Source of the DNA: a virus
Direction: 5' to 3' (one strand)
Length of the DNA stretch: 44,880 nucleotides
Virus record (IMG/VR): IMGVR_UViG_3300024520_000137
Coordinates: 1 to 44,880 of that record
Position numbers and translations under genes: made by a program. The notes below the pieces were generated by a model. The model saw only the letters and a program-made list of their open reading frames with translations. It did not search any database and was not told where the DNA came from. Numbering within the stretch: the first letter of the stretch is position 1; each line of letters starts with the position of its first letter. Shown here piece by piece: positions 1 through 44,880 of the stretch.

Positions 1-81
1 TAATTTCCGAAAGAAGCGAAAAATATTATTTATTTTCGGTCTTTTCCCGAATTAGCTAATTTCCGAAAGAAGCGAAAAATA
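1..81. repeat. Left copy of 81-bp terminal direct overlap
   Basis: Bases 1-81 are identical, base for base, to 44800-44880. This is the signature of a circular or terminally redundant molecule assembled as a linear contig. The overlap covers one full 56-bp unit (the variant copy with ATATTATTTA in its core) plus the first 25 bases of the next. Because it lies inside a tandem array, it could be a true short terminal repeat or an assembly overlap at a repeat; the sequence alone cannot separate these. Confidence 0.9.
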
Positions 82-222
82 ATATTTATTTTCGGTCTTT
101 TCCCGAATTAGCTAATTTCCGAAAGAAGCGAAAAATAATATTTATTTTCGGTCTTTTCCCGAATTAGCTAATTTCCGAAAGAAGCGAAAAATAATATTTA
201 TTTTCGGTCTTTTCCCGAATTA
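1..222. repeat. 56-bp tandem repeat, about four copies
   Basis: Units begin at 1, 57, 113 and 169 with an exact 56-bp period; the last unit ends near 222. Copies 2-4 are identical where they overlap. Copy 1 differs only in the AT core (ATATTATTTA instead of ATAATATTTA). Each unit is an imperfect inverted repeat: CGAAAA pairs with TTTTCG around an AATATT centre, and outer TTCCGAAAGA partly matches TCTTTTCCCGAA, so each can extrude a hairpin. The core is very AT-rich. Arrays like this occur at phage and plasmid replication origins or packaging sites. Copy number may be collapsed or expanded by assembly. Confidence 0.9.
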
Positions 223-225
223 ATG

Positions 226-306
226 TTATTTCACTTATTTCACTTATTTCATTTATTTCATTTATTTCATTTATTTCATTTATTTCACTTATTTCACTTA
301 TTTCGG
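226..306. repeat. 9-bp iteron-like repeat TTATTTCAY, nine copies
   Basis: Nine head-to-tail 9-bp units start at 226 and repeat at 235, 244, 253, 262, 271, 280, 289 and 298. Units 1, 2, 7 and 8 end in CAC, units 3-6 in CAT, and the last becomes TTATTTCGG and runs into TATTTCGGTTTA (299-310). Short, phased, AT-rich direct repeats beside hairpins look like initiator-binding iterons. No initiator of the plasmid Rep type is recognisable in the window, so the binding protein is unknown. Confidence 0.85.
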
Positions 307-308
307 TT

Positions 309-484
309 TAAATCCCTATTAATTAATTAAATCAGGCACGCACGCACGCAATAAGGCACGCAATAAGACACGCACGCAATTAATTAATTAGGACGCTTCG
401 CGTAATTTATTAACGGAGTTAAATAACGCACGCGCTGCGCGCTCCGCGAAATAAAGGAAGCACGCGCAATAAGGCACGCATTAC
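309..484. repeat. GCACGC-rich repeats flanked by AATTAATTAATT
   Basis: Multiple copies of GCACGC and of CGCAATAAGGCACGCA-like strings occur at about 335-380 and 426-484. The first cluster is bracketed by AATTAATTAA (about 319-330 and 379-391). A GC-rich palindromic stretch (CGCGCTGCGCGCTCCGCG) lies at about 430-448. No ORF is supported here. Together with the 56-bp and 9-bp arrays it forms a roughly 480-bp non-coding repeat region, probably an origin or transcription control zone. Confidence 0.6.
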
Positions 485-704
485 CTATTTCTCACCCCGC
501 ACCCCGATAGCCTGTAAGTTACCCCCTGTCGGGAGTTGGTTACAAGGAACACTGTCGGCTGAAGTCGCTCTTCGGATGAAACAAAAGGGGGGTCTACTTT
601 GGATAACCGCAACTCCGCGTGTCACGGATTCACGCTACAGACTCCATTTCCTCTCTTTTCTTTTCTTCTCAGTTCTTCTCTCTATTCAAGACTAACCATA
701 TCAC
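485..704. other. Gene-free segment with polypyrimidine tract
   Basis: No convincing coding sequence on either strand; the plus-strand ORF starting at 619 is low-complexity and has no start signals. At 559-575 there is a GAAGTCGCTCTTCGG hairpin-like string, also present at 43468-43482. From about 645 to 690 one strand is nearly pure C/T (CTCTTTTCTTTTCTTCTC within it). Function unknown; it would be the leader or downstream region of the leftward regulator operon. Confidence 0.5.
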
Positions 705-842
705 TTATAATATAAGGGATACCGAATCCTTAACGTCAGAAGGAAAACACCAATTGGCAGACTTTTTCCGTCTTTCCATCTCCCGTTTCCCTCCGATAGC
801 GCCCCTCACATTGCACCATTCTATGTATCCGACTCCTCTCAT
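705..842 (-). CDS. Small hypothetical protein coupled to the regulator
   Basis: A 45-residue ORF whose ATG (842-840) overlaps the TGA of the upstream regulator gene as ATGA, the usual sign of translational coupling. The product is basic, with a GKREMERRKK stretch and Cys at 10 and 32. Its DNA at 801-815 repeats 15 bases of the regulator gene (995-1009), and both encode CNVRG, although what follows differs, so it may be a remnant of a partial duplication. No family recognised. It could be spurious; the coupling and open frame are the only support. Confidence 0.35.
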   Translation of the reverse strand: MRGVGYIEWCNVRGAIGGKREMERRKKSANWCFPSDVKDSVSLIL

Positions 843-1327
843 ACGGCAAAACCCTTGATCCCCAAAGCATCGAGAACCTTATTGGCATCACCTAAATCTA
901 CCCAGTTTCCAGCCTCCATGAGATTAATCTCCTTAGCCGCCACCTTAGACATTCCAGCCAATTCAGCGACGCTAATGCCTTTTCCCTCGCGGTGGCCCCT
1001 CACATTGCATTTCACCTTCGCCTTCATAGATGTAACGCAGACATGCTTTACAGGGTAAACAGTCCCTCCGGGATTACCAGGCCGCCCCTTTTGCTTACAG
1101 GACTTGCAGGTTGCTATATTATCGCGCATACTCCACGATTTACTCTCCAGTATCACCTTGTGACAAATAGGGCATTCCAGCGACTCGCCAACAATGGCAA
1201 TGATATCAGACCACCTTTTAGATAGCTTGTACTCCTTCATGTATTTGGAACGGTCAGAGTAAGACCGATATGATCGAGTCTTACGGGCAATATCTAATAT
1301 GTCCGCGTGGGTATTCTTAATGTCCAT
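839..1327 (-). CDS. Zinc-ribbon / XRE-type HTH transcription regulator
   Basis: 162 residues from the ATG at 1327; an upstream in-frame ATG at 1390 exists but its added residues look non-coding. Two CxxC pairs (CPIC near 52-55 and CKSC near 75-78) suggest a zinc ribbon. The C-terminal third (ISVAELAGMSKVAAKEINL, then an LDALGI-type end) matches the Cro/CI (XRE) helix-turn-helix pattern. A zinc ribbon N-terminal to an XRE domain is unusual. It is the only recognised regulator gene, and is read divergently from the early operon that starts at 1515, so it probably acts on the 1328-1514 control region and possibly on the palindromic repeats at the genome junction. Known: XRE proteins bind palindromic operators. 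Inferred: it is the early switch protein. Confidence 0.6.
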   Translation of the reverse strand: MDIKNTHADILDIARKTRSYRSYSDRSKYMKEYKLSKRWSDIIAIVGESLECPICHKVILESKSWSMRDNIATCKSCKQKGRPGNPGGTVYPVKHVCVTSMKAKVKCNVRGHREGKGISVAELAGMSKVAAKEINLMEAGNWVDLGDANKVLDALGIKGFAV

Positions 1328-1514
1328 GACATACGATAGCACGTCCCATCGTGGCCGACAAGCGGAAAACGCCTGCAAATGCCGTGCCAAACGACCCTAA
1401 TCCCAGGGATTTTTTTTCTTTTTTTCCGGCTCCTGGTTCCTGGTATCCGGTGCCGATAGTGCTAACGTGGAAGACGACAGCTCCGCCCCAGACTATAACC
1501 AATAGGAATAAACT
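1328..1514. promoter_or_regulatory. Divergent control region between regulator and early operon
   Basis: A gene-free 187-bp interval between the leftward regulator (start 1327) and the rightward early genes (start 1515). Promoters for both directions must lie here or be supplied from the junction repeats. I cannot assign -35/-10 boxes with confidence. AGGA at 1504-1507 is the ribosome binding site for the 1515 gene. A short inverted repeat followed by a T tract (1399-1425) lies inside. Confidence 0.45.
1399..1425 (+). terminator. Possible rho-independent terminator
   Basis: AATCC-CAG-GGATT forms a 5-bp stem with a three-base loop, directly followed by TTTTTTTTCTTTTTTT. On the plus strand this has the form of a weak intrinsic terminator. 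It would stop rightward transcripts arriving from the repeat region before the early operon promoter. The stem is short, so the call is tentative. Confidence 0.35.
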
Positions 1515-1868
1515 ATGACCGCTAAAGCACAACAAATTAAAAACGTCAAAGAAGATATTCTAATGCAAAGGGCAGTTAAGTCTCATTTTGAAGCTGTGAG
1601 CATTACTTATAGTAAGCGCCGAGCTGATCTTGAGGCAGAGATTGCAGCTTCTCAAGAAAAGCTGAATAAGCTGGAAAGTGATTACTCTGTTTGCGGGTCG
1701 CGTGCAAAATCCGCCACTATTAAAATCTCCGATCTTATCTCTTTGAGAGAGAGAATAGAAGCGGGAACGCAAACAAAGCATGATGAAGCGTCGGCCATCA
1801 TTTCCTATCTGTCTTCCATTAAGGAAATGCTCAGCGACGACCAAATCGCTAAGCTGAAGGCCATCTAA
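1515..1868 (+). CDS. Hypothetical coiled-coil protein, first early gene
   Basis: 117 residues, start ATG with AGGA seven bases upstream. The sequence is rich in Lys, Glu, Ala and Leu with long helical heptad-like stretches (residues 30-60), and has a single Cys. No family recognised. As the first gene of the rightward operon, 13 bases before the SNF2 helicase, it may be a small DNA-binding or helicase accessory protein, but that is inferred only from position. Confidence 0.75.
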   Translation: MTAKAQQIKNVKEDILMQRAVKSHFEAVSITYSKRRADLEAEIAASQEKLNKLESDYSVCGSRAKSATIKISDLISLRERIEAGTQTKHDEASAIISYLSSIKEMLSDDQIAKLKAI

Positions 1869-1881
1869 TAGAAAGAAAATC

Positions 1882-4023
1882 ATGATTCTAACTAAAGCAA
1901 CCGAGAAATTCCTAACCAAGCCGGATCTATTCGATACAGACGTTTTATGTGTCGATCTGGTGGAATCCGCCGATAGGGTCTATTTCCAGTGCGAGATTAA
2001 ATCAAGGGATACCTCTTTCCCGGAGGAATACTTTGACATAAAGCATTATGGATCAAAGGGCCATCAATTCTCTCGCCGTCCCGGTAATCCCGCCACGGGA
2101 GCTAAAAGCGCGTGGGATTCCATGGCTAAGTTTATTCCCAGCAAGTCCCTCGCGGGAACTGCAATTAAATGGGATATAAACGGCTGGCCTTCATATTCCG
2201 CTACTAATTTCCTTCATAGATTCCCCGAATCATGGAAGGCTAAGGGATATCATTGCAGGCGCGTCGGGCTGACCGATTTATCCGCCTGCCTTATCCAATT
2301 GTGGCCGGAAAAGCAAGTGGTAATGTCCACCGAAGCGTACACTTGCTATATTAGCCTCCTGGCCAGACTCAATCTCCAGTCGGAAAAGGCAAAATCCCAA
2401 GCTGACTTCAAGCTGGATAACCGCCTGCCTAAAACCGACCCTATTTTCGATAAGTTTGTTGAGAGGAAGTCTACTCCTCTGAGCGACTATCAAAAGATTG
2501 GATCTTTTCTTGGGCAAGGTAATTCCTATGCTTTATTCATGGAGCAGGGAACCGGGAAAACACCTATTGGTGTTTCTATCTCCAGCATAGCAGCCGCACG
2601 TTCTAATCTTGATAGGCCGCTGAGGGTTCTCATTGTTTGCCCTAAGCAGGTGAGACTCAATTGGTCGGTCGAGATTAAGAAGTTCACCACCGTGCCATGT
2701 GCTATTACACGGGTGAACGGAAACAAGACCGAAAGGTTTAAGCAGGTTGTTAAAGCCGTTGCTAAAACCTCACCGTTTCTTGAGGGATGCAAATACTCGG
2801 CAGTTATTACGTCATACGATACCCTTGCAAATGACGTAGACCTTTATTGCGCCATTGGGGAATGGGATCTCGTTATCTATGATGAATCCCATTACTTCAA
2901 GAACCACGACACTAACAGGTTCAAGGCAATTAAGAAACTCCGGGAGTTTGTCACTAACACCGTTATCCTCACGGGAACGCCGATCACAAATACCCTTCTT
3001 GACCTATTCGCCCAACTTGAATCTCTGGGAGAGGGTTATTCTGGGTTTATGACATGGAAGGGGTTTAAGGACTTCCATGTTAACTATGAGACGGCAGGGC
3101 AAACAGCCTCCGGTGGAACCTTCCAGCGCATTCTTGGATTTGAGAATGTACCTATGCTTCAAGAGCGACTTTCAAGGTTATCTTATAGGATAACTAAGAA
3201 GGAAGCAGGGCTAAACCTACCTGATAAGGTATATGACCTACACGAAGTTACAATGACCGAAAAGCAGGGGAAGCTGTATAAGACTCTCGCTGAGCAAATG
3301 TATGCTGAGTTTGAGGGCCGCGATATGACTAACCCTGTCACCATCAATAACGTCCTTACTGAGATTCTTAGGTTGGCCCAAGTAACCTCCGGTCACATTA
3401 GGCCCGACGAATCGGAAGTCTGCCAGATTGATTCAGTTAATCCTAAGGTTGACGCCGTGGCGAGTCTTATTAACGACTCTCAAAAGCCTAAGAATGAAAA
3501 GGTTCTTGTATGGGCCGTGTTCGTCGAAGATATCAAGAGAATCTCAGAGCGTCTGACAAAAGAGGGTATCGGGCATGTTACCTACTTTGGGGAAACTAAG
3601 GACAAGGCGAGAGAAAAGGCGATTGAGTCTTTTAACAATGATCCTTATTGCAAGGTGTTTGTTGGACACCCGAGAGCAGCGGGAGCGGGACTTAATCTCC
3701 TCGGATACAATAAGGAGGACCCGGCTTCGTGCATTATCCCCGAAACTGAACCGGCGGTCGGTGTGGATTCGCAAGGTGTCACACTATGCGAACATACTTA
3801 CACTGGGCACGAAATCTTCTTCTCAAATAACTGGAGTATGACCGACCGGGCGCAGGCTGAAGATAGAGCGCATAGGCGCGGGACTAAAATGCCTGTCCGA
3901 ATTACTGATATCGTCGTGCCTGATACCATTGATATGGTTATCAGAGATAGGGTACAGAGCAAGAAGCAGAACGCTGAAATTGTCCAAGACATTAAGGCGA
4001 TCCTCAATAGTTTGAGAGGTTAA
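1882..4023 (+). CDS. SNF2-type superfamily 2 helicase/ATPase
   Basis: 713 residues. Motifs in order: Q-like LSDYQKIGSFL near 200; Walker A EQGTGKT at 221-227; Walker B variant DESH at 334-337; motif III LTGT at 363-366; motif V GAGLNL near 595; motif VI RAQAEDRAHRRG near 660. Between V and VI there is an insert of about 55 residues not seen in the minimal core. The first 190 residues are phage-specific. SNF2-like ATPases are frequent in phage replication modules and translocate on duplex DNA, probably helping recombination-dependent replication or fork remodelling. Start ATG at 1882 follows AGAAAGAAAATC. Confidence 0.92.
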   Translation: MILTKATEKFLTKPDLFDTDVLCVDLVESADRVYFQCEIKSRDTSFPEEYFDIKHYGSKGHQFSRRPGNPATGAKSAWDSMAKFIPSKSLAGTAIKWDINGWPSYSATNFLHRFPESWKAKGYHCRRVGLTDLSACLIQLWPEKQVVMSTEAYTCYISLLARLNLQSEKAKSQADFKLDNRLPKTDPIFDKFVERKSTPLSDYQKIGSFLGQGNSYALFMEQGTGKTPIGVSISSIAAARSNLDRPLRVLIVCPKQVRLNWSVEIKKFTTVPCAITRVNGNKTERFKQVVKAVAKTSPFLEGCKYSAVITSYDTLANDVDLYCAIGEWDLVIYDESHYFKNHDTNRFKAIKKLREFVTNTVILTGTPITNTLLDLFAQLESLGEGYSGFMTWKGFKDFHVNYETAGQTASGGTFQRILGFENVPMLQERLSRLSYRITKKEAGLNLPDKVYDLHEVTMTEKQGKLYKTLAEQMYAEFEGRDMTNPVTINNVLTEILRLAQVTSGHIRPDESEVCQIDSVNPKVDAVASLINDSQKPKNEKVLVWAVFVEDIKRISERLTKEGIGHVTYFGETKDKAREKAIESFNNDPYCKVFVGHPRAAGAGLNLLGYNKEDPASCIIPETEPAVGVDSQGVTLCEHTYTGHEIFFSNNWSMTDRAQAEDRAHRRGTKMPVRITDIVVPDTIDMVIRDRVQSKKQNAEIVQDIKAILNSLRG

Positions 4024-4027
4024 TAGT

Positions 4028-4246
4028 ATGACTGATGTAAAGTTGGTTAAGATAATGGCAGTCCTTAATATTTTAAAGACTCTAGAAAAAAGAATTGACC
4101 GCCTGGAAGCATTGGAGGAAGAAAGACAAGTTAAAGACGGACTTCAGAACTACAGACTAGCCATTAGAGATTTGAATAAAGAAAAGTGCCCAGGTGGCTA
4201 TAAGGACTGCAACTGCAAAGGAGACAAACACCCGTGGGTAATGTGA
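4028..4246 (+). CDS. Small hypothetical protein with CxDCNC motif
   Basis: 72 residues. N-terminal amphipathic helix, then a Glu/Arg/Lys-rich helical part, then a short Cys cluster near the C-terminus (CPGGY, DCNC) that could hold a metal. The start is ATG in AATAGTATGACTGATGTAAAGTT; the same 23 bases recur at 4273-4295, where they begin the next gene, so this leader and first codons have been duplicated. No family recognised. Confidence 0.65.
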   Translation: MTDVKLVKIMAVLNILKTLEKRIDRLEALEEERQVKDGLQNYRLAIRDLNKEKCPGGYKDCNCKGDKHPWVM

Positions 4247-4278
4247 CCAGAGGTTACTTGGGGCGAAAAGGAAATAGT

Positions 4279-4407
4279 ATGACTGATGTAAAGTTTGGAT
4301 TGTGGCAGCTGAAGTCTACCGAATTACTCCGACTGAAAGGGTATATAGAGAGCGGACAACCTCTTTGCCTATCTGGTTCATTCAAGAACACCAAGGGTCA
4401 TCCGTGA
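4279..4407 (+). CDS. Cassette copy 1, gene A: 42-residue hypothetical
   Basis: Too short for most gene callers, but clearly homologous to the 45-residue protein at 4592-4729: both share a pattern G-L-x-Q-L-K, E-L-x-R-L-K-x-Y-I-E-x-G-x-P-L. The start ATG follows AAAAGGAAATAGT. It shares 23 identical bases with the start of the 4028 gene. Its stop overlaps the hairpin-forming GTCATCCGTGAC (4397-4408). Together with the next gene it forms one copy of a tandemly duplicated two-gene unit. Function unknown. Confidence 0.7.
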   Translation: MTDVKFGLWQLKSTELLRLKGYIESGQPLCLSGSFKNTKGHP

Positions 4408-4410
4408 CCT

Positions 4411-4605
4411 ATGTTAGCAGCCCTCCCGGTCGGGAGGAGGAAAGCGTGCGACATAGTTAAGAATTATGCTGAACTCGGGTTTAACTCAACTCATGACGCC
4501 GTTATATTCGATGTCGCGCCGAGGAACTACACCTTTTCGTTGAGTGATATGACCTCGGAGTCAATTCTCGCTATAGTAAAGGAGCTTCTCAATGAACGTC
4601 AATAG
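4411..4605 (+). CDS. Cassette copy 1, gene B: 64-residue hypothetical
   Basis: Begins MLAALPVG and ends ILAIVKELLNERQ. The paralogue at 4733-4981 begins MIAALPVG and ends with ILSIVKELLD then a short tail. Between the two the middle regions differ in sequence and length. In the conserved end most DNA differences are synonymous (for example GAG CTT CTC against GAA CTC CTC), which supports coding. No clear Shine-Dalgarno; translation probably depends on coupling to gene A three bases upstream. A hairpin (4422-4437) lies inside codons 4-9. Function unknown. Confidence 0.65.
   Translation: MLAALPVGRRKACDIVKNYAELGFNSTHDAVIFDVAPRNYTFSLSDMTSESILAIVKELLNERQ
4422..4437 (+). promoter_or_regulatory. 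Intragenic hairpin, copy 1 (CCTCCC-GGTC-GGGAGG)
   Basis: Perfect 6-bp GC stem with a GGTC loop starting 11 bases after the start codon of gene B. The second cassette keeps the same loop and stem at the same place, but its outermost pair changes from C-G to A-T on both sides, a compensatory change. There is no T tract, so it is not a standard terminator. A role in translation initiation of gene B is inferred. Confidence 0.55.
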
Positions 4606-4729
4606 AATCATAGTAACTTACGGACTGTCGCAACTAAAGAAACCCGAACTGGTCCGGTTGAAGGAATACATAGAGGGTGGAAAACCCCTTGCCTTGACAG
4701 GAGACTTTTACCACGACAAGGCCCCGTGA
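4592..4729 (+). CDS. Cassette copy 2, gene A: 45-residue hypothetical
   Basis: Homologue of the 4279 gene, with the same GLSQLKxPELVRLKEYIEGG core. ATG preceded by AAAGGAG with an eight-base spacer; the Shine-Dalgarno lies inside the end of the preceding gene, with which it overlaps by 14 bases. Ends at 4729, three bases before the next start, exactly as in copy 1. Function unknown; tandem duplication followed by divergence is the evident history. Confidence 0.7.
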   Translation: MNVNRIIVTYGLSQLKKPELVRLKEYIEGGKPLALTGDFYHDKAP

Positions 4730-4732
4730 CCT

Positions 4733-4981
4733 ATGATAGCAGCACTCCCGGTCGGGAGTATAAAGCAAAGCTTCACTGTATCATATTCTACACAACTTAG
4801 GATGGCTTATAGTGATGGGGGTTATAATAGTCTTAGCCCAAATGAGTTCAACTCTTGCCCGTCAGACACTCTAATACACGGAGAGTCTCCCATAGATTAC
4901 GGGGAGGGACTTGCACAACTATCCAGGGAGGATATTCTTAGCATAGTAAAGGAACTCCTCGATGACTATATCGAGAATTGA
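4733..4981 (+). CDS. Cassette copy 2, gene B: 82-residue hypothetical
   Basis: Paralogue of the 4411 gene, sharing MxAALPVG at the start and SxxDILSIVKELLD at the end, with a longer Ser/Tyr/Asn-rich middle. The hairpin at 4744-4759 is conserved. The AAGGAACTCCTCG before its end acts as ribosome binding site for the overlapping gene at 4962, mirroring the copy 1 layout. Function unknown. Confidence 0.65.
   Translation: MIAALPVGSIKQSFTVSYSTQLRMAYSDGGYNSLSPNEFNSCPSDTLIHGESPIDYGEGLAQLSREDILSIVKELLDDYIEN
4744..4759 (+). promoter_or_regulatory. Intragenic hairpin, copy 2 (ACTCCC-GGTC-GGGAGT)
   Basis: Same position, stem length and GGTC loop as 4422-4437, with the bottom base pair changed C-G to A-T. 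One half of the change is synonymous (Ala GCC to GCA); the other changes Arg to Ser in the protein. This is what selection for RNA pairing predicts, but two copies give only one covarying pair. Confidence 0.55.
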
Positions 4982-5228
4982 GCTGTTAGCGGGCCAAGAC
5001 CAAAAGATAACCAGCCATAAGATCCTCCAGTTCCTATCAGTTACCGGGGCACATGGTTGTATATCAGTATATGCGCTGGTAGATGAGACCAAGACTCAGA
5101 GTACATATCATTTTGATACTTATGGTACTGGGTGGGAATGTCCTGAGGATGGTAATATAGGAGACTTCATAGGAACAGCCGTTGTGGGTGCTTTTGTTTG
5201 GCACGTTTTTTACACCGGGGAGAGCTAA
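4962..5228 (+). CDS. Hypothetical protein, 88 residues
   Basis: Overlaps the end of the cassette by 20 bases and uses the same start context as cassette gene A (CTC then ATG). Beginning MTISRIELLAG, then a beta-rich domain with aromatic residues and a hydrophobic C-terminal part (GTAVVGAFVWHVFY) that may be a membrane segment or buried strand. Ends two bases before the next gene. No family recognised. Confidence 0.65.
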   Translation: MTISRIELLAGQDQKITSHKILQFLSVTGAHGCISVYALVDETKTQSTYHFDTYGTGWECPEDGNIGDFIGTAVVGAFVWHVFYTGES

Positions 5229-5230
5229 TA

Positions 5231-5449
5231 ATGGATGGCTTTGATAACGATGAAACGTACTTTCTGAACCTGCATATACAGAATAACAGCCAACTGTATA
5301 GGAGGTTCCGTTACCTTGCTAACATCGGGTTAGATGGCACGTTCTACTCTGAGGCGTGTAAGCAGATTAGAAAATGCCCTGAAGTCTTCAATGTCAATCC
5401 AGAAGTAATCAACTTCCAGCAAATTCTCGAACAAAGCAGTGATGACTAA
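5231..5449 (+). CDS. Hypothetical protein, 72 residues
   Basis: Start chosen at ATG 5231 (MDGFDNDETYF), preceded by GGGGAGAGCTAATA; an earlier in-frame ATG at 5198 lies within the preceding gene and has no Shine-Dalgarno. Acidic N-terminus, helical middle. No family recognised. Its TAA overlaps the next ATG (TAATG), showing coupling. Confidence 0.65.
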   Translation: MDGFDNDETYFLNLHIQNNSQLYRRFRYLANIGLDGTFYSEACKQIRKCPEVFNVNPEVINFQQILEQSSDD

Positions 5450-5670
5450 TGTCCAGAACAGTACGAAACAGACATATGAATAAAGATGACTTCATCTGTC
5501 CTCCCCACCGAGTTAATAACTTCTCCGGTCACGGAGGAAGCGTACCTAAGGAACTCAGGGGCAAGATTAAGGTTGGACCCGGAGGAACCTCATGCGCATG
5601 TTGTTTTCCCGCCAAAAAACATAGGAGGGCCCTTTTCAGGGCCGCCCGCAGGAGTTTGGAATGCGGTTAG
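5449..5670 (+). CDS. Small Cys/His protein, 73 residues
   Basis: Starts in the TAATG overlap with the previous gene. Basic, with CPPHR near residue 17 and CACC near 50, a possible zinc site, and a Gly-rich linker. A second in-frame ATG at residue 10 (MNKDDF) is an alternative start. Overlaps the next small membrane gene by 10 bases. No family recognised. Confidence 0.55.
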   Translation: MSRTVRNRHMNKDDFICPPHRVNNFSGHGGSVPKELRGKIKVGPGGTSCACCFPAKKHRRALFRAARRSLECG

Positions 5671-5747
5671 CCTTAATGTTTGCCGTAGGATTCCTTATTT
5701 GGCCTCTATTGATTATTCTGTACAAACATGAACAGAACACACGATGA
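5661..5747 (+). CDS. 28-residue single-span membrane peptide
   Basis: Very short ORF with a strong signal: GCAGGAG seven bases upstream of the ATG. Nearly the whole peptide (MRLALMFAVGFLIWPLLIIL) is one hydrophobic segment followed by a short charged tail, KHEQNTR. It overlaps genes on both sides. Phages carry many such microproteins, some inhibiting host enzymes or acting at the membrane; no function is claimed here. Confidence 0.5.
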   Translation: MRLALMFAVGFLIWPLLIILYKHEQNTR

Positions 5748-5934
5748 AAGAAGAATAGATGAGTACATCGTCTCAAAAAGAGGGAGGGGAATCTCAAAGA
5801 ATCAAGCTCGAAAATCTCTCCGCCTCATGTCGCCGGAGGATTTGGGAAAACTTAGAGAGGAAGCACTTAGGAGCATCATCAATGGACCCGGTGACTCTGG
5901 TATTCAATGTGGAGGACGCAGCGAGGGAGCTTAG
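5728..5934 (+). CDS. Hypothetical basic protein, 68 residues
   Basis: ATG at 5728 inside the end of the membrane peptide gene. Highly charged helical protein (DERRIDEYIVSKRGRG, then an SPEDLGKLREEAL segment) with a Gly-rich tail. The last 53 bases overlap the next gene in another frame. No family recognised. Confidence 0.5.
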   Translation: MNRTHDERRIDEYIVSKRGRGISKNQARKSLRLMSPEDLGKLREEALRSIINGPGDSGIQCGGRSEGA

Positions 5935-6073
5935 AACAATATCTGATAAGGATATATTCCTGGAAAGGCTCGAAGAGATACAAATCAAGTGTAGAGACTT
6001 GGAAGTTTGGATAAATTCAGGCGGGCATTTACCCAATGACGGACAAGACAAAGATATGCGTGGAAATACTTAA
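5882..6073 (+). CDS. Hypothetical protein, 63 residues
   Basis: Start placed at ATG 5882 because AGGAG lies at 5870-5874 with a seven-base spacer; the longer frame from 5759 runs through the preceding gene and lacks a ribosome binding site. Acidic helical protein (VEDAARELRTISDKDIFLERLEEI) with a Gly-rich end. Overlaps the next gene by 38 bases. No family recognised. Confidence 0.55.
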   Translation: MDPVTLVFNVEDAARELRTISDKDIFLERLEEIQIKCRDLEVWINSGGHLPNDGQDKDMRGNT

Positions 6074-6170
6074 AGTATTAGGAGCAAAGCACGACCGCAC
6101 CAGTAAAGAAGAATCGTTACTTAGTAGGGCTATAGAACACCTCATAGAAGAGTATTGGAGCATTCAGTGA
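6036..6170 (+). CDS. 44-residue hypothetical protein
   Basis: ATG at 6036, inside the end of the previous gene. Mostly helical, begins MTDKTKICVEILKVLGAK, ends EEYWSIQ. It carries the GGAG (6156-6159) used by the next gene, and its TGA overlaps that gene's GTG. Support comes from this tightly packed arrangement rather than from homology. Confidence 0.5.
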   Translation: MTDKTKICVEILKVLGAKHDRTSKEESLLSRAIEHLIEEYWSIQ

Positions 6171-6385
6171 AAATCAAAGTTAAAGGGGTCATAGAGGACC
6201 TAAGAGAAATAGTAAAAGAACAACAGTACAAGGAACTCGGAGGGTACGTTATAGATGTTCAGTCTGCTAACCTCATACTAACTCTGCACGACAGTTTGAA
6301 TCCAAAGAACAAAGAGAGATTATTGAACCTCTCTTTACCTGAAGCGCAGAGGGTCAGCATAAAACTGTTAGGTCGTGATGACTGA
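6167..6385 (+). CDS. Hypothetical protein, 72 residues
   Basis: GTG start at 6167 overlapping the previous stop as GTGA, with GGAG seven bases upstream; an in-frame TTG at 6155 is less likely. Small alpha/beta protein (KIKVKGVIEDLREIVKEQQ, later a VIDVQSANLILTLHDSL stretch). No family recognised. Confidence 0.6.
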   Translation: MKIKVKGVIEDLREIVKEQQYKELGGYVIDVQSANLILTLHDSLNPKNKERLLNLSLPEAQRVSIKLLGRDD

Positions 6386-6530
6386 ACAACAAAAATTAGC
6401 TGTAGTGACCATCTCGTTTATGCTTAACCTTATACACCATAAAGACCCTGAGAAAAAGGCACAAATGGTTAGGGAGGTGATAAACGAGGTTTTAGACGAT
6501 TTTGAGCCCGGTTGTCCTCTGTGTCGATAA
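6378..6530 (+). CDS. 50-residue hypothetical with CPLC end
   Basis: ATG at 6378 overlapping the previous gene by 8 bases. Sequence begins MTEQQKLAVVTISFMLNL and ends EPGCPLCR, giving a C-terminal CxxC half-site. Sits between well-supported neighbours with no alternative gene for about 120 bases. Function unknown. Confidence 0.5.
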   Translation: MTEQQKLAVVTISFMLNLIHHKDPEKKAQMVREVINEVLDDFEPGCPLCR

Positions 6531-6892
6531 TATCTACAGTAGAAAAAGCGGTGGATATCCTTGGTGGACCAAAGACCATGGAATCCTTATCGCTGAAGAT
6601 ACCTAAAACAGAGTGGAATTGGCCTCCAGCCTATTTTAGGCCAGATAAGAGCTATAACCACCTTTTGTTACTAAATCATAGGGTGTCAAAAGTATGCAAA
6701 GCTCATTGCCACAAAATAGAGTGGACCGGAGGTAAGGGTAGGTTAGCATTCTCCTCAAAGGAGTATAAAATGCACGCCGTAGCGACTGGAAGGTATGACG
6801 ATGGGACACTCGGTTTAACAGCCACAAAGTTAGCAGTAGCAGTCTGGAAGTATTATCATGAAACCCAGAGTATTCATTCTGACGGAGGATAA
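6512..6892 (+). CDS. Hypothetical protein, about 126 residues
   Basis: Non-ATG start: TTG at 6512 or GTG at 6521; neither has a good Shine-Dalgarno, and both overlap the previous gene. It has a helical N-terminus (TVEKAVDILGGPKTMESL) and a Trp/Tyr/His-rich middle. No family recognised. Its last 35 bases overlap the next gene. Confidence 0.55.
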   Translation: MSSVSIISTVEKAVDILGGPKTMESLSLKIPKTEWNWPPAYFRPDKSYNHLLLLNHRVSKVCKAHCHKIEWTGGKGRLAFSSKEYKMHAVATGRYDDGTLGLTATKLAVAVWKYYHETQSIHSDGG

Positions 6893-7235
6893 GAGGTACG
6901 ATACCTCCCCCGCCACTAAATATGGAGATAGGATTTTCCTTAACCCTGAATCCTCTCCGTTTAACACCAATGATTTTATCAAGGAGGTAAAAGAACGGCT
7001 GGAGTTCTTTAGATACGATAATAAGATAGACTTCATAGCCATAGTTGGCCCTGTCCAGGCATTAGCTATATTCGTCGGCGCAGTAATGGCAGAGTATGCC
7101 CCGGTCGAAATACTGATGTTTAGTGCCCCAGACTCTAACTACCAGAATAAAAAGGTATGCGAGGAATACATAGATGAAACTAAAAAGGACTGTGCTGGTG
7201 AGCCTAACGGAGACGGTCAAAAAATGGTGGGATAG
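6858..7235 (+). CDS. Hypothetical alpha/beta protein, 125 residues
   Basis: ATG 6858. Alternating strands and helices: MKPRVFILTEDKRYDTS at the start and a central IDFIAIVGPVQALAIFVGA strand-turn-helix resembling a Rossmann-type fold, possibly a nucleotide- or base-binding protein. The final 60 bases overlap the next gene. No family assigned. Confidence 0.6.
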   Translation: MKPRVFILTEDKRYDTSPATKYGDRIFLNPESSPFNTNDFIKEVKERLEFFRYDNKIDFIAIVGPVQALAIFVGAVMAEYAPVEILMFSAPDSNYQNKKVCEEYIDETKKDCAGEPNGDGQKMVG

Positions 7236-7743
7236 GTTCAGATTCTACCAGTTAGAGTACCAGAAGGATATCAATGATCTGGATTCTCTCGAGCCTAAAT
7301 TATGTGATTTAAGCTCTGGAGAACTCGCGGACTTAGGTTATTGCTTCAGAGAGACATCTGAGTTTCTTAACGGCATGAAAAAGGAGTACACGCGGAGGCA
7401 GGATCTAATAGCACGGGAAATATTCATTCGTGCTTTAGTAGAGTACAAGAAAGGAGGGACGGATACCTCATTCCAAGGTCAATTAGCTTCCGCTACACCT
7501 AAAATTAAGGATGTACCTAATCTCCCAAAGAGAGGAACACCGGAGTACGGAGAACTGTGCAAATGGTTAGGAGTAAAGCATGATCACATAGCTAAAGAGA
7601 TAGTCAGCTTTCACTACCCTAAAATGTCTGATTTACTAACCGAGATGGCGGAAGAAGGAAAGAACCCTCCTCCCGGCATCCTAAAAACTGCTAAGAACTT
7701 TACAGCTACATACAGAAGAAAGAGAAACATTCAAGATGTCTAA
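7174..7743 (+). CDS. Hypothetical protein, 189 residues
   Basis: ATG 7174 within the end of the preceding gene. Charged helical protein; N-terminus MKLKRTVLVSLTETVKKWW, later a KRGTPEYGELCKWLGVKHDH segment, and a basic tail TYRRKRNIQ. Could bind DNA, judging by the basic C-terminus, but no domain is recognised. Its TAA at 7741-7743 is in the same frame as the next gene. Confidence 0.65.
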   Translation: MKLKRTVLVSLTETVKKWWDRFRFYQLEYQKDINDLDSLEPKLCDLSSGELADLGYCFRETSEFLNGMKKEYTRRQDLIAREIFIRALVEYKKGGTDTSFQGQLASATPKIKDVPNLPKRGTPEYGELCKWLGVKHDHIAKEIVSFHYPKMSDLLTEMAEEGKNPPPGILKTAKNFTATYRRKRNIQDV

Positions 7744-7782
7744 CGAAATCGAAAAAGTAAACGTGAAGAATACTCAGAACTT

Positions 7783-8502
7783 ATGGGACTCATGGACGAC
7801 GATAAGTCCATGGACGCAGTTCGACACCATAAAGTAATCCCACGCATTGATACCATCCAAGCAAAACCTAAGGCCCGCCGAGATATGTTCGGTGAGGGAA
7901 CCCTTATCCTTTCCCCAGGCGACGGAGTTCTATGCAAGCTGGGAGAATACGTTGATGTTGTCCCAATCTTTTTCTATGATGAATGGATTGTTTGGGCTGA
8001 TAGAGACGATCCCAATAACTCAGTCATGGAGAGGACGTTAGACCCTAACTCAGAAGTCGCAAAGAAGGCGGCAGACCCACACACGAGAGAAGAAGAGTAT
8101 GAGGGTGGGTTCACCAAAATATACACCCACGTTCTACAGTATTGCCTTGTTCTATATTCTGGTGACATGAAGGGTTCTCTTTGTGTTATCGGATTCAGCA
8201 AGGGAGAGTTCTTCTATGGCCAGAATTGGTCGTCTGCCATGTTCATGAGAAAGGTAGGTGGAAAGCAGGCTCCAATGTGGTCACAAGTCTGGAGGATTAC
8301 CCCCAGCGAAAGAGACAGGAAGGGCCACCAGTGGTTCGGGCCGGACTATCTTAACGGTCCCCAGCTTCTCATCAAACCAGAAGAGGCTAAGGCTTTTAAG
8401 CAACTCCATGAAGAAACAAAGGCAGACTTTGAAGCTAAGAAGCTCTCTGTTGATTATTCAGGCGTTGAAAAAGCAGTAAGCGACGAAGACTCAGAGATGT
8501 AG
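7783..8502 (+). CDS. Hypothetical phage protein, 239 residues; start uncertain
   Basis: The body from MGLMDDDKSMDAVRHH onward is clearly coding: regular alpha/beta sequence, many Trp/Tyr, and an acidic C-terminus (VSDEDSEM), a feature shared with phage single-stranded-DNA-binding proteins. The frame opens only after the TAA at 7741 and the ATG at 7783 has no Shine-Dalgarno. A different-frame ORF starting at ATG 7736 (MSNEIEKVNVKNTQNL) runs into this start, so a frameshift, a sequencing error, or a weak internal start are all possible. Position just before the tRNA-like element and primase fits a replication protein, but this is inference. Confidence 0.7.
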   Translation: MGLMDDDKSMDAVRHHKVIPRIDTIQAKPKARRDMFGEGTLILSPGDGVLCKLGEYVDVVPIFFYDEWIVWADRDDPNNSVMERTLDPNSEVAKKAADPHTREEEYEGGFTKIYTHVLQYCLVLYSGDMKGSLCVIGFSKGEFFYGQNWSSAMFMRKVGGKQAPMWSQVWRITPSERDRKGHQWFGPDYLNGPQLLIKPEEAKAFKQLHEETKADFEAKKLSVDYSGVEKAVSDEDSEM

Positions 8503-8509
8503 TACAACC

Positions 8510-8596
8510 GCCCCTGTAGCATAAGAAATGCGGGAGAGGTCACCTTGTAGAACCTTCACCCTCTCCAGATTTAGGTGTCGAATCCTAACAGGGGCA
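8510..8596 (+). tRNA. tRNA-like element with abnormal anticodon arm
   Basis: Perfect 7-bp acceptor (GCCCCTG 8510-8516 with CAGGGGC 8589-8595), then A. T-like arm TTAGG/CCTAA with an eight-base loop TGTCGAAT, one more than usual. D-like arm GCA/TGC with a seven-base loop lacking GG. The centre is a 7-bp stem GGAGAGG/CCTCTCC (8533-8539, 8560-8566) closing a 20-base loop, so no normal 5-bp stem and 7-base anticodon loop forms. Could be a degenerate tRNA, a tRNA with an insertion, or a tRNA mimic. The amino acid identity cannot be assigned. It ends two bases before the next ATG. Confidence 0.45.
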
Positions 8597-8597
8597 T

Positions 8598-8732
8598 ATG
8601 ATTCGTGTAACAGAATTAGAAGAATCTCTATGGGCATTAGAGATAGAAGACGGTAAGGTGCTGAAGTTCATGATTTTTGAGCTTTTCGATAGCCTAATCG
8701 ACGAATTAATTAAGTCACCCGTGACATGGTAG
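8598..8732 (+). CDS. 44-residue acidic hypothetical protein
   Basis: ATG at 8598, two bases after the tRNA-like element; the only Shine-Dalgarno-like string is AGGGGC, which is the 3' acceptor strand of that element. Sequence begins MIRVTELEESLWALEIEDG and is acidic and helical, ending SPVTW. The stop region contains GTCACCCGTGAC (8714-8725), nearly the same as GTCATCCGTGAC at the end of cassette gene A. No family recognised. Confidence 0.5.
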   Translation: MIRVTELEESLWALEIEDGKVLKFMIFELFDSLIDELIKSPVTW

Positions 8733-8901
8733 CACGCCTCTCGGGGCCCCTGAGAGAGCCATAGAGCGCGGCAATCATGGGGTAGACTGTTAGCACATAA
8801 GCGGCGTAAGGACCGATCTGCGTAAGGCTCAGATAGCCTACAGTGGAAGACAAGGCCATAACCCGGACAATCTCGGACCCAGGGGTCCAGGGAATTAAAA
8901 A
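8733..8901 (+). ncRNA. Structured gene-free segment, possible non-coding RNA
   Basis: 169 bases with no plausible ORF in a genome where genes otherwise overlap. Hairpins seen: CTCTC/GAGAG around GGGGCCCC near 8738-8757; ATCTG/CAGAT near 8816-8835; GGACCC-AG-GGGTCC near 8875-8888, just before the primase start. GCGTAAGG occurs twice. The 5' part (GTGAC, then TAGCA, then a GC hairpin) resembles the layout at 4404-4437. It may be an RNA gene, a long regulatory leader for the primase, or an origin. I do not recognise a known RNA family. Confidence 0.45.
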
Positions 8902-11739
8902 TTGCCATCCTATACAATTGAAGTTATAGATTCTAAGGCTGAATTTGCGAAAGCAAGCATAACCTGGGAGGAATTAGGTGACAATGAGGTTAAGATCATA
9001 TGCCCCTTCCATAAGGACACCAGTCCATCATTCTGCTTTAACACTAAAAAGAATGTAGGAACCTGTAAAGTATGTAATAATTCAGCTGATATTATAGGGT
9101 ACTTTATAGCCCATTTCGGAAAGGCTGTAAAGAGGGAGACCATACTCGGGGATTTTAAGGCACGATATGACATAGAATCTGTTAAGACTTTTCCTATAGA
9201 GAGGGTGGCTATGTACCACAAAGAACTCAAGGAAAAGAAACCAGGTATCATACAGGCCCTATACGATAGAGGGATGAATGATGATGATATCAGAAAGCAT
9301 AGATTCGGTCTATTTCAAGACAGAATAACAATACCGGTATTTGACTCAGGCTCCAGGTGTGTAAATGTACGGCAATATAAACCTGGGGCGAGGAAGAACA
9401 AATATACTTCTTTTACCGGGTACGGCACGCCTGCAATATATCTCCCTGAGCAGCTAAAATACGACACTCTATGGCTATTGGGAGGGGAAATAAAGGCTGT
9501 AGTGGCAGCCAAGCTGTTAAATAGCAAAGGTATAGGTGCGTTTTGCGTAACAGGAGGGGAGGGAGCCTGGAATGGGAAGTGGAATCCCCTAATAGAAGGG
9601 AAAAATCTATTCATCTGTATGGATGTTGACCCCGCCGGTGTCAAAGCATCCAGGGATTTGGGTAGACTATTAAGAAATAAGTGTAAGTCTATAGGTATAG
9701 TTACCCTTCCTCTGTCATTAGAAAAGTACCCCAAAGGGGACATAAATGATTACATAGCGACAGAGAAAGCCACTTTAGAAGACCTATTAAAACTGATGGA
9801 ATCGGCAGAGGTCCCATCAATGGAAAGTAAAGAAAGACCAGAACCTTTAAGCATAGAATTATCTAAGTGTGAATTAAATAACGGAAAGAGAGTATCCTTC
9901 GACGGCACTCCAATTGCTGCGGACACGAGCCCATATCTAATACCAAAGGAAGTAAAGCTATCCTGCACTCAAGGGCAACCCTTTTGCCATGAATGCTCCG
10001 TCCCAAATTTGGCTCCATCAGGAATATTCGAGGAAATAGTAGAGTTCGATGATTACGACACGAGAACCTTACAGTTCGTAGATGTAACAGCAAATGATGA
10101 GCCGAGAATCCTTAAAAAGGTGCTGGGAATCCCCATCAGATGTCCTGAGATACAAGCAGAAATAGAAGAGAGAAGACCCCTATATGATTTCAGGGTAACT
10201 GATAATTCAGACAACAATGTAGGGCATGTTGCTGCATATCTCGGACACAAAATTGAACTAAATATACCTCACACTTTCATAGTTACACCTTCTCCGTCTC
10301 CCAAAGACTCCAAACTGGTCCTATTAGCCGAGAAAGTGACGCCCACGCAAGACGGATTGGACGGGTTTGAGCTTACGGATGATAACAAGAAGTCATTGGA
10401 GGTATTCCAGCCTACAGAGTGGTCAAAGGAAGGAATTGATGACAAACTTACTGAGATATACGACGACTTCGAGTCGAATGTTACTCGGATTTATCATAGG
10501 CGTGACTTACATATTGTATGCGACCTTGTGTTTCATTCCCCTTTATACCTGTCTTTCGATTCTCGAAAAGAGCCTGGGTGGCTTGACGCAATCGTTGTTG
10601 GGGATTCAGCGCAGGGAAAGACAGAAACAGCTACAAGACTATCTTCGCACTATGATCTTGGCGCAAGAGCAGATTGCAAAAACGCAACAAGAGCAGGGCT
10701 CGTCGGGGCAGTCAAAATGCTCGGAAAACGATGGTTTATCTCTTGGGGAGTCATTCCGGCTAACGACAGAAGATTAGTAATACTTGAAGAAGCTAAAGGG
10801 TTAAGAAAAACAGAGATAGCTCAGATGACCGATATGCGGTCGAGAGGCGTAGCTGAATTAACAAAGGTAGAAACGTCACACGCTAACGCAAGGACACGAC
10901 TACTGTGGTTATCTAACCCAAGAAAAGGTGAAATGGCTACATTTGCCTATGGCGTAGAATCTATAATAGATGTCGCCGGGACGCCAGAGGATGTTAGGCG
11001 GTTTGACATAGGACTTATAGTACACAAGGACGAAGTTAACTCTGCCGATATAGCCGAGTTCCTACAGTCAACAGATAAGAAAGAACATAAGTATACGAAA
11101 GAAGTTTGCAGACTGAACATAATGTTCTCGTGGTCAAGAAAGCCGGATCAAGTAGTCATCACACCAGAAGTTGCAAATGAGTGCATCCAAGCCTCAGTCA
11201 GACTAAGTGATAAGTTCGACCACACCATACCTCTTTTAGACCACGGGACTGCAAGATTCAAACTTGCGAGAGTAGCGGCAGCAGTAGCGGCCAGAACATA
11301 CTCCGTATTCAATGATTCTCTTGTTATACGGAAGTGCCATGTAGAATGGGCAGAAGCTTTCTTGGACAGGATATATTCGACTAAATACTCTGGTTACTCA
11401 GAATGGTCTGATATTAGGAAGAAAGCCACTACACTAAAAAATGCCGAAGCTATAGAGCATTGGATAAGAAGCGTTAGATACCCACAATCATTCGTAGAGG
11501 GTTTACTTGGTCAAGAAACAGTTAGCCGAGATGACCTGGAAGATTGGCTGGAGGTTGATTACCTGGAGGCTGCTAAGGCGGCAAGCAAATTGGTTAGAAA
11601 TAGGTGCCTCCAAAGGGATAATAGGTCATATGTGAAAAACCCTCAGTTCATTATACTTCTTAAGGGTTTGGAAGACCTCCCGGAAGAGAATGATGTTGTA
11701 AGGCTATATAAGGATGTTGAAGACAACCCGGAGATGTAG
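8902..11739 (+). CDS. DNA primase fused to MCM-like AAA+ helicase
   Basis: 945 residues, TTG start: a TAA lies at 8896-8898 in frame and AGGGA stands upstream. Domains in order: CHC2-type zinc finger (C34, H37, C55, C58); TOPRIM primase core with GGE at 194-196 and DVDPAG at 241-246; Cys cluster C355, C362, C365 in a beta-rich part resembling the zinc/OB region of MCM proteins; AAA+ ATPase with Walker A GDSAQGKTE (567-575), Walker B-like RLVILEEAKGL (624-634), sensor 1 LLWLSNP (667-673) and VRRFDIGLI matching the MCM SRFDL motif; helical C-terminus. Known: TOPRIM primases make RNA primers and MCM rings unwind DNA. Inferred: one polypeptide does both at the phage fork. Most phages instead fuse primase to a RecA-type helicase. 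Confidence 0.85.
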   Translation: MPSYTIEVIDSKAEFAKASITWEELGDNEVKIICPFHKDTSPSFCFNTKKNVGTCKVCNNSADIIGYFIAHFGKAVKRETILGDFKARYDIESVKTFPIERVAMYHKELKEKKPGIIQALYDRGMNDDDIRKHRFGLFQDRITIPVFDSGSRCVNVRQYKPGARKNKYTSFTGYGTPAIYLPEQLKYDTLWLLGGEIKAVVAAKLLNSKGIGAFCVTGGEGAWNGKWNPLIEGKNLFICMDVDPAGVKASRDLGRLLRNKCKSIGIVTLPLSLEKYPKGDINDYIATEKATLEDLLKLMESAEVPSMESKERPEPLSIELSKCELNNGKRVSFDGTPIAADTSPYLIPKEVKLSCTQGQPFCHECSVPNLAPSGIFEEIVEFDDYDTRTLQFVDVTANDEPRILKKVLGIPIRCPEIQAEIEERRPLYDFRVTDNSDNNVGHVAAYLGHKIELNIPHTFIVTPSPSPKDSKLVLLAEKVTPTQDGLDGFELTDDNKKSLEVFQPTEWSKEGIDDKLTEIYDDFESNVTRIYHRRDLHIVCDLVFHSPLYLSFDSRKEPGWLDAIVVGDSAQGKTETATRLSSHYDLGARADCKNATRAGLVGAVKMLGKRWFISWGVIPANDRRLVILEEAKGLRKTEIAQMTDMRSRGVAELTKVETSHANARTRLLWLSNPRKGEMATFAYGVESIIDVAGTPEDVRRFDIGLIVHKDEVNSADIAEFLQSTDKKEHKYTKEVCRLNIMFSWSRKPDQVVITPEVANECIQASVRLSDKFDHTIPLLDHGTARFKLARVAAAVAARTYSVFNDSLVIRKCHVEWAEAFLDRIYSTKYSGYSEWSDIRKKATTLKNAEAIEHWIRSVRYPQSFVEGLLGQETVSRDDLEDWLEVDYLEAAKAASKLVRNRCLQRDNRSYVKNPQFIILLKGLEDLPEENDVVRLYKDVEDNPEM

Positions 11740-11943
11740 ATGTCAGTGACGAGAAAGTTAGGGAAGAAGTGTCTTAACCCTTTCCAGGTCCATACTGCTA
11801 AAACATGCCTATCTCTAAGTGTTCTGAAAGCTACTGACAAAGAAAAAGAACTTGCATGTAGGTATCTATTCCAAAGCATAGGATCAGAATCAAGAGATGA
11901 TTTCGTCATCTGGTTACTACAAACTTACGATATAGACAAATAA
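11740..11943 (+). CDS. Hypothetical protein, 67 residues
   Basis: ATG immediately after the primase TAG. Basic helical protein with two Cys (SVTRKLGKKCLN, later a KELACRYLFQSIGSE segment). Followed seven bases later by the tRNA gene. No family recognised; co-transcribed with the primase. Confidence 0.65.
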   Translation: MSVTRKLGKKCLNPFQVHTAKTCLSLSVLKATDKEKELACRYLFQSIGSESRDDFVIWLLQTYDIDK

Positions 11944-11950
11944 AGCACAC

Positions 11951-12024
11951 GCTCCCGTAGCCCAACTGGTAGAGGCAAGGCACTTAAAATGCCTGCGTTG
12001 TCGGTTCGACTCCGACCGGGAGTA
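11951..12024 (+). tRNA. tRNA-Leu(UAA)-like, short variable arm
   Basis: Cloverleaf: acceptor GCTCCCG/CGGGAGT (first pair G-U), D arm GCC/GGC with a loop containing GG, anticodon arm AGGCA-CTTAAAA-TGCCT with anticodon TAA, variable loop of only five bases, T arm GTCGG-TTCGACT-CCGAC, discriminator A. The anticodon reads UUA, a leucine codon. Bacterial leucine tRNAs normally have a long variable arm, and this has none, so the charging identity is uncertain. CCA is not encoded. It ends one base before the next ATG. Confidence 0.8.
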
Positions 12025-12025
12025 T

Positions 12026-12862
12026 ATGATAATATACCACAAAAATTGCTATGATGGGTATACTGCGGCCCACATAGTCAAAAAGAGGTTCCCTGAGTCT
12101 CGTATGATTCCATCTTCCTACGGGGACGATCTTCCGGAGGTATATCTCGGGGACACGGTGTATATAGTAGACTTTTCATTCCCGCCCGAAATGATAGAGG
12201 ATCTTTGTAGAATGGCGGTGAATGTGTATGTCTACGATCACCATAAGTCAGCAATTGAAAGACTCGAGTACCTTAAAATAGATAATCTACACATGGTACT
12301 TGATGTGGATAGGAGCGGGGCTCAGATAACATGGGATGAGCTTTACCCGGATCAAGAGTACCCTGTATTAGTAGCTTACACCGCTGATAGGGATTTGTGG
12401 AAGTGGGAACTACCTAATAGCAAAGAGATCAATAGGTTCATAAGACTATTCAAAATGTCTGATTTCGAGGCTCTTGAGTGGAACCTTGAAAACCAATTAT
12501 TTAACTGCGTTGCTACAGGGGCTATACTTTTAAGGCAGTCAGAAAAAGAAGTTGGATTTTCATGTAGAAACAGAAGGATACTGAATTGGGGTGAACATAA
12601 AGTATCTGTGCTAAATGCGTCTCACTACATATCTGAAACTGGGAACAGGCTAGCTTCTACAGACGAAGTGGACTTTGCAGCTATATGGTACATTAGATCA
12701 GATGGAATGGTTCAGTGGGGATTAAGGAGTGTAGGTGACAATGATGTTTCCTCTATAGCAAAAAAGCACGGCGGCGGCGGCCATAAAAATGCAGCCGGCT
12801 TCACACTAAGCTTGTGTCAATCTTTAGGACTAATAACAGATGTTACAAGGCGAGACGATTAG
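12026..12862 (+). CDS. DHH-family phosphoesterase
   Basis: 278 residues. N-terminal DHH domain: MIIYHKNCYDGYTAA (metal-binding Asp), VDFSFPP, and YDHHKSA, the family signature. C-terminal DHHA1-type substrate motif GGGGHKNAAGF. Members include RecJ, NrnA/NrnB and GdpP; this length and layout fit short oligonucleotide or single-strand exonucleases such as NrnB. It probably recycles nanoRNA or processes ends in phage replication. ATG starts two bases after the tRNA; GGGAG of the tRNA acceptor (12018-12022) is the only Shine-Dalgarno. Confidence 0.88.
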   Translation: MIIYHKNCYDGYTAAHIVKKRFPESRMIPSSYGDDLPEVYLGDTVYIVDFSFPPEMIEDLCRMAVNVYVYDHHKSAIERLEYLKIDNLHMVLDVDRSGAQITWDELYPDQEYPVLVAYTADRDLWKWELPNSKEINRFIRLFKMSDFEALEWNLENQLFNCVATGAILLRQSEKEVGFSCRNRRILNWGEHKVSVLNASHYISETGNRLASTDEVDFAAIWYIRSDGMVQWGLRSVGDNDVSSIAKKHGGGGHKNAAGFTLSLCQSLGLITDVTRRDD

Positions 12863-13064
12863 CACGGGGGCACCTAACCCGTGCCCGGAATGCAACTTGT
12901 TAATGAATTTCAAAGTCTGTGTTTCAAACGGAGGGTATTATGTTGGGACTCAGTGCAAGTGTGGGCCGTACTCAAGAGAGACTGGTTATTACTTGACGCA
13001 CCAAGAGGCTGATAAAGCCCTTAAGAGATTAATGGACGGAGATAAAGAACCTTTAAGGAGTTAG
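12840..13064 (+). CDS. Zinc-ribbon protein, 74 residues
   Basis: ATG 12840, overlapping the phosphoesterase end by 23 bases. CPEC near residue 15 and CKCG near 39 form a four-Cys zinc ribbon, as in Lar-type restriction-alleviation-like phage proteins, though the match is only to the zinc pattern. Followed by a helical tail with KALKRLMDGD. It may bind nucleic acid or a host protein. Confidence 0.65.
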   Translation: MLQGETISTGAPNPCPECNLLMNFKVCVSNGGYYVGTQCKCGPYSRETGYYLTHQEADKALKRLMDGDKEPLRS

Positions 13065-13066
13065 TG

Positions 13067-13396
13067 ATGACACCTGAAGAACTGGCCGACATCAAGGCGC
13101 GGCACGAGGACCAGCAACACGACACCGACCTCCCTATGTTCGACGACGTGTCTGCCCTCCTCACCTATGTGAAGGAGTTGAAGGGGAAGCGGCGACCAGC
13201 AGGGTTTGACTCGCTCATGAAGTTGCACCAGGAGACTACAGACAAACTCGCAGCCGCCGAGAAGGTGATCGAGTTGGGGGAGGGTCTACTGAACCGTCTG
13301 GAGGAATTGTGCGGATTTAACCCGACATGGGCGGACGAGATGGCCCTGTTCCGCGCATCGCTCGACGCCTACGACAAGCTGAAGGAGGAGAAGTGA
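13067..13396 (+). CDS. Hypothetical protein, duplicated module copy 1
   Basis: 109 residues from ATG 13067 (AAGGAG at 13056-13061); the GTG at 13064 is also possible. Helical, begins MTPEELADIKARHEDQQ. The DNA is visibly more GC-rich than its neighbours and uses GC-ending codons. It shares with the next gene an exact 18-base string (13250-13267 and 13492-13509, coding AAAEKV) and an exact 32-base string (13366-13397 and 13560-13591, coding AYDKLKEEK, the stop and the downstream junction). This looks like an imported and duplicated piece. Confidence 0.7.
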   Translation: MTPEELADIKARHEDQQHDTDLPMFDDVSALLTYVKELKGKRRPAGFDSLMKLHQETTDKLAAAEKVIELGEGLLNRLEELCGFNPTWADEMALFRASLDAYDKLKEEK

Positions 13397-13590
13397 TGGA
13401 CTCACGGGAAGCGCGAGACTTGATGGCTTCCAGACAGGAAGAGGAGAACCGCGAACTCAAAGCAGAAAACAATCGGCTGCGGGAGGCGTTGGCAGCCGCC
13501 GAGAAGGTGGTGGAGGCTGCGCGAGTTTACACGTCGGACTTCGAGTGTGACTTCTTCGCCGCCTACGACAAGCTGAAGGAGGAGAAGTGA
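13396..13590 (+). CDS. Hypothetical protein, duplicated module copy 2
   Basis: 64 residues from ATG 13396, with AAGGAGGAGAAGTG upstream; start overlaps the stop of the previous gene as TGATGG. Coiled-coil-like (NRELKAENNRLREALAAAEK) with the same C-terminal AYDKLKEEK as its neighbour. GC-rich like the previous gene. Probably arose by partial duplication, with a leucine-zipper-like N-terminus added. Function unknown. Confidence 0.65.
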   Translation: MDSREARDLMASRQEEENRELKAENNRLREALAAAEKVVEAARVYTSDFECDFFAAYDKLKEEK

Positions 13591-14117
13591 TTAGGACCAT
13601 ATGTATTTTCTGGACCCTATGTGCTATGTTAGTAATTGCTTCTAACATTGTGTTTAATGAACCTGACGTAATAACACGGTACGTTTACATTAAAGGTGAA
13701 CCGCCACCCCCAGAGGTTATTGTTAAGAAGGAAATAGTATATCGTAATAAAGTCACAGAAGTCAAGGAACCTTCTCAGTGGCCTAAAGAAAAACTGAGCC
13801 CAGATAGCCGCTCACGGGTCATGAGTCTGATGGGCGAACTGGAAGATCGCCGCCGAATGTTCCTTCGTGGTGAGTCCGACCTTGACTCTCTTGCTAATTC
13901 TGATCTATCCAGAATCGAACGATCTAAATCCCTTTACCAATCATTGCTCGTCGAGTTCGGCGGTGATGAGGGTAAGCTCGCTGGTCTGCTTCTTGCCGTT
14001 GAAGAGCGATATATAAAGCGGATCAATAGGTGGCACAAAGGTATTACACCGGCTCCTGGATGCTGTGGTGATGACTTTGATGCCGTTGTCTACGACCTAC
14101 TTCTGAGGAAATCATGA
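13587..14117 (+). CDS. N-terminally membrane-anchored hypothetical protein
   Basis: 176 residues; GTG start overlapping TGA of the previous gene (GTGA), Shine-Dalgarno AAGGAGGAG. Residues 4-24 (TICIFWTLCAMLVIASNIVF) form a membrane anchor, followed by a Pro-rich stretch (GEPPPPEV) and a helical charged domain with a CC pair near 158, presumably periplasmic. No family recognised. Position between replication genes is unusual for a lysis or exclusion protein, though both are possible. Confidence 0.65.
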   Translation: MIRTICIFWTLCAMLVIASNIVFNEPDVITRYVYIKGEPPPPEVIVKKEIVYRNKVTEVKEPSQWPKEKLSPDSRSRVMSLMGELEDRRRMFLRGESDLDSLANSDLSRIERSKSLYQSLLVEFGGDEGKLAGLLLAVEERYIKRINRWHKGITPAPGCCGDDFDAVVYDLLLRKS

Positions 14118-14491
14118 AAACCATCGCAGTATTGACTTTGCTCGCAGCATCAGGAATCGGGCAAAACACAACACTTAGTGGAAGTGGGCAGCAGTCCGGT
14201 CCAGGTGGTTCAATTACGTCTGTGGCTGTATCTGTAACTTTCCACGAAAACCCGGCAACTACTACTACTCCGAGTAGCCTATCTGTTATAGTCAATGTTG
14301 GAGGTTGCTCCGCTGCAATCAATATCCCTCTCACGAGGTCTCGTAACGGAATGAGGTATTACAAAGGTGAAGTGGAGGCTTGCGGCATGACCTTTGATGT
14401 ATCTGCCCTACTTGGTCACGATCAAGGACCCATCTCAACTGTTACTTGGGGCAACGGAGGCAGTCTCGCAGGAAGTGCTGTAGTCAATTAA
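14114..14491 (+). CDS. Secreted or exported small protein
   Basis: 125 residues; ATGA overlap with the previous gene. Residues 1-16 (MKTIAVLTLLAASGIG) are a Sec-type signal peptide. The mature part is Ser/Thr/Gly-rich beta structure with two Cys (near 67 and 91) that could form a disulfide. Paired with the anchored protein just upstream, it suggests an envelope-acting pair. Function unknown. Confidence 0.65.
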   Translation: MKTIAVLTLLAASGIGQNTTLSGSGQQSGPGGSITSVAVSVTFHENPATTTTPSSLSVIVNVGGCSAAINIPLTRSRNGMRYYKGEVEACGMTFDVSALLGHDQGPISTVTWGNGGSLAGSAVVN

Positions 14492-14506
14492 CAGGACATA
14501 AGTCAC

Positions 14507-14528
14507 GGGAGGGACCACGGTCCCTCCC
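14507..14528 (+). promoter_or_regulatory. Perfect inverted repeat GGGAGGGACC/GGTCCCTCCC
   Basis: Ten-base arms separated by AC; realistically a stem of about 8 bp with loop CCACGG. It lies between the secreted-protein gene and the polymerase leader. No T run follows, so it is either a rho-independent-like terminator lacking the T tract, an mRNA-processing hairpin or a protein-binding site. Confidence 0.5.
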
Positions 14529-14538
14529 ACAAACAGCT

Positions 14539-14616
14539 ATGAAATGTACCATATGTGGTCGTGAAGTAAAAGACGCTTTTATATGCGAAGACTGCCTGAA
14601 GCCTGAAGATGATTGA
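14539..14616 (+). CDS. 25-residue zinc-ribbon microprotein
   Basis: ATG 14539 to TGA 14616, with CTIC-like and CEDC pairs (C3, C6, C16, C19), a minimal four-Cys metal site. It overlaps the polymerase start by 8 bases. No clear Shine-Dalgarno. The clean CxxC-x9-CxxC pattern and overlapping layout support a real microprotein or leader peptide for the polymerase; it could be spurious. Confidence 0.4.
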   Translation: MKCTICGREVKDAFICEDCLKPEDD

Positions 14617-16438
14617 AATAAAAACTCACTTAGGTACTGCTCGAATAGTTGAGCATCACTCTGAATTACCTGATTTCAGTGGAGCGAGTGTACAGTATAA
14701 AGATATAGAATCGAAGAATGGGATGAAAGGTGGAGGCGGCACTAACGCATGGCAAGGGGATAGGGTCTGTGGTGTAGCTGTTACTGTGGACGATAGAGAG
14801 GGTGCGTGGTATGTACCTTACAGGCACACCGACCCACTAACAGAGAACTTACCTATAGAAAAGGTACTGCCATGGCTTGAGGAACACAATAGGATACCAG
14901 TATGGGTTAACCATAACATCAAATTTGACCAAGCGTTCCTTTACCACGACTCACCTAAACTGGAGTTCCCGGGCCAGATGATAGATACTGTGGTGATGGC
15001 CAAAATGGTGAACTCAGATAGGTGGTCACATGATCTAAAGCCGCTATGTAGGGAATGGCTAAAGTTGCCTATGGAGGAAGAACTTAAGGTCAAGAACTAT
15101 TTAGTTGAGGTAGGTAAGCATAAGAAAATAATTAAAGCTAATTGGAGCTATTCAGACGTTCCAGCAGATATACTTGGAGAGTATGCATGTATAGATGTAC
15201 TTGCTAACAGAGAGCTATATAAATATCTAAAGAACGAACTGCCTGAGGACTCCAAGAAGTGCTGGGAGACTGAGGTAAAACTTACGCCCGTACTATGGGA
15301 CATGGAAAGGGACGGTCTTAGGGTAGACCCAGAAGAGGTAAAAGATGAGATAACTAAAGCCAACACCCATATGTTCTACATGGAGAACGCCCTCGTAAAC
15401 GCTACAAAGCAGGAATATGTGGACTCAGCAAAACATCTGTACGACTTACTGTGCCTACAGGAAGGGCTCCCAGTTCTTGGAAGGACAGAAAAGGGGTCTC
15501 CATCGTTTAAGACTGAGGTACTGGAGAAATACCCTAACCTACCTGACCTGACCGATAGGCAGAAGGCACTCATAGACCTGATAGTTATGTACCGCGCCGA
15601 GAGGCACTTTAAGAGCCTATTCTTAGAATCCTACTCGGCCCTACAAGATTCTAATAATAGGATACACGCATCGTACAATCAACTTGTGAGAACAGGGAGG
15701 ATGTCGGGTAAAAGACCTAACATGCAACAGCTCAATAAGAGAGCCAAGTCGCTTATAAAGCCGGACGAGGGTTGCTGGTTTGGGGACTGGGACGCCTCCC
15801 AGATTGAGTTCCGAATAATCATCCATTACATAAAAGACGCAGCGACAATAGCGCAATATAAGATAGACCCGTACACTGACGCACATAATTGGATGGCAGG
15901 GTTATGCCGTAGCGACAGACGGATAGCCAAAACCATGAACTTCCTAATTGCATACAGCGGAGGCAGGAAGTTAGCAATAGAGAAGCTATCTCCATTCCTT
16001 TCTGTATCGGGAGCTAATGAAGTATTTGACATATTTCATGACACTCTGCCAGGTGTGAAGATAGTAACTGATAATGCGTCAAGAATATGCAAAAGAAGAG
16101 GGTACGTCTATACTGCATTTGGTAGACGTAGGTATCTGCCTCCTAAAGCGTCTCATAAAGCGTTCAATACTGTAGTTCAGGGAACAGCTATGGACTACAT
16201 AAAGACAAGGATGGTAGCTCTTAGTCCTCGATACAATGATAAGCTAAAGGGATGGGGGATTACACAGAGAGTTAATGTACACGATTCTCTTGTATTTAAT
16301 GGGGACTGTATTCATCACCCTGAAGTCAGGGCACATATTGATTCAGTTCTACCTGTTCAAGAAGTAGATTTCAGGGTCCCCTTTGTGTGGGACTCAGGTT
16401 TTTCAGACAAAGATTGGGCTTCAGTTGGTCCGTTATGA
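14609..16438 (+). CDS. polA: DNA polymerase I, family A, with 3'-5' exonuclease
   Basis: 609 residues. Exonuclease motifs intact: D32/E34 (KDIES), N103-D107 (NIKFD) and Y192-D196 (YACID). Polymerase motif A DASQIEFR (D395), motif B RRIAKTMNFLIAYSGG (K441, F445, Y449) and motif C VHDS (H558, D559). The 5'-3' exonuclease domain of bacterial Pol I is absent, as usual in phages. The residue aligned to E. coli 762 is Phe, a state associated with virulent phages in environmental surveys. It replicates the phage genome together with the primase-MCM protein. The ATG overlaps the microprotein gene and its TGA overlaps the next ATG. Confidence 0.95.
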   Translation: MIEIKTHLGTARIVEHHSELPDFSGASVQYKDIESKNGMKGGGGTNAWQGDRVCGVAVTVDDREGAWYVPYRHTDPLTENLPIEKVLPWLEEHNRIPVWVNHNIKFDQAFLYHDSPKLEFPGQMIDTVVMAKMVNSDRWSHDLKPLCREWLKLPMEEELKVKNYLVEVGKHKKIIKANWSYSDVPADILGEYACIDVLANRELYKYLKNELPEDSKKCWETEVKLTPVLWDMERDGLRVDPEEVKDEITKANTHMFYMENALVNATKQEYVDSAKHLYDLLCLQEGLPVLGRTEKGSPSFKTEVLEKYPNLPDLTDRQKALIDLIVMYRAERHFKSLFLESYSALQDSNNRIHASYNQLVRTGRMSGKRPNMQQLNKRAKSLIKPDEGCWFGDWDASQIEFRIIIHYIKDAATIAQYKIDPYTDAHNWMAGLCRSDRRIAKTMNFLIAYSGGRKLAIEKLSPFLSVSGANEVFDIFHDTLPGVKIVTDNASRICKRRGYVYTAFGRRRYLPPKASHKAFNTVVQGTAMDYIKTRMVALSPRYNDKLKGWGITQRVNVHDSLVFNGDCIHHPEVRAHIDSVLPVQEVDFRVPFVWDSGFSDKDWASVGPL

Positions 16439-16758
16439 ATGAGACGCAATTCGGTAAAAAGTTGAAGGAAAGGCTAAAGGCCAACAAAGGGCTCGTATTC
16501 AAAATATGGGGCAATGCAATACAGGAGGCTGGGTGGCCTGACATATACATAGCCCTGCCTGGATGGCACGGATGGGCAGAACTAAAGGTAGGTAAGAATA
16601 AACTGTCGGCCCTACAGGCTAAGAGGCTTAGAGATTTAGCGGAAAGAGACATACCTTGCTGCGTATTGAGGGAAAATGGGTGGCCTAAAATGAAGGTGGA
16701 GAACGTAGGCGGTGATATAGTCCCGCTGCTGGAGGTACTAAGAAATGGGGTGCATTAA
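16435..16758 (+). CDS. VRR-NUC-type endonuclease
   Basis: 107 residues from ATG 16435 (ATGA overlap with polA). Pattern matches small phage VRR-NUC/PD-(D/E)xK nucleases: N-terminal helix with early Glu (NETQFGKKLKERL), then GWPDIYIALPGWHGWAELKVGKNKLSALQ split as PD and ExK (AELK), then Q and a helix. Such enzymes cleave Holliday or branched junctions. Likely role: resolving replication intermediates before packaging. Confidence 0.85.
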   Translation: MNETQFGKKLKERLKANKGLVFKIWGNAIQEAGWPDIYIALPGWHGWAELKVGKNKLSALQAKRLRDLAERDIPCCVLRENGWPKMKVENVGGDIVPLLEVLRNGVH

Positions 16759-17536
16759 TTCAAGTACAAGATTCGGTAACTGGTTCGGTAATATACACTT
16801 CAGTGGCCCGTGTAATAGGTCGTGCTACTTTTGTATAGGCCAGCATATGATGGAGTTAGACCCAATCAACAACCTTGGAGAATGGCCCCCTAAAAACCTG
16901 AGGGAGTTCATCAAGGCTTGTAGGGTCAATGGGGTCAAGGATGTTTACCTTACAGGTACTAACACAGACCCTATAATGTACGATAACCTGGAAGCTCTTA
17001 CGAGCCTTCTGGCAGGGCACAGGTTTAAGGTGGGCGTTAGGACAAATGGCGCGTCTCACATACATAGATTAGAGTTCTTCGACAAAGCGTCAATCTCCAT
17101 CCCGAGCTTTGACGTTGATATATACAGGAGCATGATGGGGTCTGGGGAGCCGCCTGATCTCAAAGACTTAAAGTGTAGGGACGTAAAGATCAATGTTGTT
17201 CTTGGGCCAGAAAATAAGAACAACGTATTCCAAACCATAAGGAAGATAGCGAGCTACGGGATATTAAAGGTAAACTTAAGAGAGCCTTACGGCCAACCAA
17301 ATGTGGGGGACCCATTAAGAGATTACCTTCCTCTAAGACACACATACGGTATGCCTGTATATAGCATTTTTGGAGCAGAGGTAACTTATTGGGACGTGCA
17401 TTACGCTGAAGTCAACAGCGTAAACCTATTCGCTGATGGCACCATCAGCGAGGATTATGCAATAACACGCAGATATAGTGGGTCTCTCCCACAAGAATCG
17501 TTCACTCATGGTAGAAAACGGGAGCAATGGCTATGA
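16745..17536 (+). CDS. Radical SAM enzyme of unknown substrate
   Basis: 263 residues. [4Fe-4S]-binding CxxxCxxC at 23-30 (CNRSCYFC), followed by radical SAM core features: a TGTNTDP turn, a RTNGA strand near 99, and alternating beta/alpha. No SPASM or extra Cys cluster is evident. No queuosine genes (QueC/QueD/FolE) are nearby, so a QueE role is not supported. Overlaps the nuclease by 14 bases and the next gene by 10, so it is part of the replication operon. Reductive radical chemistry, perhaps nucleotide or tRNA modification, is inferred. Confidence 0.8.
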   Translation: MGCINSSTRFGNWFGNIHFSGPCNRSCYFCIGQHMMELDPINNLGEWPPKNLREFIKACRVNGVKDVYLTGTNTDPIMYDNLEALTSLLAGHRFKVGVRTNGASHIHRLEFFDKASISIPSFDVDIYRSMMGSGEPPDLKDLKCRDVKINVVLGPENKNNVFQTIRKIASYGILKVNLREPYGQPNVGDPLRDYLPLRHTYGMPVYSIFGAEVTYWDVHYAEVNSVNLFADGTISEDYAITRRYSGSLPQESFTHGRKREQWL

Positions 17537-17817
17537 ATTGTATTAAGTGTTTAGAGGATAAGAAAGACTTCTTATTCCCAGAAAACCAGATGCACGATAA
17601 CGCTGTTTGCTACAGATGTATAGACGCAAAAATAGCTACAGAGGTGGAAGCTAAGGCCAAAGCAAAGGGTATGCCCAGGGTAAGCAGAATATCGGAACTA
17701 TCTGAAGTATTTAAGGCTCTTATCAATAGTCCTGGATTGAGGTGCGAGGGAAAAGCCAACTTATACCTACTTCGGCTCTCAGAGTTGATACAAGAAATCA
17801 AGAGGGAGGGCGTGTAG
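17527..17817 (+). CDS. Zinc-ribbon protein, 96 residues
   Basis: ATG 17527 or 17533. N-terminal CIKC and CYRC pairs (about 5-8 and 28-31) form a zinc ribbon like those of phage recombination endonuclease VII-type proteins, but the His/Asn catalytic core is not seen. The remainder is helical. Stop TAG overlaps the ligase GTG. Confidence 0.6.
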   Translation: MAMNCIKCLEDKKDFLFPENQMHDNAVCYRCIDAKIATEVEAKAKAKGMPRVSRISELSEVFKALINSPGLRCEGKANLYLLRLSELIQEIKREGV

Positions 17818-18563
17818 TGCCAGTACCAGAATGGCTTAGTTATAGAGTTAAGGCCAAGAACTGGGAAGGGCAACCTTTCAGGTACGCAGAGATAAAGGAG
17901 GATGGAGTTAGGATAGCAGTGATTAAAAGGGATGGAGTGCTATCAGCTTGGGGAAGAAAGAATATAAATATGCTCGGCCCAGTTCTAAAATATCTAAAGA
18001 ACGTGGACGGCATACCTGATAACTGTATGATCGACGGAGAGCTACTCGGAGATAGGTACATAGCCTTCGATTTAACTGTGCTAAACGGTAAAAGGATTTA
18101 CTACCTATCGCACGAAGAGCAGAGATCCTTATTGAGAGAATATTGCACTCTCCCTACAGTAGTATCGGTTAAAGAAAAAACAGAGGAGCATATGAACCGA
18201 TTGGTCAAAAAATATAATGCGGAAGGGCTTATGCTAAAGCAGAGTACCTTTGGCCCGTGGTTTAAGTTTAAGCCTACAAAAACCATGGACGCTATAGTAA
18301 CAGACTTCAAATATGGTGAAGGTAGACACGCGCACAGACTCGGGGCGTTAGAAGTTTCCGTCTGGAAGGATAAAGCCTTAGTTCCTATCGCCAGCGTCGG
18401 GGGAGGGTTCACCGACGAGCAGAGAGATGCTATTACGCCAAAAGACGTAGGTAGGGTTCTGGAAGTTAGGTACGACTGCTTCCTTAAGAACCGACTGAGG
18501 TTCCCCCGCTTTATTAGGTGGAGGGATGATAAGCCGAGCGAAGAGTGCGAGTTCTCAGACTAA
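17817..18563 (+). CDS. ATP-dependent DNA ligase
   Basis: 248 residues from a GTG at 17817 (GAGGGAGGG just upstream, overlapping the TAG of the previous gene); a longer frame from 17742 lacks support. Motif I EIKEDGVR with the adenylated Lys, motif III-like YIAFDL, motif IV EGLMLK, motif V WFKFKP. Size matches minimal phage ligases such as T7 type: nucleotidyltransferase plus short OB domain (VGGGFTDEQR). It seals nicks in replicating DNA. Last gene of the early operon. Confidence 0.92.
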   Translation: MPVPEWLSYRVKAKNWEGQPFRYAEIKEDGVRIAVIKRDGVLSAWGRKNINMLGPVLKYLKNVDGIPDNCMIDGELLGDRYIAFDLTVLNGKRIYYLSHEEQRSLLREYCTLPTVVSVKEKTEEHMNRLVKKYNAEGLMLKQSTFGPWFKFKPTKTMDAIVTDFKYGEGRHAHRLGALEVSVWKDKALVPIASVGGGFTDEQRDAITPKDVGRVLEVRYDCFLKNRLRFPRFIRWRDDKPSEECEFSD

Positions 18564-18808
18564 GGTATTAGCTTAACGAGGCAACCTACAGTAAGAGCAG
18601 ACACAAATCCAAGTACCCATTTCAAGACAGTTGATTGGTGGCGCAACTCGGCTAATGATATCTTAATAGAATCGAGTTGCGCTATCTTTTTATTTAGCTC
18701 GGATTGACGTTCCTCTATCCTAATTAGACGTGACTCGTGGCCCTGTAAATAGTTAGCAGTTTCATGCGTCCTTTTCCTAAGGGACTCAAGCCACTGTTCG
18801 TTTGTCAT
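18560..18808 (-). CDS. Small tail-anchored coiled-coil protein, end of late operon
   Basis: 82 residues; N-terminal charged coiled coil (HESRLIRIEERQSELNKKIAQL) and one C-terminal membrane span (VLKWVLGFVSALTVGCLVKLI). This layout resembles XhlA-type holin partners and the 38497 gene of the same phage. The ATG overlaps the previous stop as ATGA. Its stop codon overlaps that of the ligase on the other strand. Possible role in lysis or membrane attachment. Confidence 0.65.
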   Translation of the reverse strand: MTNEQWLESLRKRTHETANYLQGHESRLIRIEERQSELNKKIAQLDSIKISLAELRHQSTVLKWVLGFVSALTVGCLVKLIP

Positions 18809-18930
18809 TCGTTAACTATTTCCAAAACTTTGGAATCTAAGGGCCAATTCCTATCCGCCACTTCTTCGAGGACGGAATGAAGCTCCCTTATGGCTTGCTC
18901 AATCCTATCAAGTCTTTCTTCAATTGTCAT
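18805..18930 (-). CDS. 41-residue coiled-coil peptide
   Basis: Start set at ATG 18930, with GGGGAG ten bases upstream, directly after the fibre stop; a longer frame to 19041 would run through the fibre gene. Charged helix (TIEERLDRIEQAIRELHSVLEEV). Similar heptads to the next gene suggest the two products may pair. Confidence 0.55.
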   Translation of the reverse strand: MTIEERLDRIEQAIRELHSVLEEVADRNWPLDSKVLEIVNE

Positions 18931-18931
18931 C

Positions 18932-19915
18932 TTAGACGAACTCCCCATAAACCATAATAGTATGCTTGTCACTCGCAGAGCTACCTCCGCCAGTATTATC
19001 ATGTTGTATAGAACACATACCAACAGGATCATCATCACCAACGATTGAAGCCAGGGGGGTGGCTAAGGTTCCTTGGGCTTCTATGTTAATATATGAGTTC
19101 GTGGACGTAGTGTTGCCTGTGGCAAGAACATGGTCGTTCAATCCAGAATGGGCCTGAGTAGCCCACGTTCTTATGCCTAAAGTCCACGTTGTAGTACCTG
19201 CCGTACTCCCAGATTTGCACCTACCGTAAGCAGCTAAAACCTTAAGTGTTTGGCCTGCTGGTATTACGAAGTTGGCGTCATTGTCAGTGGTGTTCAGATA
19301 AAGGCGAATCATCTGCCCGTCGCTGAAAGACCCACTTCTATAAGCTGAATGTGTGAAGCTCTTTCTCGCGGCTAATTCATCAATAGCATCGCTTACCAGA
19401 GCTGCCGTCAGACCAGACGTTGTATTAACATACCCTATAAGATCGGCACCCTTATTAGCATCGGCGGTAGTTAACTGTGATAACCTCGGTATACTCGTCG
19501 CGGCTGAGGCGTCTGCGGCGCTTTTTAAGGTTCCAGTAACGGAATCATATACGAGAGCGCTGGCTGTGTTCTTCCAAGACGAAGTAACTGTATCATAGTA
19601 CCAAAGAGAACCCGCCCCTACTCCTGTCTCATCAAATACTATCTTAGCAGACGCTAAAGATATCCAATTACCACCACAATATGAGTATAGTATGCAAGTA
19701 TCTTCAGAAAGAACAGTTAGGCCATTGATTGGTCTTATATACTTCCATACACCGCTTCGGTAAATAGCCAGCATATCATCCGAATCAGCCCACGCACCTG
19801 TGGCCCCTGATGGGACTAAATAGGTCGTCTCCTGTTGTGGTGTATTGGCAGGAGGAGAAGAAGTGGTAGCTGACACCACCGATAGAAACTTAGATCCGAT
19901 TTCGTAGGGTTGCAT
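18932..19915 (-). CDS. Tail fibre / receptor-binding protein with DUF2793-like N-terminus
   Basis: 327 residues. Residues 25-80 (VPSGATGAWADSDDMLAIY, then GVWKYIRPINGL) match the DUF2793 pattern that is also present in the upstream neighbour. Low-complexity Ser/Thr/Ala middle and a C-terminal beta-rich domain ending YGEFV, which could be a receptor-binding head. DUF2793 proteins are common in phages with GTA-like tails. Overlaps the previous gene by one base. Confidence 0.75.
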   Translation of the reverse strand: MQPYEIGSKFLSVVSATTSSPPANTPQQETTYLVPSGATGAWADSDDMLAIYRSGVWKYIRPINGLTVLSEDTCILYSYCGGNWISLASAKIVFDETGVGAGSLWYYDTVTSSWKNTASALVYDSVTGTLKSAADASAATSIPRLSQLTTADANKGADLIGYVNTTSGLTAALVSDAIDELAARKSFTHSAYRSGSFSDGQMIRLYLNTTDNDANFVIPAGQTLKVLAAYGRCKSGSTAGTTTWTLGIRTWATQAHSGLNDHVLATGNTTSTNSYINIEAQGTLATPLASIVGDDDPVGMCSIQHDNTGGGSSASDKHTIMVYGEFV

Positions 19916-20634
19916 TAGGCTTTAACGTAGTCAAGAACAAACCTGCAGGTATAGTTAGTCGGGCTACTAAGGGTAGTGGTTATTGTGACGTTTGTGCCAT
20001 CAACCTTTATAGATGAATCGCTGTCCGGCACTGTCCAGTATTCCACCGGCGAAGCGTCTGTATCATAGATAACAGCGTCCCTAACACCTGCGTAAAATTC
20101 GCTTGCGTGCAAGGTTACGCTATGGGCTTGAGTAGATGTCCCACCCGTAAGAACCTTATAAAAGGCTTTAGCATAAATCTTTAGACCACCAGGGCTGTAG
20201 CGCCCTGTAAAGTATTCGACTCCGCTTGCGGCCCATAAAGGTGCGTTCAATGAGTGCCAAGCTAATCCAGCCGTCTCTGTCGAACCTGAGAACATAACAG
20301 CGCCCTGTAGAGCATCCTGCGCCGAAGACCCTCCAGTGTCATGATTAATTCCTACTAGGCCGTCGTGGGGAGTAATCTTAACCCATCCTTGGTAATAAAA
20401 CGCTATATCATTCTCTGCATATCCTGCCCAATCGCCGGCCCCAGTTCCAGACAGTACATGGGCATCTCCGTCCGAGGGAGACAGAGCAGAAGGATTAGTC
20501 AATCTCTTGAAAGTTATGAACTGTAAAGCCCCTGCTTGTTCGAGAGCCAAAAACAGAGTATTGGCAGCAGTTTCGGCGTTAGCCTGATCCAGAGTTAATA
20601 GATTAATACCGAAAAGTGGTGATGGTGTAGCCAT
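19915..20634 (-). CDS. DUF2793-type tail protein
   Basis: 239 residues. DUF2793-like segment at about 35-95 (DGDAHVLSGTGAGDWAGY, then YQGWVKITPHDGL), then a beta-rich C-terminal domain. Placed between the large tip protein and the fibre, so probably bridges or decorates the tip and contacts the host surface. One-base overlaps on both sides. Confidence 0.75.
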   Translation of the reverse strand: MATPSPLFGINLLTLDQANAETAANTLFLALEQAGALQFITFKRLTNPSALSPSDGDAHVLSGTGAGDWAGYAENDIAFYYQGWVKITPHDGLVGINHDTGGSSAQDALQGAVMFSGSTETAGLAWHSLNAPLWAASGVEYFTGRYSPGGLKIYAKAFYKVLTGGTSTQAHSVTLHASEFYAGVRDAVIYDTDASPVEYWTVPDSDSSIKVDGTNVTITTTLSSPTNYTCRFVLDYVKA

Positions 20635-23333
20635 TATACCGAAAGCTCCCCTGAGTCTTTTCCTCTTCCGACCGCACCTATCTGGTACGCGTGAAAATAA
20701 ACAGTATTACCAGGGGTAAGCCCATCCGAAGTTTGTTGGGCTGCTGTATAGGTGAGCGGGGCTGTACCTGTCGCTATAATGGTTCTCACCACAGACCCCC
20801 CTGTCCCTGATAGTAAATCAAACTCATACTGATCTAATGTGTCAGACTCAAGTGGACGAGTTGATGCTATACCCCTATTTATATACCTGGTTCTTCTCTC
20901 AAACGTCACAGTTAGGTTATTTGACGAATCCCTTACGCCAGAAAGGATAGTTGGAGGGAACGGGAAGTTAGACCTACCGTATATAGTGATAGTTGGGGGG
21001 GCTGGAACTGAGGATATCGACTGCCCTGCCGACAGGACCTTGTAATCTACAGTTAGTGCTGACGTTCCAATCTCAAAGAAATCGAACCCTAAGCTATCCG
21101 TTAAAGTAAACCTTTCCTGAGATATATGTGAATCTATGGCGCTCTCCGTGCCTCTTTGCCCACGGAGAAAATCAGATAATGTGTAATTATTATTGCCGTT
21201 ATCTACGACAGTCAAAAAGGAACAAATCTCACCGCCTATGGCACATAAGTTACCTCCCTCGTACAACTCATCGAGAGTAATTGACGCTACAGCCCCGTGT
21301 ATCATGGTAATATCTACAGTGGACACTTGGTCTAATACACCCGGTGAAGCCCCTCCGGTTAAGGCTGTGGTAGTTATGCCTCCAGGTGTCTCCCATTGAA
21401 CGTTTCTCCAGAAACTGTATGAGGTCTGCCCTGGGAGCATGTGATGTATCTGAGCCCCATTCCATGTAGCGTTCCTATCTGACAGTGCTACACCGAGGTA
21501 AGCCCCGCGAGATAATACATGCTGATTCTTAAGTGGGGCTAAGTCCACAACAGTCATCAAACCAAGAGGAGGAGGGGACCCTGTTTGTGGAGTTTCGCCA
21601 GCTCCTGGTGAGTCTGTGCTGCATAATTGAGTAGAGAATGGGGCGGCATCCTCAACTATCCCATCTATCTCAATCCACCCATCATCTCCCCGAGTAACTG
21701 ATAGCAGGTAAACACTAACAGCGGCTGTCTGGGAATCTGTCTCTAGGTTAAACGTTACTGTGTCAGTTGGTAGTAAATCGTAGTATCTGGCTGGTATCCT
21801 TGAGCGGAACTTTCTGGAATTAGCCCAGGATGACCATAATATTCTTCTCGCTCTACACTGAGCATCTGAAGAAGACATGGCGACTCTTAGATCAATAGTT
21901 GTGACACCTCTGTCGTCTGTCCCGGATTTCCTATAGGATTGAGTTCCTCGCTGTAGGTCAAAATCAACGTCTGAGTATTTAACCTCCACCCTATTTGGTA
22001 AGGCACTCTTTGGTGTGTCTTCAAACTCCCCAGGGACTGAACCCTTCTGAGTTCCCATCCTATCTATTGATATAGCAGATGATGACGACGCTGATCTTAA
22101 CCCAAATACAAGAGTACCGTTATCTTCTTGTATAGATAAGTTATACGCTACCAACAGCGGCTGGATAAGTTCCTTAGGGGCCTGCGCGCCTAACGTAGAG
22201 TACCCCTCCATGGTAATTCCAGTTAAGGCGGAAGTGTCATACTCAGAGGAGGAGAACCCGGATAGGTCCATAACTTCTCCAACTGTGGACGCTACTGATT
22301 TAGAGGATTCCTCTACAACCTCAATGGAAAACGTGGGAATCCTATTCCCGAACTCTGTTAAATCCATCTGCTCAAATACTACATACGCTTTACCCATAAA
22401 AGCAGGGACAGGGCCAGCCTCTTCTGTGGCTATAATTGGGTCCACAGATTGAGTAGCTGTGGTAGGAAATATTCTCTGCGCCCCGGAATAGATAGTTACA
22501 GAAGATGCAAGACCTAAATTTATATCTAATAACTCTTGCGACAATATAACAGTCTGCCCTAATCCACCAGTGGCATGGGAAACGTATGGGTTTGGGAAAG
22601 TATTAGATACTATTGTGAGGTCTAATCTGTTGGCGCTTGAGTCTATGCAAGTCCACCCATCTGCGGGGCCTCCAGATGTATTATTTCCTGCTTGGGCGCC
22701 AGTAAATCCGGATATAGTTACCTCGTCACCTGACCTAAAGTTGCTTAAGTCAGTAGACGACGATTCTAATCTTAGATAGACATATGGCGTAGGAATAGTT
22801 GCCCCTCCTATCGGGGGTATAAAGGCTATAGTAGCTTCTATATCTGTTCCTGTCACAGTGATAGTGGTAAGTGAAGGGACGCTGGGATCAGCCCATATCA
22901 ACTTTCCATCGGCCCATATTCTCTTAAACGACTCTATAGGCCCACGAGAAGCATCGCAAGCCTCCACCGCAAGGCTTGTAGTATATGTGTAGTTAATGAC
23001 TTCTGGACCTGATGGAGCTTTGCCCCCAGATGAGTTCTCTGTCTCTATTAACTCTCCTGCCCATATAATATCACCCCTAATTCTATTGTTCTCACCAAAG
23101 CAGAGGTGTCGTGGCGCACCCTCGGCAGCAGTAGTTATCTCAAGGTCATCTACCTTCTGACCTTCCAGGGGCTCTTTAGGGAAGAGCGCAGGCATGATTA
23201 GGTAGTTATCAAGAGCAGACGCAGCTATAGATGCTAATGCGAGAGCACCAAATGTTGCTGCGCTTGCCCCTCCAGCGGTTAATCCAGCACCGACAAGTCC
23301 TACTGCTACTGTTGCCATTCTTTTAGCATCCAC
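20634..23333 (-). CDS. Large tail-tip protein (GTA megatron / J-like)
   Basis: 899 residues. Hydrophobic Gly/Ala N-terminus (MATVAVGLVGAGLTAGG), an early FGENNRIRGDIIWAGEL strand typical of central tail-tip proteins, long beta-domain series, late fibronectin-like strands (LTYTAAQQTSDGLTPGNTVY). It replaces the host-attachment tip proteins such as lambda J or RcGTA gp15. Shorter than RcGTA gp15, which is over 1,200 residues. Follows hub and peptidase as in gene transfer agents. Confidence 0.85.
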   Translation of the reverse strand: MDAKRMATVAVGLVGAGLTAGGASAATFGALALASIAASALDNYLIMPALFPKEPLEGQKVDDLEITTAAEGAPRHLCFGENNRIRGDIIWAGELIETENSSGGKAPSGPEVINYTYTTSLAVEACDASRGPIESFKRIWADGKLIWADPSVPSLTTITVTGTDIEATIAFIPPIGGATIPTPYVYLRLESSSTDLSNFRSGDEVTISGFTGAQAGNNTSGGPADGWTCIDSSANRLDLTIVSNTFPNPYVSHATGGLGQTVILSQELLDINLGLASSVTIYSGAQRIFPTTATQSVDPIIATEEAGPVPAFMGKAYVVFEQMDLTEFGNRIPTFSIEVVEESSKSVASTVGEVMDLSGFSSSEYDTSALTGITMEGYSTLGAQAPKELIQPLLVAYNLSIQEDNGTLVFGLRSASSSSAISIDRMGTQKGSVPGEFEDTPKSALPNRVEVKYSDVDFDLQRGTQSYRKSGTDDRGVTTIDLRVAMSSSDAQCRARRILWSSWANSRKFRSRIPARYYDLLPTDTVTFNLETDSQTAAVSVYLLSVTRGDDGWIEIDGIVEDAAPFSTQLCSTDSPGAGETPQTGSPPPLGLMTVVDLAPLKNQHVLSRGAYLGVALSDRNATWNGAQIHHMLPGQTSYSFWRNVQWETPGGITTTALTGGASPGVLDQVSTVDITMIHGAVASITLDELYEGGNLCAIGGEICSFLTVVDNGNNNYTLSDFLRGQRGTESAIDSHISQERFTLTDSLGFDFFEIGTSALTVDYKVLSAGQSISSVPAPPTITIYGRSNFPFPPTILSGVRDSSNNLTVTFERRTRYINRGIASTRPLESDTLDQYEFDLLSGTGGSVVRTIIATGTAPLTYTAAQQTSDGLTPGNTVYFHAYQIGAVGRGKDSGELSV

Positions 23334-23746
23334 ATAGAAGAAGTCCTACGCTCCCAGATTCCTGGGAATATGACTTCTTTAACCTTAAATAGTTTATTAG
23401 TTTGAGAGGGGTAATTCATAGCATGAACAAGGGTATCCTTAGAGGTAAGGATTCCCATGTGGGAAGGATGAGAGTCTCTCCCAAGGGTCATCAAAACTAC
23501 ATTCCCCGGCTGCTTATCTTCAGTTCTAATAAACCCATATGACTCTAATACTGGTATTAACCGATCTTCATCTCCAGGGACACGGCTATAGTGAAGTATA
23601 TCGTTCACAACCATACCCGACGCCTGGAAAGAGCATACTACTACACCTATACAGTCTATTGCTACGCCTGGGTTCCTACCCGCATGGCTCCATGGAGTTC
23701 CCACGGTTTTACGAGCAGAATTAACTACATCCGTTCTCGATATCAT
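23306..23746 (-). CDS. NlpC/P60 tail peptidase
   Basis: 146 residues. Catalytic Cys32 in AIDCIG, His96 in PSHMGI and a third polar residue His108 (LVHAMN). The family cleaves peptide stems in murein. In GTA-like tails this protein sits between hub and tip and opens the cell wall during DNA entry. Overlaps both neighbours. It is the only recognisable murein enzyme in the genome. Confidence 0.88.
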   Translation of the reverse strand: MISRTDVVNSARKTVGTPWSHAGRNPGVAIDCIGVVVCSFQASGMVVNDILHYSRVPGDEDRLIPVLESYGFIRTEDKQPGNVVLMTLGRDSHPSHMGILTSKDTLVHAMNYPSQTNKLFKVKEVIFPGIWERRTSSMWMLKEWQQ

Positions 23747-24648
23747 GTCCTGCTTGGAGTCCTAAACAACCTATCCGTTCCAGGCATAAACGGATCTCCA
23801 CCGAATTGGGCAGAATTTGAGAACTTAGTATTACATCCATGGGTTGTGGATATCCCTTTATCACACCCAGGAGAAATATCAAACTCATCATCCTCAGCTA
23901 TATCGAATGGAACTGATGTTTGAAGCGTAATCTGTCTTGTAGCTTCAACATAATCTTGTACTTCAGACTCTACTCCAGCATTAGCACCTGTTTTCCAAAC
24001 TATAAGTCCAAGATTATAATAGTCATCTCCAGGGCCGCTGCTTATATCATTAATATTGGCCCTAAAATCAGATCTGGAAGTTATGGTAGATGAGACCCGA
24101 ACGTCGAACACAGTTAGAGACGGTAAATCTACACCACATTTCATCTCAACGCCTGAAACTACGCTCGATTCACCTAAGTCATGTGGGCAGGATCTTGTGT
24201 GTGAATAACCAACCTTGGGTTTAGCTTTACTCGTCAATCCTGTTAGTTCAGCTTCCCATATCTCGCCAGTGAACTTAAGCCCAGAGATCAGGTAATCACT
24301 CTTGCTAATAGGACCAAATTCAGGCACGCGCCAATCAACAAATAAGTGTTGGATAGTGGCATCCTCATAAAGCCCAGCATAGATATCTGTGTCTGTAATG
24401 AGGTCAGAAGATAAAAACCCAGCGAGAGTAAGGTTTTCGTCTTTCATTGTCGTTTGGCGTTGCCTTGCGCTTTGATCAAACCCTCCAGGCACGAAGAGGT
24501 ATGGATACCCAGCGATCTCTATCTTTTCATTAAAGTCAGTTAATGAATACGATATACCATCTTTACGCCTCACTGTCCAACAATTGCAATGGTGGTGCCC
24601 CGACGCTGCTAAAGCGTCCTTCAAAGGCTTTCCGAGTGTCAAAGGCAC
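23743..24648 (-). CDS. DUF2163-type tail hub with four conserved cysteines
   Basis: 301 residues. N-terminal CNCWTVRRKDG and TDF(N) match the start of DUF2163/GTA hub proteins. Cysteines 154 (TRSCPHD), 171 (MKCGVD), 262 (GCDKG) and 272 (HGCNTKF), plus the FGGDPFMPG end, match the C-terminal phage_BR0599-type domain. In the Rhodobacter capsulatus GTA the equivalent hub binds an iron-sulfur cluster. Here the same four Cys make that likely. The start overlaps the upstream gene by 86 bases. Confidence 0.85.
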   Translation of the reverse strand: MPLTLGKPLKDALAASGHHHCNCWTVRRKDGISYSLTDFNEKIEIAGYPYLFVPGGFDQSARQRQTTMKDENLTLAGFLSSDLITDTDIYAGLYEDATIQHLFVDWRVPEFGPISKSDYLISGLKFTGEIWEAELTGLTSKAKPKVGYSHTRSCPHDLGESSVVSGVEMKCGVDLPSLTVFDVRVSSTITSRSDFRANINDISSGPGDDYYNLGLIVWKTGANAGVESEVQDYVEATRQITLQTSVPFDIAEDDEFDISPGCDKGISTTHGCNTKFSNSAQFGGDPFMPGTDRLFRTPSRT

Positions 24649-25255
24649 TACAAATTACTCCCACGGCTTCATTAGACGGTTGGACAAGTTCTGGAACATC
24701 TACGCTTTCGCCCTCATCATACCACTGTGATAATAGCGGTAGATCAGTCATGGCTTTTTGTATTGGCCTTCTCATACGAGAAGGGAGAGCCTTTACCTGT
24801 GATCTTGTGTTCTCTGATATAGAGTTAGTGTCCTTATATTCGCACGCTATTCTACATTTCAGCTTGAACGTCCACAGGTCCTCGTCAAGTTCTTTCCTTA
24901 GATCAGGTGTCAACTCACCGTGTTTCTCTATTAACTGTTCTTTGAGATTATCAGCTATCTGGTAGATAACGGCTGACTCCCTGACGAGTGTATGTATGGC
25001 TTGCTCTGTCTCTTCGGCGTCTATTGAGGTCTTCTTTAACTTGAAAGGGTCTTCCTCCTTAGCGAGAACAGTGTCTATTTCCTCGTAGGTTACTGCGGCT
25101 CTCTTTAATGCAGAAATACGCGACCTTAGTTCGAGTAGAGATTGCTTATAGCAACCCCACAGAGTTCCGCCGTTGCGGACAATCATAAACGCACCTATCT
25201 GGACATTATCATGTCCAGGGTGGCAATCACTTAGCAGTTCATTTATAGACGACAT
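24563..25255 (-). CDS. Hypothetical tail-module protein, 230 residues
   Basis: Highly charged, mostly helical (RSRISALKRAAVTYEEIDTV and later EELDEDLW-like stretches), unlike the beta-rich proteins around it. Stands between the kelch protein and the hub, where GTA-type clusters normally have no gene. Ends 86 bases inside the hub gene. No family recognised; it may be a fibre chaperone or tip component. Confidence 0.7.
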   Translation of the reverse strand: MSSINELLSDCHPGHDNVQIGAFMIVRNGGTLWGCYKQSLLELRSRISALKRAAVTYEEIDTVLAKEEDPFKLKKTSIDAEETEQAIHTLVRESAVIYQIADNLKEQLIEKHGELTPDLRKELDEDLWTFKLKCRIACEYKDTNSISENTRSQVKALPSRMRRPIQKAMTDLPLLSQWYDEGESVDVPELVQPSNEAVGVICSAFDTRKAFEGRFSSVGAPPLQLLDSEA

Positions 25256-26487
25256 TATGGAGGTGTTACCGAGCAGGAAGTATTATTGATTCGATCGTGA
25301 GCGACTGGTAGGTCAGGGAGTGAAGCGTCCCAAGTATTTCCAGATGGGTTATACGATTGTGCGTCAGTTATAGTAGGAGGGTAGGCTCCGCTCAATCCTG
25401 TTACAGTGCCACCTCCGTAGTGTAAAAGGGAATCTCCACACCCACCAAACCCACCTTGGTAAGACCTGGAAAACGGTGACACTGTTTCAGCGCCAAACGT
25501 ATTTGAGGACATATCATAGGAGGTGTGGTCATTTCTTGGGGAAGATGGAGTATTGACATACCCTCCTACCATATACATTACTCTGGAGTCTCTTGCGCTA
25601 CCCATTTCCCTTACGCCAGTAGCAGCCGCGTCAGTTGCTAAAGTGGCCCAAGTGTCAGTGGCTACAGTATAAGAGTAGACTGTTTTAATAGAAGCGCCGA
25701 GAGGCGTGAAGGCTGAAGTTACCTCATGTCCTCCATAGACATAGATAATCCCTGTACCTGGATCTTCGTGGCATATGCCGCCGAGACATTGAGCGGCTGG
25801 GGAATTAGTTCCGTCTGTCCAGGTTTGTAGAGATGTGTCATATGTATTAGCTATCATGGAGGGAGTCCCTCCTGTCAACTTACCGAATAGAACATAATCT
25901 GAGCCCTCTCCGGCGGCTTGTTCTTTTCTCTGGGCGGAGGATAACTCAGTTTCAGTAGTCCATACTTCGGGGAACATACTATAGCTCAAAAACTTCTTAT
26001 GCGACCATGTGTACTGCCCCGAGCCGTTCATGTATATCTTAGTGCCAACGGACGCAGCCTGCATATGAAGACCGGCGCCAACAGCCGTTGTGGGTGATCC
26101 AAGCCTTTGACTCCATGCATCAGCATTGTGATCGTAAGATACATTATTACCGCCTCCAGCTTGGCGACCCCCTACAAAATGTCCATATCTCGTTGGGAGT
26201 GCATTTGTAGCTTCGTCCCTGACAGGCAGCGTCTTAAAACTCCAATCAGTTACCCCAGGACCTTTAATGCAGATTATACACTTATCTACAGCGACGGAGT
26301 TAGAGTTCACATTAAATGAGTTTGACCCTACGTTTCTAATATATACTCTGCACCCAGCTTCAACACTATTGCTTAACGTGATATCGCTGCCACCAGTGGT
26401 GTCGGATATACTCATCCATTTAGCGTCCAGTTCGCTAAGTGACACATCTCCAGTGATAATGCGATATTCAGAACCTCCCCAATACAT
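25255..26487 (-). CDS. Kelch-type beta-propeller tail protein
   Basis: 410 residues. Residues 1-80 are a beta domain; from about 95 onward come kelch-like repeats with the double-Gly plus spaced Tyr/Trp pattern: VGGRQAGG, YVYGGHEV, YMVGGYVN, LHYGGGTV with NADAW, LQTWTDG, TDTWATL and GNTWDASL. This fits a 5-7 bladed propeller. It is placed between the distal tail protein and the hub, in a slot usually empty, so it is probably a side fibre or receptor/glycan-binding protein. TAA overlaps the next ATG by one base. Confidence 0.8.
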   Translation of the reverse strand: MYWGGSEYRIITGDVSLSELDAKWMSISDTTGGSDITLSNSVEAGCRVYIRNVGSNSFNVNSNSVAVDKCIICIKGPGVTDWSFKTLPVRDEATNALPTRYGHFVGGRQAGGGNNVSYDHNADAWSQRLGSPTTAVGAGLHMQAASVGTKIYMNGSGQYTWSHKKFLSYSMFPEVWTTETELSSAQRKEQAAGEGSDYVLFGKLTGGTPSMIANTYDTSLQTWTDGTNSPAAQCLGGICHEDPGTGIIYVYGGHEVTSAFTPLGASIKTVYSYTVATDTWATLATDAAATGVREMGSARDSRVMYMVGGYVNTPSSPRNDHTSYDMSSNTFGAETVSPFSRSYQGGFGGCGDSLLHYGGGTVTGLSGAYPPTITDAQSYNPSGNTWDASLPDLPVAHDRINNTSCSVTPP

Positions 26488-27462
26488 TTAAATGGCCGTC
26501 CATTCTTTGTTACCGGAAGAGTCTAACGTCAAAGACAGTATTGCCGTGTCCCCCAATGTACCTGACAGTGTTGTAACAGTAGAGCCGCCGTAATCTTTTA
26601 TCTCAAGTGCATTAGTGGCGTGGTCGTTAGTTATATAAAACAAAGCAGGCCCAGTATGCAGTGTAGTAGTGTCAGGTAGGATAGCATCAATAGAAGTGGA
26701 AGGGGTAACCCTTACTGCTTGTCCAGAAGATAAGCTCACCTGGAAGTTGGCTCCGAGTGTACCGTGATTTATAGCTCCACCGCCAAAGTAAAAGTCGGCT
26801 GGGATTGGGTCTGGATTCAGTATTTCAACAAGAGGTATAGACCCGAGAGTACCTGAATCATATGCGTCATAACTTAAGCTTAAAAGAGTATCCAATTCCT
26901 CTCCGAAAGCCACTGGAACGTCAAAATTATAACCGCATTTTACATCGTTACTCACCCCTGGAGCAGTAGTAAATGTTATGATGCCAGTTGTATAATCGAC
27001 TGTGAAGTGTGTTGATTCGACCTGCGCCACGCCACCTATATCGTCTACCAGGACTGGGAACTCTGAGTCCAGCTTGGTGATGTTCCTGCTCTCCGTGTAA
27101 GTTCCGTCTGTATAAGTTTTCTTGATCTGAAACTTAGTTTCGGAGTTATCACCTACACCTATTAGCTGGTCTGTTTTAGCTCGATCACCTATATGATCTG
27201 ATGCTGACGTAAAATCTGACCAATCCTTGAACCTAAACTCATTTAGAGGCCCTCCTCTAAGCATGTAGAAATCTCTAACAGCCAATAAGTCGGATAAAGA
27301 AGATATTCCCTTTGATACGTCGTACCTCCTTAGAGACCTGCTCCATCTTGCAGATGCCTCCCTCTCTCCTGAGGGTAATTCAAGGACACGGACATTTCGG
27401 GAAACAGCAAACCTCGACCTGAAGGCTATAGCTTTATCGAACCTTACTTCATGGAATGCCAT
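26488..27462 (-). CDS. DUF2460 distal tail protein with extra C-terminal domain
   Basis: 324 residues from ATG 27462 (a TTG at 27474 is possible). Residues 1-210 match DUF2460/RcGTA gp12: MAFHEVRFD start, RRYDVSKGI, LRGGPLNEFRFKDWSDF, and VAFGEELD end. Residues 210-324 are an additional beta domain (ALFYITNDHATNALEIKDY) similar in kind to the N-terminus of the next protein (CRVYIRNVGSNSF). Forms the ring under the tail tube, attaching hub and side fibres. Confidence 0.82.
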   Translation of the reverse strand: MAFHEVRFDKAIAFRSRFAVSRNVRVLELPSGEREASARWSRSLRRYDVSKGISSLSDLLAVRDFYMLRGGPLNEFRFKDWSDFTSASDHIGDRAKTDQLIGVGDNSETKFQIKKTYTDGTYTESRNITKLDSEFPVLVDDIGGVAQVESTHFTVDYTTGIITFTTAPGVSNDVKCGYNFDVPVAFGEELDTLLSLSYDAYDSGTLGSIPLVEILNPDPIPADFYFGGGAINHGTLGANFQVSLSSGQAVRVTPSTSIDAILPDTTTLHTGPALFYITNDHATNALEIKDYGGSTVTTLSGTLGDTAILSLTLDSSGNKEWTAI

Positions 27463-27466
27463 TATC

Positions 27467-30022
27467 TTAACCAACTCCTAACGACTTGCGAACTGTTTCG
27501 GTTATTTGCCTCTCGCTCTTCTTGAAAGACTCTGAGTTAGGGGTCTGTATATTTATAACTATCGGGCCTCCCGTTCCACCGAAGAAAGAGGTAGATTGTA
27601 ACTGCCCAGCAAGCCCACCCCCTAATGGCGGGGAGCCCAAACCACTGGTGGGGGAGTTAAGGACCCCTGGTCCCGGTCCTACAAAGGAATTACCTTGTGG
27701 TATACTGGCGAATCCAGGTGTGGGTCTTGTGGTGGGAGTAAAGAGGTCTCCGAATACCTGGTCGAAGGCAGTCCTTAATATCAGTTGGTTTATCTGAGTG
27801 ATGAGCCCTCTGACAAAGTTCTCAAGAGCGTCCTTGAGAGAATCTACACCATCAGTCAATTCCGAGAAGAAATTAGTGAATGAATCAGAAAGAGTAGAGG
27901 ACAGATTCTCTGCGAACTGTGCCGACTGTTCTATAAGTTTAGCTCTCTCTCTTTCTGCTTCGTTTAATTTCAGTGCAACAGCTAAAGTTTCGTACTCATT
28001 CTTAAGAAGGGGCCGATCTAAAGACTGTCGTATCTTGAGAAGTTTCTGCTCAGCTTGCCCGGCACCCTCATTTGCGAGGGCTAATCTTTCTGTCTCTTCA
28101 GTGATCTTGTGAAGCTCATCCAAATAGTCTTGAGCATTTCTGTGCATTCTTTCTATAAATTGTGAGTTCTGTCCCTGAGCAAACTTAGACATATCCTCTA
28201 TGAACGCGTCTAATCTCCCATCCTTTAGCATGGAATTGAGAGTGAAAAGCTTTTGCAATGTCTTCTCTGGGGAAAGCTCGTGTATATCTTCGTCGGTTAG
28301 TATCTGAAAGAACTTGATAAGTTCTTTTGACTTATCAATAGCTCCTTGAAGGTCTGATACTAACCCCCTCCTTCGTTTTCTAAGCGGTTGAGCTTTTCGA
28401 ACGAGATCCAACGAGCCAGATGGAAGCAGCTCTCCTCCTGAGAATTTTGTATTGGCTTGTTTATTATCTATCTCCCTTATTTCATCGTTTATTTTCCTTA
28501 GAGCCTCAAGGAGAGCAGATAGTGCAATTTCGCTCTTATGGACCTGAAACGCAAGTTGATGCTTGATTACAGGGTTTTCCTTGGTGGAAGATAATATCTT
28601 CTCAATATTGGATAAAGATTCCGAACCTTCCACGACCTCCTGGAGTTTAGGTGTTTTCTTTTCAAACTTATCCAACAACAAAATAACGCCAGCTATAGCA
28701 GACGCCATTAATCCAAAAGGATTAGCTTTTACAGCTGTGTTGAACCCGAGCATGGCAAGGGTTGCGCCCTTGAGACCTATCACCAAAGCCCCAAAAAATG
28801 CGAGTAGCTTCAATCCAAGCAGTATAGATAGTTGCAGAACGAGGAACTTAACCACATCTGCGACAGACTTAGCTGCGTCGCTAACCTTGTCTAAAGTTCC
28901 GGGCACGTTTGCAATAGCACGGAAAACTTGAGTAGTAAACTCCGCTACGTCCTTCAAGTTCCCTGCGAGGCCCGCCTGACCTAATGCTACATTTACCCCT
29001 TCGAGGGATGACCTTAACCGCCTTAATGAACCACCTAACCCGCTTTCTTGAACCTTAGCAACTCTTTCCGCTTCTTTTCTAGCAGTAACAGTGGCTTTGA
29101 TGAGTTTTTTATAGTGCCCTACATTATTAACAAGAACCAGAGCAGCAGCCAGCTGTCTTTTCCTGAAGATTTGAGTAGCCTGAGTAGCATCTAATTGCTT
29201 ATTATTGAACTTCTGTAAAACATCTACGAAGTTATTAGTGGCGGGAGATACCTCAGCTACGCTAAGACCTAATGCCCTAATTCCATCCGCTGCTTTAGGT
29301 GTTACGTCGATTAGAGAAGCTATGATACCTCTAAGCGCAGTTCCACCTCTGGACGCCTTAATACCTGCATCAGCAAGTACGCCAGCTGCAGCAGATAATT
29401 CTTCAAATTTAACTCCCGCTGCCGCAGCGAATGCACCAGCAAAAGATAGTGTTATCCCAATCTCAGATACAGTAGTTTTGGTTCTATTAGCTGTTGCTAC
29501 TAAAATATCAGCAACGCGTGATGTTTCTGAAACATCTAAGTTGAACTGCCTAACAGCAGAAATGGCTATATCCGCAGATTCTTTAACAGATATAAAACCC
29601 GCAGAAGCCAGATGCAGAATACCCTTTAGACCCGCTATGCTGCCTTCGACCCCTAAACCCGCACGGGCGAGGATACTAAAGCCTTCTGCTACTTGACCTG
29701 CTGTGAACCTTGTGGTTACGCCTAACTGTTGGACAGTTAGTGTGGCTCTCTCGAATTGAGAAGGGAGGGCAGAGGTGATAGCCTTCACCTCCAACATTCT
29801 ATCGGAGAATGTAGTCAGGTTCTTAATGGATGCCCTAATTAAGTGGAACCCAACAAAAGACGCCCCAAAACTACGCATACTACTTGAGAAACGGGAAGTT
29901 GCTGAAGTCAGCCCCCTGACCGCTGTGGTAGTCTGCCTTGTCGAGCTATTGACTTTGCCTATTACGCGAAGGAACCCCTTTGCGTCGGCTACGATCTTTA
30001 GGTTAACGTCTTGCTGAGGCAT
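27467..30022 (-). CDS. Tape measure protein
   Basis: 851 residues, the longest late helical protein. Begins with a PhageMin-type minor tail domain (about 80-310, with repeated LARAGLG/FEELSAAAGVLADAG strings), then hydrophobic segments near 395-440 that could cross the membrane on DNA ejection, then long helices and a Gly/Pro-rich C-terminus. Sets tail length, roughly 125 nm by the usual 0.15 nm per residue. The start overlaps the GT frame by 20 bases. Confidence 0.92.
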   Translation of the reverse strand: MPQQDVNLKIVADAKGFLRVIGKVNSSTRQTTTAVRGLTSATSRFSSSMRSFGASFVGFHLIRASIKNLTTFSDRMLEVKAITSALPSQFERATLTVQQLGVTTRFTAGQVAEGFSILARAGLGVEGSIAGLKGILHLASAGFISVKESADIAISAVRQFNLDVSETSRVADILVATANRTKTTVSEIGITLSFAGAFAAAAGVKFEELSAAAGVLADAGIKASRGGTALRGIIASLIDVTPKAADGIRALGLSVAEVSPATNNFVDVLQKFNNKQLDATQATQIFRKRQLAAALVLVNNVGHYKKLIKATVTARKEAERVAKVQESGLGGSLRRLRSSLEGVNVALGQAGLAGNLKDVAEFTTQVFRAIANVPGTLDKVSDAAKSVADVVKFLVLQLSILLGLKLLAFFGALVIGLKGATLAMLGFNTAVKANPFGLMASAIAGVILLLDKFEKKTPKLQEVVEGSESLSNIEKILSSTKENPVIKHQLAFQVHKSEIALSALLEALRKINDEIREIDNKQANTKFSGGELLPSGSLDLVRKAQPLRKRRRGLVSDLQGAIDKSKELIKFFQILTDEDIHELSPEKTLQKLFTLNSMLKDGRLDAFIEDMSKFAQGQNSQFIERMHRNAQDYLDELHKITEETERLALANEGAGQAEQKLLKIRQSLDRPLLKNEYETLAVALKLNEAERERAKLIEQSAQFAENLSSTLSDSFTNFFSELTDGVDSLKDALENFVRGLITQINQLILRTAFDQVFGDLFTPTTRPTPGFASIPQGNSFVGPGPGVLNSPTSGLGSPPLGGGLAGQLQSTSFFGGTGGPIVINIQTPNSESFKKSERQITETVRKSLGVG

Positions 30023-30721
30023 TATTGATCTTGTCTAAGAACGCTGCGTCTAAGTGAGTGAGATAGAATAAGTAGGAGTCTCTTAGTTCTTGGTCAGTTA
30101 TTCCCTTAATATCCATCCAGGCTGCTATCTCTGCCACAGGTATTGCCCTTGCACCATTCATGCCCTCAAGCCGTCTCAAAGAAAGCTCGCTGAACGCCTG
30201 GAAGAACATACGCTCCACTATATTGAGCCTCGGTCTGTTGTCCCAAGCTGGGGTTGACTCTCCAGCGAGATTTCTTTGAATTGATATCCTCTTGAGGTCT
30301 TTTAGTTTATCTCCCCACTCTATATTCCAGAGGAGATACTTTCTTAGTTTCCCTCCGCAGACACTCTGTATCTATCTGTAGCCTGGGACTCAGAGATCAC
30401 GGCTTGATAGAAATCCTGATGCCCAGCATCAGTTAATACGTCGAGACCTGCTTCGGGGGTATACTCAATCGCCTCCCCGTTATCATCCTCAAAACCTTCC
30501 CACCCTAACAAGATAGCTCTTGACATTGCAGTTTTAACAAGCAAGGCAAATCCTTCTTCGCTATCATTGGCATCAGGGTTCTCTTGCAGAAGGACTAATA
30601 GCTCTTTTTGGTACTGTGTGTTATTAGTCTTCGCAACGAGGAGCTTGCCGCCCTCATAGTCAACCCAACGACCGCGCTCAGAAAGTTCAGGATCACAACG
30701 GAGAGACGAAAGTTTAACCAT
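30003..30721 (-). CDS. GT tail-assembly chaperone made by -1 frameshift
   Basis: Fusion of the 125-residue G-like protein and a 114-residue T extension in the -1 frame, 239 residues in all. The shift occurs at GGGAAAC (30353-30347), read in zero frame as GAG GGA AAC TAA; after slippage the ribosome continues CTA AGA AAG to the TAA at 30003. The T extension (MFFQAFSELSLRRLEGM and AEIAAWMDIKG) has no good start of its own. As in lambda G/GT, both products load onto the tape measure during tail assembly. Confidence 0.8.
30344..30721 (-). CDS. G-like tail-assembly chaperone (zero-frame product)
   Basis: 125 residues from ATG 30721, four bases after the tail tube stop; a longer frame from 30829 runs through the tube gene. 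Acidic alpha-helical protein (LVLLQENPDANDSEEGFA), as expected for the chaperone between tube and tape measure. Its last codons form the slippery site, and the TAA follows the heptamer immediately. Confidence 0.82.
   Translation of the reverse strand: MVKLSSLRCDPELSERGRWVDYEGGKLLVAKTNNTQYQKELLVLLQENPDANDSEEGFALLVKTAMSRAILLGWEGFEDDNGEAIEYTPEAGLDVLTDAGHQDFYQAVISESQATDRYRVSAEGN
30347..30353 (-). promoter_or_regulatory. -1 ribosomal frameshift site GGGAAAC
   Basis: Canonical XXXYYYZ heptamer in the required phase (G GGA AAC), with zero-frame stop TAA directly after. The lambda G/GT site is GGGAAAG, one base different. The downstream -1 frame stays open for 114 codons. Obvious stimulatory pseudoknot not identified by eye. 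Confidence 0.8.
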
Positions 30722-30725
30722 CTTA

Positions 30726-31892
30726 TTATGACTTCTTAGAGATTTTAATTGTGTCGCCAGTGGTGGAGTCAGTAAACGCTGTGAACTCCATCTCTGCGAT
30801 AATATCGGTGTTAATTCCACCAGCGACACGCTGGCCGGACGTATACTTCAGGGCTGGGATAGAGATTGTGTAAATCTGACCCGCAGCGTCTTGTGCAACA
30901 ACTAAGAGATTGGACTCTGTTTGGTTGATATATTGATTGAAATAAGCCTCGCTATTAAAATACAGTTGCACGGAGCCTGTTAGATCAATAGTCCCAGACC
31001 CGAGAGATGACGCACCAAGAGTCCCGATTTCATTTCTGGCTCTGATGTTATTCGCCATAGTGAAAGAGACTTGGGTTAAGCCTGTTAGCTTGGCCCCATT
31101 CTCATAAACTCCGTCAATAACATCAACCCCGTTCCAGATTTCATCTGACGTTGCAGGCGCGTATGTAGGAGAGCCTGAAAACCCTGTTGAGGTTGCATCA
31201 CTTCCAAGTAAAGAGAAGCTACCCGTAACTATGGACCCAGGTTCAATGGTCATGGTGATGTCGTCCACGGCCATATCTTTGAAATGCTCCACCACTGTAG
31301 ACGCATATTGTCTCTCAATCTCAAAATAGGTGAATGCAGTCCCGTTAGAGATAGTTTCAGATGATGTGTGATGCACAATAGTCGTGGATGCGACAGTTTC
31401 AAGGACCGTTGCCTCATGAGTGGTGATAACTGTATCAGTGGCCTTTACGACAATAAATGTGCCGGTATTCAAAGTCCCTGTTACAGTTAAGATATCTCCA
31501 GGCTTTGGTGTATTGTCCCAGGTACTTGACCCGATGGTAATAGTTCCTGGAGTGGATGCACTAAAAGTACAGCTTGTTGAGGATTGTGGATCACTTGCAT
31601 CGTGAGTAAAAGCAGCATCTGAGAATAACGCTGACTCTAAAAACTCATCGAAGGCGTCTGACGACCACTCAAAATCAATACTACCAGAAGCGCCTACACT
31701 TGTCCTAATTAAACCAGACCGCTCTCTATCAGACCTTAGTTCGTCTGAGACAGCCGTCTCTGTATCTTTTTTTAGGCTCTCCCCAGTCAAGCGAAGTATC
31801 TGGACTGTGGGTGAACTGGAATGATAACTACCGAAGCCGCTCTGTTTCTTGTAGGAAACCTGAGTGGTTCCCGCATCATATGGGCCTGCCAT
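30726..31892 (-). CDS. Major tail tube protein
   Basis: 388 residues. N-terminus and early strands (TTQVSYKKQSGFG, VQILRLTGESLKKDTETA and later ASGSIDFEW) match the phage_tube_2 type of tail tube subunit; the rest is beta-rich with an Ig-like insert. Polymerises to form the tail tube around the tape measure. Its position between terminator and chaperones is standard. Confidence 0.88.
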   Translation of the reverse strand: MAGPYDAGTTQVSYKKQSGFGSYHSSSPTVQILRLTGESLKKDTETAVSDELRSDRERSGLIRTSVGASGSIDFEWSSDAFDEFLESALFSDAAFTHDASDPQSSTSCTFSASTPGTITIGSSTWDNTPKPGDILTVTGTLNTGTFIVVKATDTVITTHEATVLETVASTTIVHHTSSETISNGTAFTYFEIERQYASTVVEHFKDMAVDDITMTIEPGSIVTGSFSLLGSDATSTGFSGSPTYAPATSDEIWNGVDVIDGVYENGAKLTGLTQVSFTMANNIRARNEIGTLGASSLGSGTIDLTGSVQLYFNSEAYFNQYINQTESNLLVVAQDAAGQIYTISIPALKYTSGQRVAGGINTDIIAEMEFTAFTDSTTGDTIKISKKS

Positions 31893-32300
31893 TTAAACTA
31901 CCTCATCAAAGTAGAAGGGACAACTTACGTTCATTTGCCACCACCCATCAGTAACACCCACTTGGGTGAAATACGGAGTCTGATAAGTGACACTGGCAAC
32001 CGTAACGGCCCGAAACGCTGCCTTAATAATATCAGCTAATTGAATCCCATCTTGAGTCCCTGATTCTACAGGAACAAATATCTGGGCAATAGCTAAACCT
32101 GGATGCCTGAATCTTCCCGAACTGGCCCCACTGAAAGATACTTGAGAAGCGACAGCCTGTCTTACACTCCACCGAACCCAGATGGTGTCTACAGGAGGAT
32201 CGCCTGGAAAGTTATCGTATATTGTAGCTACACTTTGGGTGTCTGCTACTTGTGTTTTGAACCGAGAATTTACGGCGTTATGTGTAGTTTCCCAGCTCAT
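31893..32300 (-). CDS. Tail terminator (DUF4128-like)
   Basis: 135 residues. Compact alpha/beta protein, ending with YFTQVGVTDGWWQMNVSCPFYFDEV, typical of DUF4128 tail terminators; WVRWSVRQAV at the middle. Caps the tail tube and joins it to the head connector. Stops directly before the tail tube ATG. Confidence 0.8.
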   Translation of the reverse strand: MSWETTHNAVNSRFKTQVADTQSVATIYDNFPGDPPVDTIWVRWSVRQAVASQVSFSGASSGRFRHPGLAIAQIFVPVESGTQDGIQLADIIKAAFRAVTVASVTYQTPYFTQVGVTDGWWQMNVSCPFYFDEVV

Positions 32301-32301
32301 T

Positions 32302-32703
32302 TTATCTCTGATATTTAGCGATTATGGCGTTAAATGTTAACCCTACCATGCCATTAGGTGCTTGCTTGGAGTGACCATCTTCGAGCTTGTCTATGTACGG
32401 GACATTGTTTTCTATGATAAGGTCCGCGAACCTTGGGGCAGCTTTTATCAAACTTACACCCGAGTTTATGGTCGGCGCTCCATCTTTGTCTGTTTTGCTT
32501 AGATCGTAGGCACCATCGGCGTTGTTTAGGGAAACATGCCAATTACCGCGAGCGGCACCCGTATCAACAGGTGTCAAGGGGACTACCCAGGTAATTGCGT
32601 CGATGGCTACGTTTTTTTGCGTATTGGCGCCGTGTTCAGTGACAAGTCTTTCAAACTTGCCCATTTCGGCAATCCACTCTTTTATATTCCGTACTTGTGC
32701 CAT
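32302..32703 (-). CDS. HK97 gp10-like head-tail protein
   Basis: 133 residues. Start MAQVRNIKEWIAEMGKFERL; central VVPLTPVDTGAARGNWHVSL is the signature of the HK97-gp10-like neck family; end YIDKLEDGHSKQAPNGMVGLT also typical. Acts in head-tail joining. The ATG overlaps the preceding TAA. Confidence 0.85.
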   Translation of the reverse strand: MAQVRNIKEWIAEMGKFERLVTEHGANTQKNVAIDAITWVVPLTPVDTGAARGNWHVSLNNADGAYDLSKTDKDGAPTINSGVSLIKAAPRFADLIIENNVPYIDKLEDGHSKQAPNGMVGLTFNAIIAKYQR

Positions 32704-33221
32704 TACGCCCTAAATATCCTCGAAGACCCGAGAATAAACTGAGACAGAACGCCGTCAACCTCGGGATAAACAGGAAGAGTCCCTTGTCCTCCATAATATT
32801 CTATCTCTGATTCAACTGGACCGGCCTTGCTTACCTTCTTCTTAACACCTGAATTGACAGCTGAGATATCAGTGAATAGGGAAGTAGTCTCCGATCCTGC
32901 TTTAAGTGCTAAGATAGCTGTGGCTTGGCGAATGGGTAGGGGGACCACATTAGTTTCCCAGGCATATCCATCTGAGTCTACCACATTGTATCGTGGCCAA
33001 CTCAAAGTCATATCCCTGTTAATGCGCTCCCCCATCCACCTACTCTTATACACTCTTTCGAGATAATCTGTGGCTTCAATGATGGCTACTTCTTTGTCTG
33101 AGACTGCCGCCCAAGATGCGGACGTTTCCCTATCGTCATGGTAAGCCGTGACGTTAACGGTAGTATCATAGGCATTCGCAGTAGAAGACCCTGAACCAGT
33201 CTCAACAATTAAAGTAGCCAT
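32703..33221 (-). CDS. Head-tail connector (often labelled DnaT-like)
   Basis: 172 residues. Pattern ANAYDTTVNVTAYHDDRETSA, ATDYLERVY, WMGERINRDMTLSWPR matches the phage family frequently misnamed putative DnaT-like ssDNA-binding protein, which is a head-tail adaptor in context. Follows the coat protein by five bases. I favour adaptor over DNA binding. Confidence 0.82.
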   Translation of the reverse strand: MATLIVETGSGSSTANAYDTTVNVTAYHDDRETSASWAAVSDKEVAIIEATDYLERVYKSRWMGERINRDMTLSWPRYNVVDSDGYAWETNVVPLPIRQATAILALKAGSETTSLFTDISAVNSGVKKKVSKAGPVESEIEYYGGQGTLPVYPEVDGVLSQFILGSSRIFRA

Positions 33222-33226
33222 TAGTC

Positions 33227-34402
33227 TTAAACCTCAGAAATGCGACACATCAGACGCGGATCAAGTACACGAGTAGCATAGAGAACATCAAGAGCAACAT
33301 GAACCTCGGAACTATTACCGACATAATACATGCGGCTACGGATGGACAACCCAGTACGCGGGTCAGCAACAGAGGCGACACGAGCCCCGAGGCTATTGGG
33401 GAGAGCCATCGGGAGAGGGGCCATAGCAAGAGCTAAGGCATTTCTGTGGTGAGCAAAGTGAATCTTCTTGCCAGTCGGAGCCTGACTAAATGTCACAACT
33501 TCCGCTGCAACAGAGTCAGCCTTTAATGGCGGCTCAAAAGAAACCGTACAGTCTGCAGCGCCAGTGACATCAGCCGTAACAACATAACCTTGTCCAGCCA
33601 CACCGGACGTAGCTAAGGACATGATATCACCCTTCTGAATAGTTCCACCAGGAGTAGAGGTTCCATCCAAACGGATAGAAGTATCCCCCTTCACAGCGGG
33701 TGAAGCGGAGTCAACATCATAATCTCCAGTGATAGCACTGGAAATAGTGTGAGTAGACCCTGCGTTTTGGTTTGCAAAGAAGTTAAACCCAAACCGCTGT
33801 CCCATGGCTCCACGAACTTGCGAGCTAACACCTAAGTCACCCGAACCGGCGTGCTGGGTGAATGCCGAGTCCTTTAAGATATCGGCCTGCAAAGTACCGT
33901 TAACCATAAAGAACAGATTGTCGGTGTCATCCATGGGGACTTGGGCGTCAAACATAGCCTCATGAACATTAACAACTTCTACCACACCAAAATCACCGGA
34001 AACCGATCCGGCTGTAACAGCCATCCCTGTTGAAGCTGTGGTAACAAGAGCGGCGTCGATGTTATTGGCTAAAGCATAAGCAGCAGGACGGATATGATCC
34101 TGAATGATGCGATCTTCAGAAATCGCAAGATCCTTGTCCGTTAACTTAAACTTAACCTCCTTCCACTGATCCAAAGTCATGTTGACTGTTTCAGTCTTCA
34201 CATCTTCGGCAGTAGCTGGGGCTGAATTAACCTCAAAGGTGCCTGGGCGGCGGATGCTGACAATATCACCAGCTTCCGCTGACTTTCGTTCAGCATCAAA
34301 GCCCATGTGGACAGTATTTGCTAAACCGAGCGCATTTTCAAGCTGAACAAGAGCTTCCTGCGCGTAGAAAATAGGGTTATAAACGCCGAGTTCTGAAGCC
34401 AT
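33227..34402 (-). CDS. Major capsid protein, P22 coat type
   Basis: 391 residues. N-terminal NPIFYAQEALVQLENAL, KFKLTDKDLAISEDRIIQDH and AAYALANNIDAAL match the P22 gp5 coat family, with a Gly/Thr-rich insert at about 195-290 in the place of the P22 insertion domain. Builds the icosahedral shell on the scaffold encoded next to it. Combination of a P22 coat with a GTA-like tail is mosaic. Confidence 0.9.
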   Translation of the reverse strand: MASELGVYNPIFYAQEALVQLENALGLANTVHMGFDAERKSAEAGDIVSIRRPGTFEVNSAPATAEDVKTETVNMTLDQWKEVKFKLTDKDLAISEDRIIQDHIRPAAYALANNIDAALVTTASTGMAVTAGSVSGDFGVVEVVNVHEAMFDAQVPMDDTDNLFFMVNGTLQADILKDSAFTQHAGSGDLGVSSQVRGAMGQRFGFNFFANQNAGSTHTISSAITGDYDVDSASPAVKGDTSIRLDGTSTPGGTIQKGDIMSLATSGVAGQGYVVTADVTGAADCTVSFEPPLKADSVAAEVVTFSQAPTGKKIHFAHHRNALALAMAPLPMALPNSLGARVASVADPRTGLSIRSRMYYVGNSSEVHVALDVLYATRVLDPRLMCRISEV

Positions 34403-34423
34403 TTTAGACCTTTACGTTAAAAG

Positions 34424-35263
34424 TTACTGCGAGGGGCTTTCCCAAGGATTGCCACCGACCATACGCAGAGGTCTACCCGACTTCCCTGCTGCTTCTCTTG
34501 CTGCGCGATATTGTGTCGGATCTAACATTTGATCCGAACTTAACACAACCGCACCTGAGTTACCATGACTAGGATTAGAATCAGTACCAGTGTTTGCGCC
34601 CGAAGCATCAGTACCGGAAAAACAAGGGGCGAATGTCTCCTCATTCTTCATAATGTCGCCAACATATTCGTCAAATCCCATGTCGCCATGTTGACCTTGT
34701 TTGTTAGTAGGGATTGTAATTCCATCATCCCCGAAAATCTTCACAGAAAAACCTAATTCGTCCTCAACCAGTTTGGCCTTGCTAACCAAATGTGGCAAAA
34801 GCAGTTTAACTGACCCAGAATGCTTATTTAGAGCCGCTGTGGCCTCAGCATCAATATGAGCCTTAGTGAGATTAGAAACTAAGAAAGCCTCTCTATCCCC
34901 GGCTTTCTTTTGGGCCTTATCAAGTTTATTCTGGAGGGACTTCTTCTCTGACGCGATCCTTTCATTGACCTTATCGTCAGGGGTCCAATCCTTCATCTTA
35001 TCAACCTTAGAGTGGGACTCTAAAAGGTCTTCGATATTATTGTCCCCAAGCTTTTCCCTGTAGGAAGCTACAGTGGTTCTTAAAGAAGAACGCTCTTCCT
35101 TGACTTCACCGAGAACCTTCTTCAGCCCAGCCGTATCGTCTAAGCCAAACCCACCAACAGCCTGAACTTGAAGCACATAAGTGCCATCATCTTCAGAATA
35201 ATGGGATTGCATATCAGAGGAAAGCTGCCCGTATTCTTCTGAGTTAATCTTAGCTTTAATCAT
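34424..35263 (-). CDS. Scaffolding protein
   Basis: 279 residues from ATG 35263 (TTG at 35272 is possible). Charged coiled-coil centre (KKVLGEVKEERSSLRTTVAS, SEKKSLQNKLDKAQKK), Ser/Gly-rich linker, and a C-terminal basic helix (QYRAAREAAGKSGRP), the usual layout for scaffolds that bind coat with the C-terminus. Directly upstream of the coat gene. Confidence 0.82.
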   Translation of the reverse strand: MIKAKINSEEYGQLSSDMQSHYSEDDGTYVLQVQAVGGFGLDDTAGLKKVLGEVKEERSSLRTTVASYREKLGDNNIEDLLESHSKVDKMKDWTPDDKVNERIASEKKSLQNKLDKAQKKAGDREAFLVSNLTKAHIDAEATAALNKHSGSVKLLLPHLVSKAKLVEDELGFSVKIFGDDGITIPTNKQGQHGDMGFDEYVGDIMKNEETFAPCFSGTDASGANTGTDSNPSHGNSGAVVLSSDQMLDPTQYRAAREAAGKSGRPLRMVGGNPWESPSQ

Positions 35264-35265
35264 TT

Positions 35266-35622
35266 TCAACAAACCTGATACTTAACGTAACCTTCAACTG
35301 AAACGGATTGTGATACCTCAAGAATAATTCCATACCCTGCCACTGAGGAACTTATAGAACACAGACCGAGACCACCAGCTATATTTCCAGTAAGTTTTTC
35401 GGAGTATCTCTTTTCATCGAAATTCGACAATGATCCTACATCATCTCCGAACCCTAATTCAATCGTACCGCCACCAGTTCCTAAGGAGATTCTGAATTGA
35501 AGAATCTCTAACCTATCCTCGGCACCTACATCTGACGAGTTTAACAGGAACACTGATGTACCACCCGTAAAAGAGTGGTTACTTATATGGATATCGCTGT
35601 TATTGTATACGGTAATTGACAT
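35266..35622 (-). CDS. Small beta-rich head protein
   Basis: 118 residues with Ser/Gly/Val strands throughout (ISNHSFTGGTSVFLLNSSD). Lies between portal and scaffold, with an overlap to the scaffold leader; a head decoration or completion role is possible. No family recognised. Confidence 0.6.
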   Translation of the reverse strand: MSITVYNNSDIHISNHSFTGGTSVFLLNSSDVGAEDRLEILQFRISLGTGGGTIELGFGDDVGSLSNFDEKRYSEKLTGNIAGGLGLCSISSSVAGYGIILEVSQSVSVEGYVKYQVC

Positions 35623-35626
35623 TCTA

Positions 35627-36034
35627 CTACTCGAAGATAGAGTTGTGTATGGACGCGAAACCTTGGGTAAAGCTCAAATTAGGGTTAGACGATGCTATAT
35701 CGTGTGTCATATCACCTCGGGATACACCCTCTACTGTCATAACTAAATTAGGGGAATCAGTCAATCCAGAAGATGTACCTTTTATAGTCAAAGTCCCAGG
35801 AGATGTTGGATAAACGGCAGATAATGCTGCCACTCCTTCAGTAGAGGACTTTGATAAGGTGCCCGATAAAGTACCGTCTCCACTAACCACTGATACAGAC
35901 ATTGACCTTGAATAAGACTCGTCAATCGACTCTTCTGAGTCTAAAGCCTGGAGGGTGAATAGTACACCTTCTCCGACCTTAACTGTCAGGGTCGTTACAT
36001 CTGGGGAAAACTTAACGTTTGTAGCTACGCCCAT
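35627..36034 (-). CDS. Ig-like domain protein, probable head decoration
   Basis: 135 residues. Bacterial Ig-like pattern: VATNVKFSPDVTTLTVKVGEG, GTLSGTLSKSSTEGVAALSA, SPGTLTIKGTS. Ig-like domains on phage particles often give weak adhesion to mucus or cell-surface glycans. One-base overlap with the preceding gene. Confidence 0.65.
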   Translation of the reverse strand: MGVATNVKFSPDVTTLTVKVGEGVLFTLQALDSEESIDESYSRSMSVSVVSGDGTLSGTLSKSSTEGVAALSAVYPTSPGTLTIKGTSSGLTDSPNLVMTVEGVSRGDMTHDIASSNPNLSFTQGFASIHNSIFE

Positions 36035-36393
36035 TATTCCTTTAGGTCCAATCCAAATACCACTATATCATCACCCATATATACAGGCTCAACAGATAGT
36101 ATTTTATACTCAACACCACCGAGAGTAAGAGTGTCTCCTACTCTCGGAGAATTAACTTGAACATACTGAACGTATGTTTTTAAGTCGGCAACCCTAACTG
36201 CGTTGTCCCCTAACTTCTCTAACTCAAAAGGAGTCGGGGGCGTTACCTTAACAGACACGGATGTTCCAGGAGTTACAGTAACGGCACCTGTTGCTGGATT
36301 TCCTGCTTTTGTCTGTGGAGTGAATGTAGCAGAAACACCCAAATCAACTAAGAGCGAAGTAACATCGGTTTGTAGATCTGTGCCTATAGACAT
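36034..36393 (-). CDS. Hypothetical head protein, 119 residues
   Basis: N-terminal helix (MSIGTDLQTDVTSLLVDLG), then beta strands ending PRVGDTLTLGGVEYKILSVEP, resembling small connector or head-closure proteins that contain a KOW/SH3-like barrel. Position straight after the portal fits. Family not assigned. Confidence 0.6.
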   Translation of the reverse strand: MSIGTDLQTDVTSLLVDLGVSATFTPQTKAGNPATGAVTVTPGTSVSVKVTPPTPFELEKLGDNAVRVADLKTYVQYVQVNSPRVGDTLTLGGVEYKILSVEPVYMGDDIVVFGLDLKE

Positions 36394-37883
36394 TAGATAG
36401 TACCGATCCGAGTATCCAAAGGAGAGTTTCTATTAGGGGAATCGGTTGGCTGTTCTTTCTTGGATTGCTCCATAACAGCATCAATATCCATTTCAGAAGA
36501 TACCACCTGTCTCCTGACGAGTTCCTGCAAGTATGTCTTTTGATCTATGTCGCCTCTCGACCTTGCTGCATCGAGAGCCCTCATATCCTGCTCAGCCTTA
36601 AAGCTAAGACCGAACTCGTTAAACACATCTACAGAGAAATCCTCTGGGATAATCTCTTTAGACCACGCAGCCGCTAAATTGAAACATTGAGAAATGGTGT
36701 TTTCCAGCCCTCTAATCCAAGCCTGAACTGAAGTCATAGTTCTTGATTCGATACCTACAACTTCAGTAGCGGTCCTACTTCTAACTGCTGGCTGGACAAA
36801 CGGCTGGAGGCCCATAATCTCCATCTCTGTCTTAAGGGTCTCTAGATCCTTCTCACCGGACCCTATTGCTTTGCCTGTATGTTCCACCCAAGACAGCTTA
36901 GCATCTGGGTCAGTTGACCTAACAGCATTGAATGGTCCAAGAACAACGGGCTCATTAGCTTGGTCAGGGCTAATACCTGTTTCGTGTAGAATGGGGAATC
37001 TTGCTACACGGAGGATGTTTCTTTGTTCAGAAGAAGACTGCCAGTGTGCTAAGTTTAGCCAAGCCAAATCCATTAAAGGAGGCTCAGCTGTCATAAAACC
37101 TAATTTCTTGGAGTAGAATGTCGCCATTGGGACTCTACCTGAGAATGTATGAGTACCCTCAGAAAGAACCTTCCAATCCGATTCTGTTTCAGAAAAATAA
37201 CGTACCCATGACCCGTCCGAGTTCCACTCAAGAATTACGTTAACCTTAGTCTCGCCATAATCAGGATCTTCCCTGATATCTGTTTCTCTAACACGTATCT
37301 GAGTTAAGAACGGCTTGTGAGTAAACGGGTCTTTATCGAACTTATATCCTATGAGGTCCAGAGGGTGTACCAGCTTAAAGTACGGGTGTATATTAAACCG
37401 CCTTTGAGCATCAAGAGTCGGCCTACTAATAGCTGGGTAATCGACTAACACATGACATAGGCCGTACTGAACTCCAACTTCAAACACGTTCCTAAAGAAC
37501 TGAGTTAAATCTGTTCCCTCGAAATCTGAATCTGATTCAATAGCTTTCAACTGCTCAGGTAATGACCCCTTCAGAACAACTGACTTGCTAAACGGCTTAG
37601 AAACAATCCTACCTACAGAATTTCCCAATCCATTGTAAAGGAATGTTCTCCCAAGCCGTTGGAGGTACTGGGGATACCTCTCTTTCTCTTCCATGGGCAG
37701 CCACTTATACGCAGCCGACCTCATTGCCCCAGTACCTCCAAGTAAATCTCGTATTAGCTCCCACTTCAAAAAATGGTCCGAATACGAGATAGAGGGAGTA
37801 GCTGGACCGCCCCCAGGAACCTTTGTTACGGAGGTTTCTAAGGTTTGGGCGGGGAACCCTACTAATCCAGTGTTATCCGTCAT
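36393..37883 (-). CDS. Portal protein (DUF4055 type)
   Basis: 496 residues. YPQYLQRLGRTFLYNGLGNSV followed by SKPFSKSV, FEVGVQYGLCHVLVDYP and LVHPLDLIGYK are DUF4055 hallmarks; the Pro-rich N-terminus and acidic C-terminus fit. The portal ring is the DNA entry channel and docks the terminase. Unusually it is separated from terminase by six genes. Confidence 0.87.
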   Translation of the reverse strand: MTDNTGLVGFPAQTLETSVTKVPGGGPATPSISYSDHFLKWELIRDLLGGTGAMRSAAYKWLPMEEKERYPQYLQRLGRTFLYNGLGNSVGRIVSKPFSKSVVLKGSLPEQLKAIESDSDFEGTDLTQFFRNVFEVGVQYGLCHVLVDYPAISRPTLDAQRRFNIHPYFKLVHPLDLIGYKFDKDPFTHKPFLTQIRVRETDIREDPDYGETKVNVILEWNSDGSWVRYFSETESDWKVLSEGTHTFSGRVPMATFYSKKLGFMTAEPPLMDLAWLNLAHWQSSSEQRNILRVARFPILHETGISPDQANEPVVLGPFNAVRSTDPDAKLSWVEHTGKAIGSGEKDLETLKTEMEIMGLQPFVQPAVRSRTATEVVGIESRTMTSVQAWIRGLENTISQCFNLAAAWSKEIIPEDFSVDVFNEFGLSFKAEQDMRALDAARSRGDIDQKTYLQELVRRQVVSSEMDIDAVMEQSKKEQPTDSPNRNSPLDTRIGTI

Positions 37884-37885
37884 TC

Positions 37886-38095
37886 TTAGCTACCAGCGTT
37901 AGCGGAATTAGAGCCCTGCGCTCCATGATCTGCGACACTTTGCCCTAAAATATATGCAATGATTGGCGAGACCATGAGTAATAATTGATCTGTCTCAATA
38001 TCCCACCCGAGTTTTCCTGCTACAGTGGCGATAACTCCCACAATCATTGCAAGAGCTTTTTTACTTCTCAGAAGACCTTTGACTGCTTCCATCAT
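37886..38095 (-). CDS. Holin-like small membrane protein
   Basis: 69 residues with two hydrophobic segments (ALAMIVGVIATVAGKLGW and LLLMVSPIIAYILGQSV) and a charged N-terminus MMEAVKGLLRSKK. This form recurs in many marine phages, usually adjacent to lysis genes. Class II holin topology is plausible; function not proven. Confidence 0.65.
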   Translation of the reverse strand: MMEAVKGLLRSKKALAMIVGVIATVAGKLGWDIETDQLLLMVSPIIAYILGQSVADHGAQGSNSANAGS

Positions 38096-38098
38096 AGC

Positions 38099-38377
38099 TT
38101 AATCCTCAACTGGCTTTGGACTTGTGCAATACCAGCCTTCTGGTATACTAATTTTATTGTCGCTTTTGGTCCATTTTCCGTCAATCTTGACGTAAACGTA
38201 ACACTTAGCACCACCTGGACCAATCTTTACGAAGTTAGATAGCTTTCCATTAACCCACATTTCTTCTGGGACTAAAGCCACTCTTGGTTGAGAACTGAGG
38301 CCACAGCTACTGGTCATTAATGCGATCAGTAAAATGATCAAGTTCATCTTGGTCCGCAGTATCAACTTCTTCGACAT
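38099..38377 (-). CDS. Lipoprotein, possible outer spanin
   Basis: 92 residues, or 82 from ATG 38347 (MNLIILLIALMTSSCG), which gives a better signal peptide. Lipobox ending SSC-G. Mature part about 60 residues, with two further Cys. A small outer-membrane lipoprotein next to holin-like genes fits the outer spanin or a superinfection-exclusion lipoprotein. It overlaps the 38307-38447 gene in another frame. Confidence 0.65.
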   Translation of the reverse strand: MSKKLILRTKMNLIILLIALMTSSCGLSSQPRVALVPEEMWVNGKLSNFVKIGPGGAKCYVYVKIDGKWTKSDNKISIPEGWYCTSPKPVED

Positions 38378-38447
38378 TAACTTCTTTCTTTCCGAACAAA
38401 AATGGAAGAAGAAATTCTAATACTGGTTTAACAAAGCTAACCCACAT
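38307..38447 (-). CDS. 46-residue membrane-associated peptide
   Basis: ATG 38447 to TAG 38307: MWVSFVKPVLEFLLPFLFG then an acidic tail (KKEVNVEEVDTADQDELDHF). Short hydrophobic N-terminus with acidic tail, found beside holins in many phages. It overlaps the lipoprotein start by 41-71 bases, the arrangement known for nested spanin genes, though it is short for an inner spanin. Not long enough for most gene callers. Confidence 0.55.
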   Translation of the reverse strand: MWVSFVKPVLEFLLPFLFGKKEVNVEEVDTADQDELDHFTDRINDQ

Positions 38448-38500
38448 GCCACTATAACCACCAAAGTTATTCGCCAGCCGTAGTTAAACAAGAAGCTCAC
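38417..38500 (-). CDS. 27-residue transmembrane peptide (tentative)
   Basis: GTG at 38500 overlaps the TGA of the 38497 gene (GTGA). The peptide is nearly one membrane span (YGWRITLVVIVACGLALLNQY is about its last 21 residues, here split as YGWRITLVVIV and ACGLALLNQY). No Shine-Dalgarno beyond coupling. May be spurious. Confidence 0.3.
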   Translation of the reverse strand: MSFLFNYGWRITLVVIVACGLALLNQY

Positions 38501-38778
38501 CCAAGTAATTTTGACAGGTATGCTGAGGCTACGCTCATAACTACTGAAATCGCCAGCATCGCCCCCAGGAGCTTCGCACGCGATAGCCTTAAAGAGTCCT
38601 GCCGAGTCTCCATCAGACCGTTCCACTTGATTTGGGCAGAGTTCGTAGCTTTTTGGCTTTCCCATAGCTGATTTATTCTCCCGTCGTGTTCAGCTCTCCA
38701 GAGTTCGCAGCCTCTCGCACTCTCCTCTAACTTCTCAGTCCTACGATCTAACCTCTGTATGAAATGGTGTTCATCCAA
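38497..38778 (-). CDS. Coiled-coil / tail-anchored membrane protein
   Basis: 93 residues. Charged N-terminal helix (HFIQRLDRRTEKLEESARG) and one C-terminal membrane span (LGAMLAISVVMSVASAYL). Same organisation as the 18560 gene and as XhlA-type hemolysin/holin accessory proteins. First of the small membrane cluster; likely lysis related. Confidence 0.65.
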   Translation of the reverse strand: MDEHHFIQRLDRRTEKLEESARGCELWRAEHDGRINQLWESQKATNSAQIKWNGLMETRQDSLRLSRAKLLGAMLAISVVMSVASAYLSKLLG

Positions 38779-38792
38779 ATCGTTCCTCCGGG

Positions 38793-40496
38793 CTAATTGT
38801 GCCCGCCAGGTAACAGATCAGGGCGGGCACCCATTGTGATACCCGCAAAAATCTTTGTCACAGCAGGACCAAGTGATGCGTTAGTCCAATTGATCTCATC
38901 ACGGTTATTGATAAGGTCGTTTTTAGCCCCTGCTGAATTTGACATGAAGCCATTAAACGCAGAATCTGCTAACTCGGAACATTTAGAAGACAGTGATTGA
39001 TCTGTAAGGGCTAAGTCGCCTACCATTGGGAATACATATGCTAACTTTGTAGGTGTGTGAGTCCACTTCCAAGTGGACGGGTCAGTTCTATCTCCACCTT
39101 CAACGATTTGAGCGTATCCGCCGAGGGGTGTAGGGACAATTCTTACGCAATTCTTAGCGTAATTGTCCGCCATGGCCTTGATGTTATCTTCAGAACGCCC
39201 GGCATACCTCAAAGCTCTAAGAGCCCAGTAATTCATTATGGCATCTTGCCACCCGTCGAATCCCTTACCGTTATAAGACCCATCATTAGGCCAATACAAC
39301 TCCCCTGGATGCAACTTGGATAGGGCGCCCTCAACTATATCAGCAGCATGATGGAAATACCTATCATCAGCTAGTAGTAGGCCGTAACCAACTAAATTGT
39401 AAAGACTCCAAGCTACGGCCCTGATACCGTAAGACCTATGGTGGTGCCTATTAGGGTCGTAAGATAATAATTGCTCGCCAACAGCGTGACAAATGCCCTG
39501 TAGATGTAAATCCCTGGTTAAAAGAGAGGTGGCAAGGGTTCCGACTTTCCACTGATGGGAATCAAGTACAGTACCCTTGCCACCGAAAGCATCTCCCGGT
39601 CTCCATAAACCCTTCTCAAACCAATCTTTTAAGTAGACTTGTTCTTTTCGCCAGTCAGAAGGGTCATGGTCAGGATTAACCAATCCACGAGTTAATTTAT
39701 GAACGGAATGTATATGAGCCAGAATCAAAGATGATTCGTTCCGGTCCCCAGAATTTACATGGTTGTCTATACAAGCCATTGCAAAGTCATAATGACCGTT
39801 ATTTGGACCTTCAGCCCAATATTGGGACCCGAAGGTCATCCAATTATCGGGTTTAGCGGAGTGGTCTGGATCTCCACTATGTGATCCTGTAGCCGGATCA
39901 TACCTTCGCTTCCAATAGTAACCCATATACCACCCAGCGTCTTTCTGGGAGTCGGAGAGACCTGTATGAGTTAGATTGGATTCAGACCAATCGTAAGTTT
40001 CTCTTAACCTACGGATATTAGCCCATCCTATTAACTGACGCTTGAGAGGGTCAGTAGACCTTAAGAACTCACGTATTCTACTATCAAACCCTGTAGAGCT
40101 TTGCGGAAGCGACCCGTCTGTAATATCCCACGTTACTGTCTCGCCACCCCTTAGGACATGATGATTAGAAGGGAATAGCTGTAGCGGAACCTTCTCCCCA
40201 TACTCATCCCATAGGGACCATATATTATCGAATATCTTTGCAGCCTTAACGTATTCCTTAGCGAATACAGACATACCGTCTGGTATGTACGCTGCTACAG
40301 ATAAAATCTCTATGGGATGCTCATTGGGGAGGGAATTAGAAACACGAGGGTACAGTGTGTTTCTAATAGTAAGCCTCTTGGCCCCCGGATAAGCCTCCTC
40401 AATAACAGCCTCGAACCCATGTGCAACTACGGGCCTACCCTCATATACGTCCAGAAAGGACCTGTCGGGCATTGTTATTCTTGCTGCTATTGCCAT
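38793..40496 (-). CDS. Large late protein of unknown role, probable alpha/alpha-barrel enzyme
   Basis: 567 residues between terminase and the membrane cluster. N-terminal beta region (about 1-90), then a helix-rich domain with many Trp, His, Asp and Tyr: KDAGWYMGYYWKRRYDP, ILAHIHSVHKLTRGL, DSHQWKVGTLATSLL, NRHHHRSYGIRAVAWSLYNL, YWPNDGSYNGKGFDGWQDA. Repeated helix pairs with conserved aromatic/His clusters resemble (alpha/alpha)6 toroid glycan-active enzymes (glycoside hydrolases, polysaccharide lyases). No family can be fixed by eye. It could be a depolymerase or structural. A glycan role is inference. Confidence 0.6.
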   Translation of the reverse strand: MAIAARITMPDRSFLDVYEGRPVVAHGFEAVIEEAYPGAKRLTIRNTLYPRVSNSLPNEHPIEILSVAAYIPDGMSVFAKEYVKAAKIFDNIWSLWDEYGEKVPLQLFPSNHHVLRGGETVTWDITDGSLPQSSTGFDSRIREFLRSTDPLKRQLIGWANIRRLRETYDWSESNLTHTGLSDSQKDAGWYMGYYWKRRYDPATGSHSGDPDHSAKPDNWMTFGSQYWAEGPNNGHYDFAMACIDNHVNSGDRNESSLILAHIHSVHKLTRGLVNPDHDPSDWRKEQVYLKDWFEKGLWRPGDAFGGKGTVLDSHQWKVGTLATSLLTRDLHLQGICHAVGEQLLSYDPNRHHHRSYGIRAVAWSLYNLVGYGLLLADDRYFHHAADIVEGALSKLHPGELYWPNDGSYNGKGFDGWQDAIMNYWALRALRYAGRSEDNIKAMADNYAKNCVRIVPTPLGGYAQIVEGGDRTDPSTWKWTHTPTKLAYVFPMVGDLALTDQSLSSKCSELADSAFNGFMSNSAGAKNDLINNRDEINWTNASLGPAVTKIFAGITMGARPDLLPGGHN

Positions 40497-41854
40497 GAGT
40501 TCTGATTCAGTCTTGCGGGATATTTTCGAGCTATATGGTAACCGAAAGCATCCGATAGGTGAGTTAAATCAGGATCTTTCTTCTTGTCAATAACCCCAGT
40601 AGTACCTGGAATACTGGAGACGCCTTCAAAGTCATTAACGAGATTAGGGCATGTGTACGGATCAACGAGGATATTTGGTTTACATGAATCTCTGTCTATC
40701 CTCATTTGATCTCCAAATATTTCATACTCAGCGCCCGATAGCATCCTATTGTTAACTGCGATTACTCTGGACTTCTCCAGAGGGTTACTTCTCTTGACGT
40801 GGTTAACAATGCGGGCTTTAGGGAAACCTCTTCTTAAGATACCCTTCGGGTTGTTCCCGATTAAGATATCCCAGTCAGACCCCTCTAATGCCGAAGACCG
40901 GCGTGCCCCGCCCGTCGCATCCCCATCAATCTCTAAAGTACCTGAGTGGTGCCCCCACTTAGATACTAATTCATTTCCGACTCGTTCTGTATTTGAGTCA
41001 TTCTCGATGAATATTTCATCTATACAGTGCGTTACATACTCTGAGGACGATTCGTCCACTGGCCTGTCTTGTGATATAACGCATACACCTGGATCGACAT
41101 TAAAGTCAAACGCAACGTTGATCGGAAACTCAGGTCTGTAAGCCAGAGCCCTTGCTGCGTGGATTTGTCTATCGAAGGTGTAGTATATGCGGCCCTGGAA
41201 GTTGATGAAGTTTGCACAGTATTCTTGTTCGTATGTAAGAGGATCAAGATCCCTTTTGGCAGCCTCGATCACCTCTTTGCTTAATATATCTGATGAGGGC
41301 CATGTGTGAGCTTTCCAGTCTGGGAAATTCGGGTCTTGGGCTCTTAGAAAGAGCTTGTAGAATAATCCGCGCCCTCTCGGGACTCCAATAAACCACGCGA
41401 CACCAGGTCTCCCATCTGTATCTAATGCTGGACGAATGTGGCGTGAAAACGCCTCTTCGCGGGTGTCTGCCATTTCATCAATGACGATGAAATCAATGGG
41501 TGATCCTTCAATGCGTTGTGGCTTATCGAGTCCGTCAATTTGAATCTTGTTCCCGTTCTTCAAGGAGATATTAGTCGTTCCCTCCCAGATATCCCTCACC
41601 GCTTCCTCGGGAACAAGTTTTTTGATATCATCCCAAAAGATTTCTCTGGCCTGTGCTTTTGTCGGAGCGCAAAAGATAAAACGTCCATTATCTCTCGGGC
41701 AAGCCAGCGCGAGCATCACACCTTTTCTCTTGGCTAACTCTGTTTTCCCACTCCTTCGACCGCAAGCAGCGACCTGGAATCTCTCTTTGTTGTGGTAAAG
41801 ATAAGACTGACCTTTATGGGGTCTTAACGGATACCATCTACTCTGGCAACTCAA
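40487..41854 (-). CDS. terL: Terminase large subunit
   Basis: 455 residues. ATPase: Walker A GRRSGKT (32-38), Walker B FIVIDE (122-127), coupling region VPRGRG near 158. Nuclease: DFNVDP (D250, D254), EIDGDATGG (D310, D312) and DAFGYH (D435), the RNase H-like active site. Pumps DNA into the head through the portal and cuts it. Overlaps the preceding 60-residue gene by 17 bases. Confidence 0.95.
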   Translation of the reverse strand: MSCQSRWYPLRPHKGQSYLYHNKERFQVAACGRRSGKTELAKRKGVMLALACPRDNGRFIFCAPTKAQAREIFWDDIKKLVPEEAVRDIWEGTTNISLKNGNKIQIDGLDKPQRIEGSPIDFIVIDEMADTREEAFSRHIRPALDTDGRPGVAWFIGVPRGRGLFYKLFLRAQDPNFPDWKAHTWPSSDILSKEVIEAAKRDLDPLTYEQEYCANFINFQGRIYYTFDRQIHAARALAYRPEFPINVAFDFNVDPGVCVISQDRPVDESSSEYVTHCIDEIFIENDSNTERVGNELVSKWGHHSGTLEIDGDATGGARRSSALEGSDWDILIGNNPKGILRRGFPKARIVNHVKRSNPLEKSRVIAVNNRMLSGAEYEIFGDQMRIDRDSCKPNILVDPYTCPNLVNDFEGVSSIPGTTGVIDKKKDPDLTHLSDAFGYHIARKYPARLNQNSWQ

Positions 41855-42020
41855 GAGTTAACTCTGGGAGGTCCACATATACGTCAGCGCAGTCATTATG
41901 CATTATCACGTTAAGGGCGTCAACGTGATTCTTCTTGAACCTAATTACTCTGCGCGTAAAAATTTGAACTAATTCGGAGTCACTTTGGAATGCCACGAAT
42001 CCACAGCACCAGCACCTCAT
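41838..42020 (-). CDS. 60-residue protein between terminase subunits
   Basis: ATG 42020 overlaps the terS stop as ATGA, which defines the start (a longer frame to 42119 lies inside terS). Begins MRCWCCGFVAF, with CWCC as a possible metal site, then charged alpha/beta sequence. Overlaps terL by 17 bases, so the three genes are coupled. No family recognised; a packaging accessory protein is possible. Confidence 0.65.
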   Translation of the reverse strand: MRCWCCGFVAFQSDSELVQIFTRRVIRFKKNHVDALNVIMHNDCADVYVDLPELTLELPE

Positions 42021-42439
42021 GATAGGTCTTCCATAATCAATGGAATTGAGAGGTTCATAGATGCAAGCTGTTTCTGTAGCACGGCTGCAAGGTTGGAGTC
42101 CGCCACTTCTCCTCGCCATTCCGCTCTCTTCAATGCCATTACCTTCATAGCAATGGTAGGATCATATTGAGTCTGGGAGCCGACATGGTGTCCTTTATAC
42201 CACACCTCCTTTTCCCAGCCTTCTGTACATTTAGTTAAAATGTCAGCTTCAATATCATCTACGATGCGCTCTCTGGCGTTATGGATATCTCTTGAGAACT
42301 CATCATCCTGAGCAATGGCGTCGTTGACGTAATCTCTAAACCTGGAAATAGACTGGCAGGCTGCTGAGAAGTTCTTGGTCCTATAGAGCGTGTCGCAAAA
42401 CTTCTTCTTGTCTTCTGAATTAATTAATGAGGGTATCAC
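42017..42439 (-). CDS. terS: Terminase small subunit
   Basis: 140 residues from a GTG at 42439 with GGAG six bases upstream; the longer ATG frame to 42520 adds unlikely residues. N-terminal helix-turn-helix-like region (FCDTLYRTKNFSAACQSIS), acidic middle, and C-terminal YDPTIAMKVMALKRAEW, typical of phage small terminases. Recognises the pac or cos site. Read together with terL. Confidence 0.8.
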   Translation of the reverse strand: MIPSLINSEDKKKFCDTLYRTKNFSAACQSISRFRDYVNDAIAQDDEFSRDIHNARERIVDDIEADILTKCTEGWEKEVWYKGHHVGSQTQYDPTIAMKVMALKRAEWRGEVADSNLAAVLQKQLASMNLSIPLIMEDLS

Positions 42440-42767
42440 GCCACGGTCTCCTTGTGCGCCCACACTGTAGCACCGGAGGGTGCGGGAGTCAAGGGAAAAT
42501 CTTGAAAATCCACAAGTCACGGCCCCACGCGGGGTTACGGGCGTGCCGCTCCCTGAGCGGAGGGCATAACATTAACGTCAGGGTGTTCAATTTATAATAT
42601 AAACTCAAAGTCAAAATTCGATCCACAAAAATTGAGGATAACCCGCTCCGCGGGAATTTCGGTTTATGCGCGGGGTCGGGTATTTCGGTTTACCCAGCCC
42701 GCGCATAAACCTCAATTCATACGTTGGGGAATTGAGGTTTTCAGTCCCTCAATTCCCTCAAAGTATT
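42440..42767. promoter_or_regulatory. Intergenic region with cruciform and repeated motifs
   Basis: About 330 gene-free bases upstream of terS. Holds a perfect 14-bp inverted repeat (42661-42674 with 42698-42711) with an inner 4-bp stem, a CCGCTC-CCT-GAGCGG hairpin (42546-42560), four copies of CCTCAATT/AATTGAGG (42630-42637, 42710-42717, 42730-42737, 42747-42754), and TTTCGGTTTA twice (42657-42666, 42683-42692). The same motifs occur in the genome-junction repeats. Likely a promoter/operator or packaging initiation region for the terminase operon. Confidence 0.6.
42661..42711. repeat. 14-bp perfect inverted repeat (cruciform)
   Basis: GGTTTATGCGCGGG (42661-42674) pairs with CCCGCGCATAAACC (42698-42711); inside, GGGT pairs with ACCC, leaving a loop ATTTCGGTTT that repeats the motif found at the outer edge. 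Strongest inverted repeat in the genome. Candidate binding site for small terminase or a transcription terminator/attenuator. Confidence 0.75.
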
Positions 42768-43118
42768 TCAGGAATCAGCAGAATGCCAGATGATATCCTG
42801 ACATTCTGCCGTGCCCCACTTGGCGATGAAAGATACCTCGGAGAGAAGTTTCAGTAGTCCCTCAAGGATAGGGTCTGAAGTATGAAAGTGGAGAGTTTCG
42901 TTGCTGATCCTATCCGTTATCTCATACAGTCTACGCTTGACTTCCCCGTAGTTCGCGCCTTTCCCTCTCCCCGGGGACCCATCATCACCGATAGCATGGA
43001 TAGCCGTTCGGTGGGAGAATGGTGTCTCTTCAGTGAAGAGTGCCTTTTTGAGAGACTCTTGGTGTTCGATCCATGCGGCAGACGCGGCGTGACCACAACA
43101 GTGGTTGGTCAATGACAT
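42768..43118 (-). CDS. Hypothetical protein, 116 residues
   Basis: Start ATG 43118 (MSLTNHCCGHAASAAWIEH), with GGAGGAGG upstream; overlaps the previous gene by 10 bases. Cys/His-rich N-terminus, a GSPGRGKG string near 48, helical C-terminus (EVKRRLYEITDRISNETL, ILEGLLKLLSEV). No family recognised. The protein may hold zinc through HCCGH. Confidence 0.6.
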   Translation of the reverse strand: MSLTNHCCGHAASAAWIEHQESLKKALFTEETPFSHRTAIHAIGDDGSPGRGKGANYGEVKRRLYEITDRISNETLHFHTSDPILEGLLKLLSEVSFIAKWGTAECQDIIWHSADS

Positions 43119-43504
43119 AGCAGTATTGCCTCCTCCTCCTTCATGCAAGAATCGAAAAGCCGATAGGGCCATTCCCCGTATTCTTGTCCGGTGGACCCTT
43201 CGGCTACCATATGGAACCCGGTGGGAACTTCATTTGATTCCCACCCCATTTCGGACGCGGTGAAATAGGCAAGACCAGGTTCCTCTTGTGCTTCCCCGAA
43301 TGCCTCCTTCGGAAGTCGCTCGAATGCTCTCCGAGATCGTCCCATGGCCTCCTCTTGTGCTTCATTGATAGCCTCCTTGACGGCTAATATTTGCGCCCTC
43401 ACCCGTGGGTGGTTACGGGACCATGGTCCCGATACGTCATTGCCACTTTTATGGCAATTGTCTGCCGAAGTCGCTCTTCGGTTTCGTCGTGCTTTCCCGT
43501 TCAT
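43109..43504 (-). CDS. Hypothetical protein, 131 residues
   Basis: ATG 43504 following AGAAAGAGAGACGAC. Very basic N-terminus (KARRNRRATSADNCHK), then helices with repeated EAQEE, acidic C-terminus. The 5' part of the gene overlaps a series of inverted repeats: CCGAAG/CTTCGG (43466-43482), ATTGCCA/TGGCAAT (43439-43458) and GGGACCATGGTCCC (43417-43430), so the real start could lie downstream and the hairpins be regulatory. No family recognised. Confidence 0.5.
   Translation of the reverse strand: MNGKARRNRRATSADNCHKSGNDVSGPWSRNHPRVRAQILAVKEAINEAQEEAMGRSRRAFERLPKEAFGEAQEEPGLAYFTASEMGWESNEVPTGFHMVAEGSTGQEYGEWPYRLFDSCMKEEEAILLCH
43417..43482. repeat. Cluster of three inverted repeats
   Basis: Perfect palindrome GGGACCATGGTCCC (43417-43430), ATTGCCA-CTTTTA-TGGCAAT (43439-43458) and CCGAAG-TCGCT-CTTCGG (43466-43482) lie within 66 bases. 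The last string recurs at about 560-575 in the left control region. They may be terminators or processing hairpins between the first late genes. Confidence 0.6.
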
Positions 43505-43588
43505 GTCGTCTCTCTTTCTTTCTATGGTTGGTTGGGGCCTCTCACCCCTTCGGAGGTTAATTGCTTGAACCTCTAAAGCATCGGAAGG

Positions 43589-44131
43589 CTATTGGCCTTG
43601 CAACGCCTCAAGAGCATCCTTGATGCGCGGGTCAATGGCTGTGCCATACTGAGCAATGATCTCGGCCAGACCAGCGAGGTGCTTATCCGCCTTGCGAGTT
43701 GCGGCCTTTGCCGGATCGGGATCGAGAATTTCGTCCAGCTCATTTTGTAGATCAACAAGCCGATCGTTAAGCTTGTCAATTTCCAACGGAACCCGTTGAA
43801 TCTCGAATTCGAGAAAGGCAACGGTCCCGACGTTCACGTTGAACGTCTTCCCGTCCTTCTCGCGCTCCTCAGTAACAGACTTGGAAAAGTCGGAACGAAC
43901 AAGGTTCTTAAACCCCGATTCCTCCTTATCCCATTTTGGGCATGCGGTCAAGGCGAGTGACTTAACGTAAGTCACCTCCTCGCCATCAACCGTATGAGTA
44001 CCCATGACCTTTTCCAGCTCGATCGGTCCACCGTGAACATCAACGGCGGTAGTCTTGTCAAGAGTAGGCTTTGTTGGGGCCCCCCTCGATTTAGTAGTCG
44101 ACTCCTCTGTCACTTCAATTTCGTCACTCAT
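43589..44131 (-). CDS. First late gene, hypothetical 180-residue protein
   Basis: ATG 44131 with AAAGGGACC upstream. Acidic N-terminus with Thr/Glu/Lys low complexity (EIEVTEESTTKSRGAPTKPT), beta middle (VMGTHTVDGEEVTYVKSLAL), then a helical coiled-coil (VPLEIDKLNDRLVDLQNELD) and a GTAIDPRIKDALEALQ end. No family recognised. As the promoter-proximal gene it may be a late regulator or head accessory protein. Confidence 0.65.
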   Translation of the reverse strand: MSDEIEVTEESTTKSRGAPTKPTLDKTTAVDVHGGPIELEKVMGTHTVDGEEVTYVKSLALTACPKWDKEESGFKNLVRSDFSKSVTEEREKDGKTFNVNVGTVAFLEFEIQRVPLEIDKLNDRLVDLQNELDEILDPDPAKAATRKADKHLAGLAEIIAQYGTAIDPRIKDALEALQGQ

Positions 44132-44649
44132 TGGATCGGTCCCTTTTGGTTTGTGGTTTGTGGTTTGCTCTTGGCCTCCCGTCCATCCCGCGTCTGCTCT
44201 TGGCTTATCGGTTGATGGATTCCAGCCTCTCTGGTGCGCTGGAAAGAGCTGTTCAGTTTTCAGGATACTGAGGCTACCGCGTCCCGGCTCTCCTCAGTCC
44301 CGGCCAGTTGCTTTCATCTGACGTTCGTCATCATAGACTACTATCGGCCTATGTCCAGACTCCAGCGGAGGGAATCTCAAAATACTTGAGCGGTCCAGCC
44401 TCTATCACTGCCCGCGCGCGCGCACCTAACATGGGCCCAAGGGGCCCCAAGGGATTCGCACAAAAAAACCTTCTGACAAAATACCTTGAAATTGCCCTAA
44501 GCCGACTTGAGCCGATATTCGTCCCATGGGTCAGGGTAGCCTCCAGATGGCTTAGAATCGCTCCCAGGACCCTTAGCGTGGACCTATATAATTAAGTGGA
44601 TTTAATGCCAATATCATACCCTTCGGCACAGCAATTGCTAAAGCCTCAG
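44132..44649. other. Gene-free leader of the late operon
   Basis: About 520 bases without a convincing ORF; the open frames seen have no start signals. Contains TGGTTTG three times in tandem (44147-44167), an alternating CG run (44413-44423) and GGGCCC-AA-GGGGCCCC (about 44433-44448). It must hold the leftward late promoter, but I cannot assign boxes with confidence. Confidence 0.5.
44147..44167. repeat. Three tandem TGGTTTG repeats before first late gene
   Basis: Exact 7-bp units at 44147, 44154 and 44161, ending 16 bases before the start codon when read on the minus strand as CAAACCA. Such a phased array near a start suggests a protein or RNA-binding operator. Confidence 0.6.
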
Positions 44650-44785
44650 GATGAGAATGAGTCTCATTCTCATTCTCAATTGAGGCCCCCTGCTGACGGA
44701 TGAGAATGAGTCTCATTCTCAGTCTCAATTGAGTCCCCCTGCTGACGGATGAGATTGAGTCTCATTCTCATTCTCAATTGAGGTA
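44650..44785. repeat. Three 49-bp units with Fur-box-like palindromes
   Basis: Units start at 44650, 44699 and 44748. Each contains GAGAATGAGTCTCATTCTC (9-1-9 palindrome; one mismatch in unit 3) and, about 5 bases later, the 10-bp palindrome CTCAATTGAG (44675-44684, 44724-44733, 44773-44782). Units 1 and 2 are separated by CCCCCTGCTGACGGA-type spacers. The long palindrome matches about 16 of 21 positions of the bacterial Fur consensus. It lies directly before the 56-bp array. Operator or origin binding sites are likely. Confidence 0.85.
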
Positions 44786-44799
44786 ATTTCAGGTTAGGT

Positions 44800-44880
44800 T
44801 AATTTCCGAAAGAAGCGAAAAATATTATTTATTTTCGGTCTTTTCCCGAATTAGCTAATTTCCGAAAGAAGCGAAAAATA
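44800..44880. repeat. Right copy of 81-bp terminal direct overlap
   Basis: Identical to 1-81. Joining the ends restores an uninterrupted 56-bp array and places the 49-bp palindromes 18 bases before the first 56-bp unit, making one continuous control region of about 1.4 kb from 44132 through 704. Confidence 0.9.

Follow-up and report, generated by a model that had tools for sequence, protein, structure and literature searches.

In their usual setting, DnaG-type primases are coupled to DnaB-type motors, which encircle the lagging strand. Within the TOPRIM domain, a glutamate is the presumed general base, while the aspartates of a DxD motif are metal ligands (PMC4538821). MCM-type motors are also known in phages, where they occur as fusions with archaeo-eukaryotic primase (AEP) domains; one of these, BcMCM, is a 3'->5' helicase with primase and polymerase activity (PMC4538821, PMC5862659). 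Phage primase-MCM proteins as such are already known; what is new here is a version with a DnaG-type primase and, within it, the proposed relocation of the TOPRIM glutamate. Among the openly accessible papers searched, none was found that reports an MCM motor joined to a DnaG-type primase; an earlier mention elsewhere is possible.

The 44,880 bases of the window, that is, of the whole stretch of DNA analyzed, make up a single IMG/VR virus record. On its minus strand lie genes for terminase, portal, major head, tape measure, and tail, a structural gene set that marks the record as a tailed phage. On the plus strand, the original prediction had read open reading frame 8902-11739 as a single-chain primase-helicase with an archaeal/eukaryotic-type motor in a bacterial phage. 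The same coordinates were recovered (Table 1), the motifs GDSAQGKTE, RLVILEEAKGL, LLWLSNP, and VRRFDIGLI were each found where they had been placed, and the proposed architecture is supported by both profile and model. Aligned with L001, its nearest relative, the frame has its TTG start opposite the L001 ATG. The order of domains is confirmed: a CHC2 zinc finger is followed by a DnaG/T7-type primase with its TOPRIM domain and then by a complete MCM-like module composed of a zinc-binding OB tier, an AAA+ motor, a lid, and, at the C terminus, a predicted winged helix.

Table 1. Replication genes of the window and features of the primase-MCM protein (window coordinates; residue numbers are those of the encoded protein)
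Feature	Coordinates	Strand	Evidence
SNF2-family helicase	1882..4023	+	Pfam 6.9e-30; homologues in 57 relative loci
Pam3 gp34-like gene, upstream; probable gp32-type ssDNA-binding protein	7783..8502	+	homologue in 41 relative loci
Primase-MCM fusion gene	8902..11739	+	945 aa, TTG start
CHC2 zinc finger (residues 30-69)	8989..9108	+	Pfam PF01807 2.7e-6; ligands C34, H37, C55, C58
N-terminal basic lobe, primase RNA-polymerase domain (residues ~113-186)	9238..9459	+	profile match to DnaG/T7 gp4; conserved R141, K167
TOPRIM domain (residues ~187-300)	9460..9801	+	DxD at D241/D243; Pfam, profile, model
Altered EGxxD motif, G194-G-E196-I-K198	9481..9495	+	alignment with 2au3; canonical Glu to Gly, Asp to Lys
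E220, proposed relocated TOPRIM glutamate	9559..9561	+	loop after second TOPRIM strand; reciprocal with 194 in 150/150
MCM-type N-terminal tier, OB-like beta domain (residues ~316-490)	9847..10371	+	model, conservation; common to AEP-MCM proteins
MCM-type AAA+ motor (residues ~540-710)	10519..11031	+	Pfam of relatives, profile, model, Foldseek
Walker A GDSAQGKTE (567-575)	10600..10626	+	K573 in 90/90
Walker B ending E629-E630	10774..10791	+	E630 (catalytic) kept in 89/90; first acid E 52, D 38
Sensor 1 Asn672 (in LLWLSNP)	10915..10917	+	90/90
Arginine finger R700 (RRFD)	10999..11001	+	90/90; aligned with archaeal MCM SRFD
Lid / sensor-2 region	11032..11376	+	R785 82/90, K787 89/90, R790 87/90
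Predicted C-terminal helical / winged-helix region	11389..11661	+	model secondary structure
Family A DNA polymerase with 3'-5' exonuclease	14609..16438	+	Pfam 2.7e-46; homologues in 52 relative loci

The N-terminal half bears the marks of the CHC2 and TOPRIM primase that had been proposed. The window protein alone carries the zinc-finger pattern C34-x2-H37...C55-x2-C58 and scores above the Pfam cut-off for CHC2, and the zinc ligands are kept in 80-86 of the 90 family sequences on which residue conservation was counted. The Toprim_2 match of the window protein alone (0.05) lies below the Pfam cut-off; the DxD residues D241 and D243 are present in 85/90 and 86/90 sequences, respectively. When a profile built from 64 family members was searched against PDB sequences, its N-terminal half matched two stretches of Aquifex DnaG (2au3, 4.4e-28) as well as further DnaG structures and T7 gp4 (1nui, 5.7e-9). 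In the basic lobe, R141 and K167 are conserved across the family, and Pfam detected no AEP domain (PF01896) in the window protein. By fold, the primase half resembles a DnaG-type primase; by alignment, the canonical TOPRIM glutamate of the active site is missing from it.

Membership of the motor half in the MCM family, rather than among DnaB/RecA motors, is confirmed by family profile and predicted structure. Taken alone, the window protein falls below the Pfam cut-off for the MCM P-loop model (0.0044; 16.6 bits versus 23.3), the MCM_OB and MCM_lid models did not detect it, and PDB searches with the single sequence gave matches that were too weak. The MCM cut-off is exceeded by relatives L001, L006, L008, L004, and L005, and a 57%-identical relative scores 3.9e-6, over the cut-off. 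Against PDB sequences, the C-terminal half of the family profile matched MCM chains only, over profile positions 486-826 (8q6o, Mcm6, 4.1e-10; 3f9v, Saccharolobus MCM, 4.8e-9; 6mii, 1e-8), and no RecA, DnaB, or SF3 protein. In the AlphaFold model of the 945-residue protein (mean pLDDT 91.2, pTM 0.70), Foldseek recognized the fold of an MCM protein over the whole MCM chain, N-terminal tier plus AAA+ motor, and the top 50 PDB matches are all MCM proteins (E 1e-23 to 9e-21, 548-809 alignment columns). TM-scores against MCM structures are 0.43-0.63 by target and 0.34-0.43 by the full query, values that would be expected if the MCM part makes up about two thirds of the protein. The model also has strand pairs (602-607/610-615 and 650-653/659-662) where, by position, the helix-2 insert and pre-sensor-1 hairpins would be expected.

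The original prediction of an MCM-like AAA+ motor had named a RecA/DnaB or SF3 fold as the result that would speak against it; profile, model, and PDB matches all returned MCM. Its "Cys-containing beta region" can be equated with the zinc-binding OB tier of the MCM N-terminal domain, in which C355, C362, C365, and C414 are each kept in 85-88 of 90 sequences. The Glu-Glu Walker B to which it drew attention is indeed present; as the first acid is Glu in 52 of the 90 family sequences and Asp in 38, this is a trait of the clade and not a defect. Two qualifications are nevertheless required. The motor on its own is already known in phages, as AEP fusions (BcMCM; PMC4538821, PMC5862659), and the primase half is apparently not of the plain DnaG type, its canonical TOPRIM glutamate being absent and seemingly relocated.

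The same architecture, which the prediction had proposed to look for elsewhere, defines a widespread phage family. One profile scan of IMG/VR yielded 341 relatives, 80 of which were retrieved, and tblastn revealed relatives that match along their whole length in phages of Microbacterium, Arthrobacter, and Bacillus and in a spring-water phage, as well as a 77% match in Paenibacillus phages; one further locus lies on a Robiginitomaculum MAG contig with phage-like neighbors. The MCM half is also common to AEP-MCM proteins of Bacillus phage vB_BboS-125 and of a B. velezensis plasmid, and residues 342-917 of the window protein match phrog_18685 at 1.6e-59. By phylogeny, the AEP trio has a branch length of 2.08 and a weak placement (SH-aLRT 81). 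One motor lineage is thus found with a DnaG-type primase in some proteins and with an AEP in others, which shows replication modules in exchange. A candidate primase swap within one gene neighborhood, between a supposed "AEP" protein of Youna2 and the DnaG-type protein of BSTP12, was rejected, since the Youna2 and BSTP5 proteins are both CHC2-TOPRIM. Some existing annotations look wrong: the "DNA primase small subunit" of Youna2 (L096:4152-7169) and BSTP5 (L098:1008-3911) and the "DNA directed DNA polymerase" of MW202657 (L003:12001-14847) are all CHC2-TOPRIM-MCM proteins.

How a primase may retain its chemistry while its canonical glutamate is lost is suggested by a second position in the TOPRIM domain. 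Profile alignment sets DnaG VEGYFD opposite the family pattern [E/G]GE-x-[D/K], which identifies position 194, at the end of strand 1, as that of the canonical glutamate; the window protein has Gly194 here and Lys198 for the next aspartate. Among the first 85 sequences scored, 39 have Glu at 194 and 46 have Gly or Ala. At position 220, within the motif TGG[A/E]G, the same 46 have Glu and the same 39 have Ala, Ser, or Val. An out-of-sample set was drawn from relatives found with two other profiles, with sequences more than 80% identical to earlier ones removed (n = 65). The rule was unbroken in all 65, separate Ala-Glu and Gly-Asp-Glu cases among them, so that glutamate occupies 194 or 220, never both and never neither, in 150 of 150 sequences (85 + 65). 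Positions 194 and 220 also form the top pair by corrected mutual information among 39,135 in the primase half (0.574, the runner-up scoring 0.380). On a tree built from the MCM half only, and thus without either column, seven changes are needed at 194 and seven at 220; the five independent pairs of changes that lie on well-supported branches, out of seven transitions, are all opposite in direction (sign test p 0.0625). Outside the family, the canonical EG motif is kept in 10/10 sampled TOPRIM proteins. Lys198, which has a single origin on the tree and occurs with Glu194 too, does not track position 220; its single origin and co-occurrence with Glu194 suggest that the order of events in the window clade may have been EGxxD, then EGxxK, then GGxxK plus Glu220.

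With the TOPRIM glutamate as the presumed general base (PMC4538821), these data are best read as a catalytic residue having been relocated, and the reciprocal pattern suggests a catalytic role for Glu220. It is somewhat favored that, within a one-chain primase-MCM replisome core, the catalytic glutamate left the end of strand 1 on several independent occasions for the loop that follows strand 2, and, held jointly and with the same modest preference, that this core sets a bacterial-type primase on an archaeal/eukaryotic-type motor of polarity opposite to that of the usual DnaB partner. A degenerate primase, with Glu and Asp both lost in the window clade, had been the leading view and was dropped in light of the reciprocal Glu220, which was upheld in new sequences. 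One relative (L054:2127-4967) is without CHC2 ligands and without the canonical TOPRIM glutamate, but has Glu at the 220 position. A switch of this kind would bring the relocation of a catalytic residue in the TOPRIM fold within reach of point mutation. It also suggests that an enzyme whose TOPRIM glutamate is "missing" is not necessarily dead.

Genome context places the gene in an early module for replication. The order SNF2 helicase, SSB-like gene, primase-MCM, PolA is conserved among relatives, and a family A polymerase is found in 28 of 33 carrier phage records. For the Pam3 gp34-like protein, the model (pLDDT 91.5) has the RB69/T4 gp32 core as its best Foldseek match (E 4e-3 to 6e-3, probability 0.97-0.99), which suggests that it is probably an ssDNA-binding protein. 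No DnaB_C domain (PF03796) was detected in any of the 33 carrier records, that of the window included, whereas the domain was detected in 14/14 control genomes; as the records may be fragments, this absence is no proof. Likewise, Prim-Pol (PF09250) was found in none of the 33. A single CHC2 domain occurs in 30 records, none in three, and a second in no record; of the three, two carry an altered finger (Wollypog and Hiddenleaf) and the third is the AEP phage. Beyond the fusion, searches with PF03796, PF01807, PF13155, and PF09250 turned up neither a further primase nor a DnaB in the genome, and a weak second Toprim_2 match appeared in one record (G011). From the lack of DnaB in the 33 records, the fusion is probably the only replicative helicase and primase of its carriers.

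Other elements are found in the same region of the window. Between the SSB-like and primase genes lies a tRNA-like cloverleaf (8510-8596) with acceptor GCCCCTGT/ACAGGGGC, a T-arm, and a surplus of 15 nt in the anticodon loop; ARAGORN matches it only at a relaxed threshold, and it has no Rfam match. Directly downstream of the primase-MCM gene are a tRNA-Leu (TAA) at 11951-12024 and an adjoining DHH-family phosphoesterase (12026-12862); the phosphoesterase was not found near those loci of relatives that were examined. The replication region also encodes a radical SAM protein (16745-17536), with a counterpart of 50% identity close to the L085 primase-MCM gene, and a short ATP-dependent DNA ligase of 273 aa (17742-18563).

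The best explanation, with a probability of roughly 0.85, is that this protein is the phage's own one-chain replicative primase-helicase, in which a DnaG/T7-type primase precedes an MCM-family hexameric motor and Glu220 replaces the canonical glutamate. By analogy with BcMCM and with MCM biology generally, six copies would most likely form an MCM-like ring. This ring would move along the leading-strand template in the 3'->5' direction, its N-terminal tier in front, a polarity proposed from the behavior of archaeal MCM and CMG and from that which the related BcMCM is reported to have. The primase domains would be situated on the collar that faces the fork, at the exit of the excluded lagging strand. 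They would prime that strand, after which the phage's family A polymerase would take over, and the upstream gp34-like gene would supply the ssDNA-binding protein. In the window clade, the primase site would be a remodeled one, its DxD kept, Gly194 in place of the canonical glutamate, and Glu220 assuming the role of the latter. Counting against this explanation are the Walker A of the window protein, GKT versus the usual AKS of cellular MCM, and the loss of the canonical glutamate together with the Asp-to-Lys change at 198, which could mean a dead primase.

Were the primase dead, the motor would still be a working MCM helicase, with the primase half of this clade binding template and loading or tethering the helicase while host DnaG primes. 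Such a division of labor would fit the absence of the canonical glutamate from 46 of 85 sequences, the window's included, the replacement of the EGxxD aspartate by Lys in 42 of those 46, and the further loss of zinc ligands in L054. However, zinc ligands, DxD, R141, and K167 are still conserved in the same clade, conservation of the TOPRIM domain is nearly equal between the two clades (0.556 versus 0.569), and each loss of Glu194 is paired with Glu220, as expected if activity were retained; loss of priming appears unlikely. A comparably low likelihood attaches to the view that common descent, and not function, explains the 194/220 pattern through a handful of ancestral substitutions that coincided. 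Although the bulk of the pattern does lie in one large clade and only five transitions fall on well-supported branches, the later-chosen sequences brought no exception, their separate Ala-Glu and Gly-Asp-Glu cases included, the pair still ranks first after background correction, and position 198, which changed once, does not follow 220.

The remaining alternatives concern the motor. Some AAA+ domains of mobile elements work at initiation, and a host DnaB could be recruited to the fork, so that the C-terminal half might be an MCM-like AAA+ protein with another job, as an origin initiator or melter or as a loader of host DnaB. Set against this are a match that covers the whole MCM chain, N-terminal tier included, the lack of a phage DnaB in the carrier records, and the 3'->5' helicase activity of BcMCM, to which the motor half is related (PMC4538821); such a role is quite improbable. 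That the protein might be a T7 gp4- or Twinkle-type primase-helicase whose RecA/DnaB motor has been misread is suggested by the match of its primase half to T7 gp4, but these matches end at profile position 266, the C-terminal half matches no RecA/DnaB chain, and the record is without DnaB_C; profile, DnaB_C search, and Foldseek together refute this possibility. The reading as a one-chain replicative primase-helicase with an MCM motor is retained.

Comparison with known systems illustrates how the protein combines features otherwise found apart. Cellular MCM proteins (archaeal MCM, Mcm2-7) share its N-terminal tier and AAA+ fold, SRFD-type arginine finger, and sensor 1 Asn, but they are very distant in sequence (12-16% in structural alignment) and without a primase domain; the family also departs from them in its GKT/S Walker A and its EE or DE Walker B. 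BcMCM and the other AEP-MCM proteins (vB_BboS-125 gp45, PHROG 18685) are likewise primase-motor fusions of phages or prophages, with an MCM motor, a Cys-containing N-terminal tier, and a C-terminal region, and are homologous to the window protein over its residues 342-917; their primase, however, is an AEP domain, whereas that of the window protein is of the DnaG type, CHC2 plus TOPRIM. Conversely, T7 gp4 and the DnaB-fused phage primase-helicases have the same primase fold, with CHC2, TOPRIM, and motor in one chain, but their motor is RecA/DnaB. For the MCM-type AAA+ motor of the window protein the expected polarity is opposite (3'->5'), and its primase would thus act on the excluded strand. 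The same whole-length architecture, at 26-29% identity, is seen in the Krampus group (Microbacterium), Wollypog (Arthrobacter), BSTP5/8/12, Youna2 (Weizmannia), and API480 (Paenibacillus), whose proteins are annotated generically ("DNA primase/helicase") and in some cases wrongly. Unlike the window protein, the Krampus group, BSTP, and Youna2 proteins have the canonical TOPRIM glutamate, while Paenibacillus API480 has Ala in its place and Glu at the 220 position. In this large phage family, a DnaG-type primase is covalently joined to an MCM motor expected to run, as in eukaryotes, around the leading strand, and the family offers a small one-chain model for primase-MCM coupling.
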